Assembly (NCBI GenBank): GCA_015490995.1
Contig: WFWT01000144.1
Span: 1-51,267, forward strand
Direction of reading: 5' to 3'
Length of the DNA stretch: 51,267 nucleotides
From: Anaerolineae bacterium
Lineage (GTDB): Bacteria; Chloroflexota; Anaerolineae; JAADDB01
The notes under the pieces were generated by a model. That model was not told the DNA's origin, ran no database searches, and saw only the letters and a list, made by a program, of their open reading frames with translations. A program made the position numbers and the translations under genes. This document shows positions 1 through 51,267 of this stretch, in pieces (position 1 is the first letter of the stretch; each line of letters starts with the position of its first letter).

Positions 1-441
1 ACCCCTACCCTTACTCCCACACCGGAAGTCGTGCAACGCGACACGCCCGCTATCTCGCCAACAGCCCCTGTGTCCTGGCGCATTCAGGTGACGGAAGCCC
101 AGGTGACAGCGCTTCTCCGCCAAAGTGAGGGTTTGCCTGTTACGTTGAGCAACCCGGAGGTTCATTTCTTGGCTGATGGACGCATAACGGTTCGCGCTGA
201 ACAGGTGCGTTATGCGTGGATTCGCCTGGAGCGCTTGGAAGTCACTGCACGCGTGACGGTGGAGGCGTGTGTGCCTCAAGTGGTGGTGGAGTCGATACAA
301 CCGCAGGATTTGACCACGCGGTTGCTGTCCTCGCTGATAAACGAGGCCATCCGACGATATTGGGGAGCATATTGTGTGCAGGAGGTCACGGTCACGGAGG
401 GCCAAATGATCATCCAGGCGATGCCCCGGCCGACACCGTGA
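1..441 (+). CDS. C-terminal part of an exported or lipoprotein-like protein (5' end outside window)
   Basis: The frame is open from the first base, so the gene begins upstream of the window and an internal GTG at 31 is probably not the start. The first visible residues are a Thr/Pro-rich linker, as is common between a signal or membrane anchor and an extracytoplasmic domain. The remaining ~130 residues alternate hydrophobic and polar residues like a beta-rich lipid-binding fold, with two Cys near the end. DUF2993/LmeA-like proteins look similar, but I cannot confirm membership. The stop lies 7 bases from the stop of the convergent transglutaminase gene, and no terminator is visible between them. 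Function unknown. Confidence 0.6.
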   Translation, partial: TPTLTPTPEVVQRDTPAISPTAPVSWRIQVTEAQVTALLRQSEGLPVTLSNPEVHFLADGRITVRAEQVRYAWIRLERLEVTARVTVEACVPQVVVESIQPQDLTTRLLSSLINEAIRRYWGAYCVQEVTVTEGQMIIQAMPRPTP

Positions 442-448
442 GCGCTGC

Positions 449-2668
449 TCAGCGGCGAGACTCCGGTCCGTACCGCCATGTCTGGTATCGTTCCACCACG
501 GCGACTGCCCAGGGGCACACCCGTTGGTACAGCCACCGGGGACTTCTGGTTAAGCGGGCCAGTACCTGTCCCGCGTATTCGCGGGGTGTCTGGAAGGGCA
601 TGTGAGGCACACCGAGCACACGCCCCAGGCTCAGAAAGGCCCTATATCCCCGAGCAGCAGCGGGTAAACGTCTCATCCAGAGGAGTACGCCGCCACCGGC
701 GATAAACATTAAGCTCAGCAACGATATCCCCAACCGGCGCGCCCAGGTCGAGGCCACCTCCGTGCGCCAGCGGGCGCGAGCCCAAGCCCGGAACCGTTGA
801 AGGGCCGTGGTATCTTGTCGGAGGGCAGATGAGGCTGTTGGGGAGGGCGAAGACCATCGGGGTACGGTCCGAATAGCCGTCGGTTCGAAAGGTACCCATC
901 CCACCCCGGGAAAGTACACTTCCGGCCAGGAATGCGCGTCCCGCTCTGTCACTCGGTACACCTGCGCTTGAGGATCCCACGTGCCCTGCGCGTATCCAAT
1001 GACAAAGCGGGTGGGGAGTCCGTTTAGCCGTGCCAGAACGACAAAGGCCGTGGCGTAATAATCGCAGTAGCCCAACTGGAGGTCGAACAGAAACCAGTCT
1101 ACCAGGTCTCTGTCGGATGGGGGAGTAGGGACGTCCAGAGAGTAAGGGATCTGTCGGAGGTAGGCTTCAATGGCGCGGGCTTTCTCGTAGGGGGTGCGGG
1201 CATTTCGGGTGATCTCGCGGGCCAGGGTGCGCACGCGTTCGGGTATCTCTTCAGGCAGCTGGAGGTATTGCCTGCGAATCGCATCCGGATATGTGGTTCC
1301 ACCGCGGCGGAGTATTGCTTCGCTCCAGGCCGGCACCGCGGCCAACACGGTGTATCGTCGGACGGGCGTGTCCAGTTCCATACCCACCCACGCTTCCGAC
1401 GTGTACATCAACATGCGTGCCGGGCGGTCAACCGCGATGGGCATCCCCGCCGCGTACACATCTCCTACCGGTCCCGCGAACTGCACCATGTGGCTCACCA
1501 GGCGCCGTGTTCGGGTGTCAGGGGTCACCCATGCGACCCCTGCCGTGAGCGGACGGGGTTGCCAGGGGGAGATGACCCACCCTTGACCGGTGTACACATC
1601 GTAAGCACGTCCGAACCAGTATATTCCCTCGGGCCAGGGGAGGCCTTCCGGCCGTACTTGCATGACTTCCCGGTCCAGCAAGTCAGGGCCGGCCCCCAGC
1701 TTGTGAGCGCGCGGGAGACTTGCCGGCACAGGCAAGGGGGCCGTGCCGGGCGATGGCCGGGACACATCGGGAAACAGGCGCGCCGCGCCAGCCTCCACCC
1801 GTTGCCACGGCCCTTGCACAATTTCCCGAACCTGAGCGTGCAAACGAGGAGAGAGGATGACGGGGAGCACGGGACTGGTCACGAACACGAGCGCAGCAAG
1901 GGTAAGGCCCACCAGGCCGAAGTCCAGCTGGATTTGGTCGGAATAGTCCACTCGACGGCGTCTCCAGTTCTGTTCCAGCCGGTGGTAGTGGGTAAGGGTG
2001 GCCAGGATGACGGCCAGGCTTAAGCTGCCCACCAGCCACCAGAGACTGCGGCCTGCGAGGTATGCGTTCCAGGCACACAGGGCTACCCCCGGCATCGCGG
2101 CGAGGAGGCCGTCCCGTCGTTGTCGGACCGCCCATACCACCCACCAGGCCAGGAAGTACAATCCCCCGCTGAAGAGCGTCACCAGGGCGAACTGGCCACT
2201 GTTCACGTTACCGGTCCATGCCAGGCGGGCCCACAGGACCATTGCTTGATGAAATCCTTCCCACCGCCACAGGAACACGGCCGTCCAGGCAGCCCACGCG
2301 GCTTCTACACCGCTCGTTTCTCCCCCCAGGAGGAGCCAGAGGGTTGTTTCCCGGATTGCGTTCACCCAAAGGGGCCACGCCGGCCATACCCGGGCTACCG
2401 TGGTCAGCAGCACAGGATACAGGAATCCCACGGCCAGTACCGGGCGGGCACGGGAAGGTACCCGTTGCCACAACCACCAGACCAGGATAAAGGACAGCGT
2501 CGGGGTGGAGAGAAGTGGGGCTTCATGACGACGTACCCACTCCGTTGCCAGAAGCGCACCGGCAGGCCAGAGCACCGCGCCGGCGGCCAGCAGCCAGAGC
2601 ACCCATCCCCCTTCCGGCCGCCAGCGCCGGGCCAGCCAACGCACCCCGCGCCACAGCCATCGTCCCAT
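449..2668 (-). CDS. Transglutaminase-like membrane protein (TgpA/DUF3488-DUF4129 type)
   Basis: A 739-aa protein. Its N-terminal ~270 residues are mostly hydrophobic segments (several membrane helices), followed by an extracytoplasmic transglutaminase-like papain fold. The predicted catalytic residues are Cys535 in GYCDYYATA and His579 in DAHSWPEVYF. The third acid is Glu595 in the FEPT motif, where many relatives have Asp. A further membrane helix near residue 650 precedes a DUF4129-like cytoplasmic tail. The start is supported by GAGGAGG about 11 bases upstream, inside the end of the DUF58 gene, which stops only 6 bases before this start, so the two are cotranscribed. In this family such pairs usually sit with a MoxR ATPase and are thought to act in peptide or cell-surface processing. 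No MoxR gene is visible here. Confidence 0.9.
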   Translation of the reverse strand: MGRWLWRGVRWLARRWRPEGGWVLWLLAAGAVLWPAGALLATEWVRRHEAPLLSTPTLSFILVWWLWQRVPSRARPVLAVGFLYPVLLTTVARVWPAWPLWVNAIRETTLWLLLGGETSGVEAAWAAWTAVFLWRWEGFHQAMVLWARLAWTGNVNSGQFALVTLFSGGLYFLAWWVVWAVRQRRDGLLAAMPGVALCAWNAYLAGRSLWWLVGSLSLAVILATLTHYHRLEQNWRRRRVDYSDQIQLDFGLVGLTLAALVFVTSPVLPVILSPRLHAQVREIVQGPWQRVEAGAARLFPDVSRPSPGTAPLPVPASLPRAHKLGAGPDLLDREVMQVRPEGLPWPEGIYWFGRAYDVYTGQGWVISPWQPRPLTAGVAWVTPDTRTRRLVSHMVQFAGPVGDVYAAGMPIAVDRPARMLMYTSEAWVGMELDTPVRRYTVLAAVPAWSEAILRRGGTTYPDAIRRQYLQLPEEIPERVRTLAREITRNARTPYEKARAIEAYLRQIPYSLDVPTPPSDRDLVDWFLFDLQLGYCDYYATAFVVLARLNGLPTRFVIGYAQGTWDPQAQVYRVTERDAHSWPEVYFPGVGWVPFEPTAIRTVPRWSSPSPTASSALRQDTTALQRFRAWARARWRTEVASTWARRLGISLLSLMFIAGGGVLLWMRRLPAAARGYRAFLSLGRVLGVPHMPFQTPREYAGQVLARLTRSPRWLYQRVCPWAVAVVERYQTWRYGPESRR

Positions 2669-2674
2669 CGCGGC

Positions 2675-3991
2675 TTATACCTCCTCAACTACCTCGACCT
2701 GGATGACCCTTCCTGTTCCGGGCAACACGCGGTATGTCTTGCGGCGGCGGCGAATTTTCAACGTCACTTCCAGGGAGAAGGCGGCGGTAATGGTGTGCCA
2801 GGGTACCTGCGCCTGCATGAGCAAGGTGGCGAAGGAGGGCATGCTACCCCCTCTGCGCCCTTCGCCGGCAAACGTTTGTCGGTCCAGCCACACTACCGTT
2901 GCGGCCAGTCCACGCCGTCGGAGGTTCATCAGAGCGGGGATCCACGTCTGTTCAACGGTGGGTGTGAAGATGACGACTGTGCGCCCTCGGCCCAGCATAG
3001 GCGCGGAACGGCGCAACAGCGCGGCCAGGGAAACGCCTTTCGCGCTGCGGGCTTGTGCCAGCAGGGCAAGAAGGGACCACAGGTGCCCGATACCCGCTTG
3101 GGGCGCCATCATCACAGGCTGTTTCCCGGCCCACAACAGACCCACGGCTCGCCCTTCTTGGAGGAGTCGGGCTGCCAGGGACGCGGCCAGCATGACCATA
3201 TACTCTTCGGTAGATCGTTCGTCCTGACCGGCTTGGACGCGCGCGTCCAGGTCGAGGACGAGCCACACGTCGCCACTGGGTTCCATCTCGAAGAGCCGGG
3301 AGGTGAGTGAACCCCTGTGGGCCGTGGTCCGCCAGTGGATGTGACGCCAGGGGTCCCCGGGTTGATACGCCCGCACGCCGGCGACCATGACGTCCGTTGC
3401 CTGGGTGGGGCGCCGCTCGCGCGCGGCACCGCCGGTGTGGCCGCGCGGCAGGGTAAGTTGGGGGAGACGGACAATCCGCGGGTACACCACCACCGTGCGA
3501 CTTTGGGAAAAGCGCCACCGCACCTCACATAACCCTAAGGGATCACCGGCAATGACCTCCCACGGCCCCAGGCGGAACACCCCACGGCGTCGACACTCTC
3601 CGCGGGTTTCCCACTGCTTACGACTGTGCGCGTCCACCGCTTCCACCCGGCTTGCCGTGTACCCAGGCATGTCGGAATGATCCACAATGTCGGCCCAGAG
3701 CAGAGGGACGCTCGCGTGGTTCTCTACCTCAAAGGTTTCGATCAGCTGATCCCCCACCACCATAATGCCCTGACGGAGAGACCGTCGCCAGACCAGGTGT
3801 CGTGCCAACAAGTACGCCCAAAGGAAAGCGCCGATGAGCACCAGCCCCCAGCCCACCAGGAGCGCGAACCACATGCGCGAGGGGAAAAGCACGGTCCATC
3901 CCAACCACACCAGCCACGCCCACAGGGGCCAGTGGCGTCGCCAGCGGAGAGAGACGTCAGGGGATAATCGCCCGGCAAATCCTGGTCTCAC
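2675..3991 (-). CDS. DUF58 domain-containing membrane-anchored protein
   Basis: Two hydrophobic segments in the first ~80 residues precede a soluble domain with the DUF58 hallmark YQPGDPWRHIHWRTTA. After it comes a vWA-like region (LVLDLDARV) with the first metal-site-like Asp pattern. I chose the GTG at 3991 because a GGGAG SD lies upstream at good spacing. The frame stays open to a GTG at 4108 but that codon has no SD. DUF58 proteins are normally partners of MoxR ATPases and TgpA-like transglutaminases; this gene is directly followed by the transglutaminase gene. No promoter could be placed with confidence in 3992-4231. Confidence 0.88.
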   Translation of the reverse strand: MRPGFAGRLSPDVSLRWRRHWPLWAWLVWLGWTVLFPSRMWFALLVGWGLVLIGAFLWAYLLARHLVWRRSLRQGIMVVGDQLIETFEVENHASVPLLWADIVDHSDMPGYTASRVEAVDAHSRKQWETRGECRRRGVFRLGPWEVIAGDPLGLCEVRWRFSQSRTVVVYPRIVRLPQLTLPRGHTGGAARERRPTQATDVMVAGVRAYQPGDPWRHIHWRTTAHRGSLTSRLFEMEPSGDVWLVLDLDARVQAGQDERSTEEYMVMLAASLAARLLQEGRAVGLLWAGKQPVMMAPQAGIGHLWSLLALLAQARSAKGVSLAALLRRSAPMLGRGRTVVIFTPTVEQTWIPALMNLRRRGLAATVVWLDRQTFAGEGRRGGSMPSFATLLMQAQVPWHTITAAFSLEVTLKIRRRRKTYRVLPGTGRVIQVEVVEEV

Positions 3992-4231
3992 CGCTTTCAC
4001 TCCCACACCGTCAGCGAACGCCCTCACTCGTCCTGAGGTAAGGATACCATCGGTGAGAGTGACGTGAAAGGGCGCGTATCGCGCGACCGAAAGGTACGGG
4101 GAGGCCACGCGGGCCCGTGGTGGGGACTTCGTCTACGCCGGGTACATGGTCTATCATATACCGGCATGGGATAACAGGTTGACGTCGAGACGCATCGCTA
4201 AAGTACTCCTTAATGCTCACGTGATACCGCC

Positions 4232-4951
4232 ATGAACGACACTAAGTCCACAATCCCCCTGGTTGTGCGTCTGCGGATACGCGCCCGCGGCATGTATTTG
4301 CGTGCTCTGCTCCACCTGGGAGACGTGCCCTTGCTCGGCCGCGTGGCCCTGGAGATTGCCCGGATCTCGGCCGGGGTGTACAAAGACCGGAAGATCCTCG
4401 CGACTTTAACCCAAAGGCCCTGGATCTCCCCACGGGCCGAAATTCGTTGTCCTCACCTGATCGTTGGCCCTCAGTGTTTTATCGACGACCGGGTGACCAT
4501 TTACGCGCACGAGGGGGGCGGTCGGGTGGAGCTGGGCCCCCGGGTACACATTTACCGGGACACCGTGATCGAGGTCGGCTACGGGGGCAACGTGATCATC
4601 GGGGAGTTTACCCACATTCAAGGGCGGTGTAATCTCAAAGGGTTTGTCTCAGACCTTATCATCGGGAGCAACGTGCAAATTGCGCCGGGGTGTGCCTTCA
4701 GCCCTTACGAGCACAATTTCGACGATACCACCCGTCCCATCTGGGCCCAGGGACTGCGCAGTCGCGGCCCCATTGTGGTAGAGGATGATGTGTGGTTGGG
4801 ATTGGACGTCAAAGTCCTGGAGGGGGTCACCATTGGAAGGGGAGCTGTCATCGGTGCGGGCGCGGTGGTCACACGGGATATTCCTCCTTTTGCCATTGCC
4901 GTGGGGGTGCCGGCTCGGGTTATCGGGTATCGTGGCCGCAGCGAGCCGTAG
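4232..4951 (+). CDS. Left-handed beta-helix (hexapeptide repeat) O-acyltransferase
   Basis: A 239-aa protein. Residues ~65-235 contain hexapeptide-repeat turns such as IIGEFTHIQG, LIIGSNVQIAPG and VTIGRGAVIGAGAVVT, ending in the conserved IPPFAIAVGVPARVIG motif of the WbbJ/maltose-acetyltransferase group. His158 in FSPYEHNFDD is in the usual catalytic position. These enzymes transfer acetyl or other acyl groups from acyl-CoA to sugars in surface polysaccharides. The gene stands alone on the plus strand between two minus-strand operons, and its stop is 1 base from the end of the glycosyltransferase gene. The sugar substrate cannot be read from sequence. Confidence 0.88.
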   Translation: MNDTKSTIPLVVRLRIRARGMYLRALLHLGDVPLLGRVALEIARISAGVYKDRKILATLTQRPWISPRAEIRCPHLIVGPQCFIDDRVTIYAHEGGGRVELGPRVHIYRDTVIEVGYGGNVIIGEFTHIQGRCNLKGFVSDLIIGSNVQIAPGCAFSPYEHNFDDTTRPIWAQGLRSRGPIVVEDDVWLGLDVKVLEGVTIGRGAVIGAGAVVTRDIPPFAIAVGVPARVIGYRGRSEP

Positions 4952-4952
4952 G

Positions 4953-6164
4953 TTATTGCCGGTCACTTGGCGTTAAGGACGCCAACAACTCGACCGCCCG
5001 CGGGACTCCCCCCAGCCGATGCATGGCCTGAGCCATGCGTGTAGCGTGATGTCGCCAGTGGGCGTCCCACAGGAGCGAACGAAGCGCGTCCCGCAATACG
5101 GGTACCCGCACGTCGCGCGGGAGCAAGGCCAACCCTACGCCGGTGCGTTGTACCCGTGCGGCCTGATAATGTTGATCTCCCGCGTGGGGCACGACCAATT
5201 GGGGGATGCCGTATACCAGGGCCGCATGGGTGGTTCCCACCCCTCCGTGGTGAATGACTGCCCGGACATGGGGGAAGAGATGCGCGTAGTCTACCCAGGG
5301 GGTCACCACCACATCGGCAGGCAAGCGTGCGCGCAGTCGGGCGGCTAGCGCCTTGCGGGCGGTGGCTACCACGACCGCACATCCCTCAGCTCGGGCGGCG
5401 GTGACGGTCTGGTGAAAGAAGGCTTCATCTTCCACAAAAAGTGTGCCCAGGGTGATGAACACCACCGGCATCCCCTTATCGGCTAAGGAAGGCAGCCATT
5501 GGGGGGCGGGTTCCTGTGGTTCAGCAGGAATGCCTCCCACAAAGGCCGTCGGTGGCACGAGAACCCGCCAAGATCCGTACCACGTTGGCGTGAAGTACAC
5601 AAGATGCAACCAGGGTGAACGTATCCAGGGGCGTTTTTCGGTGGTCCAGAAAATGCCTTTGCAATTCAAGGCGTCACATATAGTTAGAAACCATTCCTGG
5701 GCCAGCCGGGCAGCGACCTTCTGGTGAGGCGGGGTTTGACCGGTAAAGGCTACGGCAGGCCACCCCGTGACCACCAACGGTGTGCCGGTGCGCTCGGCCG
5801 CGAAGGCTGCTGCCGCGATAAAGGGTTCGGTGACGATCCAGTCCGGCTGCCATTGTTGGATACACGTTTCCAGGGCTTGCGTTGCCGGCACTACGTGTTC
5901 GGGGTTCAGCCATACGGCGACCGCCCGGCGGGCACGCGCGGTGGCATCCTGCACGGGCACCGGTGAGGTAGGGGGCTGATGCCACCCGGTCGTGGGGAGG
6001 GAAATCAGGGGAATGTTCCACCGGGTGAGCCAGGGCCGCGCCCTTTCTTCTGTGGCCCAAGCAACTGCGTAACCGCGCGCTTGCAAGATCGCGGCCGTCC
6101 GGTGCATCCCTCCCCAGTCCATGTGCCCCGGCCAGGGTGCGGAAACAAAGAGGAAGCGTCGCAT
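4953..6164 (-). CDS. GT1-family (MGT/UGT-like) glycosyltransferase
   Basis: A 403-aa GT-B protein. The N-terminal Rossmann half begins MRRFLFVSAPWPGHMDWGG, a typical GT1 acceptor-binding start. The C-terminal donor site has HHGGVGTTHAALVYGIPQ followed by VVPHAGDQHYQAARV, matching the sugar-nucleotide signature of macrolide and UDP-glucuronosyl transferases. The ATG at 6164 gives a canonical N-terminus; an upstream GTG at 6179 is possible. It is the last gene of the overlapped minus-strand group arsR - queF - CCG protein - GT, starting ~25 bases after the preceding stop. Such enzymes glycosylate lipids, carotenoids or secondary metabolites; the acceptor is unknown. Confidence 0.88.
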   Translation of the reverse strand: MRRFLFVSAPWPGHMDWGGMHRTAAILQARGYAVAWATEERARPWLTRWNIPLISLPTTGWHQPPTSPVPVQDATARARRAVAVWLNPEHVVPATQALETCIQQWQPDWIVTEPFIAAAAFAAERTGTPLVVTGWPAVAFTGQTPPHQKVAARLAQEWFLTICDALNCKGIFWTTEKRPWIRSPWLHLVYFTPTWYGSWRVLVPPTAFVGGIPAEPQEPAPQWLPSLADKGMPVVFITLGTLFVEDEAFFHQTVTAARAEGCAVVVATARKALAARLRARLPADVVVTPWVDYAHLFPHVRAVIHHGGVGTTHAALVYGIPQLVVPHAGDQHYQAARVQRTGVGLALLPRDVRVPVLRDALRSLLWDAHWRHHATRMAQAMHRLGGVPRAVELLASLTPSDRQ

Positions 6165-6188
6165 TGGTAACCAGCCCACCGCCTTTGC

Positions 6189-6923
6189 TTAATTCTGGCC
6201 CGTGAACAACTCCACCGTGTGGAGCACAGGAATATCCACCCCTAACGCTCGCAGGCCTGCCCGCACCTGGGCCTGGCAGCGAGGTTCCGGGACGACCACG
6301 GCCGAAGGGTCGTGTCGCAAGATGGCGTATACCACCCGCTGTTGTAGTGCGGTGGCCAGTTCGGGTAGAACACGCACCATCGCTTCGTTGGCGCCACAAC
6401 ATCCGTCCGGCCCTACGGTGCAGACCCGCTCGAGGTCGGCGTGTTGTAAAACAGTGTGTACGGCCTTGATGGTGTCTGGGAGGCGCCAAGCGTGACATCC
6501 GGGAAAGACCACCACCGTGCCATCCACGGTGGCCGACATGGTGAGGGGCGACGTCAGTGAGGCCACCAAAGTGTGCCATTCCCACAGACGCCGGCGTATC
6601 GTGTCCGTGGGTGCGTGACGTGTGGCGACGTCGCCCAAGAGCTGAGGACATATCTGGGTGGCCCAGTACACACAGGTGGGGGAAGGGATAACCACTGTTT
6701 CCGCGTCGGCCAAGGCTTCAAACCAGGCAATGGCCTCGCGACGGGCTCGCGTTTCCTCCCCGTTCGTCCAGGCCTCCCAGCCACAATCCCCCACCGCGGC
6801 GGTGCGGGCAGACAGGCCCAACCGGTGCAGCAGGGCGGCCGCTCGTTCGGCCAGCACATTCCCTTGGCTCGAAGCCCACGGCGGGACCACAACTACGTTA
6901 CGAGGTTTCATCCGGTGTGACAT
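6189..6923 (-). CDS. LutA/YkgE-like cysteine-rich (CCG) Fe-S oxidoreductase subunit
   Basis: A 244-aa protein with the two-lobed cysteine-rich-domain layout of LutA/GlcF/HdrB relatives. The C-terminal lobe is intact: PGCHAWR near residue 141, then [10 protein letters not shown] near 173, followed by a single Cys in [10 protein letters not shown]. The N-terminal lobe is degenerate: the expected CCG reads DCG, and the second motif reads SPTC with only one Cys. The ATG at 6923 has a GGGG-type SD and lies inside the end of queF (26-base overlap). LutA works with LutB and LutC in lactate oxidation, but neither partner is present here. The exact role is therefore unknown; a metal- or redox-linked function is possible. 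Confidence 0.75.
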
Positions 6924-7362
6924 ACGTCAACCCCGCGCCGGTCCCCGGGCCCGGTTTCGGATCCTTGCCCCGCTCGTACGAGGCTTCTACGGTGATGGCT
7001 ATGCCGCCCCGAATGTTAAACTTCCCGATTACCCGGCACTGTATCGGGTCCAGGAGATTCACCAGGTCATCCAGGATGAGGTTGGTCACGTGTTCATGGA
7101 AGTGACCTTCGTTACGAAACGACCAGAAGTACAGCTTCAGCGATTTGGATTCCACGATCCACTTATCGGGTACATATTCAATGATGATGGTAGCGAAGTC
7201 AGGCTGTCCGGTTATGGGACATAAGGTCGTAAATTCGTTGGTCTCCAGGCGCACGGTGTACTTCCGCCCGGGGTGACGGTTTGGGAATCGCTCCAGACGG
7301 CGCACCGGTTGTTTCACCTCTTTGCCTAGCAGGGTGAGTTCCTGGGTCGCCTCCGCACTCAT
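6898..7362 (-). CDS. queF: NADPH-dependent 7-cyano-7-deazaguanine reductase (QueF, type I)
   Basis: Reduces preQ0 to preQ1 in queuosine biosynthesis, a cytosolic T-fold enzyme. The 154-aa length fits the short QueF type. Visible catalytic residues are Cys48 in [13 protein letters not shown] with Asp55, the substrate-binding Glu71 in VESKSLK, and His89-Glu90 in the HFHEH stretch, matching the known QueF Cys/Asp/His-Glu set. The start ATG overlaps the arsR stop as ATGA, so translation is probably coupled to the metal sensor. No other queuosine gene (queC, queD, queE, tgt, queA) is in the window. There is no room for a preQ1 riboswitch directly ahead of this gene. Confidence 0.95.
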
Positions 7363-7820
7363 GTGCTACCCTCCTTTATTGAAATCGACGCATTCCTCCC
7401 TCCGTGTGCAGCTTCATCTTCCCCCGTCACAAGGGCAAGCATGTACTCCAGAATCTGGGCAGGGCGCGGGTCTTGGAGGGAGTAGTACGCTAAACGTCCC
7501 TCTTTACGGAAGGTCACCCATCCCAGGTGACGTAATATCCGCAGCTGATGAGAGACGGCAGAAATGCTGAGGCCGAGAAGCGCGGCCAGGTCACAGACAC
7601 ACAATTCCGCCCGCGCCAGCGCTAACACGATCCGCACGCGTGTAGGATCGGAAAGGAGTTTCAACATGTCCACTGCGGTGTCCAGGACGTCTGTGTCAGG
7701 CATGTGCGCAGCTACCGCGTGTACCGTCGATTCGTTGACGTACAGCATTTCGCAGACATCACCACGGGGGCCAAGAGTTTGGGGTCGAGCTGTCTTGGCT
7801 TGTTGGCTTAGTTTGACCAC
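7359..7820 (-). CDS. ArsR/SmtB-family metal-responsive repressor, CadC-like
   Basis: A 153-aa winged-helix regulator. The GTG start at 7820 is fixed by a perfect AAAGGAGG 8 bases upstream; the open frame to 7883 has no such support. The helix-turn-helix is around [20 protein letters not shown]. With this start, Cys23 and the ELCVCD pair Cys74 and Cys76 have the same spacing as Cys7, Cys58 and Cys60 of CadC as I recall it, suggesting an alpha3N thiolate site for Cd/Pb/Zn-type metals. CadC Cys11 is Tyr here, and the C-terminal alpha5 His site is absent. It heads the queF operon and is divergent from the TPR gene, so autoregulation at 7821-8020 is likely. Confidence 0.9.
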
Positions 7821-7975
7821 GCTGTATGCCTCCTTTGGGATATGCTCACCTTCATTTTGCCCCAGCAGCAATATATACGGCAAAGCGTTGTGTTCGTGGT
7901 GTGCCGGTCCTGCTTCTCTTTCCCCGTTAATGAGGTTGAAGAGAGCAATAAGCGTTCTCTTTGTCCAGGTTAGGG

Positions 7976-7981
7976 TATAAT
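7976..7981 (+). promoter_or_regulatory. Probable -10 element (TATAAT) for the TPR operon
   Basis: A perfect TATAAT lies 39 bases before the SD-supported ATG at 8021. No good -35 hexamer is seen at 16-18 bases, so this may depend on an activator, or be controlled by the divergent ArsR repressor. Confidence 0.45.
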
Positions 7982-8020
7982 GAGGACAGGATGGACGGCG
8001 TTTTGCCGAGGGGAATGGTT

Positions 8021-8842
8021 ATGGCTCGCCCTAAAAAGCGTGGAGGCCGGTTGACCCCGGCTCAGAAACGACGATATCACCATCTTGTCCAAGAGGGCTG
8101 GGCAGCCCTGACGGCGGGGGACTTGGCGCAAGCCGAACGTGCGTTTCGAGAGGCGACCTCTCTGGCGCCGCAGCGGGGGGAAGCATGGCATGGTCTCGGG
8201 GTTGTCCGTTATCAGCAGGGAGAGCCTGCCGCAGCGTATGACGCCTTGCGGCGGGCCGTCACTTTGACCCCTGACCTGCCGGAAGCGTGGTTGAACCTGG
8301 CCCACGTTGCCGATACTCTGGGATACACCCTGGAAGCCCACGATGCAGCTCAGGAAGCGTTACGTTTGGCCCGGGAACAGGCGTATGCGGAGCCGGTCGT
8401 GGCCGGCATCGAACAGGTGGTTCATGCCTTGCGTCAGGCTCTCCACCGCCTGGCAGAAGAACTGGGGCTATCGATGACAGACGAGGAGGACATGCGGCGC
8501 TTACGGCACAGTTATCGGGCCTTTCAGGAGGGGGTACAGGCAGCTCAACGGGGGGACTTTGCTGCCGCCGCGTCGGCCTTCCAGCGCACACTGGACAGTG
8601 GGGCTCACAGCGCGCGCATCTGGAGCAACCTGGGCGTCGCGCTGCTCATGCTACGTGACCTGGAAGGGGCAGAAGCCGCGTTTCGCCGGGCCCTGGAGCT
8701 TAACCCGAATTACACCCCCGCCCGTACAAATTTGCAACTTCTGGCTAAAGTGCGAGAAAATCCCGACATTGAGCTGGATGCACTTCTCCACGGGTACACG
8801 GACACGAAATTCAATGCACCTAAACGCGATCGACTGAAATGA
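8021..8842 (+). CDS. TPR-repeat protein
   Basis: A 273-aa soluble protein beginning with a basic stretch (ARPKKRGGRLTPAQKRR). Two or three TPR units follow at residues ~25-110 (for example EAWHGLGVVRYQQGEPAAAY and EAWLNLAHVADTLGYTLEAH). After a helical linker there are two more TPRs at ~175-250 (IWSNLGVALLMLRDLEGAEA). The ATG at 8021 has GAGGGG 7 bases upstream. Earlier starts at 7961 and 7991 would overlap or crowd the -10 box. Its stop overlaps the next start as ATGA. TPRs are protein-binding scaffolds; the partner is unknown, but coupling to a receiver-like protein and a CDP-alcohol phosphatidyltransferase suggests one module. Confidence 0.88.
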   Translation: MARPKKRGGRLTPAQKRRYHHLVQEGWAALTAGDLAQAERAFREATSLAPQRGEAWHGLGVVRYQQGEPAAAYDALRRAVTLTPDLPEAWLNLAHVADTLGYTLEAHDAAQEALRLAREQAYAEPVVAGIEQVVHALRQALHRLAEELGLSMTDEEDMRRLRHSYRAFQEGVQAAQRGDFAAAASAFQRTLDSGAHSARIWSNLGVALLMLRDLEGAEAAFRRALELNPNYTPARTNLQLLAKVRENPDIELDALLHGYTDTKFNAPKRDRLK

Positions 8843-9261
8843 AGGCACAGGCCATCTCCCCGTCCGGGGAGGAAGGGGCGCCTATCCTCCTGGTGGTGGC
8901 TTCCTGGCGAGAACGAGCGTTGCTCCTGGCAGAACTGCAGGAAAGAGGGTATCCGGTGCGTGCGCTGCCCGGTATTATCCATGCGGTGGGTTACCTCATC
9001 CGCCACCCGGATCTCCACCCCCGCCTGGTGATTCTGGACGTGGCGGCGGACCCCGAGATCAGTGAACGGACTTTGGCGGACCTGTTAGAGCTCACCGCGC
9101 CGGCCCCGTGGATTCTGGTGGGGTCCTCTACCCGGAAAGTGCCCGGCCAGGAGACCCTGCCCCTATCCCAGGTTCACCTGTTGCAACGTCCGGTGCGGGT
9201 TCGTGATATCGTCGCGCTTGCTGCTACCTTGTTAGGAACAGAAGGGACGCATAGGTCGTGA
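8839..9261 (+). CDS. Degenerate response-regulator receiver-like protein
   Basis: A 140-aa protein with the alternating beta/alpha pattern of a CheY receiver: ILLVVASWRERALLLAEL (beta1/alpha1), LVILDVAADPEI (beta3 with the usual phospho-Asp position in LDV), ILVGSST (beta4) and a C-terminal VHLLQRPVRVRDIV resembling the Lys-Pro loop. The acidic pair expected after beta1 is missing (VVASWRE), and the Lys of KP is replaced by Arg. It is therefore probably a pseudo-receiver that does not follow normal Mg-dependent phosphorylation. It overlaps the TPR gene by ATGA and the next gene by GTGA. Confidence 0.7.
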   Translation: MKAQAISPSGEEGAPILLVVASWRERALLLAELQERGYPVRALPGIIHAVGYLIRHPDLHPRLVILDVAADPEISERTLADLLELTAPAPWILVGSSTRKVPGQETLPLSQVHLLQRPVRVRDIVALAATLLGTEGTHRS

Positions 9262-9791
9262 GTGTGTATACATGGCTGGCGGATGTACTGACTCTGACGC
9301 GACTTGGTGTGGCCGGAGTGGTGGTGTACCTTGGCATCACCCAGGGCGCAACGGCCTTCGCGCACGTGGTCGCGTTGGTGGTCTTTGCCTGGGTAACCGA
9401 CGGCCTGGATGGCCCCTTGGCCCGGCGGGGCAACCGCCCCACTCGCCTGGGGCGATATGAGTTCATCGCGGACGTTGCCCTCACGTGGGCAACCTTTGCT
9501 TACCTGACCTTAGCCGGGTTTATCCCCTGGTTGCTGGCCGTGATTTACACCGTGCTGGCTATGGTGGTGGTGGCGCTGGCCCAACGCAAGTCGGTCATGG
9601 TGGCCTTCATGCGCCCTATTGACCTGACCAGTGGCCTGATCGCGTTGCGGCACGCGCCCGAGTTGACGTTGCTCTTTCTGGCCTGGTTGCTGGGGTTGGG
9701 TCTGGTCCACTGGCGGCGTACGCAACGCCGTATCACAAACTGGGTGCGCGATTTGTACGCTTTCCTCCGTGGAAAGTCCCGCTCCAGGTAA
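9258..9791 (+). CDS. CDP-alcohol phosphatidyltransferase-like membrane protein
   Basis: A 177-aa membrane protein with about five hydrophobic segments. The family motif is recognisable as TDGLDGPLARR at residues 47-57 (Asp48, Asp51), followed by RLGRYEFIAD. There, Glu68 replaces the usual third Asp, Asp72 is the likely catalytic base, and the motif Gly is shifted by one position. The family joins CDP-diacylglycerol or a related CDP-alcohol to a second alcohol to make phospholipids. The specific product cannot be called, and the altered motif makes activity less certain. The GTG start overlaps the preceding stop (GTGA). It ends the three-gene coupled operon. Confidence 0.8.
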   Translation: MSVYTWLADVLTLTRLGVAGVVVYLGITQGATAFAHVVALVVFAWVTDGLDGPLARRGNRPTRLGRYEFIADVALTWATFAYLTLAGFIPWLLAVIYTVLAMVVVALAQRKSVMVAFMRPIDLTSGLIALRHAPELTLLFLAWLLGLGLVHWRRTQRRITNWVRDLYAFLRGKSRSR

Positions 9792-9880
9792 CCGTTGCCC
9801 AAAGGGAACGAGCGCTTGACCACCGTGATTTGGTTCATCAGGGTGGTGTACGGGGATGTGAGGTGTGTGGAGGGTGGCCG

Positions 9881-9920
9881 GATGAGAAAAAGAGACCCCT
9901 CGGCCGGTAAGGCCGAGGGG
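9881..9920 (-). terminator. Rho-independent terminator after the 56-aa gene
   Basis: A perfect 10-bp stem (CCCCTCGGCC / GGCCGAGGGG, 9896-9905 with 9911-9920) and a 5-base loop. On the minus strand it is followed by a U-rich run (TCTCTTTTTCTC). It lies 29 bases after the stop of the minus-strand DUF6800-like gene. The same stem could also protect the plus-strand operon end. Confidence 0.8.
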
Positions 9921-9948
9921 CGTGCCAGGAGGTGCACCATGCGCGCCA

Positions 9949-10119
9949 TCACCGGGGTGGCACTTCAATGGGCGCTCGGAGGCTGATGCGGCGGATCTTC
10001 TCAATGATGCGCTCACGCTCGGCCGGATCGGCGGTCTGTGCCAGTTTCGCGCGCAGTTTCCGCAGTTTTTCCCGGCGCTTGCGCCGGCGACGCAGCTCCT
10101 TCTGCCTCTCAATGGCCAT
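9949..10119 (-). CDS. Small basic protein, DUF6800-like
   Basis: A 56-aa, strongly basic and helical protein starting MAIERQKELRRRRKRREK and ending in RRISLRAPIEVPPR. The ATG at 10119 has GAGGGAGG about 8 bases upstream, so the longer open frame to 10218 is not used. Length and pattern recall the small DUF6800 proteins, with some resemblance to bS21-type basic tails. An RNA- or ribosome-binding role is only a guess. It has its own promoter (10217-10244) and terminator. Confidence 0.8.
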   Translation of the reverse strand: MAIERQKELRRRRKRREKLRKLRAKLAQTADPAERERIIEKIRRISLRAPIEVPPR

Positions 10120-10216
10120 TGGTGTGCCTCCCTCGTGTTCTCGCTCTCCGCTATGACGCGTTCCGAACGCGACTCTGTCGGAGCTTGTACTCAGCAGACG
10201 TCCATGGCAGTTTCTC

Positions 10217-10244
10217 ATTTTAACGTAAACTGCCCAACAGGCAA
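10217..10244 (-). promoter_or_regulatory. Putative sigma70 promoter for the DUF6800-like gene
   Basis: On the minus strand, TTGCCT (10244-10239) and TAAAAT (10222-10217) are separated by 16 bases, about 100 bases upstream of the ATG. A short TGCC/GGCA hairpin overlaps the -35 and may help end the antiporter transcript. Confidence 0.45.
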
Positions 10245-10257
10245 GTGCAGTGGCCGT

Positions 10258-11850
10258 TCAGGTGACACGTTCTTGTTCCCGGCCGGAAGAGGGGAGCTCG
10301 TCATCTGTACTTTGGCCCGTGGACGGTTCTACCAGGGCGGTATCGATCTGGGCTACAAGGTCGTGAATCACATCCGCGCTGAGCAGACCCTCTTGAGCCA
10401 GGTGGAGGAGCGCTGCCCGCTGAGCCCGTAGGGCTTCCTCCCACGCGAGGGCGATCGCCTCCTTCTCCAAGGAGGGATGTTCTTCCACCAAACGGGCGAT
10501 GGCCTGTTCCAGCTCTTGTTCCCGAACGGTTAACCGTTGAGTAACGTGTTGCCACGCCTGGGGGATAAGAGCGCCTTCCTCCCGCAGGCGGTCAATATGC
10601 CGTCGCGCGGCGCGCAATGCCAGCAACTCGCCCTGCAAGCGTTCATACGCCTGACGAACAGGGTGATAGCGTACCAGGCCCAGCCGTTCCACCAGGAAGC
10701 GGACCGTCGTGCCCTGAACCAGCAAAGTGAAAAGCACCACCCCGAAGGTCAGGGCCAAGATCTCCTCACGGGCAGGGATGTCGTGTTCCATCAATGTGAG
10801 GGCTAAGGCCAGACTGATGGCGCCGCGTAGCCCTCCCCAAAAGAGCACGTGTTGGTAAGCCGCCGGCGGGGCTTGGCCTGTCCACCGCAACAGCGTGGCT
10901 GTGCCGTACACCGTTACTGCCCGGGCGAGGATGACCACCCCAATGGCCACGCCGATGGCCGGCGCGTACACGATCATGTCCTGCCACTTGACGTTCATGC
11001 CGATGAGCAGGAACACGAAGGAATTCGCCACAAACGCGATGTACTCCCAGAAGTTGAACACGACGATGCGCGTGGTCGGTGACATGCCGCGTGGTCCCAG
11101 GTTGCCGTTGACTAACCCGGCAGCGACCACGGCCAGTACACCGCTGACGTGCACCTGTTCCGCGGTCAGGTATGCGCCGTACGCCAGGACGGTCGTCAAC
11201 GTCGTCTCGATGAGGTAGTCGTCGATGCGGGCGATCAATGCAGCCACCAGGTAACCTAACGCCAGCCCAATCACAATGCCCCCGGCAGCAACCTGGACAA
11301 ATTTTACGAGCCCGGCAACCGGGTCCAGCATCCCCTCCAGAACCAGCAGGGTCATGATCTGGAAGAGAACGATGGCCGTGCCGTCGTTGAACAGGCTTTC
11401 CCCTTCGAGTAGGGTGGTCAAGCGTTGTGGCGCGCCCAGGGCCCGGAACAAGGCGACAACGGCGACCGGATCTGTAGCCGAAATGAGAGCGCCGAAGAGT
11501 AGGGCCACGTTCCAAGGGAGCACACCCGCGGTGCTAAGTCCCCACCCGATCAGCACCGTGCTCAACGCGACACCCAGCATGGCCATGGTCCCCACAGGCA
11601 CGGCCACCGCCCGCAGGTCGCGCAGCTGCAAATGAAAGGCAGCCTCAAAGACCAAAGGCGGCACAAAAAGCCCCAGCACAAGCTCCGGTGTCAACGTCAA
11701 GCGCCACTGAGGGATCAGCGACAGAGCCAAGCCTGCCAACACCAGCGCGACCGTGTACGGGATTCGCACGTAGCGCACCAACAGCGCGACCAGAGCCACC
11801 ACCATCAAGATGAACACAACGGTAATCTCGGTCACCAAAAGCGGCGACAT
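10258..11850 (-). CDS. CPA1-family Na+(K+)/H+ antiporter
   Basis: A 530-aa protein. Residues 1-~410 contain about 12 membrane helices. The CPA1 core is seen as FVPPLVFEAAFHL, then ISATDPVAVVALFRALGAP and LLEGESLFNDGTAIVLF, giving the Thr-Asp-Pro and Asn-Asp ion-site motifs of the electroneutral NhaP/NHE type. A ~110-residue charged cytoplasmic tail follows. It is long for NhaP and similar to YjcE/NHE-like members, so it may be a regulatory domain. The ATG at 11850 has GGGAGGG about 5 bases upstream. It exchanges cations for protons at the inner membrane for pH and sodium homeostasis. Ion specificity is not readable. Confidence 0.93.
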   Translation of the reverse strand: MSPLLVTEITVVFILMVVALVALLVRYVRIPYTVALVLAGLALSLIPQWRLTLTPELVLGLFVPPLVFEAAFHLQLRDLRAVAVPVGTMAMLGVALSTVLIGWGLSTAGVLPWNVALLFGALISATDPVAVVALFRALGAPQRLTTLLEGESLFNDGTAIVLFQIMTLLVLEGMLDPVAGLVKFVQVAAGGIVIGLALGYLVAALIARIDDYLIETTLTTVLAYGAYLTAEQVHVSGVLAVVAAGLVNGNLGPRGMSPTTRIVVFNFWEYIAFVANSFVFLLIGMNVKWQDMIVYAPAIGVAIGVVILARAVTVYGTATLLRWTGQAPPAAYQHVLFWGGLRGAISLALALTLMEHDIPAREEILALTFGVVLFTLLVQGTTVRFLVERLGLVRYHPVRQAYERLQGELLALRAARRHIDRLREEGALIPQAWQHVTQRLTVREQELEQAIARLVEEHPSLEKEAIALAWEEALRAQRAALLHLAQEGLLSADVIHDLVAQIDTALVEPSTGQSTDDELPSSGREQERVT

Positions 11851-11900
11851 ACGCCCTCCCGAGGGTGCGATGGATGTGAGAGCCTACGGTGGCCGACTTC

Positions 11901-11909
11901 ATTTTAGCA
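11901..11909 (-). promoter_or_regulatory. Extended -10 promoter candidate for the antiporter gene
   Basis: The minus strand reads TGCTAAAAT here, an extended -10, ~50 bases before the antiporter ATG. There is no clear -35. Confidence 0.4.
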
Positions 11910-12001
11910 CTGGTCCGTAGACGTATCCCAGAGGGAGGGCCTCCCTCCCGGCAGGGGGGGCATGGTCAATGAACATGTACCTGCCCTTCACGTTCCTCTG
12001 T
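11910..12001. other. Intergenic stretch between divergent antiporter and tpx genes
   Basis: Part of a 321-base gap (11851-12171). It contains a tight inverted repeat GAGGGAG/CTCCCTC with a 3-base loop near 11932-11950 and a run of seven or more G near 11955. No coding frame or RNA gene is recognisable. Confidence 0.4.
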
Positions 12002-12031
12002 TTGACATCGGGAAAGGGCCGTCCCTATAAT
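12002..12031 (+). promoter_or_regulatory. Strong sigma70 promoter for tpx
   Basis: A consensus TTGACA (12002-12007) and consensus TATAAT (12026-12031) are separated by 18 bases. The expected transcript start near 12038 leaves a ~130-base leader. The leader holds a 6-bp hairpin (AACACA/TGTGTT, near 12047-12063) but no riboswitch that I recognise. Confidence 0.8.
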
Positions 12032-12171
12032 GGGGCCGGCCCTTAACACAACAGGTGTGTTGCTTAATCCAGGGGGTTCCTCTTTAATGACACCGTTTGT
12101 GGGGAGACGGGGCGTGGTATGTGTCGCGCCATGCCGTAATGCCATCCTGAAGTGAAGAGGAGGACATCATC

Positions 12172-12696
12172 ATGGCCGGGGAACGTGTGGGCGCAGTCAC
12201 CTTCAAAGGTCGTCCCCTTACCGTGTTAGGTAGTCCGGTCAAGGTGGGTGACAAGGCACCGGATTTCACCGTCATCGACGGTGACCTGGTGGAACGCCAC
12301 CTGCGGGATTTTGCGGGAAAGGTGAAGTTGATCGCTTCCGTACCCTCTCTGGATACCGGCATTTGTGATGCGGAGACGCGACGTTGGAACGAGGAAGCCG
12401 CTAACCTGGGGGATGAGGTGGTGATCTTGACCATCAGCGCGGATCTGCCCTTTGCGCAAAAACGCTGGTGCGGTGCTGCAGGGGTGGACCGGGTGATTAC
12501 CCTGTCCGACCATCGGGATATGTCCTTTGCCCTGGCGTATGGGACGTACGTGAAGGAGTTACGTTTGGAGCAACGGGCCGTGTTCATTGTGGACAAGGAG
12601 GATGTGATTCGGTATGTGGAATATGTGCCTGAGATTGCTCAGCACCCGAACTACGAGGCCGCGCTGGCCGCGTTGCAGGAAGTATTGAAGGGGTAG
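12172..12696 (+). CDS. tpx: Thiol peroxidase (atypical 2-Cys peroxiredoxin, Tpx)
   Basis: Reduces hydrogen peroxide and organic peroxides using thioredoxin. The 174-aa protein has the Tpx signature SLDTGICDAETRRWN, with peroxidatic Cys65 preceded by the conserved Pro-Ser-Leu-Asp-Thr, and resolving Cys100 in KRWCGAAGVD. That is the ~35-residue Cys spacing of E. coli Tpx. The start has GAGGAGG at good distance. It is monocistronic: consensus promoter upstream, hairpin terminator downstream. High expression is likely. Confidence 0.96.
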   Translation: MAGERVGAVTFKGRPLTVLGSPVKVGDKAPDFTVIDGDLVERHLRDFAGKVKLIASVPSLDTGICDAETRRWNEEAANLGDEVVILTISADLPFAQKRWCGAAGVDRVITLSDHRDMSFALAYGTYVKELRLEQRAVFIVDKEDVIRYVEYVPEIAQHPNYEAALAALQEVLKG

Positions 12697-12714
12697 CCTT
12701 AGTGTGGATGGACC

Positions 12715-12754
12715 GGCGCGGGTTGGGCGAAGGGCCGACCCGCGCCTTGTTATT
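12715..12754 (+). terminator. Rho-independent terminator after tpx
   Basis: A 9-bp stem GGCGCGGGT/ACCCGCGCC (12715-12723 with 12738-12746) is followed by TTGTTATT, 18 bases after the tpx stop. It overlaps the last bases of the convergent PaaK-like gene, so the hairpin may act in both directions. Confidence 0.75.
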
Positions 12755-14006
12755 CCCACGTCCGTTCGTCCACCAGGGGGGGAGCGTCTTCGGGTAGCGT
12801 GTTCCTGGGAACCACTTCAACGGTGACGCGCAGCTTCAGCACTTCGCGCAGGGTTTCGGCTAGACGTAAAGGATCGATGTCAGCGTTAGGAGAGGGCTCC
12901 ACCCGGATTGTGAGTTCATCCCGGTGGCCGACACGGGTGACCACCCCCTGGTAACGATGGATCTCCGGCCTATCGCCCAGGGCCTGGGCAAGTTGTCGAG
13001 GGTGTACGAACATGCCTCTTACCTTTACCCCTTCGCCGACCCGCCCCAGAAAGCCGACCAGGCGCGGGGTGCCTCGACCACAGGAGCAGGGCGCTACGTC
13101 TAGGGCGGACAGGTCCCCTGTGCCGAACCGTACAAGAGGATATACCGCGTCAGGGCGAGTGATAACGACTTCGCCGGGTTCGCCGTGGGGCACCGGTTGT
13201 CCTGTGGCCGGGTTTACGATTTCCACGACGACCCCCGGCGCGATGTGCCAGCCCGCTTTAGCTTCACATTCGTAAGCGATGTTGCCGACATCCGCGGTGC
13301 CGTATCCCTGATACACGTCGATCTGATACGTGTCCTGGAGAACGCGGCGCAAGGAGGGAGGAAGGGGCGCCCCTGTGACGAAGGCACGACGTACGGCGAG
13401 GGAGAGGCCCTTCTCGCGACCGCGCTCCAGCAGAGTGAGGAGGAAGCTGGGTGTGCCCACGTATCCGGTGGCTTGTACCTGGGCCATCAAGGTGACCTGC
13501 CATTCGGTGTTGCCCACCCCCCCGGGCACGACCACACACCCGATAGCGCGCAATCCTTCCTCCATCATGGCACCGGCAGGGGTGAGGTGGTACGCGAACG
13601 TGTTGTGCACCACATCGCCCGGTCGGAAGCCTGCTGCCCACAGCGCGGGGGCCCACCGCCAGTAATCCGGCCGGTTGCCCTCCGGCTCAAAGATGGGCCC
13701 AGGGGACATGAAAACCCGTCGGAGCTGGTGCACAGCCACGCTGACCATGCCGCCAAAGGGTGGGTGCTGAGCTTGAAGGTCCGGCAGAGAATCCTTGGCG
13801 AGCACCGGGATCTGCGGCAAGTCGCGCACCCCCTGTACGTCCTCGGGGGTGACCCCGGCCCGTTGCATGCGGCGGAACACCTCCTGGGTGTGGTCGTAGG
13901 CAAAGGCTACGGCTTCCCGCACCAGGCGGTCCTGGTACGTTTGCCACGCCTCGTAGGCGAGCCCTTCTACATCCGGATCCCAGAACGTTCTTTCCTCTGT
14001 GGCCAT
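12750..14006 (-). CDS. PaaK-like (phenylacetate-CoA ligase family) adenylate-forming protein, divergent P-loop
   Basis: A 418-aa protein aligned by eye with phenylacetate-CoA ligases: FRPGDVVHNTFAYHLTPAG, VVVPGGVGNTEWQ, YQGYGTADVGNIAYEC, LVRFGTGDLSALD and a C-terminal LGRVGEGVKVRGMFVHPRQL. The usual Ser/Thr/Gly-rich AMP-binding loop is replaced by FMSPGPIFEPEG, and the YGxTE motif reads YGTAD. The CSCGR cysteine pair of the family is kept. The ATG at 14006 has AGGGGG 5 bases upstream; the frame is open to 14087. It is the last gene of the liv operon. It probably handles a carboxylic-acid substrate, but classic ATP-dependent ligase activity is uncertain. Confidence 0.82.
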   Translation of the reverse strand: MATEERTFWDPDVEGLAYEAWQTYQDRLVREAVAFAYDHTQEVFRRMQRAGVTPEDVQGVRDLPQIPVLAKDSLPDLQAQHPPFGGMVSVAVHQLRRVFMSPGPIFEPEGNRPDYWRWAPALWAAGFRPGDVVHNTFAYHLTPAGAMMEEGLRAIGCVVVPGGVGNTEWQVTLMAQVQATGYVGTPSFLLTLLERGREKGLSLAVRRAFVTGAPLPPSLRRVLQDTYQIDVYQGYGTADVGNIAYECEAKAGWHIAPGVVVEIVNPATGQPVPHGEPGEVVITRPDAVYPLVRFGTGDLSALDVAPCSCGRGTPRLVGFLGRVGEGVKVRGMFVHPRQLAQALGDRPEIHRYQGVVTRVGHRDELTIRVEPSPNADIDPLRLAETLREVLKLRVTVEVVPRNTLPEDAPPLVDERTWE

Positions 14007-14090
14007 GGGTCCCCCTGTAAGCCACGTTCTCGTACCACGCGTGCTGGATACCGGTGTCTTGATCGGATCCCCATTTGCAAGCGTCAAGCC

Positions 14091-14885
14091 TCAGGAGAGC
14101 CAGCGTTTGCGTCGCTTGTAGTGCTTGACCTCGCGGTAAGATTTCCGTTGTCCTATTTCCGTGAGTCCCAGGTAGAACTCCTTAACGTCCTCATTCTCTT
14201 TCAGCACGTCAGAGGTGCCCTCGAGAACGATACGGCCTCCTTCCATGATATAGCCGTAATCGGCGACGTTGAGGGCCAGGACGGCGTTCTGTTCCACCAG
14301 GAGAATCGTGGTGCCTTCTTCTTCGTTTATGCGCTGGATGATATCGAAAATTTCTCTCACCAGCAGAGGGGCCAACCCCAGGGAGGGTTCGTCCAGGAGC
14401 ATCAGGCGGGGTCGGGCCATGAGTGCCCGCCCGATGGCCAGCATCTGCTGCTCTCCCCCCGAGAGATAGCCGGCTTTTTGGTGCCGGCGTTCTGCCAGGC
14501 GAGGGAAGTATTCATACACACGCCGCATATCCCGGCGGATATTCTCCCGGTCCCGGCGGGTGTACGCGCCGGCCAACAGGTTTTCCTCAACTGTCAAATG
14601 TTCAAAGACGCGTCGCCCTTCCATGACCTGAAAGATGCCGAGGCGGACAATTTCTTCGGCCTCTTTGTTGTGGATGGGCTCACCCATAAAGAGAATGGCT
14701 CCATCGGTGACTTCGCCGTCGTCCGGTTTGAGCAATCCAGAAATGGCCTTCAGGGTAGTGGTCTTGCCCGCGCCGTTAGCCCCCAACAGGGCGACGATCT
14801 GTCCTTCATCCACCTTCATGGAAAGCCCTTTGAGCACTAAGATGATATCGTTGTACACCACCTCAATGTTGTTGAGTTCCAACAT
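14091..14885 (-). CDS. livF: Branched-chain amino acid-type ABC transporter ATPase LivF
   Basis: A 264-aa cytoplasmic ATPase. It has Walker A GANGAGKTT near residue 35, a Q-loop in GIFQVMEGRRVF, signature LSGGEQQMLAIGRAL, Walker B LMLLDEPSLGLAP and an H-loop region replaced by VEQNAVLAL, typical of LivF. A ~25-residue Lys/Arg-rich tail extends beyond the usual end. It powers the LivHM permease together with LivG. It is separated from livK by a stem-loop at 14930-14962. Confidence 0.95.
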   Translation of the reverse strand: MLELNNIEVVYNDIILVLKGLSMKVDEGQIVALLGANGAGKTTTLKAISGLLKPDDGEVTDGAILFMGEPIHNKEAEEIVRLGIFQVMEGRRVFEHLTVEENLLAGAYTRRDRENIRRDMRRVYEYFPRLAERRHQKAGYLSGGEQQMLAIGRALMARPRLMLLDEPSLGLAPLLVREIFDIIQRINEEEGTTILLVEQNAVLALNVADYGYIMEGGRIVLEGTSDVLKENEDVKEFYLGLTEIGQRKSYREVKHYKRRKRWLS

Positions 14886-14929
14886 GATGGTTCTTCACTC
14901 CTTACGTTTTTCCAAGAAAGGTGAAGGGG

Positions 14930-14962
14930 GGAGTGGGTTCACAGCTTTAGTGAACCCACTCC
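14930..14962 (-). terminator. Perfect stem-loop between livK and livF (attenuator or mRNA stabiliser)
   Basis: A 13-bp perfect stem (GGAGTGGGTTCAC with its complement) around a 7-base loop, 37 bases after the livK stop. No real U-run follows on the minus strand. Partial termination, or 3'-end protection of the abundant binding-protein message, fits better than full termination. Confidence 0.5.
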
Positions 14963-14998
14963 ACACCATGCCCTGACCCCGCGTTGTTGGGGAGGGGG

Positions 14999-16192
14999 TT
15001 ATTGGACGTACAGGTAATCGGTGAGTTGTTGCCATTGCCCGTTTTCCACCTTGAAGAGACGCATACCTTTGGAGCCCCAGTGATCTTGTGGGGTGAAGGT
15101 AATGGGCACAGTTACACCGCCCGTGTCCAGGTTGGTGATGGACTCGAGCGCGGCTTTGATGTTCTCGCCGGTGAGGGCTTGACCGCCCGCGATGGTCTTC
15201 CGGATGCCCTCGACCATAACGCGCATGGTGGCCCAGCCTTGAATGTAGTGCACCCCTTTCTCCTCAAGGGTTGTGTTCTGAGCCTTGAGGAACTCACGGG
15301 CATCCTTCATGCCGGGCACGTCCAGGGTGGGCGGGGTGAAGGGGAACGCGCCGATGGTGCCCTCGGCTGCATCGCCCGCCAGTTTGATCAGAATTTCATC
15401 CGCGCACCAGTTCAGGCAGATGAAGGTGACGTCCGTCATTCCCAAGCTTTTGGCGTTTTTCAGGGCCAGCGCGGCGGGACTGGATACGGTCTGGAACACC
15501 ACGTATTGGGCGCCAAAGTCTCGAATCTGGCTTAGCTGTGGGATAAAGTCGGTAGCGCCGCGCGGCATTTCAAAGGGTTGTACTTCCAGGCCCAGCTCGC
15601 GAGCATATTTTTCGCCCCCTTGTTCCCACGGGGACAGACCAAAGGGGCTAGGATGGTGCATAAAGGCCACTTTGGGCGTACCACTTTCCCCACGTGCGCG
15701 CCAGTCTTCCACGATCCAGTCGAGCACGATGAAGAACTGGTGGCTGTACGAGGTTCCTACCAGGAAGTTATAAGGCGCTTCCGCGGGGTTGCCCAGGACG
15801 TGGGAATACGAGGCGGACATAAAGGGGATCTTGTCCTCCGCGATACGGCCTCTCAGCGCTTCCGTATCCCCGGTGCCCCAGCCCATGAAGACTACCACAC
15901 CCTGCTGGACGAACTCCGTGTATAGCTGCTCTGCGCGCGGGACCTGATACGCGTAGTCTTGATAGATGAGCTCGATGGGGCGGCCGTTAATACCACCGTT
16001 CTCGTTCAGCCACTTCACGAAGTCTTGAATGCCTTCCGCGTACGGGGTGCCGACGTCCGATGTCGGACCGGAGAGGTCAAAGATGGCCCCTACCTTGATG
16101 GGTCCGGTTTCTCCACCCCCGCGGCCCGGACAGGCGACCAGGGCCAAGCTCATGAACACCAGTACGGCGGTTAACATCCACACACGCTTCAT
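14999..16192 (-). CDS. livK: Liv-type substrate-binding lipoprotein
   Basis: A 397-aa extracytoplasmic binding protein. The signal peptide ends in lipobox LVAC with lipidated Cys21, followed by a Gly-rich linker. The periplasmic-binding type I fold begins IKVGAIFDLSGPTSDVG, and the second lobe includes GAQYVVFQTVSSPAALA. These are family features of LivK/AmiC-like proteins, which bind amino acids, amides or aromatic acids. Neighbouring CoA ligases argue for an organic acid rather than leucine. It follows livM by ~60 bases. Confidence 0.93.
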   Translation of the reverse strand: MKRVWMLTAVLVFMSLALVACPGRGGGETGPIKVGAIFDLSGPTSDVGTPYAEGIQDFVKWLNENGGINGRPIELIYQDYAYQVPRAEQLYTEFVQQGVVVFMGWGTGDTEALRGRIAEDKIPFMSASYSHVLGNPAEAPYNFLVGTSYSHQFFIVLDWIVEDWRARGESGTPKVAFMHHPSPFGLSPWEQGGEKYARELGLEVQPFEMPRGATDFIPQLSQIRDFGAQYVVFQTVSSPAALALKNAKSLGMTDVTFICLNWCADEILIKLAGDAAEGTIGAFPFTPPTLDVPGMKDAREFLKAQNTTLEEKGVHYIQGWATMRVMVEGIRKTIAGGQALTGENIKAALESITNLDTGGVTVPITFTPQDHWGSKGMRLFKVENGQWQQLTDYLYVQ

Positions 16193-16252
16193 GATGCCAC
16201 CTCCTCCTGATGTGTGTACACCCGTACCTGCTCACATGGTGGGGGATGCCCG

Positions 16253-17296
16253 TCAATACGAGAAGGGCCACACGTAGAAGTAGTTTTTGATGTCCCGCCA
16301 CAGTTTGGCCAGTCCTTCCGGCTCGACGATCAGGAAAAAGATGATGATGGCGCCAAAGATGCTCTGTTGGACCGCGGGCAGCACGGTGGCGATGGCGGGG
16401 AAGGTGCTTTGCAACGCGCGGCCGGCCGTGTTGATGAAGGCGGGCAAAAGGGTCATGAAGGCCGCACCGAAAAAGGACCCTTGAATGGATCCCAGCCCAC
16501 CGATGATGATCATGGCCAGGTACACAATGCTGGTTTCCAGGGTGAACCGTTCCCAGGAGATGATGGTACGGTAATGGGCCAGCAAGGCCCCGGACAGGCC
16601 CACGAAGAAGGAGGATGTACCAAAGGCGAGCAGTTTGTACAGGTACACGTTCACGCCGATCACCTCGGCCGCAATGTCCTGGTCACGAATGGCCACGAAC
16701 GCGCGGCCAACCCGGGAACGGAACAGGTTGGCCGTGAACAGCGCGGTCAGCGCTGCCATGCCGACCGCGATCCAGTAAAAACGGAAATCGGTGTTCAGGC
16801 GCATGTTCAGGATGCGAGGGGCTGGGATGACCATCGCTTCCACACCGCCGGTGAGGGACGTCCAGTGCACAACTGTCCACTCCACAATTTCCTGAGCGGC
16901 CAGCGTGGCAATGGCAAGGTACAGCCCTTTTAGGCGCAGAGAGGGCAGACCGAAGAGCACGCCCACGGCAGCGGTGATGAGAGCAGCTATGGGGATGCTG
17001 AGCCAGAAGGGAATGCCCAGGCGGGCGGTGAGCACACCCGCACCGTACGCGCCCACCGCCATAAACGCGCCTTGACCCAGGGAGATCTGGCCGGTGTACC
17101 CCACCAGAATGTTGAGTCCGATAGCACCTATGGTGGCCAACGCGATCTGGTTGGCCAGGTTCAGCCAGTAGGGCGAAGCAATGAAGGGGAAGATGACTAC
17201 CAGTGCCGCAAAGAGGGCCAGCCGAAGCTTCTCCAAGGGCTTCCGGCGCAGTGCCATATCATCTTTGTAGGTGGTAAAATAAACGCCACATTCCAT
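16253..17296 (-). CDS. livM: Liv-type ABC transporter permease LivM
   Basis: A 347-aa inner-membrane permease with about ten hydrophobic segments. Family motifs are GLNILVGYTGQISLGQGAF near the N-terminus and AFGTSSFFVGLSGALLAHY and MIIIGGLGSIQGSFFGA toward the C-terminus. The ATG at 17296 has GAGAGG 6 bases upstream; a GTG two codons earlier is possible. It pairs with LivH to form the pore. The gap to livH is ~37 bases. Confidence 0.94.
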   Translation of the reverse strand: MECGVYFTTYKDDMALRRKPLEKLRLALFAALVVIFPFIASPYWLNLANQIALATIGAIGLNILVGYTGQISLGQGAFMAVGAYGAGVLTARLGIPFWLSIPIAALITAAVGVLFGLPSLRLKGLYLAIATLAAQEIVEWTVVHWTSLTGGVEAMVIPAPRILNMRLNTDFRFYWIAVGMAALTALFTANLFRSRVGRAFVAIRDQDIAAEVIGVNVYLYKLLAFGTSSFFVGLSGALLAHYRTIISWERFTLETSIVYLAMIIIGGLGSIQGSFFGAAFMTLLPAFINTAGRALQSTFPAIATVLPAVQQSIFGAIIIFFLIVEPEGLAKLWRDIKNYFYVWPFSY

Positions 17297-17333
17297 CGGC
17301 ACCCTCTCCCAATCCTCAAACCTGAGATGTGGA

Positions 17334-18206
17334 TTACACGCGTTCGATGATCTCCTTCCCGAACAGCCCGTACGGTTTCACCATAAGGACAATCATTAAC
17401 ACGATGAAGGGCACGACCAGCTCTAACCCCTGGCCGATGTAACCGCCGGTGTAGGCTTCCAGGAGGCCTATAAAGGCCCCGCCGATAATGGCGCCCGGAA
17501 TGGAATCCAGGCCCCCAAGGATGACGACGGGGAATACCCGCAGGCCAATGAGGCTAATGTTCCCGCTGACGCCGACGATGTTGGCCAAGATGATCCCGGC
17601 TACGGCCGCAGTGATGGCCGCGATGCCCCACGCCACGGCGAACACCCGTTTGACACTGATACCCATGCTCAGGGCAGCTTGCTGGTCGTCTGCAATGGCC
17701 CGCATGGCGATCCCTTCGCGGGTATAGCGAAAGAAGAGAGTGAACAACACCAGCAGCACTATCGCAATACCGATGGCAATGAGACGGTCCGCGCCCACCA
17801 CGGCAGGCCCAAGGTACAGGTCGGTGCGGGGAATGAACTCGGGAAACGCGCGCGGCACAGGTGTCCAGATGGCGTTGACAATGCCGCGCAGCACGCTGGA
17901 GAGGCCAATAGTGGCCATGATCATGGAAATGATCGGTTCGCCAATGAGCGGACGCAAGATCAGTCGTTCCACCAGCACACCGATACCCACCGCGACCACC
18001 AGGGTGAGAAGAACCCCCAGGGTCCAGGGCAGGCCAAACTGGGCGATAAAAGCGAAGGCCAAATACGCGCCGAAGAGGAGCAACTCCCCCTGGGCAAAGT
18101 TGATCACGTCGCTGGCTTTGTAGATGATCACAAAACCCAGGGCCACCAGCGCGTACACCATACCGTTGGTCAAGCCAGAGACGGTTAGCTGGATGAACTT
18201 CTCCAC
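17334..18206 (-). CDS. livH: Liv-type ABC transporter permease LivH
   Basis: A 290-aa permease starting VEKFIQLTVSGLTNGMVYAL, the canonical LivH N-terminus. It also has SDVINFAQGELLLFGAYLA and LGGLDSIPGAIIGGAFIGL. The GTG at 18206 is fixed by AAGGAGGGG ~6 bases upstream; 48 extra in-frame codons upstream overlap the end of the acyl-CoA synthetase gene and are rejected. It forms the membrane channel with LivM. Confidence 0.95.
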   Translation of the reverse strand: MEKFIQLTVSGLTNGMVYALVALGFVIIYKASDVINFAQGELLLFGAYLAFAFIAQFGLPWTLGVLLTLVVAVGIGVLVERLILRPLIGEPIISMIMATIGLSSVLRGIVNAIWTPVPRAFPEFIPRTDLYLGPAVVGADRLIAIGIAIVLLVLFTLFFRYTREGIAMRAIADDQQAALSMGISVKRVFAVAWGIAAITAAVAGIILANIVGVSGNISLIGLRVFPVVILGGLDSIPGAIIGGAFIGLLEAYTGGYIGQGLELVVPFIVLMIVLMVKPYGLFGKEIIERV

Positions 18207-18246
18207 CGCTCCCCTCCTTGTGCTGTTGTCCCCTCTGGGCTGTTTT

Positions 18247-20187
18247 TTAACTGACCGGTACTTTCGTTTGCCGACTACCGGGGGTGAGCGCTTCTGCCTC
18301 TTCCAGGGTTTCAATGCGTAGGCGTGTTTTGATGGTTGCCGTACGACCATCCTGGTACGTGATGGTGGTTTCTACTTGGACGCTGTCCGCCTCGCTGTAC
18401 AGGGCCGAAATCAGGTCGGCGTAGCGTTCGGCGATGTAGCGGCGCCGCACCTTGCGTGTGCGGGTCAATTCCGCATCGTCCGCGTGGAGCTCTTTGTGCA
18501 ATAGCAGGAAACGCCGAATGCGGGCGGCAGGAGGCAGGTCTGCGTTGGCTCGCTGGACATGTTCCCGAATAAGTCGGTAGACTTCCCCCTTCTGGGAAAG
18601 GTCGGTGTACGTGGTATAAGGGATCTGATGTTTTTCTGCCCATTTACCCACGTTCTCATAATCGATGTTGATCATCGCCGTGACAAAGGGCCAGTCCCCG
18701 CCGAAGACCACGGCTTCCCGGATGTAAGGGCTGAACTTCAGCTTGTTCTCGATAAACTGAGGGCTGAATTTAGTGCCGTCGTGGAGGGTCATCACGTCCT
18801 TTGCTCGATCGATGACCACCAAGTGGCCATCCTCGTCGAAGTAACCGGCATCACCGGAGTGGAGCCACCCGTCTTTCAAGGTCTCCGCGGTGGCTTCAGG
18901 GTTCTTGTAATATCCCACGAACACCGCCGCGCTGCGGGAGAGGATTTCACCGTTGTCCGCGATGCGGACTTCAGTTTCGGGCAGAGGGAGGCCTACGGTC
19001 TGGAACTTAATGTCGCCATCCCGGTGCAGTACGGAAATCCCGGAGATTTCCGTCTGTCCGTAGATCTGCTTGAGGTTCACCCCCAGGGCGTGGAAGAAGC
19101 GGAACACATCAGGGCCCAGTGCGGCCCCGCCGGTATAACAACGTCGAATGCGCCGCAGTCCCAGTTTATCCTTGATGGGGGAGAAGATGAGCCAATCGGC
19201 CACCCGGTATTTCCACCGGAGGGAACGTGGGGGGGCCTTCTTTTCAAAACGTGTGTCGGCCATGGCATACCCGACACGCATGGCCCATTCGAACAGCTTT
19301 CGTTTCAAGGGCGTGGTGTCCTCGATCTTGACTTGCACCTCGGACACGAGGTTTTCCCAGATCCGGGGAGGCGAGAACATGACCTGTGGTCCAATCTCTC
19401 GCAGGTTCTCCCGCACCGTTTCCGGCTCTTCGGGGAAGTTCACGGTGAACCCCACCACCAGCCCGCTAGAAACCGTCATCATTTGTTCCCCAATCCAGGC
19501 CAGCGGCAAAAACGAGAGGTACTCATCCTCCGGGTACATGGGGTCCACCTTCATCAAGTTGCGCGCCATGCTGATAAGGTTATTGTGGGTGAGCATGGCC
19601 AGTTTGGGCTTGCCGGTGGTGCCGGACGTGGTGGAGAAGATGGCCACATGGTCAGGACGGGTCTTTTCCACGTTGCGCGCAAACAGGTTCGGGTGTCCTC
19701 GTTCGTACCGGCGTCCCATCGCTTCCACTTCGGGGAAGTACAGGAGGAAGGGTTCGGTGTAGTTACGCAGGCCGCGCGGATCGTAATAAATGATCTTTTG
19801 CACCTTGGGCAGCCGGTCCCACACCTCGAGCAACTTGTCGACCTGTTCCTGGTCTTCGGCCACCACAAAGCGGGCGTCACAGAAGTCCACCAGGTACTGC
19901 ACTTCGGTCGCGATGGAGTCTTGGTAAATGCCCATCGAAATGCCGCCGGCCGCCTGAGTGGCGAGCTCAGCAATGACCCATTCGGGTCGGTTGTCCCCGA
20001 TGATGGCTACCTTGTCCTCCGGCTCAAGCCCTAGGCTGATGAGGCCCAGGGAGAAGTACCGTACCCGTTCCAGGTACGCTTCCCAGCTGAGGGTTTGCCA
20101 GATGCCGTACTCCTTCTCGCGCAAAGCGGCCCTGTCTTTAAAGCGTCGGGCATTGGCGACCAGCAACTTGGGCAGGGTATCCTCCAT
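18247..20187 (-). CDS. AMP-forming long-chain/aryl acyl-CoA synthetase (FadD15-like)
   Basis: A 646-aa ANL-superfamily enzyme that activates a carboxylate with ATP and CoA. Motifs in order: AMP-binding TTSGTTGKPKLAML near residue 210, YTGGAALGPDVFRFF, KQIYGQTEISG, GWLHSGDAGYFDEDGHLVV and RAKDVMTLHDGTKFSPQFIE. The C-terminal domain has the TRTRKVRR segment near the catalytic Lys region. Length and the YGQTE form match the long-chain synthetases often found inside liv operons. It lies 11 bases after livG. Unlike the PaaK-like partner at the operon end, all catalytic motifs are present. Confidence 0.93.
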   Translation of the reverse strand: MEDTLPKLLVANARRFKDRAALREKEYGIWQTLSWEAYLERVRYFSLGLISLGLEPEDKVAIIGDNRPEWVIAELATQAAGGISMGIYQDSIATEVQYLVDFCDARFVVAEDQEQVDKLLEVWDRLPKVQKIIYYDPRGLRNYTEPFLLYFPEVEAMGRRYERGHPNLFARNVEKTRPDHVAIFSTTSGTTGKPKLAMLTHNNLISMARNLMKVDPMYPEDEYLSFLPLAWIGEQMMTVSSGLVVGFTVNFPEEPETVRENLREIGPQVMFSPPRIWENLVSEVQVKIEDTTPLKRKLFEWAMRVGYAMADTRFEKKAPPRSLRWKYRVADWLIFSPIKDKLGLRRIRRCYTGGAALGPDVFRFFHALGVNLKQIYGQTEISGISVLHRDGDIKFQTVGLPLPETEVRIADNGEILSRSAAVFVGYYKNPEATAETLKDGWLHSGDAGYFDEDGHLVVIDRAKDVMTLHDGTKFSPQFIENKLKFSPYIREAVVFGGDWPFVTAMINIDYENVGKWAEKHQIPYTTYTDLSQKGEVYRLIREHVQRANADLPPAARIRRFLLLHKELHADDAELTRTRKVRRRYIAERYADLISALYSEADSVQVETTITYQDGRTATIKTRLRIETLEEAEALTPGSRQTKVPVS

Positions 20188-20198
20188 GGTCTTCCCTC

Positions 20199-21005
20199 CT
20201 ACACAAAGGCCATGAGGGACTCATCGCCCAGGTATGCCTGGATGACCAGTTCGTTGGAGCGAATCTCGTCCGGCGGGCCTTCCGCGATGACGCGGCCGAA
20301 GTCCAGCGCTACCACCCGGTCGGAGATGTCCATCACTACGCCCATATCGTGCTCGATGAGCACCACCGTAACCCCCCGTTCCTCGTTGATGTCCAAGATG
20401 AAGCGGGCCATGTCCTCCTTCTCCTCCACGTTCATGCCCGCCATAGGTTCATCCAGCAGCAAGATGTCCGGCTCCAGCGCGAGGGCACGGCCCAATTCGA
20501 CCCGCTTTTGCAAGCCGTAGGGCAAGGTGCTGACGACCTGCCGTCGGATGTGTTCGATCTCCAAAAAGTCGATGATCTCCTCCACCCGCTCGCGGTGGGC
20601 GATCTCCTCGGCCTGTTGTCGCCCCCAGTAGAGACCACAGGAGAGGAGGTTGCCTTTCATGTGCACGTGACGGCCAAGCATCAGGTTGTCCAGCACGGTC
20701 ATGTGGCGAAACAACTCGATATTCTGGAACGTACGGGCAATGCCCAGCTGTGCAATCTGGTAAGGGCGCAGGCGGGTAAGTTCATGATGCCGGCCGTTGT
20801 TGTCCACAAAAGTGATGTGCCCTTGTTGGGGGCGATAGAGGCCGCTGATACAATTCAGAAGGCTGGTTTTGCCTGCCCCGTTGGGGCCAATGATGGCCAG
20901 GATCTCCCCTTCGTATACGTCCAGCGTCACCTCGGAGAGGGCGGTCACGCCTCCGAAGTACAGGGATACATCGCGTACTTGCAGGCGGCTTATCTGACGC
21001 TTCAA
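20199..21005 (-). CDS. livG: Liv-type ABC transporter ATPase LivG
   Basis: A 268-aa ATPase. It has Walker A IGPNGAGKTSLLN, a Q-loop in ARTFQNIELF, the LivG-type modified signature LPYGLQKRVELGRAL, Walker B ILLLDEPMAGMN and H-loop VVLIEHDMGVVM. The TTG at 21005 has GGGAGGA about 6 bases upstream and gives the usual LivG start; a GTG at 21035 lacks an SD. It is the first gene of the seven-gene uptake/activation operon. The promoter presumably lies in 21006-21119. Confidence 0.93.
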   Translation of the reverse strand: MKRQISRLQVRDVSLYFGGVTALSEVTLDVYEGEILAIIGPNGAGKTSLLNCISGLYRPQQGHITFVDNNGRHHELTRLRPYQIAQLGIARTFQNIELFRHMTVLDNLMLGRHVHMKGNLLSCGLYWGRQQAEEIAHRERVEEIIDFLEIEHIRRQVVSTLPYGLQKRVELGRALALEPDILLLDEPMAGMNVEEKEDMARFILDINEERGVTVVLIEHDMGVVMDISDRVVALDFGRVIAEGPPDEIRSNELVIQAYLGDESLMAFV

Positions 21006-21078
21006 GGCACTTCCTCCCGGCGTGATGGCCTTCACACGAGCGCTGAGGAGAACTCCATTGTCCAGGATACCGGAAGGG

Positions 21079-21094
21079 CGTTAACGGAACGTTC
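21079..21094. promoter_or_regulatory. Two abutting 8-bp palindromes, possible operator
   Basis: CGTTAACG (21079-21086) and GAACGTTC (21087-21094) are each perfectly palindromic and directly adjacent. They lie in the intergenic region between the livG start and the divergent glycosyltransferase gene. Weak minus-strand hexamers TTAACG/GACAAT with a 16-base spacer overlap the site. A regulator of the liv operon could bind here. Confidence 0.35.
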
Positions 21095-21199
21095 ACCATC
21101 GCGGTAACGCGAGAGGGGATGCAAGGTCCCGAGAACACGACAGGCGCCGGAGGCGCGTTAACGGGAGACGCAATCGGGTGTCGGGTTTCCTTATTCCGC

Positions 21200-21228
21200 T
21201 TGGCCAAGCGAGGACTTCCCGTTAGAAT
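21200..21228 (+). promoter_or_regulatory. Putative sigma70 promoter for the membrane glycosyltransferase
   Basis: TTGGCC (21200-21205) and TAGAAT (21223-21228) are separated by 17 bases, ~90 bases before the SD-supported ATG at 21320. Confidence 0.5.
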
Positions 21229-21319
21229 CCATCGAATCGCCTTGCGGGCGGAAGCTGGAGGGTACCGTCCAGCTGGATGGGCGGATGATGTGTCACGCTG
21301 CGAGGTAGGACATCGTGCG

Positions 21320-22936
21320 ATGAGAGGGCGACGTCACGAGCACAAGGCATGGGTGTGGGGGATTTTCCTCCTGGCACTGGCCGTGCGGTGGGCCTTCCTT
21401 CCCCGGACGGTCGTGCTGCAAACCGAAGGGACAACATACGTGACCTTGGCTCGTAACCTCCTGGCCGGTCGGGGATATGTGGGGATTCTGGGGGAGACCG
21501 AGCTGGTAATGGTATCCCTATTTCCCCACCTGATCGCGGCGCTGGGTTGGGTCGTGGGTGACCTGGTATGGGCCGGGCGGCTGCTCGCGCTGGTGAGCAG
21601 CGCCGCTTTGGTTTTTCCTGTACATCGACTGGGACAGGCGTGGTTTGGCGGGCGGGCGGGCGTGTGGGCCGCACTCCTCATAGCCCTCCACCCTTATCTT
21701 GTGGAATACGCGCCTTTGGTACGAGTAGAGCCCCTGTTCCTTCTGGCCTGGTTGTGGGGCATCTACGCAACGTGGCGGGCGGGGGAGGCAGGACCCCACA
21801 GCTCCTGGATTTGGGGAGTGCCCGTTGCTTTTGGGCTGGCTTATTTGTTGAAAAGCGAGGGGGCCGTCTATTTCGCCACTTCTCTGGTCTTGTTGGGGTG
21901 GTTCTGGTGGCGCCGATGGCCAACAAGCCGCGTGGTCTCGACCTTGTTGGTCCAGGCGGGGCTCTTCGCACTCCTGGCAGCTCCCATGGTGGGATGGCTC
22001 ACCTGGCAAACAGGCCGCTTGACGTTGGAGACCAAGGGCGCGGTGAACTACCACATTGCACAGCGCATCGCCCAGGGCATGGATTATTACCAGGCTGCGT
22101 ATGGTTTGAAGCCCGATGGTACCCCTGCCGGCGCGTTGTTGGACCGCAACCGCCTGGTACGCGCCGGTGAAGGGCCACAGCGGCCAGATCTCACCAATCC
22201 CGCGTACCTCCAAGGCATGATGCGCGTGCTACAGCGGGAGTGGTACCTCCTGATGTGGCCTTTGTTGGGGCGTTTCTGGCTTCTCTTCGCCGTCCTGGGC
22301 GGTATCGTGGCGGCTACTCGGGGGGAGTGGCGTCCGCTGCTTTTCACCGGTTGGTACGGCGGACTGGCTATGGTGGGTGTGGCAACCATCCTCTTTGTGT
22401 GGACCCGGTATCTGTTGCCCCTGGTGCCTTTGGCAGCTCTCTGGGTGGCTTATGGAGTGGATACTCTGGCCGACATCCTGATAGGTGGTTTTATTCTCTC
22501 ATCCCGTGTGGCGCAACGATGGCAGGCGGTGGTCGCGCTTGTGCTGGTGGGCTTCCTGGTGGGGACACACCCGTACCTGCGTCCCGCGCTGACACGGTGG
22601 CAGAGCGCACCGGACCTGGAACAGCGGATGGCGGGGGAATGGTTGCGGGAGTACGATCCGAATCCGAGCAAACGTATCATGAGCACGACCAGCCAGGTGC
22701 CGTACTACGCGGATGGGGTCCACGTGCCCATGGCGGTGGATCGTCCCGAGCGCATCGCCCGCTACGCTCGCTTGCGGGGAGTAGATTATGTGGTGGTCAG
22801 CACGGTGAAGGATGCCAATCGACCGGCGCGCGCCTGGTTGGAACCGACCGGCGTGCCTCCGGGATGGGAGCCTATTTACATCACCGACTCCTCCACGCCC
22901 CGGCTGGTGATATACCGACTTTCCGGCGGGAATTGA
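21320..22936 (+). CDS. Polytopic membrane glycosyltransferase (GT39/ArnT-PMT-like)
   Basis: A 538-aa protein with about 10-12 hydrophobic segments and a soluble ~110-residue C-terminal domain. The first extracytoplasmic loop has TEGTTYVTLARNLLAGRGY, the region where GT39-like enzymes carry their catalytic acids. Pro/Arg-rich loops (LVRVEPLFLLAWLWG) also fit. These GT-C enzymes transfer sugars from polyprenyl-phosphate donors to proteins or lipids outside the membrane. The ATG at 21320 has AGGTAGGA ~9 bases upstream; the frame stays open to 21119, but that start would precede the promoter. It is divergent from the liv operon. Confidence 0.82.
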   Translation: MRGRRHEHKAWVWGIFLLALAVRWAFLPRTVVLQTEGTTYVTLARNLLAGRGYVGILGETELVMVSLFPHLIAALGWVVGDLVWAGRLLALVSSAALVFPVHRLGQAWFGGRAGVWAALLIALHPYLVEYAPLVRVEPLFLLAWLWGIYATWRAGEAGPHSSWIWGVPVAFGLAYLLKSEGAVYFATSLVLLGWFWWRRWPTSRVVSTLLVQAGLFALLAAPMVGWLTWQTGRLTLETKGAVNYHIAQRIAQGMDYYQAAYGLKPDGTPAGALLDRNRLVRAGEGPQRPDLTNPAYLQGMMRVLQREWYLLMWPLLGRFWLLFAVLGGIVAATRGEWRPLLFTGWYGGLAMVGVATILFVWTRYLLPLVPLAALWVAYGVDTLADILIGGFILSSRVAQRWQAVVALVLVGFLVGTHPYLRPALTRWQSAPDLEQRMAGEWLREYDPNPSKRIMSTTSQVPYYADGVHVPMAVDRPERIARYARLRGVDYVVVSTVKDANRPARAWLEPTGVPPGWEPIYITDSSTPRLVIYRLSGGN

Positions 22937-23015
22937 CCTGCGTTCTCCTTCTTCGCATTAGGGTGTCACCGGTTCCGAATGACTCGCCAGGAGCATCCTT
23001 GTCCCCGGAAGGGGT

Positions 23016-23044
23016 TTGGTTCTCCCGGCAAAATCGGGTAGAGT
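23016..23044 (+). promoter_or_regulatory. Putative sigma70 promoter for P5C dehydrogenase
   Basis: TTGGTT (23016-23021) and TAGAGT (23039-23044) are 17 bases apart. A small CCCC-GGAA-GGGG hairpin (~23003-23014) just upstream may end the preceding transcript. Confidence 0.45.
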
Positions 23045-23165
23045 ATTAACGCGCCGAGGGGAGCACGTCCAACGTCATGCGCCTCCACCGGGGCATGCTT
23101 CCCCAAGTACCCCGTGCAGAGAAACAGAGAGTGGATATCCTGTATTAGGTGACGAGGAGGTCATC

Positions 23166-24728
23166 ATGACAGTGCCGCCCTTCCGTAACGAACCCTTTAC
23201 CGATTTCTCCGATCCTGGAGAACGCCGTGCCTTTGAACGCGCACTGGAGAAGGTACGCGCTGCGATGGGGCAGCGGTATCCGGCGGTGATCGGGGGGGAA
23301 CTGATTTACCTGGACGATGTATTTCCCTCGGTAAACCCCGCCAATCCCTCAGAGGTGATCGGTTACTTCCCCAACGGAGACGCCGACCTGGCTGCCCGGG
23401 CGGTGGAAGCGGCCTATGAGGCCTTTGATTTCTGGAAACGGGTGCCTTACGACGTGCGGGCCCGTTATCTCTTCAAGGCCGCGGCGATTATACGGCGTCG
23501 TAAGCACGAGTTTAGTGCTGCTATGGTGCTGGAGGTGGGCAAAAATTGGGCCGAAGCGGACGCGGACACCGCGGAGCTCATCGACGCGCTGGAATATTAT
23601 GGTCGTCAAATGTTGCGGTACGGCCCACCCCAACCCCTGGTGCCCTTCCCGGGCCGTGAGGTGGAACAGCGTTACATCCCCCTCGGGGTAGGCGCGGTTA
23701 TTTCTCCCTGGAACTTTCCTGCCGCCATTGCCGGGGCTATGACCGCAGCCACGCTGGTGACGGGCAACACGGCTGTCTTTAAACCGGCCGAACAGGCCCC
23801 TTACCTGGGATGGTTGATCACCGAAGTGTTTTGTGAGGACCTCAAATTACCCCCGGGCGTGTTGAACTTCGTCACCGGTCCCGGTCACATCGTGGGTGAA
23901 GCCATGGTTTTACACCCTAAAACCCGGTTTATTGCATTTACCGGGTCCAAAGAGGTGGGCATCCGCATTTACGAAAACGCCGCCAAAGTCCAGCCCGGCC
24001 AGAAATGGCTCAAGCGGGCTATCCTTGAGATGGGGGGCAAGGATGCCATCCTCGTGGATGAGACGGCCGACCTGGACGCGGCCGCGGAAGGGATTGTGGT
24101 GTCCGCGTTCGGGTTTCAGGGGCAGAAGTGTTCGGCCTGTTCGCGGGCGATCATTGTGGAAGAGGTATACGATCCCCTGGTGGAGCGCATCGTTGAACGC
24201 ACACGGCAGATCACCGTGGGGCCGCCGGAAGATCCGAACAACTGGATGGGCCCTCTCATTGACCAGGAAGCGTACGATAAGGTGATGACATACATCGAAA
24301 TCGGGCACGAAGAGGGACGATTGATCCTGGGGGGAAAGCCATACCAGCCTAACCCCACCAGCGGTTACTTCGTGGAACCGACCATTTTCCTGGATGTGGA
24401 TCCTCACGCGCGTATTGCCCAGGAGGAAATTTTTGGTCCTGTGCTGGCGGTCATCCGGGCAAAGGATTTTGAGGAAGGCCTGGCCATAGCCAACGCGACC
24501 GAATATGGTCTCACAGGGGCGGTGTACAGTCGGGATAGGCTGCGCCTCGAAAAAGCGCGAGAGGAATTTCACGTGGGTAACCTGTACTTTAACCGCAAGT
24601 GCACCGGTGCCCTGATCGGGGTGGAGCCTTTCGGCGGGTTTAACATGAGTGGCACGGACAGCAAGGCGGGAGGTCCTGATTATCTGTTGCTGTTCCTGCA
24701 AGCAAAGGTCATTAGTGAAGCGTTGTGA
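23166..24728 (+). CDS. rocA: L-glutamate gamma-semialdehyde (1-pyrroline-5-carboxylate) dehydrogenase
   Basis: Oxidises glutamate semialdehyde to glutamate with NAD+ in proline and arginine breakdown. The 520-aa length fits the monofunctional RocA/PruA2 type. The catalytic residues are Glu288 in ILEMGGKDA and Cys322 in [13 protein letters not shown]. The NAD-binding region is [13 protein letters not shown] with [13 protein letters not shown]. The C-terminal [20 protein letters not shown] is characteristic of P5C dehydrogenase. The ATG at 23166 follows GAGGAGG. No proline dehydrogenase gene is next to it. Confidence 0.95.
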
Positions 24729-24764
24729 GGGAAACGCCGTTTTAGGGTAAGGGTGTGGTCTCCT

Positions 24765-24809
24765 CATGTGCCGGCGGGAGCGCGGCCATTGCCCTCCTGC
24801 CGGCACATG
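24765..24809. repeat. 16-bp inverted repeat (stem-loop) after the P5C dehydrogenase gene
   Basis: CATGTGCCGGCGGGAG (24765-24780) pairs with 24794-24809 through all 16 positions with one G-U, around a 13-base loop. No U-run follows. It may be a transcript 3' stabiliser, Rho-dependent end or protein-binding site between the dehydrogenase and hydrolase genes. Confidence 0.6.
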
Positions 24810-24925
24810 AAGTACTGGGGGTATTCATGCAGAACTGCCTGACATTACCATCGCCCACGCACCCCGAATTCCTGCACGTACGAGGTATCCGTTGGCCATC
24901 CCCGTGAGCGGCAAGGAGGGACATC

Positions 24926-25732
24926 ATGCCCACATATTTTATGGAAGGGGGGTCCTCCATCCACTTCGCTGAAAGCAACCCCACCGGCGACCCACCGGTG
25001 GTGTTGTTGCACGGTCTGGGTTCGGCCGGGGAGTCGTGGCAGTTTCAGTTTGAGCCGCTGTCCGAGCTGGGGTTTCGGGTGGTCGCGCCGGATATTCCCG
25101 GTTTTGGGTGGTCTCCCTGGCCTGGCGGACCGGTAAGTATTCCCCGCTTCGCAACGTTCATTGCTCAGTTCATGCAGGGCATTGGTGCGTTTCCTGCTCA
25201 CGTGGTGGGCATTTCCATGGGGGGGACGATTGCTCTTCAGCTGGCGTTGGACTACCCGCATCTGGTGCGATCCTTGGGGCTGGTAAACACCTTTGCACGA
25301 CTGCGTCCGCACGCGGTGCGGGTAGGGGAGTGGTTTTACTTCATTGCCCGTATGGTGTTGGCCAGGTTAGGCGGGGTGGAACGTCAGGCTGAGATGGTGG
25401 CCCGCCGCATCTTCCCCCGGCCGGAGCAGGAAGCGCTGCGTGAAACGCTCAAGCAACATATCCGCCAAGCAGATCCCAAGGTCTACCGGGGAGCGATGCG
25501 GGCCTTAATGCGTTTTGACGTGCGGCAGCGGTTGGGAGAGGTTCGTGTGCCTACCCTGGTCGTCACCGGAGAAGCCGATACAACGGTTTCACCGGCCGTT
25601 CAGGAAGAGCTGGTCCGAGGCATTCCCGGTGCCCAGCATGTGGTCATTCCCGGGGGCGGGCACGCGGTCATTGTGGACGCCGCGGAGGCCTTTAACCAGG
25701 CTCTCGTAACGTTTTATCAGAGCCTCCGTTAG
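24926..25732 (+). CDS. Alpha/beta-hydrolase fold protein
   Basis: A 268-aa hydrolase. The oxyanion region is VVLLHGLGSAGESW, the nucleophile elbow GISMGG has Ser97, a candidate acid lies in VTGEADTTV near residue 218, and the catalytic His246 is in GGGHAVIVD. This is the classic order for esterases, C-C hydrolases and haloperoxidase-like enzymes; the substrate is unknown. The ATG has AAGGAGG a few bases upstream. Its stop overlaps the convergent NmrA-like gene by 4 bases. Confidence 0.88.
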   Translation: MPTYFMEGGSSIHFAESNPTGDPPVVLLHGLGSAGESWQFQFEPLSELGFRVVAPDIPGFGWSPWPGGPVSIPRFATFIAQFMQGIGAFPAHVVGISMGGTIALQLALDYPHLVRSLGLVNTFARLRPHAVRVGEWFYFIARMVLARLGGVERQAEMVARRIFPRPEQEALRETLKQHIRQADPKVYRGAMRALMRFDVRQRLGEVRVPTLVVTGEADTTVSPAVQEELVRGIPGAQHVVIPGGGHAVIVDAAEAFNQALVTFYQSLR

Positions 25733-26613
25733 GGCACTTTGTCGCGCGAAGCGGTGGAGGTTGTCTCTGCCAGCCGACGCACAAACGCGCGCAGGGTGGT
25801 CGGTTCTCGACCTAAAAGCCACCGCAGAACGTTGGGATTGCCCCAGAGACCGTAAGCCTCGTAGTAAGCGAACATCCGTTTTAGGCTGTGGATGGCATAA
25901 GAGGACAGGCCGGCGGCCCGAGCCTGGTGTTCCCAGTCCGTCGGTGAGAGCTTCTCCGCCCGTACCGGCCGTTGTAACACCTCCGCACACACAGCCGCGA
26001 TGGCATCTTGAGTGAGCCCCGGTGTGCCACACAGTTCGTACACCGCGCCTTCGTGACCCGGTTCGGTAAGTACCCGCACGGCCACTTCCGCCACGTCGTT
26101 CAGGTCTACCAGGCTGAGTCGGGTCGTGGGCGCATAAGGCACCCGGTAAACCCCTTCTTCGACGATGCGATCCCAGTAAGGTATCAGGTTCTGCATGTAG
26201 GGGGCCGGTTGCAGGATGGTGAACGGGATACCGGCCTCGAAGATAAGCTCTTCTACCCGCATCTTATGCCAGTGATGGGGCATCTTTTCTGTCTGGGGGT
26301 GGAGCACGGAGTGGTATACAAAGTGTGTTACCCCTGCCCAACGGGCGTGTTCCAGCGCTAAACGGCCGATCAGTTCCTCCTCCGCGCACATGTTTGGTGG
26401 AATGTGATACACGCTGCGTACCCCCTCCAAGGCACGAGGCCAGGTGTCCGGCAAGCGCATGTCGCCGGTCACGACCTCCTGGACACCCAAAGCCTGGACA
26501 CGGGGGACGTGTTCTGCCCGGTAGACCCACGCGCGTACCGGTACCCTCTTGGCCATCAAGGCTTGCAAGATGGCCTGACCGGTTTTCCCCGCTGCGCCGG
26601 TGACCAAAATCAT
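25729..26613 (-). CDS. NmrA/TMR-like NAD(P)-binding atypical SDR
   Basis: A 294-aa Rossmann protein. The N-terminal dinucleotide site is ILVTGAAGKTGQAILQAL, followed by VVTGDMRLPD and VYHIPPNM, and then FVYHSVLHPQTEKMPHHW, which aligns with NmrA/quinone-oxidoreductase-type SDRs lacking the normal YxxxK. These act as NADP sensors or quinone reductases; which applies here is not readable. The start is preceded by AAGGAGGGG and an 11-bp palindrome at 26626-26636. Confidence 0.87.
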   Translation of the reverse strand: MILVTGAAGKTGQAILQALMAKRVPVRAWVYRAEHVPRVQALGVQEVVTGDMRLPDTWPRALEGVRSVYHIPPNMCAEEELIGRLALEHARWAGVTHFVYHSVLHPQTEKMPHHWHKMRVEELIFEAGIPFTILQPAPYMQNLIPYWDRIVEEGVYRVPYAPTTRLSLVDLNDVAEVAVRVLTEPGHEGAVYELCGTPGLTQDAIAAVCAEVLQRPVRAEKLSPTDWEHQARAAGLSSYAIHSLKRMFAYYEAYGLWGNPNVLRWLLGREPTTLRAFVRRLAETTSTASRDKVP

Positions 26614-26625
26614 GGTCCCCTCCTT

Positions 26626-26636
26626 ACACTCAGTGT
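26626..26636. promoter_or_regulatory. Short palindrome ahead of the NmrA-like gene, possible operator
   Basis: ACACT-C-AGTGT sits directly upstream of the SD of the minus-strand NmrA-like gene, where a bound repressor would block expression. The 313-base gap 26614-26926 also holds a perfect CCCCTTAAGGGG palindrome (26689-26700) and an AT-rich tract (26764-26818). I see no gene there. Confidence 0.3.
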
Positions 26637-26784
26637 CAGAATACAGGGGAGTACCATTGTTCGGGGATGCGCCGCGATAGCCCTCCTGCCCCTTAAGGGG
26701 AGCATGTCATTGTATGCCAGATGCGCGCGTGGGGGCAAACACCGGGGTCGGGAGGATGACGAAATTGCCAAGTTTACCAAGGAT

Positions 26785-26814
26785 TTGCCATTTTTTTGCT
26801 TTTTTCGGTAGGAT
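26785..26814 (+). promoter_or_regulatory. Putative promoter with T-tract spacer for the MerR-like gene
   Basis: TTGCCA (26785-26790) and TAGGAT (26809-26814) are separated by an 18-base spacer containing two T-tracts (7 and 6 T). Such tracts in this GC-rich DNA suggest intrinsic curvature or spacer twisting, as in MerR-controlled promoters. Confidence 0.45.
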
Positions 26815-26926
26815 ATTAGCGTCCGTGGGATAAAGCACATCGCGCCTTGCCCGTTAAGGTAAAGTGCGGATTGCTCAGGGGGCTTCGATATCCGGTATGC
26901 CAGGGAACGAGCAACAGGAGGCGTGT

Positions 26927-27592
26927 GTGGGGCATAAGCGTTGGTTGACATTGCGTGAGGCTGCGGAACGGTTGGGAGTCCATCCCACTACGCTACGTCA
27001 ATGGGCGGATGCAGGGTTGATTCCCGCATTTCGCACGCCGGGAGGGCATCGGCGTTTTGCCCGGGAGGATGTGGAGGCCTTCCTGCGCGAGCGGGTACAG
27101 GGTCATTCGGGCGCCTTGCCCCAGCCGGCCCAGCACCTCCTGGGGGAAGCCCTTTCCACGGTGCGTCAACGGTTGTCCACCGAACGGCAACGCGCGCTGT
27201 GGTATCGGGCCTTCGATGAGGCTACCCGGCAGCGCAAGCGCGAGGAAGGTCGCATGTTGTTTTCCCTCGCGTTGCAGTACATTACCAAGCCCGAAGAACG
27301 GGAGCGGATCCTCGCTCAAGTGCATCGTCTGGGATACAGGTACGGTGAGGAAAGTGTGCGCTTCAACGTTCCGCTGGTGGAGGCATTGCGTGCGATTTTC
27401 TTTTTCGAATCCACCCTGTTAGACACTCTGGACGTGCGGGGTGATCTGATCAACGGTCAGAGTCCGGCCAGTTTGAGGGTGGAACGGGGAGTGCAAGATT
27501 TCATTCGGGAGGTGGTTTACGCGGTAGCAACGGGTTATGAGGATGCCATACGGCGTTCCCTAGAGGCACCCAGGGCGGAACCCGAGGAGTAG
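26927..27592 (+). CDS. MerR-type HTH regulator with helical C-terminal sensor-like domain
   Basis: A 221-aa protein. Residues ~5-55 are a MerR/excisionase-type winged helix: LTLREAAERLGVHPTTLRQW, then a beta-wing with FRTPGGHRRFAREDVEAFL. Residues ~75-215 are all helical, with RILAQVHRLGYRYGEES and PLVEALRAIFFFESTLLDTL. That pattern recalls the four-helix RsbRD/PucR-type N-domains, but I cannot name it with certainty. The GTG at 26927 has AGGAGG 5 bases upstream, rather than the ATG at 26897. A 40-aa membrane protein gene starts 3 bases after its stop. Confidence 0.85.
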   Translation: MGHKRWLTLREAAERLGVHPTTLRQWADAGLIPAFRTPGGHRRFAREDVEAFLRERVQGHSGALPQPAQHLLGEALSTVRQRLSTERQRALWYRAFDEATRQRKREEGRMLFSLALQYITKPEERERILAQVHRLGYRYGEESVRFNVPLVEALRAIFFFESTLLDTLDVRGDLINGQSPASLRVERGVQDFIREVVYAVATGYEDAIRRSLEAPRAEPEE

Positions 27593-27595
27593 GTG

Positions 27596-27718
27596 ATGCG
27601 TAACGAACCGCCGCGCTGGCTCGAGCGGGTAGTACCTATCACCCTGGCGGTGTTGGCCATCCTGGCAGTGGCCATGGTGCTGGTCGCGCTGTACGTGATC
27701 GTGGTCGGCGCGGCCTGA
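27596..27718 (+). CDS. 40-aa single-pass membrane microprotein
   Basis: ATG at 27596, TGA at 27716-27718. The protein has a charged N-terminus (MRNEPPRWLERVV) followed by ~26 uninterrupted hydrophobic residues (for example LAVLAILAVAMVLVALYVIV) and ends VGAA. GAGGAG overlapping the regulator's final codons serves as SD, so translation is coupled. Positive residues before the helix predict the N-terminus inside. No family recognised. It may be a partner of the regulator or of the downstream membrane protein. Confidence 0.7.
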   Translation: MRNEPPRWLERVVPITLAVLAILAVAMVLVALYVIVVGAA

Positions 27719-27890
27719 GACCTGACCCTGGCCGGGATAGGTCGCCGATTCAACAGCCCGGCAATTGTGTCCGGGGGTGGAGCCCAGTAAGACCAAACAG
27801 GTCAGGACGGAAGGGTTTGAGCGTGCGCAGGCCGAACGTTGATGTGGAGGGCGCGGCGGCACAGCCGTGAGGACATCTCCGGCACAATGG
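27719..27890 (+). other. Possibly structured RNA or leader between microprotein and membrane-protein genes
   Basis: A ~170-base non-coding stretch with several complementary segments. CCTGACC near 27722 can pair with GGTCAGG near 27806. CCCGG/CCGGG forms a hairpin near 27758-27777. CAAAC/GTTTG closes a loop near 27800-27825. The loop holds GGTCAGGACGGAAGG, reminiscent of the SRP RNA apical motif, but the following AGCAGCC strand is missing. It could be a leader or riboregulator. I do not assign a family. Confidence 0.3.
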
Positions 27891-27908
27891 GCGGAAGGAG
27901 GCAGGACC

Positions 27909-28646
27909 ATGGAGGCAGCACGGTTGGCGTGGTTACCCCTGTTTTCCTCGGTAATTACTTATGTCTTTGCCGCGACGGTCTTACAACGATGGTGGCAACG
28001 CCGGCGGGCGTACTTGCTCCTTTGGGGAATCGGGCTACTGATGTACGCCACCGGCGGTTTAATGGAAGCCCTTTACGGATTTTTGGGCTGGCATCCCCTG
28101 ATTTTCCGGTTTTGGTACCTTTTCGGCGCGGTGTTGGTAGCCGCTTGGTTGGGCCAGGGCACGGCGTACCTGTTGATCCGACGACGGGTGGCCGGTATTC
28201 GGCTCGCGCACCTCATGATGGCCGTGCTGGTGGTGGCCTCCATGTTTGCAGCCCATCGGGTGTTCACCGCGGAGTTGGATCCCACCCGCATGTTGAAAGG
28301 GGAGTTGAGCGGTCATGCCATTATTACACCAGGCGTGCGGGTGCTCACGCCCTTCTTTAACATCTACGGTGTGATTCTGTTGGTGGGTGGTGCCATCTAC
28401 TCGGCTTGGCTGTTCTGGCGGAAACGTGTGCTGTTGCACCGCACGATAGGTAATATTCTCATTGCCACCGGCGCGCTGGGGCCTGCCATCGGGGGCGCGA
28501 TGCAACGGTTTGGCATTCCGGTGGCCCTCTATGTAGGGGAGTTCGTGGGGGCCGTGCTGATGTTCGCCGGTTTTCTCTACGCCTCCCGCCCGGCGTCCGA
28601 GTCCGCGGCCGCTGTGGCACCTTCTCAGGCCGGATCCGGTCAATAA
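27909..28646 (+). CDS. Multi-pass integral membrane protein of unknown function
   Basis: A 245-aa protein with about seven hydrophobic segments and basic cytoplasmic-type loops (QRWWQRRRAY, LIRRRVAGIR, WRKRVLLHR). No enzymatic motif is seen. Helical spacing resembles small 7-TM sensor or carrier-like families, with an Ala-rich C-terminal tail. The ATG at 27909 has AAGGAGG ~7 bases upstream; 14 earlier in-frame codons lack an SD. It is followed by a strong terminator, so it ends the transcript that may begin at the MerR-like gene. Confidence 0.8.
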   Translation: MEAARLAWLPLFSSVITYVFAATVLQRWWQRRRAYLLLWGIGLLMYATGGLMEALYGFLGWHPLIFRFWYLFGAVLVAAWLGQGTAYLLIRRRVAGIRLAHLMMAVLVVASMFAAHRVFTAELDPTRMLKGELSGHAIITPGVRVLTPFFNIYGVILLVGGAIYSAWLFWRKRVLLHRTIGNILIATGALGPAIGGAMQRFGIPVALYVGEFVGAVLMFAGFLYASRPASESAAAVAPSQAGSGQ

Positions 28647-28673
28647 GCGTTCACCCAGCTCATCCCGATGGGG

Positions 28674-28703
28674 CCGGGGAGTGTTGCTCCCCGGTTTTTT
28701 ATT
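28674..28703 (+). terminator. Rho-independent terminator after the membrane-protein gene
   Basis: A perfect 8-bp GC-rich stem CCGGGGAG/CTCCCCGG (28674-28681 with 28687-28694), 5-base loop, then TTTTTTATT. This is a textbook intrinsic terminator 27 bases after the stop. Confidence 0.92.
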
Positions 28704-28843
28704 GTCGGGAGGGCGTGTGGGAACCGACGTCCCTGTCGGAATAAAAGCTTCCTGGGGCCCGATAAGGGGATACTCCTTTTGGATTATTGACATAAACAAG
28801 GTCGACAGGGGGCGGCGCGGTGCAGATTACTCCAAAGAGGGTA

Positions 28844-28872
28844 TTGAAATGCGGGCGTTGGGGTGCTACACT
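28844..28872 (+). promoter_or_regulatory. Promoter of the secreted repeat-protein gene
   Basis: TTGAAA (28844-28849) and TACACT (28867-28872) are separated by exactly 17 bases, ~83 bases before the ATG at 28955. A further TTGACA near 28787 has no matching -10. The 308-base gap 28647-28954 holds only this promoter, the upstream terminator and a leader with an AAGGAGG SD. Confidence 0.6.
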
Positions 28873-28954
28873 GAGGGCGTGGGCCGTTAGCATGGGCTCC
28901 GTGGCTGGCAAGACCGGCGGCGGAGGACAAGCACATATTAAGGAGGGACGACAT

Positions 28955-30394
28955 ATGCGACGTGTACGAAGTATGATTTTGGCTGTTGTGGGGCTTTTGG
29001 TCGTTGCCAGCATGGTCATGGCGGCGACCGGTCCGAATCCCGGCAGTGGAAGCACCGATGTGCGGTTCTTCAATTTCAGTGATAACACCGCCACGGTGGT
29101 CATCGACTACATTAACGAATCCGGCACGATTGAAGCGACAAGGTCTGCTACGGTAAACTCCAAGGGGAGCTATGACTTCCTGGCTGCGCAGTCCGGCCTG
29201 GGCGATGGCTGGAATGGCGCGGGCGTGATTTCCTCGGATCAAGAAGGTGCGTCAGTGGCCTTTGTGTACTGGGTCAACGGCGATAGCGCGGACGGCACGA
29301 CGGCCGCCGCGTATCAGGGTGTGCCGCAGGGTGCGACGACCCTCTATTGCCCCTCCCTGGCGGCCCGGCCGAACAAGCAGAAGTCCTTGATCGCGGTACA
29401 GAACGCGGACACGGGAACGGCAGAGGTCGAGTTGAACTTCTATGACCGCGCCGGTAATGCGTGGAACGGTAACCCGGTGCAGGCCTCGATTCCTGAGGGT
29501 GCGAGCAGGACGTGGGATCTCACCGAGCTGTCGTTGCCGACGACCACTCCGCCGGGTGACGGCTGGCTGGGCAGTGTTCAGATCAGGAGCACAAACAACA
29601 AGCGGTTGGCCGCGATCGTGACGATGTTCTGGCGCCAGTTCTCCTCCGCGTACAACTGTGTGTCCGGTGGGGACACGACCATCATCTTCCCGGACGTCAA
29701 GCGCCGCGTGTTTAACGGAGTGTGGCGCCAGTACGGCGGTAACGTGATCCAGAACTTGGGCAACCAGACGGCCAACATCCTGGTAGAAGTCCTGGACCGC
29801 AACGGCAACGTGCTCTACAACTTCAACACAACGATCCCGCCGTTGGCCAGCCGAGGCTTTAACACCCGCTTCAACGCGGATGCGCCGAACCCCACGGCGT
29901 TCCACAACGCGATGGGCAATGACTTCAACGGCGCGCTCCGGGTGACATCGACCAACGGCCAGCCGCTGGCCGCGGTGAACAACGGTCTCACGGTTATCGC
30001 GGGCCGGCAGCGGGCCAGCACGTACGTGGCCGAAGGGGTCAACACGGGCAGCACAACCCTCTACTTCCCTGCCGTTTATCGCATCGTCTCCGGCAACGAC
30101 TGGGCGCGCTTCAGCGCCATAATTATCACCAACACAAGCGACACGATAGCCAACGTGACGTTGCGCTTCTATGACAAGGCGGGGAACCTGGTGCTGACCG
30201 ACAGCAACAACCAGATCCCGCCCGGCACCAGCGCGGGCTTCAACACCCGCTTTGGCATCTCCCTGGATAATCCGGAAGCCCTAGGATCCAACTTTGAGGG
30301 CGCAGTGGAGGTGATCTCCGACCAGCCTGTGGTAGGCTTGGTGAACACCAACTACCCCGACCAGCAGGCGACGTACAACGCGTATAAGCGGTAA
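28955..30394 (+). CDS. Secreted beta-repeat protein, candidate abundant cell-surface protein
   Basis: A 479-aa protein. A signal peptide (basic MRRVRS, hydrophobic core, cleavage likely after VMA near residue 23) is followed by three or four related ~110-residue beta-sandwich units. Recurring elements are NFYDRAGN / EVLDRNGN / RFYDKAGN, then IPEGASR / IPPLASRGFNTRF / IPPGTSAGFNTRF, and VISSD / VTSTNGQPLA / VISDQPVVGLV. It is Asn/Thr/Gly-rich with almost no Cys and no lipobox or membrane anchor. The start has AAGGAGG 8 bases upstream. With its own promoter and terminator it is probably strongly expressed, perhaps as an S-layer or matrix component. Function unknown. Confidence 0.85.
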   Translation: MRRVRSMILAVVGLLVVASMVMAATGPNPGSGSTDVRFFNFSDNTATVVIDYINESGTIEATRSATVNSKGSYDFLAAQSGLGDGWNGAGVISSDQEGASVAFVYWVNGDSADGTTAAAYQGVPQGATTLYCPSLAARPNKQKSLIAVQNADTGTAEVELNFYDRAGNAWNGNPVQASIPEGASRTWDLTELSLPTTTPPGDGWLGSVQIRSTNNKRLAAIVTMFWRQFSSAYNCVSGGDTTIIFPDVKRRVFNGVWRQYGGNVIQNLGNQTANILVEVLDRNGNVLYNFNTTIPPLASRGFNTRFNADAPNPTAFHNAMGNDFNGALRVTSTNGQPLAAVNNGLTVIAGRQRASTYVAEGVNTGSTTLYFPAVYRIVSGNDWARFSAIIITNTSDTIANVTLRFYDKAGNLVLTDSNNQIPPGTSAGFNTRFGISLDNPEALGSNFEGAVEVISDQPVVGLVNTNYPDQQATYNAYKR

Positions 30395-30449
30395 ATCCAG
30401 GTGCTTGTGTGGCCTGGTGGTGTTCCTGCCAGGTCGTTGGGTGATTGCG

Positions 30450-30495
30450 AACGGCGTCGGGTGATCCTAAGAGGGGGTTGCCCGGCGCCGTTTCA
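30450..30495 (+). terminator. Hairpin terminator after the secreted repeat-protein gene
   Basis: A 12-bp stem (AACGGCGTCGGG at 30450-30461 with 30481-30492, one G-U) is followed by a short T-run, 56 bases after the stop. It separates this gene from the sulfotransferase operon. Confidence 0.55.
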
Positions 30496-30554
30496 CCTGT
30501 TCAGGCCTTGAGGACACCGCAAACCGCTCAGGAGTGGCGCGGTGATTTTCTTTT

Positions 30555-31403
30555 ATGGCAATGCGGGCTCCAATGCTGCACGTGTGGCGCGTTAAGGGGC
30601 GTCGGTGGTGGCGTTTCTGGTGTCACCGCCTGGCGCGACGGTTTCACCTGGCCCCTGTAGTGGGCCCTAAAGTAGTGTCCAACAGTATTCCCAAAGCGGG
30701 GTCCCACCTCCTGCTGGCATGTCTGGAGAACATGCCAGGATTGGTGTACACCCGCCGGCACGTTGATTGGCACATGTCAATGGCCCGGCTCGCTCGCGTC
30801 CTGGAACAGGTACAGCCCGGTGAGTTCATTACCGCTCACCTCCCTTATGCGCCGGAACGGGCGGCTTTGTTGACACGCTATCGGTTTCGTATGGTGCTGA
30901 TGGTGCGGGACCCGCGAGATGTGGTGGTCTCCCATGCCCACTGGGTGACCTACCGGTACACGCGTGGGCGGTTCCACCCCTATTTTCGCTCGTTACCGGA
31001 TGAGGATGCCCGTTTGATGGCCTCGATCCAGGGGACGCCCCCCTTACCTTCCGGTGAGCGACTGGACGACATTGGCACGCGCGTTCGCGCGTACCTGGCC
31101 TGGGCCGAACACGGCGCGCACGTGGTGCGATTCGAGGATCTGGTGGGAGAGGCCGGGGGTGGTTCGCGCGAGGTTCAGGTTCGCACTATAATAGAGCTGG
31201 CGCGTTTTCTGGGCATTGATCTTTCCCCGCAAACGGCAGCCCGCTTGGGGGAACGGTTGTTTGATCCCCACAGTCCGACCTTTCGGCGGGGACGCATCGG
31301 TGAGTGGCGCGAGCGCTTTCGGCGGGAGCACAAGACAGCCTTCAAGGCGGTCGCCGGTGATGTGCTGATCGCCCTGGGGTACGAGCACGATGAACACTGG
31401 TGA
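30555..31403 (+). CDS. PAPS-dependent sulfotransferase-like protein
   Basis: A 282-aa protein. The 5'-phosphosulfate-binding motif is SNSIPKAGSHLLLACL (residues ~42-57), and the 3'-phosphate-binding motif is MVLMVRDPRDVVVSHAHW. The C-terminal RRGRIGEWRERFRREH matches the conserved G-x-W region of sulfotransferase domain 1. These enzymes move sulfate from PAPS to carbohydrates, lipids or small molecules; the acceptor is unknown. The SD is weak. The gene begins a three-gene run with the hydrolase (8-base gap) and the M23 peptidase. Confidence 0.87.
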   Translation: MAMRAPMLHVWRVKGRRWWRFWCHRLARRFHLAPVVGPKVVSNSIPKAGSHLLLACLENMPGLVYTRRHVDWHMSMARLARVLEQVQPGEFITAHLPYAPERAALLTRYRFRMVLMVRDPRDVVVSHAHWVTYRYTRGRFHPYFRSLPDEDARLMASIQGTPPLPSGERLDDIGTRVRAYLAWAEHGAHVVRFEDLVGEAGGGSREVQVRTIIELARFLGIDLSPQTAARLGERLFDPHSPTFRRGRIGEWRERFRREHKTAFKAVAGDVLIALGYEHDEHW

Positions 31404-31411
31404 GGTGGCCC

Positions 31412-33028
31412 ATGGGTCCGGTGGTGGTGGTGGGTCTGGACGGCGCGACGTGGCAGGTCATTCGACCGCTGGCAGAAGCAGGGCATTTGCCCACGTTGCG
31501 CACGTTGTTGAAGGAGGGGGCCTGGGCGGTGTTGCGTTCGGTGGTTCCCCCGTTGAGTCCTCCCGCGTGGACGGCCTTCATGACCGGTGCCAACCCTGGC
31601 AAGACCCGCGTGTACGACTTCATTGGCCGTGATGAGGGGGGGCGGTTCCGATTGGTCAACGGTGGGTGGCGGGCATTGCCTTCCCTCTGGCAGTTGCTGA
31701 GCAACGCCGGATATCGCGTAGGGGTGATCAACGTTCCCATGACCTACCCGCCGGAGCCGGTCAATGGGGTGTTGATATCGGGCATGGATGCGCCGGTCAA
31801 GGACCGGGCCGTTGGGTATCCTGCCGACATTCACCGTCGCTTGCAGCAGGCCGGGTTTACCTACCGGGTAGACGTGTCGCACGCCCGATGGTGGCCTCAG
31901 TCACCGGAACGGTACGTGGAGTACTATGTAGGGGCGGTGAACCGGGTGGCCCACGAGCACATGGCCGTCGCCCGCTGGTTGTTGGTCACTGAGCGCCCTG
32001 ATTTCCTCATGGTGACCTTGGTGCACACCGATCGGATCAGTCACGCGGTGGGACGCCGGCTGAAGGAGATCACCCCGGAGCGGGCCGCTTCACTCTCCCC
32101 AGAACATCCCATTGTGGCCGCGTATCGCGTCGCCGATGAAGCCTTGGCGAGCTTGATGGAGTCCTTGCCCCCACAAAGCACGCTCATGGTGGTCTCAGAC
32201 CACGGTTTCCGTCCCTATGACCGGGTGTTTAACCTGAACCGGTGGCTGTACGAGCGTGGTTGGCTGGATTTGGATGAGCGCCTGCTGCGCTCGTCCTCCT
32301 GGCAGCGGTGGTGGGCTCCGGTGTGGCAGCGGGTGCAATACCGGCTCTGGCGGCGTCGTGGGGTGGACCTGATGCGGCGCTCTCGTTTCTTTCGCGCTAT
32401 TCGGTGGCATCGGACCCGCGCGTACAGTTTCGGGGCCTTCGGCAGCATTTTCATCAACTTACAGGGCCGAGATCCTTACGGCATCGTGCCACCCGAAGCG
32501 TACGAGGCTCTGTGTGAGGAGCTCAGCGCCCAGTTGCTGGCCCTGCGCGACCCTCACACCGGCAAACCTATCGTGCGCCACGTGTGGCGGGCGCGTGAAG
32601 TGTATCAGGGACCATACGTGCACCTGGGACCGGATCTCATCCTAGACCTTATGCCAGGCTATTTTGTGCGCAATGCGCTGGACGAGTACCGGCCAGAGCT
32701 GGTGTATCCCGCGGGGCGTTACGGCACCCGCGCGCTGGAACACACCGGCATGCACGATCCCGACGGCATTCTCTTAATGTGGGGACATCGGGTGCATTGT
32801 CGTGGGGAGCAACCGGTGGCCCACATCGTGGACCTCATGCCCACTATTTTAGCCCTGTTTGACGTGCCGATCCCTGCATACGTGGACGGCCGGCCTTTAA
32901 CCGGGTGGTGTGACATCACGCCTCGCGCCACGCTGGCCGAACAGACCACGGCCTCACCTGCAGAGGGCTACAGTGGGCAGGAGAGCGATCTGATAATCGA
33001 GCGCCTGCGGGAATTGGGGTACCTGTGA
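31412..33028 (+). CDS. Alkaline-phosphatase-superfamily phosphodiesterase/nucleotide pyrophosphatase-like hydrolase
   Basis: A 538-aa protein of the type I phosphodiesterase group. The metal-binding Asp10 lies in VVGLDGATW, the likely nucleophile Thr54 in SPPAWTAFMTG, the Asp-His pair in VVSDHGFRPY, and a late His in HTGMHDPDGI. In many relatives the segment after the nucleophile reads NPGKHG; here it is NPGKTR. A central Arg/Trp-rich insertion (residues ~280-335) is also present. The ATG at 31412 has GAGGTGG at good spacing. It probably cleaves phosphate or sulfate esters of surface or extracellular compounds, but no signal peptide is seen, suggesting a cytosolic location. Confidence 0.87.
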   Translation: MGPVVVVGLDGATWQVIRPLAEAGHLPTLRTLLKEGAWAVLRSVVPPLSPPAWTAFMTGANPGKTRVYDFIGRDEGGRFRLVNGGWRALPSLWQLLSNAGYRVGVINVPMTYPPEPVNGVLISGMDAPVKDRAVGYPADIHRRLQQAGFTYRVDVSHARWWPQSPERYVEYYVGAVNRVAHEHMAVARWLLVTERPDFLMVTLVHTDRISHAVGRRLKEITPERAASLSPEHPIVAAYRVADEALASLMESLPPQSTLMVVSDHGFRPYDRVFNLNRWLYERGWLDLDERLLRSSSWQRWWAPVWQRVQYRLWRRRGVDLMRRSRFFRAIRWHRTRAYSFGAFGSIFINLQGRDPYGIVPPEAYEALCEELSAQLLALRDPHTGKPIVRHVWRAREVYQGPYVHLGPDLILDLMPGYFVRNALDEYRPELVYPAGRYGTRALEHTGMHDPDGILLMWGHRVHCRGEQPVAHIVDLMPTILALFDVPIPAYVDGRPLTGWCDITPRATLAEQTTASPAEGYSGQESDLIIERLRELGYL

Positions 33029-33044
33029 ACGGTGAGGGCATCCG

Positions 33045-33953
33045 ATGGAGGTCGAGCGGTCAAAGGGGGCAGGGGGAACAATACGACTTCGGTGGCAAAG
33101 GGTAGGCCTCTTGCTGGTGGGGTTAGTGCTTTTTCTCGGGGCAAGGCCGACCCCGTCGGTGGGTGCCCAGGTGGCCCCTGATCGGCAGTTCTTGCCCTGG
33201 GTCGTCCGAGCGGTGCCCCCCGCGCGGTGGGTAGCCCAGACATCGGTTTTAAAATACGAAGTACAGGCCGGGGACACATTGTTTACGTTGGCCCTTCGTT
33301 TCCGCCGCCCCCTTCATCAAATGATGTGCGCCCTGCCCCCAGAACGCGATATGCGACGTCCTTTAGTGCCCGGCGAGACGATGTGGATTCCTCCTCGTAA
33401 CAGCGTGTGTCATGTGGTGGCGGCCGGCCACACTCTGCGCGCACTGGCCAGGGCCTATGGGAGTACCGAGGGGGATATCCTTCGTATGCCTCAGAACGAT
33501 CTGAGCACGCCGCCATACACACTTGTGCCCGGACAGCGGGTGCTCATACCGGTGCCTCCCGGCCTGGAAGTAGCGCCGTGGCCTTACGGTACCGGGCGTT
33601 TCCTCTTTCCCGTCTTGGGTGTGATCAGCCAGCCCTGGCGTGCCCAACACCGGGGACTGGACGTGGCCGCACCTCAGGGTCAGCCTGTGGTGGCCGCGGA
33701 TACGGGATGGGTCCGATGGGCCGGGTGGGATACGTCCGGTTATGGGTGGCTGGTGATTTTAGACCACGGCAACGGTTACCAAACGTATTACGCGCATCTG
33801 GACCAGATATGGGTGGCGCGAGGGGAGGTGGTGCTGCGTGGCCAACCCCTGGGGGTTGTCGGTTCCACCGGCAACAGCACCGGCCCACACCTGCACTTCG
33901 AGGTGCGGGATTACGGACGGGCCATTAACCCTCTGGACGTGCTTTACCGGTAG
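33045..33953 (+). CDS. LysM-M23 peptidoglycan endopeptidase
   Basis: A 302-aa exported protein. A basic N-terminus and hydrophobic segment (residues ~19-33) act as signal or anchor. There are two LysM domains: KYEVQAGDTLFTLALRF with LVPGETMWIPP, and HVVAAGHTLRALARAYG with LVPGQRVLIPV. The M23 (LytM) zinc peptidase has HRGLDVAAPQG (HxxxD), GYQTYYAHLD and GPHLHFEVRD (HxH). All zinc ligands are present, so it should be active on cell-wall cross-links. It overlaps the convergent DinB gene by 29 bases. Confidence 0.93.
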   Translation: MEVERSKGAGGTIRLRWQRVGLLLVGLVLFLGARPTPSVGAQVAPDRQFLPWVVRAVPPARWVAQTSVLKYEVQAGDTLFTLALRFRRPLHQMMCALPPERDMRRPLVPGETMWIPPRNSVCHVVAAGHTLRALARAYGSTEGDILRMPQNDLSTPPYTLVPGQRVLIPVPPGLEVAPWPYGTGRFLFPVLGVISQPWRAQHRGLDVAAPQGQPVVAADTGWVRWAGWDTSGYGWLVILDHGNGYQTYYAHLDQIWVARGEVVLRGQPLGVVGSTGNSTGPHLHFEVRDYGRAINPLDVLYR

Positions 33954-34932
33954 GGAGAGTCCCCTTTGCAAGGGCCTTCTGCACGTCGCGCAGGTGGCGT
34001 TGTTCGTGTACTCGGATGACCTTGAAGATTCCCTCCACGGTAACGTCGAAGCCCCCGGGGTGAGGGCCGGCCTTGTCCCAGTCCTCCGGGCCGACAGCCG
34101 CCAGCAGCGCCGCGGTCTGAGCCCGTGCGGCGTCCAGTTCGGCTAAACGCGCGGCCATGCTAAGCCCACGACGTTTGGCGGTCTCCCGGCGGTTGAATGT
34201 GTCCAGGTCGAAGTCGGTCACGGTGGTAGGTTCCCCGCGCAAGAGGGCCCACCCCACGGCCACGTGCCCTTGTTCTGCAGAGGCCAGATGGGCGATTACG
34301 TCTTGTACCGTCCAGTGTTCGGTGACCGGGGTGCGCCATGCGGCCGGTGAGAGGTCGGTGATCAAGGTTTTCACCTCCTGGCGGATAGCTTCCAGCCGCC
34401 ACCACAACCGGTCTTTGCGGAAGGGATCTTGCCACGAGGCGACGCGCGTCCAGGGAATGTCCAGCGCGCGTGCCATGTCTTGCATGTGATCCCACTCGTG
34501 AATCGCGAGCAGGTAGAAAACGCCGGCCACGCTGATGGTCGCGCCGGAGGGATGCCGGCCCTGCACGGCCAGCTGAGCGTTGCTCAGCGCGTACAAACGG
34601 GTTTTGGCCTCCGCGTGGGCGGCTTGCACTTCGGCCAACAGGGTGGTAGGGGAGCGGTGGCGACGCTTTTCTACCTGGCGTTGATTCCAGTAGTCGAGGT
34701 TAAAGTCGGCCGGCAATGCTCGACCGGCAAGAAAGCGCTCTACGGTGGCGAGCAAGCCGTGGCCGGCAGCCGCCAGGTGAGCGAGCGTGTCGTGTAACGT
34801 CCAGCCTGGATTGGCAGTAGGCCGTTGCCAGGTGGCCCCGTCAACAGCAGCAACGAGTTCCTCCAGCGCGGATAGGCTCTCGTCCAACGCAGCGGCCAGG
34901 GCTTCTCGGGAGAGAAAGTACGTGTGACTCAT
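33925..34932 (-). CDS. Tandem DinB/MDMPI-like domain protein
   Basis: A 335-aa protein made of two DinB-type four-helix bundles. Unit one has WTLHDTLAHLAAAGHG and IHEWDHMQDMARAL; unit two has WTVQDVIAHLASAEQGH and VHEQRHLRDVQKAL. Each unit keeps a first His and an HxxxH pair, so both can form the family's metal site. Relatives include mycothiol- or bacillithiol-dependent transferases and maleylpyruvate isomerase. The thiol cofactor and substrate are unknown. The ATG at 34932 has AGGAGG ~9 bases upstream. Confidence 0.88.
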   Translation of the reverse strand: MSHTYFLSREALAAALDESLSALEELVAAVDGATWQRPTANPGWTLHDTLAHLAAAGHGLLATVERFLAGRALPADFNLDYWNQRQVEKRRHRSPTTLLAEVQAAHAEAKTRLYALSNAQLAVQGRHPSGATISVAGVFYLLAIHEWDHMQDMARALDIPWTRVASWQDPFRKDRLWWRLEAIRQEVKTLITDLSPAAWRTPVTEHWTVQDVIAHLASAEQGHVAVGWALLRGEPTTVTDFDLDTFNRRETAKRRGLSMAARLAELDAARAQTAALLAAVGPEDWDKAGPHPGGFDVTVEGIFKVIRVHEQRHLRDVQKALAKGTLPTGKARPEG

Positions 34933-35216
34933 AATGATGTTCCTCCTCATCTGTGGGTAACCCCTCTACCTTCAAGCCAAGAGAAACCACGCCCGTGTAT
35001 TCCCAACAGGCGAGAGCGCTTTGGGGTCCTCGCGCGGCTTATGTTAGCATACAGCGGGTTGGCAGCTATATCCAACGCTCGTCTCACCTCAGGTTGGCCC
35101 AAACCGCCGGGAGCAAGCGTTCCTTCAAAGTGTGAATGGCAAGTCCACAGGACACACGCGGGTTTTCCCGAACCGACGATTGTGGGCGGTGGTGTAAACA
35201 AGTGGATGATGGTATC

Positions 35217-37496
35217 GTGAACAAAAGAGAACAGGCCCCGGTCCACTCGGCGAGGCATGGTGAAGTCTTGACGGGGGTGGTGGAACGCATCACCTATCAT
35301 GACGAGGAGACTGGATACACCGTGGCCCGCGTGACCCCAGAGGGCAAGGATGACTTGGTGACGGTGGTAGGACCCATGATGGGGGTCAATGTGGGCGAAA
35401 CCATTCGATGTCACGGACGGTGGGTGGTCCACCCCCAGTACGGGCGTCAATTTCGGGCCGAACGGGTGGAAACGGTGTATCCGGCCACACTGGCCGGTAT
35501 CGAGAAGTACCTGGGTTCAGGGTTGATCAAGGGCATAGGGCCGGTTATGGCCCGGCGTATCGTGCAACACTTTGGCCTGGACACCTTGCGAGTCATTGAC
35601 GAGGAGCCTGACCGCTTGCTGGAAGTGCTGGGCATTGGGCCTAAGCGGCTGAGCCTTATTAAAGCCGCCTGGGAGGAACAGCGACACATTAAGGACGTGA
35701 TGCTCTTCCTGCAGAGTCACGGGGTCAGCACAGGGTTAGCGGTGAAGATTTACAAGCACTATGGCAACGAAGCCTTACAGGTTTTACAGAGTGACCCTTA
35801 CCGGCTGGCGCGGGAAGTACACGGTATCGGCTTCATCACCGCGGACCGGATTGCGCGCCACCTGGGTGTGCCTGAGGACGCTCCCGAGCGCATCGCGGCC
35901 GCTGTGGCGTATCTCCTCGGCGAGGAGGCGGACCAGTCAGGGCACGTATACCTGCCCCGTTCGGAGTTAATTGCCCGGGCCACCGCGTTGCTTCAGGTGG
36001 CGCCGGAGAAGGTGGAAGAAGCCATTGCTACTCTGATGGAACAGGAGGTGATTAACCTGGAGCCGGTACGCGAGGGAGCTGCCGGGCAGAGGACCGTGGC
36101 CGAGGAACAGGCGGTGTATTTAACGCCTTTTTATCGAGCGGAAGTCGGTGTGGCTCACCGCCTGCGTCGGCTGCTGGCAGCCCATCAGGACACGCTCTGG
36201 CACAGTCGACTGTACATGTTTCAGCAGTTTGACTGGTCGGCCGCCTTTGCGGCAATGGCCGTCGAAAGTGGGCTGAACCTCAACGCCGAACAGCAGGCAG
36301 CGGTCCGGACGGCGTTGACGTCGCCGGTAAGCGTGCTCACAGGAGGGCCGGGTACGGGAAAGACCACTACAGTGCGCGCGATTATCCGCCTTTTAGAGGC
36401 TGCGAAGGCCCGCTACGTGCTGGCGTCTCCCACCGGTCGAGCAGCCAAGCGGCTAAGTGAAGCCACCGGACGTCCCGCCCAAACCATCCATCGTTTGCTG
36501 GAAGTGGCACCCGGCAGTGACGGAGTGCGCTTTAAGCGCAACGATGAGAATCCCTTACCGGTGGACATGGTCATCGTGGATGAGGCGTCCATGCTCGACG
36601 TGCTCCTGACCAACCACCTGCTGAAAGCCATCCCACCGGGGGCTCATCTCCTCTTTGTAGGGGATGTGGACCAGCTTCCCAGCGTGGGTGCCGGCAATGT
36701 CCTGCGGGACATTATTCACTCGGGGGTGGTACCGGTAGTGCGCTTGCAACAGATCTTCCGCCAGGCGGAGGACAGCTACATCGTTGTGAACGCCCATCGT
36801 ATCCGGCAAGGACAGATGCCTGTCCTCGACAACCGTCGATCCCGGGATTTCTTTCTGTTCAAGGTGGATGATCCGGAGGTGGCGGCTAACTGGATTGTGG
36901 ACATTGTGTGTCATCGTATTCCTCGGCGGTTTGGCTTTACCCCTGATGAAATTCAAGTGTTAAGTCCCATGCACCGGGGGGCGGTGGGAGTCGCGCACCT
37001 GAACCAGCGCCTGCAAGAGGTCCTCAACCCTCCGGCAGCGGACAAACCTGAACGTCGTGTGGGAGGGCGGGTCTTCCGTTTAGGGGACCGGGTTATGCAA
37101 GTGCGGAACAACTATGACAAGGACGTGTACAACGGTGACTGGGGGCGCATTGTGCACATGGACCTGGAAATGCAATCTGTGGTGGTAGATTTTGACGGCC
37201 GACACGTGCGGTACGATGTTCTGGAGTTGGATGAGCTCACCCACGCGTACGCCATCAGCGTGCACAAAGCTCAGGGATCGGAGTATCCCGCTATCGTGAT
37301 GCCGGTCATGACAACCCACTACGTGATGTTACACCGAAACCTGTTGTACACCGCGATTACGCGGGCGAAACGTTTGGTGGTTCTGGTCGGTGAGCCCCGG
37401 GCTATCAGCATTGCCGTGCGGAATGCCAAACCCATCGCGCGGCATTCCGGATTGGCCCAAAGATTGGCAGACGAGGTGAAGGCAACGTACCCATGA
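35217..37496 (+). CDS. recD2: RecD2-type ATP-dependent DNA helicase
   Basis: A 759-aa SF1B 5'-3' helicase of the AddAB-independent RecD2 class. An OB-like N-domain (LTGVVERITYHDEETGYTV) is followed by helix-hairpin-helix repeats (GIGPVMARRIVQHFG, LGIGPKRLSLIKAAW, VHGIGFITADRIARHLG). Then come Walker A TGGPGTGKTTTV, motif II VIVDEASMLD, FVGDVDQLPSVGAGNVL and a C-terminal UvrD-C2 region with AYAISVHKAQGSEYPAIV and RNLLYTAITRAKRLVVLVG. It acts in DNA repair. I chose the GTG at 35217; an ATG at 35136 would add 27 atypical residues and has no SD. Its stop overlaps the next gene as ATGA. Confidence 0.95.
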   Translation: MNKREQAPVHSARHGEVLTGVVERITYHDEETGYTVARVTPEGKDDLVTVVGPMMGVNVGETIRCHGRWVVHPQYGRQFRAERVETVYPATLAGIEKYLGSGLIKGIGPVMARRIVQHFGLDTLRVIDEEPDRLLEVLGIGPKRLSLIKAAWEEQRHIKDVMLFLQSHGVSTGLAVKIYKHYGNEALQVLQSDPYRLAREVHGIGFITADRIARHLGVPEDAPERIAAAVAYLLGEEADQSGHVYLPRSELIARATALLQVAPEKVEEAIATLMEQEVINLEPVREGAAGQRTVAEEQAVYLTPFYRAEVGVAHRLRRLLAAHQDTLWHSRLYMFQQFDWSAAFAAMAVESGLNLNAEQQAAVRTALTSPVSVLTGGPGTGKTTTVRAIIRLLEAAKARYVLASPTGRAAKRLSEATGRPAQTIHRLLEVAPGSDGVRFKRNDENPLPVDMVIVDEASMLDVLLTNHLLKAIPPGAHLLFVGDVDQLPSVGAGNVLRDIIHSGVVPVVRLQQIFRQAEDSYIVVNAHRIRQGQMPVLDNRRSRDFFLFKVDDPEVAANWIVDIVCHRIPRRFGFTPDEIQVLSPMHRGAVGVAHLNQRLQEVLNPPAADKPERRVGGRVFRLGDRVMQVRNNYDKDVYNGDWGRIVHMDLEMQSVVVDFDGRHVRYDVLELDELTHAYAISVHKAQGSEYPAIVMPVMTTHYVMLHRNLLYTAITRAKRLVVLVGEPRAISIAVRNAKPIARHSGLAQRLADEVKATYP

Positions 37497-37993
37497 CGGC
37501 CAAACCATTGGTACGGTACACGGTGGTCAGTGTGTTGTGTTTGGATCCGCGACGCCGCGCGGTCCTGCTGGTAGAACAGCAACGTCGCGGGGATGGTGAG
37601 CCGGCGTGGTCTCTTCCCGGTGGAACGTGGGAGATAGACGAGTCGGCGGAACAGGCGGCTATCCGGGAGACAAAGGAGGAGACCGGCCTGGACATTGTGT
37701 TGAAGGGGTTGTACGACAGTCGGGTGGAAGTGATGGAGATGCCGGATATGCGGGTGGCTGCTTTCATTCTCACGTACGAAGGGGAGTGCGTGGGGGGAGA
37801 ACTGCGACCCCAAGACCCCGATGGCCAGATCCGGCAGGCAGCATGGGTGCCTGTAGAGGCGTTGGATAGGTTTACGTTTCAGTTTCCCGCTCAGCGGGAC
37901 TTGATCAAGCGGTATGTGCGGGAGCGGTGGGGCATCTGGCCGGCCCCTTACCTGTCCCATCCTACCCCACGGGTGGAGGATGAAACGTCATGA
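37493..37993 (+). CDS. NUDIX hydrolase
   Basis: A 166-aa protein with the Nudix box at residues 44-66: [16 protein letters not shown] followed by TKEETGL, giving the REx2EE metal site. It removes nucleoside-diphosphate derivatives such as oxidised dNTPs or ADP-ribose; exact specificity is unknown. It is coupled by ATGA overlaps to recD2 upstream and rdgB downstream, forming a genome-maintenance cluster. Confidence 0.92.
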
Positions 37994-38661
37994 CGGTGTT
38001 GCTGGTGGCTACCCACAACCCGGGCAAGGTGCGGGAGTATGCCCGGTTGCTCCGTGACCTGCCTGTACGGTTGACCTTCCTGGATGAGGTCGGCATTACG
38101 GAAGCAGTGCCTGAAACCGGTGCCACCTTTGAGGAGAACGCCGTGCTCAAGGCACGGGCGTATGCCCGGCGTACCGGACTCCTTACCCTGGCGGATGATT
38201 CTGGCCTGGAAGTGGATGCGCTGGGTGGGGCACCTGGGGTACACTCCGCGCGCTATGCGGGCCCCAACGCTACGGACATGGACCGCATACGCAAATTACT
38301 GGACGCGCTGGCCGGTGTGCCGCTCGAACGACGTACGGCGCGCTTTCGTTGCGTCATCGCGGTGGCCACACCGGAGGGGGAGGTGATCACCGCGGAAGGC
38401 ACCGTAGAAGGGTATATCGCTGAGGCCCCTCGCGGCAGCCATGGGTTCGGGTACGATCCCATCTTTTACCTGCCGGAACGAGACCGGACCATGGCCGAAC
38501 TGCTACCTGAGGAGAAGAATCGCTTGAGCCATCGGGCGCGAGCTGCTGAGGCGATTAAACCCCACTTGCGCGCGCTTTTATCCCGTAAAGGGCCCGGGTA
38601 CAATGACATCACCCGGCATGAGGTGCCGGGCAACCGCGGTGAGCCGTCTGGAAACGCATGA
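37990..38661 (+). CDS. rdgB: dITP/XTP pyrophosphatase (RdgB/HAM1)
   Basis: Hydrolyses non-canonical purine triphosphates (dITP, XTP) to monophosphates. Family motifs: [42 protein letters not shown] and [12 protein letters not shown]. The 223-aa length includes an extra ~22-residue polar tail after the usual end. The start overlaps the NUDIX stop (ATGA). Pairing with RecD2 and NUDIX suggests nucleotide-pool sanitation. Confidence 0.96.
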
Positions 38662-38671
38662 GAGTGCGACG

Positions 38672-40288
38672 ATGCTCAGTCATCCTGTGCGACAATGGCA
38701 TTACTTGCTGGAAATCGCCCGTGCGCTGGCATCCAGCCTGGACCTGCGGGAGGTCCTTCAACTGATCTTGCAAAGCGCGGCCGAGATCCTTCAGGGGGAG
38801 ATCGGCCTCCTGGCCATGCGTACCCGGCGTGGACAGTTGCAGGTGGTGGCCACCTACGGCCTTTCCCGTCAGCACCTGCCCCGTTTCCGGCCGTTGCTGG
38901 ACGACATTCCCTATTACCGTACCGAGGAGGGATGGCACCTTTCCCGTCGGGACATTCTGGCCCGACTGCAGCTGGTAGCCGAAGCCACCGGCCTTGAGCT
39001 GCGGCAAGTGGTGGCCCTGCCGCTCACGGTAGAGGACGAATTCTTGGGCGTGATCTACATCTTTCGCACCTCAGAGCGTCCCTTTACCGTCGAGGAGGAA
39101 TACCTGCTCCACACTTTCGCCGACCACGCAGCCATCGCCATGCGAAATGCTCAGTTGTACACCGCGCTGCAGTTGGAGCGCAACCGGCTTGAGGCCATCA
39201 TTGAAAACAGTGCGGACGGGATAATGATCCTGGACGCGGATTGTCGGGTGGAGGTGATTAACAAGACTCTAAGCCGCATGACGGGCTGGCCGACGGAGAA
39301 GGCGCGCGGTAAGCCGGGCAATGCAGTGCTCCACTTGGAAAACGCCACCGGCCAGGAGCCCTGCGAACGCCTGGACCAGGGGGATATCCCCAAAGAGCCC
39401 ATGCACCGGGAGGGAGATATTATCCGTCCCGGCCACCGCCGAATTACGGTGGAGGTAACGTACACGCCTATTTTTGATGAACACGGGGAGCTTCAATATA
39501 TCATCGTCAACGTAAACGATATCACCCGCTTCCGCGAAGCCGAGGAAATGAAGTCGACCTTCATTTCCGTCATCTCCCACGAGTTGAAGACGCCGGTCGC
39601 GCTCATCAAAGGATATGCTGCCACGCTGCGGCGTGAGGATGTCCGGTGGGATGAGGAGACCATCCGCGAGGGGTTGGCCATCATCGAGGAGGAAGCGGAC
39701 CGTCTTACCGCGCTGATTGATAACTTGCTGGACGCGTCGCGCATCCAGGCGGGTGGGTTAACGTTGAAGTTTGAGGAAGTGGACTTGCGGCAGTTGATTC
39801 ACGCGGTGGCGGATCGGTTCCAGGCCCAGACCGCTGCCCATACGATTGTGGTGGACGTGCCTGAAGATTTACCCCACGTGTGGGCAGACCCGGAACGGGT
39901 GCGTCAGGTGCTGAGCAATTTGTTGAGCAACGCCATCAAGTATTCACCTGATGGAGGTGTGGTACGGGTTGGAGCCTGGGCAGAGAATGAGCATGTCACC
40001 GTGTATGTCGCGGACCAGGGCATCGGCATTCCAGAGGAGGAGCTGCCTTACATTTTTGATCGTTTTTACCGGGTTGATTCCACGTTACGTCGTCAGACCC
40101 AGGGGGCAGGCCTCGGGTTATACCTGGCGCGGGCGTTGGTGGAGGCCCACGGTGGCCGCATCTGGGTCCACAGCAAGCCGGGGGAAGGGTCTACGTTTTT
40201 CTTCACACTGCCGATAAGTACCGAATCGGGTACGCAGAGCGTGGAATCAGAGGTACGTTGGGAAGAGCAGGGCCCCGCGCCCTCTTAA
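38672..40288 (+). CDS. Soluble GAF-PAS sensor histidine kinase
   Basis: A 538-aa protein without membrane segments. A GAF domain (~15-165), PAS domain (~170-290), HisKA with phospho-acceptor His303 in SVISHELKTPVALIKGY, and HATPase with N box LSNLLSNAIKYS, DQGIGIPEEEL and GAGLGLYLARALVEAHGG complete a standard kinase. It senses a cytoplasmic signal. No response regulator lies next to it, so it is an orphan kinase. The ATG at 38672 follows the rdgB stop by 10 bases; a GTG at 38639 overlapping rdgB is the alternative. Confidence 0.9.
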   Translation: MLSHPVRQWHYLLEIARALASSLDLREVLQLILQSAAEILQGEIGLLAMRTRRGQLQVVATYGLSRQHLPRFRPLLDDIPYYRTEEGWHLSRRDILARLQLVAEATGLELRQVVALPLTVEDEFLGVIYIFRTSERPFTVEEEYLLHTFADHAAIAMRNAQLYTALQLERNRLEAIIENSADGIMILDADCRVEVINKTLSRMTGWPTEKARGKPGNAVLHLENATGQEPCERLDQGDIPKEPMHREGDIIRPGHRRITVEVTYTPIFDEHGELQYIIVNVNDITRFREAEEMKSTFISVISHELKTPVALIKGYAATLRREDVRWDEETIREGLAIIEEEADRLTALIDNLLDASRIQAGGLTLKFEEVDLRQLIHAVADRFQAQTAAHTIVVDVPEDLPHVWADPERVRQVLSNLLSNAIKYSPDGGVVRVGAWAENEHVTVYVADQGIGIPEEELPYIFDRFYRVDSTLRRQTQGAGLGLYLARALVEAHGGRIWVHSKPGEGSTFFFTLPISTESGTQSVESEVRWEEQGPAPS

Positions 40289-40325
40289 GACGACACATTC
40301 CCAAGGAGGCATGGAGTAAGGCACA

Positions 40326-40757
40326 ATGGCTTCAGACATCCTCGGGCCCATCGATCACGTAGCCTTTGTGGTGGAGGATTTGGACCGCGCGCTGGCCACG
40401 TATGTAGACCGTCTGGGATTTACGGTGTTGGAGCGTCGGGAGGTGCCGGACCAAGGTGTCCTTGTTTGTTTTCTGGACGCGACCCCGGTGCGCATTGAGT
40501 TGATCCAGCCGGTGCGGCCGGATACCGGGGTGGCCCGTTTCCTGCAAAAGCGAGGTGAAGGGCAGCATCACGTGTGTTTTCGGGTGTCCGACATCCGTCG
40601 GGCGCTGGCACGACTGGCCGAGGCCGGTTTCGAGATCATTGACCCCGAACCCCGACCGGGGTTGCACGGCCTGATCGCCTTTGTGCATCCCCGGAGTACG
40701 CACGGTGTGTTGATAGAGCTGGTGCAGGTGCTCCATGACACTCATCCTGGGCATTGA
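40326..40757 (+). CDS. mce: Methylmalonyl-CoA epimerase (VOC family)
   Basis: A 143-aa glyoxalase-fold protein. Typical epimerase segments are IDHVAFVVEDLDRALATY, EVPDQGVLVCFLD, RIELIQPVRPDTGVARFL, GEGQHHVCFRVSD and VHPRSTHGVLIELVQ. Metal ligands are the early His and the Gln/His and Glu of these segments. It interconverts (R)- and (S)-methylmalonyl-CoA in propionate metabolism. No mutase gene is in the window. It overlaps tsaD by 23 bases. Confidence 0.92.
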   Translation: MASDILGPIDHVAFVVEDLDRALATYVDRLGFTVLERREVPDQGVLVCFLDATPVRIELIQPVRPDTGVARFLQKRGEGQHHVCFRVSDIRRALARLAEAGFEIIDPEPRPGLHGLIAFVHPRSTHGVLIELVQVLHDTHPGH

Positions 40758-41949
40758 GACGTCCTGTGACGAGACAGGGGTAGCTATTGTGCGCGATGGG
40801 ACGCACATCGTCGCCCATCGCGTGGCTTCTCAGGCGGATTTGCACCGCCGATATGGGGGTGTTTTCCCGGAAGTCGCGGCCCGACAGCACGTGCTCACCA
40901 TCACGCCTTTGCTGCGGGAAGTGTTGGAGGAGGCCGGTGTTACCCTGCGCGATTTGGACGCTATTGCCGTGACGCGCGGACCAGGGTTGGTGGGGGCTTT
41001 ACTGGTGGGGGTGAACGTGGCCAAGGGGCTGGCGTGGAGTGCGGGTCGGCCCCTCCTGGGGATTAATCACCTGGAGGGGCACATTTACTCCAACTGGGTG
41101 CGCCCCCCCGACGCAGCACCCTCCTGGGCGCCACCCCCGTTCCCTAACCTGGTGCTTATCGTCTCCGGAGGGCACACGGAGCTGGTCTTGATGGAAGGGC
41201 ACGGAGTATACCGGCGTTTGGGAGGCACCCTGGACGACGCGGCCGGGGAGGCGTTTGACAAGGTGGCACGCGTGTTGGGGTTGGGCTACCCGGGTGGGCC
41301 GGCTATCCAGCGGGCTGCGATGGACGGCGATCCTCACCGTTTTGCCTTCCCCAACCCCCGCCAGCCAGGATTTAACTTCTCCTTTAGTGGCTTGAAAACC
41401 GCGGTGCTCCGTCAAGTGCAGGCCCTTGAACGGGCAGCCGGGGTGACTACCGGCATGGAACGTAAGCTGGTTCCGGTCGTAGAGGGTGTCCTGGATCCCC
41501 AAACGGTCGCGGATTTGGCAGCCAGTTTTCAACGGACCGTGGTGGAAGGGCTGGTCACTGCCGTGGTGGAGGCTGTCGAGGCGTTTCAGGTAGCACATGT
41601 CTGTGTGTGCGGCGGGGTGGCGGCCAACGCGTTGTTGCGTGAAGAGGTGACGCGTCGCTCTCCGGTGCCGGTCAGTGTGCCGCCGCTGTTTCTGTGTCTG
41701 GATAATGGCGTCATGATCGCGGCGGCAGGGCACTTCGCTTACCTGCGTGGACAGCGTGACGGTTGGGATCTCGATGTGGAAGCGGATCTGGCCCTGCCTG
41801 TCCGTCCGCTGGAAGCCTCACCACCAGGGCGTGAGCGCGAGGCTAAGCCAGCCCAGCATGAAGGCCACACCGCCCAGGGGAGCAGGCGCGGCCAGCGCGC
41901 GTCGCCGGAGGAACACACGGAGGTACAGGCTTCCGGAGAAGAGAATTAA
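40735..41949 (+). CDS. tsaD: tRNA threonylcarbamoyladenosine synthase subunit TsaD
   Basis: Transfers threonylcarbamoyl to A37 of ANN-decoding tRNAs. The ASKHA fold begins ILGIETSCDETGVAIV, the iron-binding His112 and His116 lie in NHLEGH, and FSGLKTAVL and CVCGGVAANALLREEV are typical, as is the late DNGVMIAAAG. The core should end near residue 361. Instead a ~43-residue, very polar tail reads through antisense to DUF423, giving 404 aa where ~340-360 is usual. TsaB, TsaC and TsaE are not in the window. Confidence 0.95.
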   Translation: MTLILGIETSCDETGVAIVRDGTHIVAHRVASQADLHRRYGGVFPEVAARQHVLTITPLLREVLEEAGVTLRDLDAIAVTRGPGLVGALLVGVNVAKGLAWSAGRPLLGINHLEGHIYSNWVRPPDAAPSWAPPPFPNLVLIVSGGHTELVLMEGHGVYRRLGGTLDDAAGEAFDKVARVLGLGYPGGPAIQRAAMDGDPHRFAFPNPRQPGFNFSFSGLKTAVLRQVQALERAAGVTTGMERKLVPVVEGVLDPQTVADLAASFQRTVVEGLVTAVVEAVEAFQVAHVCVCGGVAANALLREEVTRRSPVPVSVPPLFLCLDNGVMIAAAGHFAYLRGQRDGWDLDVEADLALPVRPLEASPPGREREAKPAQHEGHTAQGSRRGQRASPEEHTEVQASGEEN

Positions 41950-42186
41950 GCCCGCGAAGAAAAAAAGGGCAGCCCACTGAGCAGCCTGGCTATAAGGCCA
42001 CATTACCCGCATCACCGCGCTGAAGAGCGCGGCCAGAGAGTGGTAGAAGTGATAGCGCACCGCGGTTGTGAACACGTCCATTTCTTCAGGCGCATGGTGT
42101 GCCCGCAACCGATGGGTGCCTACGGCGCCCAGAAAGGTAGCTGTTAATCCTGAAAGGGCGGCCAGGGTGACGATCACCTCGGTCAT
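41818..42186 (-). CDS. DUF423 small membrane protein
   Basis: A 122-aa protein with four hydrophobic segments. The N-terminal LGAVGTHRLRAHHAPEEM and FTTAVRYHFYHSLAAL are hallmark DUF423 (YwdK-like) sequences, and the C-terminal GGVAFMLGWLSLAL completes the family. Function unknown. The ATG has GGGAGGTGATAC directly upstream. Its last 132 bases are antisense to the tsaD 3' end. Confidence 0.92.
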   Translation of the reverse strand: MTEVIVTLAALSGLTATFLGAVGTHRLRAHHAPEEMDVFTTAVRYHFYHSLAALFSAVMRVMWPYSQAAQWAALFFFAGLILFSGSLYLRVFLRRRALAAPAPLGGVAFMLGWLSLALTPWW

Positions 42187-42239
42187 GTATCACCTCCCGG
42201 CCGGGTGAGTTTCCCCTAAGCTCCACCTAGCATACGTTA

Positions 42240-42253
42240 TTTTCCCAGGAAAA
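42240..42253. promoter_or_regulatory. Palindrome in the DUF423-rlmD divergent region
   Basis: TTTTCC-CA-GGAAAA is a perfect 6-2-6 palindrome between two divergent starts, positioned as a possible operator. No convincing -35/-10 pair is placed around it. Confidence 0.25.
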
Positions 42254-42330
42254 GCCAGTTCGTTATCCTGGGTTTGGCCTGCAGGGCGCAGGGCCGTGAT
42301 GACCACGTGACATTAAGGAGCAGTCATCTT

Positions 42331-43623
42331 ATGAGCGCACGGCGTAAGGGAAAACGTCGCCTCGCGGGGGAGATGGTAACCGTCTCGATGGTGCAGATGG
42401 CCCATGGGGGGGAAGCCCTGGGGCGTCACGAGGGGAAGGTTATCTTCGTGGGATATACCCTCCCCGGCGAGGTGGCCCGTGTCCGGCTGGTGGAGGACCA
42501 CACGACCTGGGCGCGCGGTCAGCTGGTGGAGGTCCTCTCTCCCAGCCCGGACCGGGTGATCCCGCCCTGTCCGTACTTCGGGCCTGAACGATGTGGGGGC
42601 TGTCAGTGGCAACACATTGCATATGAACGTCAGTTGCGTCTCAAGCAGGAGATTGTGGTGGACCAGCTGCGTCGGCTGGGCCGGATAACCGACCCGCCGG
42701 TGAAGCCTACGCTGGCCGTGGGTGAGCCCTGGGGGTACCGCAATCACATGCAATTCTCGGTTACCCGGGAAGGGCGATTGGGCTTGTTGCGGAGCCACAG
42801 TCGGGATGTGGTGGCCGTGGATGAGTGTTTGCTCCTCCATCCTTCCCTGCGCGAGATATATGCCTCCTTTGAGCTGGAGTGGGACGCGCTGCGGCGTGTT
42901 ATCCTGCGGTGTGGGGTCAACACCGGGGAACGGATGGTTATTCTGGAGGCGGAGAGCGATGAGATCCCTGAAGTCACGGTGGACATGCCGGTATCGGTTG
43001 TTCTGCACCGCGCGACGAAAGGCCCGTTCCCCCTGGCCGGATTGCCGTTTCTGCGGGAAGTGGTAGGTGGAAGAACGTTCCGTGTTTCTTCCGATAGTTT
43101 CTTCCAGGTGAACACGGCCGGAGCAGAAGCGTTGCTCGGATTAGTGCGCACGTATCTGGCACCACGTGGGCATGAAACCTTGCTGGACCTGTATTGTGGG
43201 GTGGGGTTGTTTGGACTTTCCTTGGCCGAGGAGGTGGGGTTGGTCATCGGCGTTGACGCGAGCGAGAGCGCAATGGAGGATGCAGCCCACAACGCGGCGG
43301 AGATGGGATTAGATAATGTGGCGCTTCACGAGGGGCCGGTGGAAGAGGTGTTGCCCGTGTTGTGGGAGCCGGCGGAATTGGCGGTTCTTGATCCCCCCCG
43401 GAGTGGCGCAGGGCGGGAGGTATTGAAGCACCTGCCACGACTTCACGTACGGCGGCTGGTATATGTCTCCTGCGATGTGGCCACCATGGCGCGAGACGCG
43501 CGTTATTTGCAGGAACTGGGATACCGGTTGCGGGAAGTCCAGCCGGTGGATATGTTTCCCCAAACGTATCACGTTGAAACCGTTTCCCTGTGGGAGTGGG
43601 CCCCGGACGAAACCCCGGCCTGA
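42331..43623 (+). CDS. rlmD: 23S rRNA (uracil-5-)-methyltransferase, RlmD/RumA type
   Basis: A 430-aa enzyme making m5U in rRNA. A TRAM domain (residues ~14-70) is followed by four Fe-S cysteines Cys80, Cys88, Cys91 and Cys166 spaced like RumA. The SAM site is LLDLYCGVGLFGLSLA, the acid motif AVLDPPRSGAG, the catalytic nucleophile Cys381 in VYVSCDVATMARD, and the general base Glu416 in HVETVSLWE. The ATG at 42331 has AAGGAG ~10 bases upstream. The exact uridine (1939 or another) cannot be told apart from sequence alone. Confidence 0.92.
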   Translation: MSARRKGKRRLAGEMVTVSMVQMAHGGEALGRHEGKVIFVGYTLPGEVARVRLVEDHTTWARGQLVEVLSPSPDRVIPPCPYFGPERCGGCQWQHIAYERQLRLKQEIVVDQLRRLGRITDPPVKPTLAVGEPWGYRNHMQFSVTREGRLGLLRSHSRDVVAVDECLLLHPSLREIYASFELEWDALRRVILRCGVNTGERMVILEAESDEIPEVTVDMPVSVVLHRATKGPFPLAGLPFLREVVGGRTFRVSSDSFFQVNTAGAEALLGLVRTYLAPRGHETLLDLYCGVGLFGLSLAEEVGLVIGVDASESAMEDAAHNAAEMGLDNVALHEGPVEEVLPVLWEPAELAVLDPPRSGAGREVLKHLPRLHVRRLVYVSCDVATMARDARYLQELGYRLREVQPVDMFPQTYHVETVSLWEWAPDETPA

Positions 43624-43631
43624 ACGTGGTC

Positions 43632-45020
43632 TCAGTACGCGTTGCGGTCCCGGAAAATGCGGAACAGGGTGCGGATGAGGATCTTAATGTCCAGCCAGAG
43701 GGACCAATTTTCGATGTACCACAGGTCGTACTTGGTGCGCTCCGCGATGGAGGTATCTCCCCGTAGCCCGTTGACCTGAGCCCACCCGGTAATGCCAGCC
43801 TTTTCCCGATGTCTGTCCATGTATCGAGGGATGTACTGGCGAAACTGTTCCACGTACACCGGTCGCTCAGGCCGTGGCCCTACGAGGCTCATGTCCCCCA
43901 TCAGGACGTTGATCAGCTGAGGGAGTTCATCGATGGAGTACTTGCGAATAAAGCGGCCCACCCGGGTGACCCGCGGGTCATTGGGCCGTGTCCAGCCCGG
44001 GCCGTCCTTCTCCGCGTCGACGTACATGGACCGGAATTTCAACATTTTGAAGGGACGGGCATCCAGCCCCATGCGTTCCTGCACGTAAAACACCGGCCCC
44101 GGGGATTCCAGCTTGATGGCTATGGCGGTGAGGAGCATTATGGGTGAAAAGAGGATCAACCCTATGATGGAACCCACCAGGTCCATCGCGCGTTTGGCTA
44201 CGAGGCGCCACCCGCGCATGGCAACATCACGCACTGTGAGGAGCGGAAGACCACCCAGGTCGCCGATGGAGATTTCTGATGCCATGATCTGGAAGACGTC
44301 GGGAAATACCCGTATGCTGACCTTTTCCCGCTCGCAGAGCGCGATCAAGTTTACAATCTCCTGATGGCTGGCCTCCGGCAGGGCGATGATGACCTCGTCC
44401 ACCTTGTGTTCGTCAATCACCCGAGGCAGGTCCGCGGCCCGCCCCAAGACCGGAAGGCCCATCACGTTTTTCGTGTGGCCGTTGGTGTCGATAAAGCCCA
44501 CGACGCGGTATCCCAGTTCTGGCTGCTGAACGATCTTCTGCAGAATCATGCGGCCCACTTCCCCGGTGCCTACGATAAGGACGCGGTCGGCCCCCACGCC
44601 GCGGGCCTGTAGGGTCCGCTGGAGGGTGCCCATCGCTACCCGGCCTAAGGTTAGCAAGGCGATGGAGAGCCCCCACGCGTAGGCGAGCATACGTCGCTGG
44701 TAGTTGAAGGATTCCTTGTAAATGAGGGACATAGCGGCCAGGGAAAGCAGCAGGGAAAGAGTCACCGCCGCGATGATCACGTAGGCTTCGTCCAAAGGTT
44801 GGGTGGTTCGCTTATGTCGGTACGAGCGGTTGAAGGCCAGAGTGACCAGGAGGATGAGCACATAGGTGACGAGCATAGGCAGGTAAGGGGTGAAGAGGTC
44901 GGACATGCCGGGGTGAGGTGTTAAGAGGCGCAGGCGAAAGGCGCCGTAGAAGGCCACCCCGGCCAACACCGCGTCCAGAAGGATCTGGATCACAACAAAG
45001 GCCACGTGGACCCGCTTCAT
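43632..45020 (-). CDS. Exopolysaccharide-initiating undecaprenyl-phosphate sugar-1-phosphate transferase
   Basis: A 462-aa protein. Four or five N-terminal membrane helices are followed by a Rossmann CoA-binding-like domain (RVLIVGTGEVGRMILQKI), a membrane hairpin and the PglC/WbaP-type catalytic domain: KRAMDLVGSIIGLILFSPIM, LKFRSMYVDAE, YSIDELPQLINVLMGDMSLV and GPRPERPV. It attaches a hexose-1-phosphate to the lipid carrier, starting surface polysaccharide synthesis. The ATG at 45020 overlaps the GT2 stop (ATGA) and has GAGGA upstream; the open frame to 45299 is an antisense shadow within the GT2 gene. Confidence 0.93.
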   Translation of the reverse strand: MKRVHVAFVVIQILLDAVLAGVAFYGAFRLRLLTPHPGMSDLFTPYLPMLVTYVLILLVTLAFNRSYRHKRTTQPLDEAYVIIAAVTLSLLLSLAAMSLIYKESFNYQRRMLAYAWGLSIALLTLGRVAMGTLQRTLQARGVGADRVLIVGTGEVGRMILQKIVQQPELGYRVVGFIDTNGHTKNVMGLPVLGRAADLPRVIDEHKVDEVIIALPEASHQEIVNLIALCEREKVSIRVFPDVFQIMASEISIGDLGGLPLLTVRDVAMRGWRLVAKRAMDLVGSIIGLILFSPIMLLTAIAIKLESPGPVFYVQERMGLDARPFKMLKFRSMYVDAEKDGPGWTRPNDPRVTRVGRFIRKYSIDELPQLINVLMGDMSLVGPRPERPVYVEQFRQYIPRYMDRHREKAGITGWAQVNGLRGDTSIAERTKYDLWYIENWSLWLDIKILIRTLFRIFRDRNAY

Positions 45021-46039
45021 GGCGTTTTCCTCATTTCTCGGGCCCGTGTCCAGGCCAGTCTGGCCCAGCGCATGGACACGTCCAGAACACCTTTTACCGC
45101 AATTCCGGTCAGGATAAGCCAGTGAAGCGGTCGGGGGGTGGTGGCCGCAAAGTGTTTGCGGTAAAAGATGACCATGGCTCGATAGAATTCTACGCGAGCT
45201 CGCCAACTTTGCCGAGCGGCCGCTTCTTTGACGTGCAACACGGTCACGTCCGCGTTGTACCAGATTTGCCAGCCGCGCTGTTTGATGCGGTAGGCCCAAT
45301 CCAGGTCTTCGCCGTACATGAAGAACTGCTCGTCGAGCAGCCCTACTTGTCGAATCGCTTCCCCGCGCACCATCATAAATGCGCCCACCACGCTGTCTAC
45401 CTCTACCGTCAGGTCAGGGGGCAGGTAGGTCAAGTTGTACCGGGCAAAGCGGGGACTGTGGGGGAACAGCTTGTGCAGCCCAAGCATGCGGTAAAGGGCT
45501 ACCTCCGGCGTGGGGAAACTGCGCCGACAGGCAAGGTCCAGGGAGCCATCAGGGCGTATCAGCCGCGGGCCGGCCACGCCGGCGTGAGGGCGTGCGTCCA
45601 AAAAGGCCACCATGTCCGCGAGCGCGGTGGGGGGCAGTTCGGTGTCTGGGTTCAGCAACAGGGCGTACCGAGGTGCCGGCCGCTGATCCACCTCTGCTAT
45701 CAGTTCCCGGTATGAACGACATGTACCCTCTTCCCACACCGGAAGGTCCGGCACAGACTCTCCCAGGCGAGATTCCCCTTCCCGGGGGAGAAAACCGTAA
45801 CCCCGCAGCCCCAGATTGTTCCCGTATGGATAGCCTCCGTTGATCGGGCTGGCAATGAGCCGCACCTGAGGAAACCGTTCCCGTACCATGGTCACGGTCC
45901 CATCTTGGGACGCGTTGTCCACCACGGTGACGTGAAAGCTCACATTTCCGGTGCTGGCCAGCACCGTCTCCAGACATCGGGCCAGGAGTTGATGGGTGTT
46001 GTAACTGACGATTACGATGCCTATGTCCAGCGCGTTCAT
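45017..46039 (-). CDS. GT2-family glycosyltransferase (WcaE/rhamnosyltransferase-like)
   Basis: A 340-aa protein. The GT-A start is IGIVIVSYNTHQLLARCLE, followed by VTVVDNASQDGTV, LLLNPDTELPPTAL (the NPD donor site), VVGAFMMVRGEAIRQVG and FFMYGEDLDWAYRIKQRGW. A short insertion (residues ~78-105) separates the first two motifs. It adds a sugar in the pathway begun by the coupled initiating transferase. The ATG at 46039 has AGAAGG unusually close (2 bases); the frame is open to 46096. Confidence 0.9.
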   Translation of the reverse strand: MNALDIGIVIVSYNTHQLLARCLETVLASTGNVSFHVTVVDNASQDGTVTMVRERFPQVRLIASPINGGYPYGNNLGLRGYGFLPREGESRLGESVPDLPVWEEGTCRSYRELIAEVDQRPAPRYALLLNPDTELPPTALADMVAFLDARPHAGVAGPRLIRPDGSLDLACRRSFPTPEVALYRMLGLHKLFPHSPRFARYNLTYLPPDLTVEVDSVVGAFMMVRGEAIRQVGLLDEQFFMYGEDLDWAYRIKQRGWQIWYNADVTVLHVKEAAARQSWRARVEFYRAMVIFYRKHFAATTPRPLHWLILTGIAVKGVLDVSMRWARLAWTRAREMRKTP

Positions 46040-46204
46040 CGCCTTCTGTTCGGCGTCCGGGTTCCGTGGGGACCGATTCCCCCGCAATCCCGGCATTTTA
46101 GCACACCCCCGAATCTTTCCGAAGGCTTAGGGGGGTGTTGGTCCATACCGGGATGTGTCCAACGTGTGTACCGCTCGTGTGTGTTCGGCATGTCCTGCCA
46201 GGGA

Positions 46205-47185
46205 TCAGGCCCCATGCTCCGGGAAGGTAATGGCCAGCAGGATGAGGAGTGCGTTGTACAGCACATGAACGATGATGGCCGTTGTGGTATTGTACCGCTG
46301 GCGCAGATAGCCCAAGCCCAAGGCCAGGATGAACACAATGACCAAGGCAAATGAAAACGCGTATTGGAGGTGAACGGAGGCAAAGAGCATGCTAGTGATC
46401 AGGAGGCCGAAGCGTGGTTGTAGGGCGCCTCGGAACACGAGTTCTTCACTGATGCCCGCGCTTAACCCGATAATGATGGCTCCCGTGGGGTTAAAAAACT
46501 CACCTAACAAGGTGGTGGTGATGCGGTTGACCCGTTCGAGACTCTCTGGGGCCACAGCCATCCACGCAGCGCCAAGCGCGCTTTGCATGACCACCAACGC
46601 CGTCGTCCCTATCAAGGCCGCTCGCCAATCGCTCCAACGGGGCCATGCCAATCCCAAGCGCTGTACCGCTTCTTGCCAGGAACGGGTGATGCCCAAGCCG
46701 GTACCTGCCAGGGCCAGGAGGGTGAGCCCAAAGGCCTGTCCTACCAGTTCGGTGGGAGAAAGGGTAAATTCTTCCTCGGTGAGTAAATCGAGCAGGGGCG
46801 TTTGGACTAAGGTGCTGGTAACAAAATAACAAGCCATCACCAGCGCGGTGGTGTGGACGGGATCCTTAGGACGAATGTCCATGAATCGGGCCAATCCTCG
46901 TTGGATAAAGGGAACCATCACCAGGGTAGCGGCCAGGCCTCCCAAGAGCAAGGTGCGGCCGAGGAAGGCAAGATCGTCCGGGGTAAGCGCGGTATTTTGT
47001 AAGGCAAGGAGCGGTCGGCCGGAGGCGAAGGAGGCAAGTAACACAAGGCTACCGCTAACGATCAAAAGCACGTTGGCGCCGATCATGCTGAGGTAGACAA
47101 CAAGGGACACTGCCGGTTGCCGGCGACCGGCATGGGCAGCCCACATCCATAAAGTCAAGGGCAACAACGACAGGAAGGTGAACAT
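46205..47185 (-). CDS. CPBP-family intramembrane metalloprotease
   Basis: A 326-aa protein with about eight membrane helices. The CPBP (Abi/CAAX-type) motifs are complete: SAGISEELVFRGAL (EExxxR), MLFASVHLQYAF (FxxxH) and HVLYNALL (HxxxN). Such proteases act within the membrane on prenylated proteins, signal peptides or bacteriocin-related substrates. The ATG at 47185 has AAAGGAGG ~9 bases upstream. It starts 22 bases after the Helicase_C_3 gene, suggesting cotranscription. Confidence 0.92.
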   Translation of the reverse strand: MFTFLSLLPLTLWMWAAHAGRRQPAVSLVVYLSMIGANVLLIVSGSLVLLASFASGRPLLALQNTALTPDDLAFLGRTLLLGGLAATLVMVPFIQRGLARFMDIRPKDPVHTTALVMACYFVTSTLVQTPLLDLLTEEEFTLSPTELVGQAFGLTLLALAGTGLGITRSWQEAVQRLGLAWPRWSDWRAALIGTTALVVMQSALGAAWMAVAPESLERVNRITTTLLGEFFNPTGAIIIGLSAGISEELVFRGALQPRFGLLITSMLFASVHLQYAFSFALVIVFILALGLGYLRQRYNTTTAIIVHVLYNALLILLAITFPEHGA

Positions 47186-47207
47186 GGTTGTCATCCTCCT
47201 TTGCGTG

Positions 47208-48713
47208 TTATGACGTTGTATTGGCCGTTTCTGCCCACCGGGCAACGGCACGGTAAACGTGGGAAGGAACCTGGTGGCGGGTAAGCCGGCGCAAGAACGC
47301 CAGAAGACGCCGCGGAGGTACGCCCTGACGGATGGCCCGTGTTACGCTCTGGGGCGTAATGCGGTATGTAAATTGAGGGTGCGAGGCCACCCAATCCGCA
47401 AAGCGGGCGACACGGAATCGGTCAAAGGGATGTACTTTGGCCGGCAAACGCACGAGAAAGTCGTCGGTGACGGTGGCCGGAGGACGGTGCATGCGCATCG
47501 GTTCACTGCGCCGACGCAACCATCGTCGGCCTGCTTCCGTTAGGCAGAAGCGGGTAGGCTGCGTCGCCTCGTCCAAGGCCAGCGCGTCCAGCCAGAACAT
47601 AGGACCGACGAGATAAAAGCGAATCAGGGCCCCTTCCACATCGTGCCAGTGTTCGAACCCGCGGAGCCATTGGCCGTCGCTACGACGGCGGATCACCCAA
47701 GTGTCATACTCAGCGCCTTGGCGGTAGAAATCGGGAGCTTTTTCAAACATCCAGGCGATGAGATCGTCGATAGTATACCAGCGGTCGGCAGCCAGGCTCT
47801 GGAGGTGCGTTAAGAACCGCTTGCGGGCCAAACGGGCCGTGGGACGCCACTCGTCCATTGTGCATTCCAGTTCAGGCACCTGTCGCAGGTCAGGCCACTG
47901 CTCGCTGTCGACCCATGCTTGCCATAGCGTGAGCCGTTGATACGCGCGGGGTTGCTGGAGCCATCGGCTAAGCCGGCGTGGGTGCACGTGAAGGCGGTTC
48001 CCTTCCTGCCGGACCAGGCCCAGGGTGTATAAGTGATGAAACAGGAGATGGACTCGCGGGGGTGGATGCAGCAGTTCGGTGACGGGTAGCGGTGTGATAA
48101 AGCGTTGGCCGACCTGTGCCAGCTCCCCGCGCAGGGGGCGTCCTTCCCAATCAACGTGCATGCCTTCATTGTAAATAAACGCCACCAGGGTGACCATGTC
48201 CTCCAGGAAGGTATCCCCCGCCTGTACCGGGTGGGAGGGGATAGGAGCGTTGGGTATGGGGGAGGGTGATGTTGCCGTGGTAGGCTGCGGAATGAGCAGG
48301 GAATACTCATCGGGAACAATGGCCAGCTCCAGCCAACGTCCTTGTTGGTGGAACACACGACGGAAGACCCAACCGCGGTAGAAGAGCTCCTCGGCCGGGC
48401 TCTGGGGTGAACGCCATGGTTGTTCCCGCTGTAGTCGGGCCGGCCCCATTTCGCGCAGGGGGCCGTAGCGGCGCACGAAGGTATGCCAGCTCATGGGCGG
48501 TTGGGCCGTCAGCACGTGCTGACAGGCGTTCTGGGCTTGTGGGGAAAGCCGTTGCCACAGGGTGATGAACACCTCCGGTTGCAACACGTACGCCGCGATC
48601 TCGGCCGCGGCCTGACGTACATCCTGTGGGGTGACGGTCACCCCCAGCCATTGAGCAATCCCCTCCAATAGGGGCCAAGGATGATCTTGTAAGCACTCCC
48701 GCAAGCCACGCAT
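47208..48713 (-). CDS. Helicase_C_3 (XPB/Ssl2 N-domain-like) protein without helicase motor
   Basis: A 501-aa protein. The C-terminal FRVARFADWVASHPQFTY, RITPQSVTRAIRQGVPPRRL and LRRLTRHQVPSHVYRAVARW follow the pattern of the Helicase_C_3 (helicase-associated/XPB-N-like) domain seen in Chloroflexota and actinobacteria. The N-terminal ~350 residues are winged-helix-like (ALIRFYLVGPMFWLDAL, LIAWMFEKAPDFYRQG). No Walker A or DEAH motif is present, so it is not itself a helicase. It may bind DNA or a partner helicase. The ATG at 48713 has AGGA close upstream. Confidence 0.75.
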   Translation of the reverse strand: MRGLRECLQDHPWPLLEGIAQWLGVTVTPQDVRQAAAEIAAYVLQPEVFITLWQRLSPQAQNACQHVLTAQPPMSWHTFVRRYGPLREMGPARLQREQPWRSPQSPAEELFYRGWVFRRVFHQQGRWLELAIVPDEYSLLIPQPTTATSPSPIPNAPIPSHPVQAGDTFLEDMVTLVAFIYNEGMHVDWEGRPLRGELAQVGQRFITPLPVTELLHPPPRVHLLFHHLYTLGLVRQEGNRLHVHPRRLSRWLQQPRAYQRLTLWQAWVDSEQWPDLRQVPELECTMDEWRPTARLARKRFLTHLQSLAADRWYTIDDLIAWMFEKAPDFYRQGAEYDTWVIRRRSDGQWLRGFEHWHDVEGALIRFYLVGPMFWLDALALDEATQPTRFCLTEAGRRWLRRRSEPMRMHRPPATVTDDFLVRLPAKVHPFDRFRVARFADWVASHPQFTYRITPQSVTRAIRQGVPPRRLLAFLRRLTRHQVPSHVYRAVARWAETANTTS

Positions 48714-48873
48714 CGTCCTGTGGCTCTCCTCAACGCTCTGCCGCTCTCAGAGCCAACCGACGTTCTGCCTCCACGAAACACCGATAGCCCAGAGTCGGGA
48801 ATCTATGATAACGCAGGTAGCCATGGAGGTCACACAAACGGCAGTCCTTATCTGAAGGTCCTGTTCTGTTCCC

Positions 48874-48882
48874 TGGTATAAT
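48874..48882 (+). promoter_or_regulatory. Extended -10 promoter for the DUF1232 gene
   Basis: TGGTATAAT combines a TGn extension with a consensus TATAAT, 77 bases before the ATG at 48960. There is no good -35 at 16-18 bases, as is common for extended -10 promoters. Confidence 0.6.
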
Positions 48883-48959
48883 ACCCTACGTGTGAAGTGC
48901 GGAATCTTTGTCCGGTGCGCGGGGGAAAGGGATGTGCGAAAGGCACGGAGGCAACGCCA

Positions 48960-49307
48960 ATGAAGCGGAGAACAAGGCGGGGGATACGTGACCAAGGGTG
49001 GCGTCAATGGTGGCATGATGTGCGGGTGGCCTGGGCGCTCTTCCGAGACCCCCGGGTGCCTGTGTGGACAAAGGTGTTGTTGCCCGCAGCGTGGTTGCTG
49101 TACTTCTTTTTCCCGTTGGATCTGCTTCCGGACCTCATTCCCTTGCTCGGAGAAGTGGATGATGTGATGTTGCTGTTGTTGTTGGTCCGACTGTTCATTG
49201 CGCTGAGCCCGTCGGACGTGGTGGCCGAAGTGCGGGCGCGTGTACAGGGTGCTTCCAGGCCCGAGGTGATTGAAGGCAGGTACCGCATCATTGATGAGGA
49301 GAGGTGA
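48960..49307 (+). CDS. DUF1232 (YkvA-like) membrane protein
   Basis: A 115-aa protein. The DUF1232 core has VPVWTKVLLPAAWLLYFF and FPLDLLPDLIPLLGEVDDV, with two hydrophobic segments. Function of the family is unknown. The ATG at 48960 has GGAGG ~8 bases upstream; 21 earlier in-frame codons lack an SD. Its last 20 bases overlap the end of convergent rimO. Confidence 0.88.
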   Translation: MKRRTRRGIRDQGWRQWWHDVRVAWALFRDPRVPVWTKVLLPAAWLLYFFFPLDLLPDLIPLLGEVDDVMLLLLLVRLFIALSPSDVVAEVRARVQGASRPEVIEGRYRIIDEER

Positions 49308-50730
49308 GGGTGAGCCGAATAGGGTCAGAGGCCGACGGGGGCGCGCCGATAGGTTCGGCAATGAGGTCATATTCCAGAGCACCGGTCACGCGTACCCGGT
49401 GGAATTCGCCTGGCGTGAGGTGGCCGGGCACAATGACGTACCCGTCAATCTCCGGGGCCTCCCGGTAAGACCGGGTAAGGGTGTATACCCCGTCTACCGG
49501 GCCAGGCCACCCCATCTCCCGCAGGGTAGTGCCTTGTACAACGCGTTCGGCGAGGACCTCAAGCTCCCGACCTACCTGGGCTTGGTTGCGAGCCAGGGCG
49601 ATGCGTTGCTGGAGCGCCATCAAACGGTGCCAGCGTTCTTCCTTTATCTCCTCCGGTACTTGTTCCGGCAAGGTGGCTGCCGGTGTTCCCGGCTCGGGCG
49701 AAAAGGTGAAGGCCCCCACTTTATCGAACTGGATGGCTTCCACGAATGCGAGCAGGTTTTCGAATTCTTCCTCGGTTTCTCCCGGATAACCCACGATAAA
49801 CGTTGTGCGCAGCGCGATGTCGGGCATGGCTTCCCGGAGCTTCTCCACCGTGCGGAAGACCATGTTCAGGTTACTGGGCCGTCGCATGCGGCGTAATGTG
49901 CGGGGGTCACCGTGTTGTAGCGGTAGGTCTAGATAGTGGACGATTTGAGGATGTTCGGCCATTACAGCAATGAGCTCGTCACTCACGTGACCGGGATATG
50001 CGTACATGACCCGCAGCCAGTGTAAGCCGGGAATTCGGCTTACCAGGGCGTTCAAGAGTCGGGGCAGACTGTTGGGTTGGCCCCAATCCCGGCCGTAATC
50101 GGTCGTATCCTGAGCGATAAGGATAATTTCTTTGGCTCCGCCGGCCACCAGGCGAGCAGCTTCATCCACCAATTCGGGCAGGGGACGGCTGCGTAGGGGG
50201 CCTTTGAACAGAGGAATAGAGCAGAAGGCACACGGCGCGTTACAACCGTCACTGATCTTCAGGTACGCGGTGGGGCCTACCCGCTCCGGTCGGGCAATCG
50301 GCGTCGGAGTGTCGGGATCGCCCAGAAGCTCTTTTATCGCTTGGTGACGCCCACCACGGCGTTGTCGCCGGAGTATGTCCACTAGCCGCAGAATCTCCAT
50401 CCAGCGACGAGTTCCTAACAAGCCGTCCACTCCCGGCACACGTCGTTTGATCTCTTCAGGGTACCTTTGGGCCAGGCATCCTGCGGCAATTAACAGCTGG
50501 CCGGGCCGTTTCTGAGCGGCCAGTTCTTGGAGGTAGGCAATGCTTTCCTCCTTAGCGGCTTCCAGGAACCCACACGTGTTGACAATGAGTACGTGCGCCT
50601 CCTCCGGCACGTCGGTGGCCAAATATCCTTGCCGTTGTAAGAGCGCGGCCATCCCTTCGCTGTCCACGGTGTTCTTAGGACAGCCCAGGGACAGGAGATA
50701 GTAGCGCCGTGGTTGCCGGCGTTGACCCAT
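49288..50730 (-). CDS. rimO: Ribosomal protein uS12 methylthiotransferase RimO
   Basis: A radical-SAM enzyme adding a methylthio group to Asp88/89 of ribosomal protein S12. In the 480-aa protein, the N-terminal MTTase domain has Cys17 (SLGCPKNTVDSE), Cys53 (NTCGFLEAAKEES) and Cys85 (AAGCLAQRY). The radical-SAM triad Cys163, Cys167 and Cys170 is in SDGCNAPCAFCSIP. A C-terminal TRAM domain follows. The CNAPCAFCSIP form and PLQHGDPRTLRRMRRP separate it from MiaB. It lies downstream of a RodZ-like gene, a common gene order. Confidence 0.96.
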   Translation of the reverse strand: MGQRRQPRRYYLLSLGCPKNTVDSEGMAALLQRQGYLATDVPEEAHVLIVNTCGFLEAAKEESIAYLQELAAQKRPGQLLIAAGCLAQRYPEEIKRRVPGVDGLLGTRRWMEILRLVDILRRQRRGGRHQAIKELLGDPDTPTPIARPERVGPTAYLKISDGCNAPCAFCSIPLFKGPLRSRPLPELVDEAARLVAGGAKEIILIAQDTTDYGRDWGQPNSLPRLLNALVSRIPGLHWLRVMYAYPGHVSDELIAVMAEHPQIVHYLDLPLQHGDPRTLRRMRRPSNLNMVFRTVEKLREAMPDIALRTTFIVGYPGETEEEFENLLAFVEAIQFDKVGAFTFSPEPGTPAATLPEQVPEEIKEERWHRLMALQQRIALARNQAQVGRELEVLAERVVQGTTLREMGWPGPVDGVYTLTRSYREAPEIDGYVIVPGHLTPGEFHRVRVTGALEYDLIAEPIGAPPSASDPIRLTLTSPHQ

Positions 50731-50783
50731 GGTCGTTCCCTTTCGTCGCTTATGACGCGTCGATGAGATGTAACGTTTACCTT

Positions 50784-50812
50784 AAAATAGCACTTCAGAG
50801 AGTGTTTGGCAA
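50784..50812 (-). promoter_or_regulatory. Putative sigma70 promoter for rimO
   Basis: On the minus strand, TTGCCA (50812-50807) and TATTTT (50789-50784) are 17 bases apart. The -35 lies within a 14-base tandem duplication. rimO may therefore be transcribed on its own as well as from the RodZ-like gene. Confidence 0.45.
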
Positions 50813-50834
50813 CTAAACTTTGGCAACTAAACTT
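50805..50834. repeat. 14-base tandem duplication upstream of rimO
   Basis: TTTGGCAACTAAAC occurs twice in tandem (starting at 50805 and 50819) plus TT. On the minus strand each copy carries TTGCCA, giving two possible -35 elements. Downstream toward the RodZ-like gene lie small hairpins GGCC-GAAA-GGCC and ACGGCC/GGCCGT. Confidence 0.7.
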
Positions 50835-50899
50835 CTAAGCTGGCCTTTCGGCCCTCACCCTCTCCCCCTTTGGTACGGCCGGCGGCCGTTTGTCCAAAG

Positions 50900-51267
50900 C
50901 TATGGCGCTGGCGTAGGTGTGGGAGTGGGGGTGACGCGGATGACACGCCCTCCTTCGACCTGAAATACCCAGTGCTGAACCTCCCCCCGTTCCCCCAACA
51001 CGCCTAGGTCCTCGCCGTTTATCGTTAAACGCATGCCCCCCGCGTTCCCGGTGCGGATCTCGATCACCTGACCTTGCCAGGTGAACGTTTCCCCGGCATC
51101 GAACAGGCCTTCCAGCGCGGGGTCACCGTCCACCCGGACGCGCAGCCAGGTGCGGTCGAGCAGGACAGCTTCGATGACGAGTTCTGTGATGGGCATCGGA
51201 GATGGTGTGGGGGTGGGCGATAAAGGCGTGGTGGGGGAAAGAGTGGGAGATGGTACCTGTACAGGAG
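50900..51267 (-). CDS. RodZ-like protein, C-terminal DUF4115 domain (5' end outside window)
   Basis: The frame runs open to the window end, so the gene starts beyond it; the ATG at 51196 is internal. Visible parts are a Pro/Thr/Ser-rich linker and a DUF4115 domain: ITELVIEAVLLDRTWLRVRV, FDAGETFTWQG, IEIRTGNAGGMRLTING and QHWVFQVEGG, with a final Thr-Pro repeat. DUF4115 is the extracytoplasmic end of RodZ-type HTH-TM proteins that link MreB to cell shape. The order RodZ-like then rimO supports this. The HTH and membrane parts cannot be checked here. Confidence 0.8.
   Translation of the reverse strand, partial: PVQVPSPTLSPTTPLSPTPTPSPMPITELVIEAVLLDRTWLRVRVDGDPALEGLFDAGETFTWQGQVIEIRTGNAGGMRLTINGEDLGVLGERGEVQHWVFQVEGGRVIRVTPTPTPTPAP

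Follow-up and report, generated by a model that had tools for sequence, protein, structure and literature searches.

Is the compact group of genes near the middle of this contig a sensing system in its own right, or does it belong to a larger pathway? The window, by which we mean the whole 51,267-nucleotide stretch that was analysed, corresponds to contig C144 of an Anaerolineae genome (3.04 Mb, 150 contigs). It carries, on one strand (+), a regulator that we call REG, a 40-aa microprotein and a 245-aa protein with seven transmembrane helices (the 7-TM protein), followed by a hairpin and a T tract (Table 1). The original prediction took these three frames for a self-contained sensing cassette. 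The frames are real genes, but the three are not always together, and the cassette does not stand alone, because relatives of REG and of the 7-TM gene occur in heme biosynthesis operons. The reading we prefer, and hold about as readily as we would its denial, is that of a module of Chloroflexota linked to the biosynthesis of tetrapyrroles (heme or siroheme), with REG as the regulator and the other two proteins as a membrane pair on the same pathway.

Table 1. Features of the REG, microprotein and 7-TM region, in positions of the window
Feature	Position	Strand	Remarks
Sigma-70-like promoter match upstream of REG	26785..26814	+	consensus match only
REG	26927..27592	+	GTG start; HTH_17/MerR-type DNA-binding domain ~26942-27094; predicted globin-fold domain ~27116-27553
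Microprotein, 40 aa, one-helix membrane	27596..27718	+	ATG start 27596, stop 27718; family, alignment, purifying selection
Spacer, 190 nt	27719..27908	+	no evidence of structured or conserved RNA
7-TM protein	27909..28646	+	weak likeness to HisKA_7TM, below cut-off; fold predicted as GPCR-like; kinase domain absent
Intrinsic-terminator-like hairpin and T tract	28670..28706 (hairpin 28670-28698)	+	sequence scan

An NmrA-like gene lies upstream of REG and is divergent, and the region holds four sigma-70-like promoter sites where shuffled sequences give 1.0, a count that is not evidence of function. The terminator that had been proposed is borne out as a terminator-like element: its hairpin has 13 pairs, the other two terminator-like sites having 5 and 6, and a T tract is present; however, the scan found three such sites against 3.0 expected in shuffles, and is thus not significant by itself. 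Farther downstream (28955-30391) is a protein with repeated stretches matching DUF5719 (27.8 bits, cut-off 26.2).

The possibly structured RNA that was placed between the microprotein and the 7-TM gene did not hold up. The spacer folds no better than ordinary sequence (MFE z-score -0.89, with 35 of 200 shuffles folding at least as well), it has no counterpart in five other genomes of the family, and a same-genus locus (G001) has only ~37 nt in its place. Rfam returned no match for it except L31-leader at an E-value of 2.4. The letters GGTCAGG..CGGAAGG at 27804-27818 resemble the SRP RNA core; an SRP-like RNA was rejected on the ordinary folding and lack of conservation just described, the want of an SRP match in Rfam and the location of this genome's SRP RNA on contig C40.

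The microprotein starts 3 nt after the stop codon of REG, with GAGGAG just 5′ of its own start. A profile search with 16 seeds found it directly upstream of the 7-TM gene, on the same strand, at 78 of 133 unique 7-TM loci, or 76 of 130 when only loci whose upstream sequence reached 400 nt or more were counted. This pairing is seen in 17 of 23 loci of a first set that includes the window, in 3 of 40 of a phylum-wide set, and in 58 of 70 of a named scan that was mostly of Anaerolineae and from which duplicates were removed for this count. Likewise, 86 of the 95 profile matches are located just upstream of a 7-TM gene. The aligned members share a core close to Y-P-P-x-[YFW]-E-[KR]-x-[VI]-P-I and then one hydrophobic helix. 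Of the 973 pairs with measurable divergence, 930 have proportionally less nonsynonymous than synonymous change, and dN/dS is 0.02-0.2 in the closest pairs, with a median of 0.49 over all pairs; the microprotein is under purifying selection. The window microprotein does not score above the cut-off of any Pfam family. The frequent pairing, the consistent placement and the low dN/dS together identify a real gene family with the 7-TM gene as its constant neighbor. The frame whose conservation the original prediction had put at stake is thus conserved.

The predicted coupling of the microprotein to the regulator also holds where REG is present, since, among the 14 loci that have REG, microprotein and 7-TM gene in succession, 9 have the first two spaced by -8 to +5 nt. 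A microprotein serving as a partner specific to REG was rejected, because it goes with the 7-TM gene and many of its loci have no REG nearby. Clustering of the three genes is therefore recurrent in the sense that the microprotein keeps to the 7-TM gene and that REG immediately precedes that gene at 16 of 120 unique loci, but the constant partner of the microprotein is the 7-TM gene and not REG.

The 7-TM gene has an AGGAGG-like site upstream, and the membrane protein of about seven helices that had been predicted is matched by a high-confidence model with seven (pLDDT 93.5), for which basic loops would place the N-terminus outside and the C-terminus inside. The protein is present in 202 of 400 genomes of the phylum, usually one per genome. 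In one family, f61, another regulator is paired with the same membrane protein. GPCRs make up all of the top 50 structural matches to the model by VIA-align and, except for one row (myomaker), the top 50 by Foldseek; the best is at Z 14.4 and rmsd 4.1 over 218 residues, while Foldseek E-values are weak (best 7.8e-3). This likeness may reflect perhaps only a common arrangement of seven helices, and we draw no conclusion from families missing in the VIA-align tables. At the sequence level, HisKA_7TM (PF16927) matches residues 11-225 of the window protein with 18.8 bits, below its cut-off of 28.6. Pfam finds neither a kinase domain nor a cytochrome-assembly match in the protein, and a PDB sequence search with the 7-TM profile gave no matches.

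The neighbors of the 7-TM gene differ among families. Heme genes lie within 5 kb in 4 of 40 loci that were chosen before the heme link was known, and in 2 of 80 loci of the named Anaerolineae scan. Among follow-up loci picked after the link was known, with HemD, HemC, HemE and HemH named by NCBIfam, the association is systematic in some families. For example, 7 of 9 f79 loci, as well as the f77 locus, have the order hemC-hemD-7TM, and the frames there often overlap by 4-8 nt, although two of the seven f79 loci (L297 and L302) lack hemC among their matches and L297 has a gap of ~740 nt. The order cobA-hemD-7TM is found in 3 of 5 f53 loci, and hemQ-hemE-hemH is followed 1-3 kb on by the 7-TM gene in 4 of 5 f59 loci; six further loci of other families, picked in the same way, had heme genes in none. 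Two loci join heme genes with both REG and the 7-TM gene: L287 reads hemD-hemB-hemQ-hemE-hemH-REG-7TM, and L084 reads REG-sirC-hemA-ccsB-micro-7TM-hemC-hemD-rSAM-hemB, in which REG, the microprotein, the 7-TM gene and six tetrapyrrole genes stand in a row.

These arrangements bear on the idea that the 7-TM protein and its accessory microprotein form a general membrane receptor signalling to whichever regulator is adjacent, be it REG or an ECF sigma factor with its anti-sigma factor, and that closeness to heme genes is secondary. Such a role would fit the GPCR-like predicted fold and the HisKA_7TM-like match, which recurs, always weak and below the cut-off, in 9 of 22 members of the family. It would also account for the several families in which REG precedes the 7-TM gene and for the ECF sigma and anti-sigma-like genes upstream of it in all four f61 loci fetched (L165-L168; the ECF factor was confirmed for L166). 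Nevertheless, several families in which no regulator stands beside the 7-TM gene have it overlapping hemD or directly adjoining it, and most Anaerolineae loci consist of the microprotein and 7-TM pair with no adjoining regulator. We therefore regard a general receptor as a doubtful, though serious, explanation.

REG is a 221-aa protein whose N-terminus is a MerR/BldC-type HTH above Pfam cut-offs (PF00376, 47.6 versus 28.2 bits; PF12728, 63.6 versus 27), BldC (6ama_Y) matches its model at Z 9.3 over 57 residues, and the matches of a PDB sequence search with the REG profile are HTH proteins. The helical, sensor-like domain that had been proposed behind the HTH is predicted to be globin-like. In the AlphaFold model (pLDDT 90.1), the best match of residues 64-209 to a solved structure is the non-heme sensor globin 3pmc_A (pXO2-61), at Z 13.4 and rmsd 3.1 over 132 residues, although unrelated helical models can reach Z 13-14 by chance; globin-coupled sensors, flavohemoglobins and phycobiliproteins follow at Z 8-10. 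Given that chance level, and given that plain Foldseek found no match to the REG model at an E-value of 0.001 or better, we consider the predicted globin fold of the C-terminal domain good but not certain. Pfam detects no RsbRD_N match in REG of the window at an E-value of 1, and 2 of 28 homologues match this family (best E-value 2.9e-4). No position of the globin-fold domain has His, Cys or Met at a frequency above 0.22 in an alignment of 79 homologues (top His 0.20, top Met 0.22). These frequencies do not support a globin that binds heme via a conserved His, and no conserved residue that might serve as a tetrapyrrole ligand was seen in the alignment.

Heme genes lie within 5 kb of REG in 9 of 31 loci from a search for relatives (L056-L086), although at one of the nine, L075, the sole such gene is an rSAM gene at a distance of 3.7 kb. 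A second set, selected purely for the diversity of its families (L252-L271), has them in 12 of 20 loci; the 7-TM gene lies within 1.5 kb in 7 of the 31 and none of the 20. Taken together, these REG-centred sets have heme-synthesis genes within 5 kb in 21 of 51 loci, mostly with REG directly upstream. All 83 unique REG loci, some of which entered via the 7-TM gene and which, like L297-L316, were partly picked after the links had been seen, include 24 with heme genes, 24 with the 7-TM gene and one with both by the same distance rules. The 24 of 83 with heme genes compare with 5 of 99 control loci that have the 7-TM gene and no REG (Fisher p 1e-5). The heme genes nearly always follow REG on the same strand, and in the 18 loci where one lies within 1.5 kb the nearest is sirC (10), hemA (6) or an rSAM gene (2). 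NCBIfam identified representative heme genes as CysG-N, HemA, HemC, CobA/HemD, HemB, HemQ, HemH, AhbD-like rSAM, protoporphyrinogen oxidase and CcsB.

Not all neighbors of REG are of this kind, and it could be argued that REG and the membrane pair serve the cell envelope or its redox state (lipid, thiol or cytochrome maturation), with heme genes as one target among several. Non-heme sensor globins, which include the best fold match of the REG domain, are a class in which fatty-acid binding is known. REG is beside tlpA-like genes in L059, L061 and L080, and in L076 and L273 genes for a DtxR-like regulator and FeoB come directly after it, a link to iron; the 7-TM gene, for its part, follows a CcdA-like gene in L092 and ccsB with the microprotein in L084. 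However, genes for heme synthesis are the commonest identified neighbors of REG across distant families, as the diversity set illustrates, and we judge this broader role quite improbable.

For the window genome itself, the heme link rests on relatives, since its heme operon lies elsewhere, on contig C36 (L295, G000:C36:27000-45000), in the order hemC-hemB-hemQ-rSAM-hemA-(hemL-like)-hemE-hemH-hemG. That operon contains neither REG nor the 7-TM gene, and a search for 12-mers with at most two mismatches found no operator common to its promoter and that of REG, so REG would have to act on it in trans, if at all.

REG and the 7-TM gene are not an obligate pair, because many genomes hold one without the other: across 400 genomes both are present in 120, one alone in 82 and 93, and neither in 105. 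This co-occurrence is weak (Fisher p 0.016, not corrected for relatedness) and points to modules that can be combined rather than to an obligate system. That the two stand together in the window by chance, as functionally unrelated genes, agrees with this and with their lying apart in most genomes that have both, but is very unlikely given the narrow REG-microprotein spacing noted above and an adjacency that recurs in distant families (L135, L169, L170, L274, L275, L282, L287 and L288).

If the cassette is a module linked to tetrapyrrole synthesis, REG would act as a one-component transcription regulator whose HTH binds the promoters of heme genes in relatives and, in the window, probably the promoter of its own transcript with the microprotein and 7-TM genes. 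Its globin-fold domain, devoid of a heme ligand, would respond to a partner protein or to a small molecule such as a tetrapyrrole or a lipid. The microprotein and its 7-TM neighbor would associate as a membrane pair on the same pathway, either as a membrane sensor or as a HemX-like brake or chaperone; contact between REG and the 7-TM protein, or tethering of REG by the microprotein, may occur. A bolder form, which we think unlikely but worth stating, makes REG a regulator of heme synthesis throughout Chloroflexota, with a globin-fold domain that binds a tetrapyrrole (porphyrin, precorrin or bilin) but does not keep heme in the classical manner, and the membrane pair a GPCR-fold receptor or brake that reports or limits heme flux. 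If true, this would be a new regulatory architecture for heme biosynthesis.

The positions of relatives in heme operons suggest an undescribed way of controlling heme synthesis. Extracts from a 2024 review on the regulation of the coproporphyrin pathway refer to Chloroflexota solely in connection with the mixture of heme pathways in the phylum, and a literature search, largely without subscription papers, turned up none that names a regulator of heme there. A conserved HTH-globin regulator immediately 5′ of heme genes, together with an unnamed 7-TM protein and its one-helix partner encoded within operons of this kind, offers a direct handle on heme control in a large and poorly studied phylum. 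It also provides an example, open to experiment, of a globin fold that may respond to a tetrapyrrole or lipid while holding no heme.

Several known systems resemble parts of this module. RsbR and pXO1-118 are described as non-heme globins in extracts from the MabR paper (PMC11617747), and portions of another study (PMC10151467) count phycobiliproteins, photoglobins and BBAGs among the globins that bind bilins and take the globin domain of RsbR as outgroup. Like the non-heme sensor globins (the RsbR N-terminal domain RsbRD_N, pXO1-118/pXO2-61 and the MabR N-terminal domain), the photoglobins and the BBAGs, REG has a predicted globin fold in which no His ligand is conserved; unlike the non-heme sensor globins, its domain is fused to a MerR/BldC-type HTH and heads heme operons in relatives. 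REG shares with CarH and other MerR-type one-component regulators the order of a MerR-type HTH and then a sensor domain, and CarH is both among its structural matches and a weak NCBIfam match, but REG lacks a B12-binding domain and its helical domain is globin-like.

For the membrane protein, a possible functional parallel is HemX of Firmicutes, a polytopic protein likewise encoded in hem operons (in relatives, in the case of the 7-TM gene). According to the abstract of PMC5801465, S. aureus requires HemX, an integral membrane protein, to hold glutamyl-tRNA reductase at a low level. However, L084 has both a CcsB-like protein and the 7-TM protein, and the two have no significant similarity (BLASTP E-value 0.16, negative profile score), so the 7-TM protein, with the microprotein, is possibly a HemX analogue at most. 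HisKA_7TM, the N-terminal 7-TM region of histidine kinases, is of similar length and gives the weak profile match, whereas the 7-TM protein lacks the kinase domain, falls below the Pfam cut-off and has a microprotein partner. One-helix regulatory microproteins are a general kind in bacteria, and the present family is like them in its length (40-58 aa), its one hydrophobic helix and its position beside a gene for a larger membrane protein, except that here the partner is assigned by gene order. Finally, records titled Acidimicrobiia and Spirochaetes (L173, L174 and L233) carry a microprotein and 7-TM pair close to the Anaerolineae one, and are perhaps mis-binned or mis-titled.
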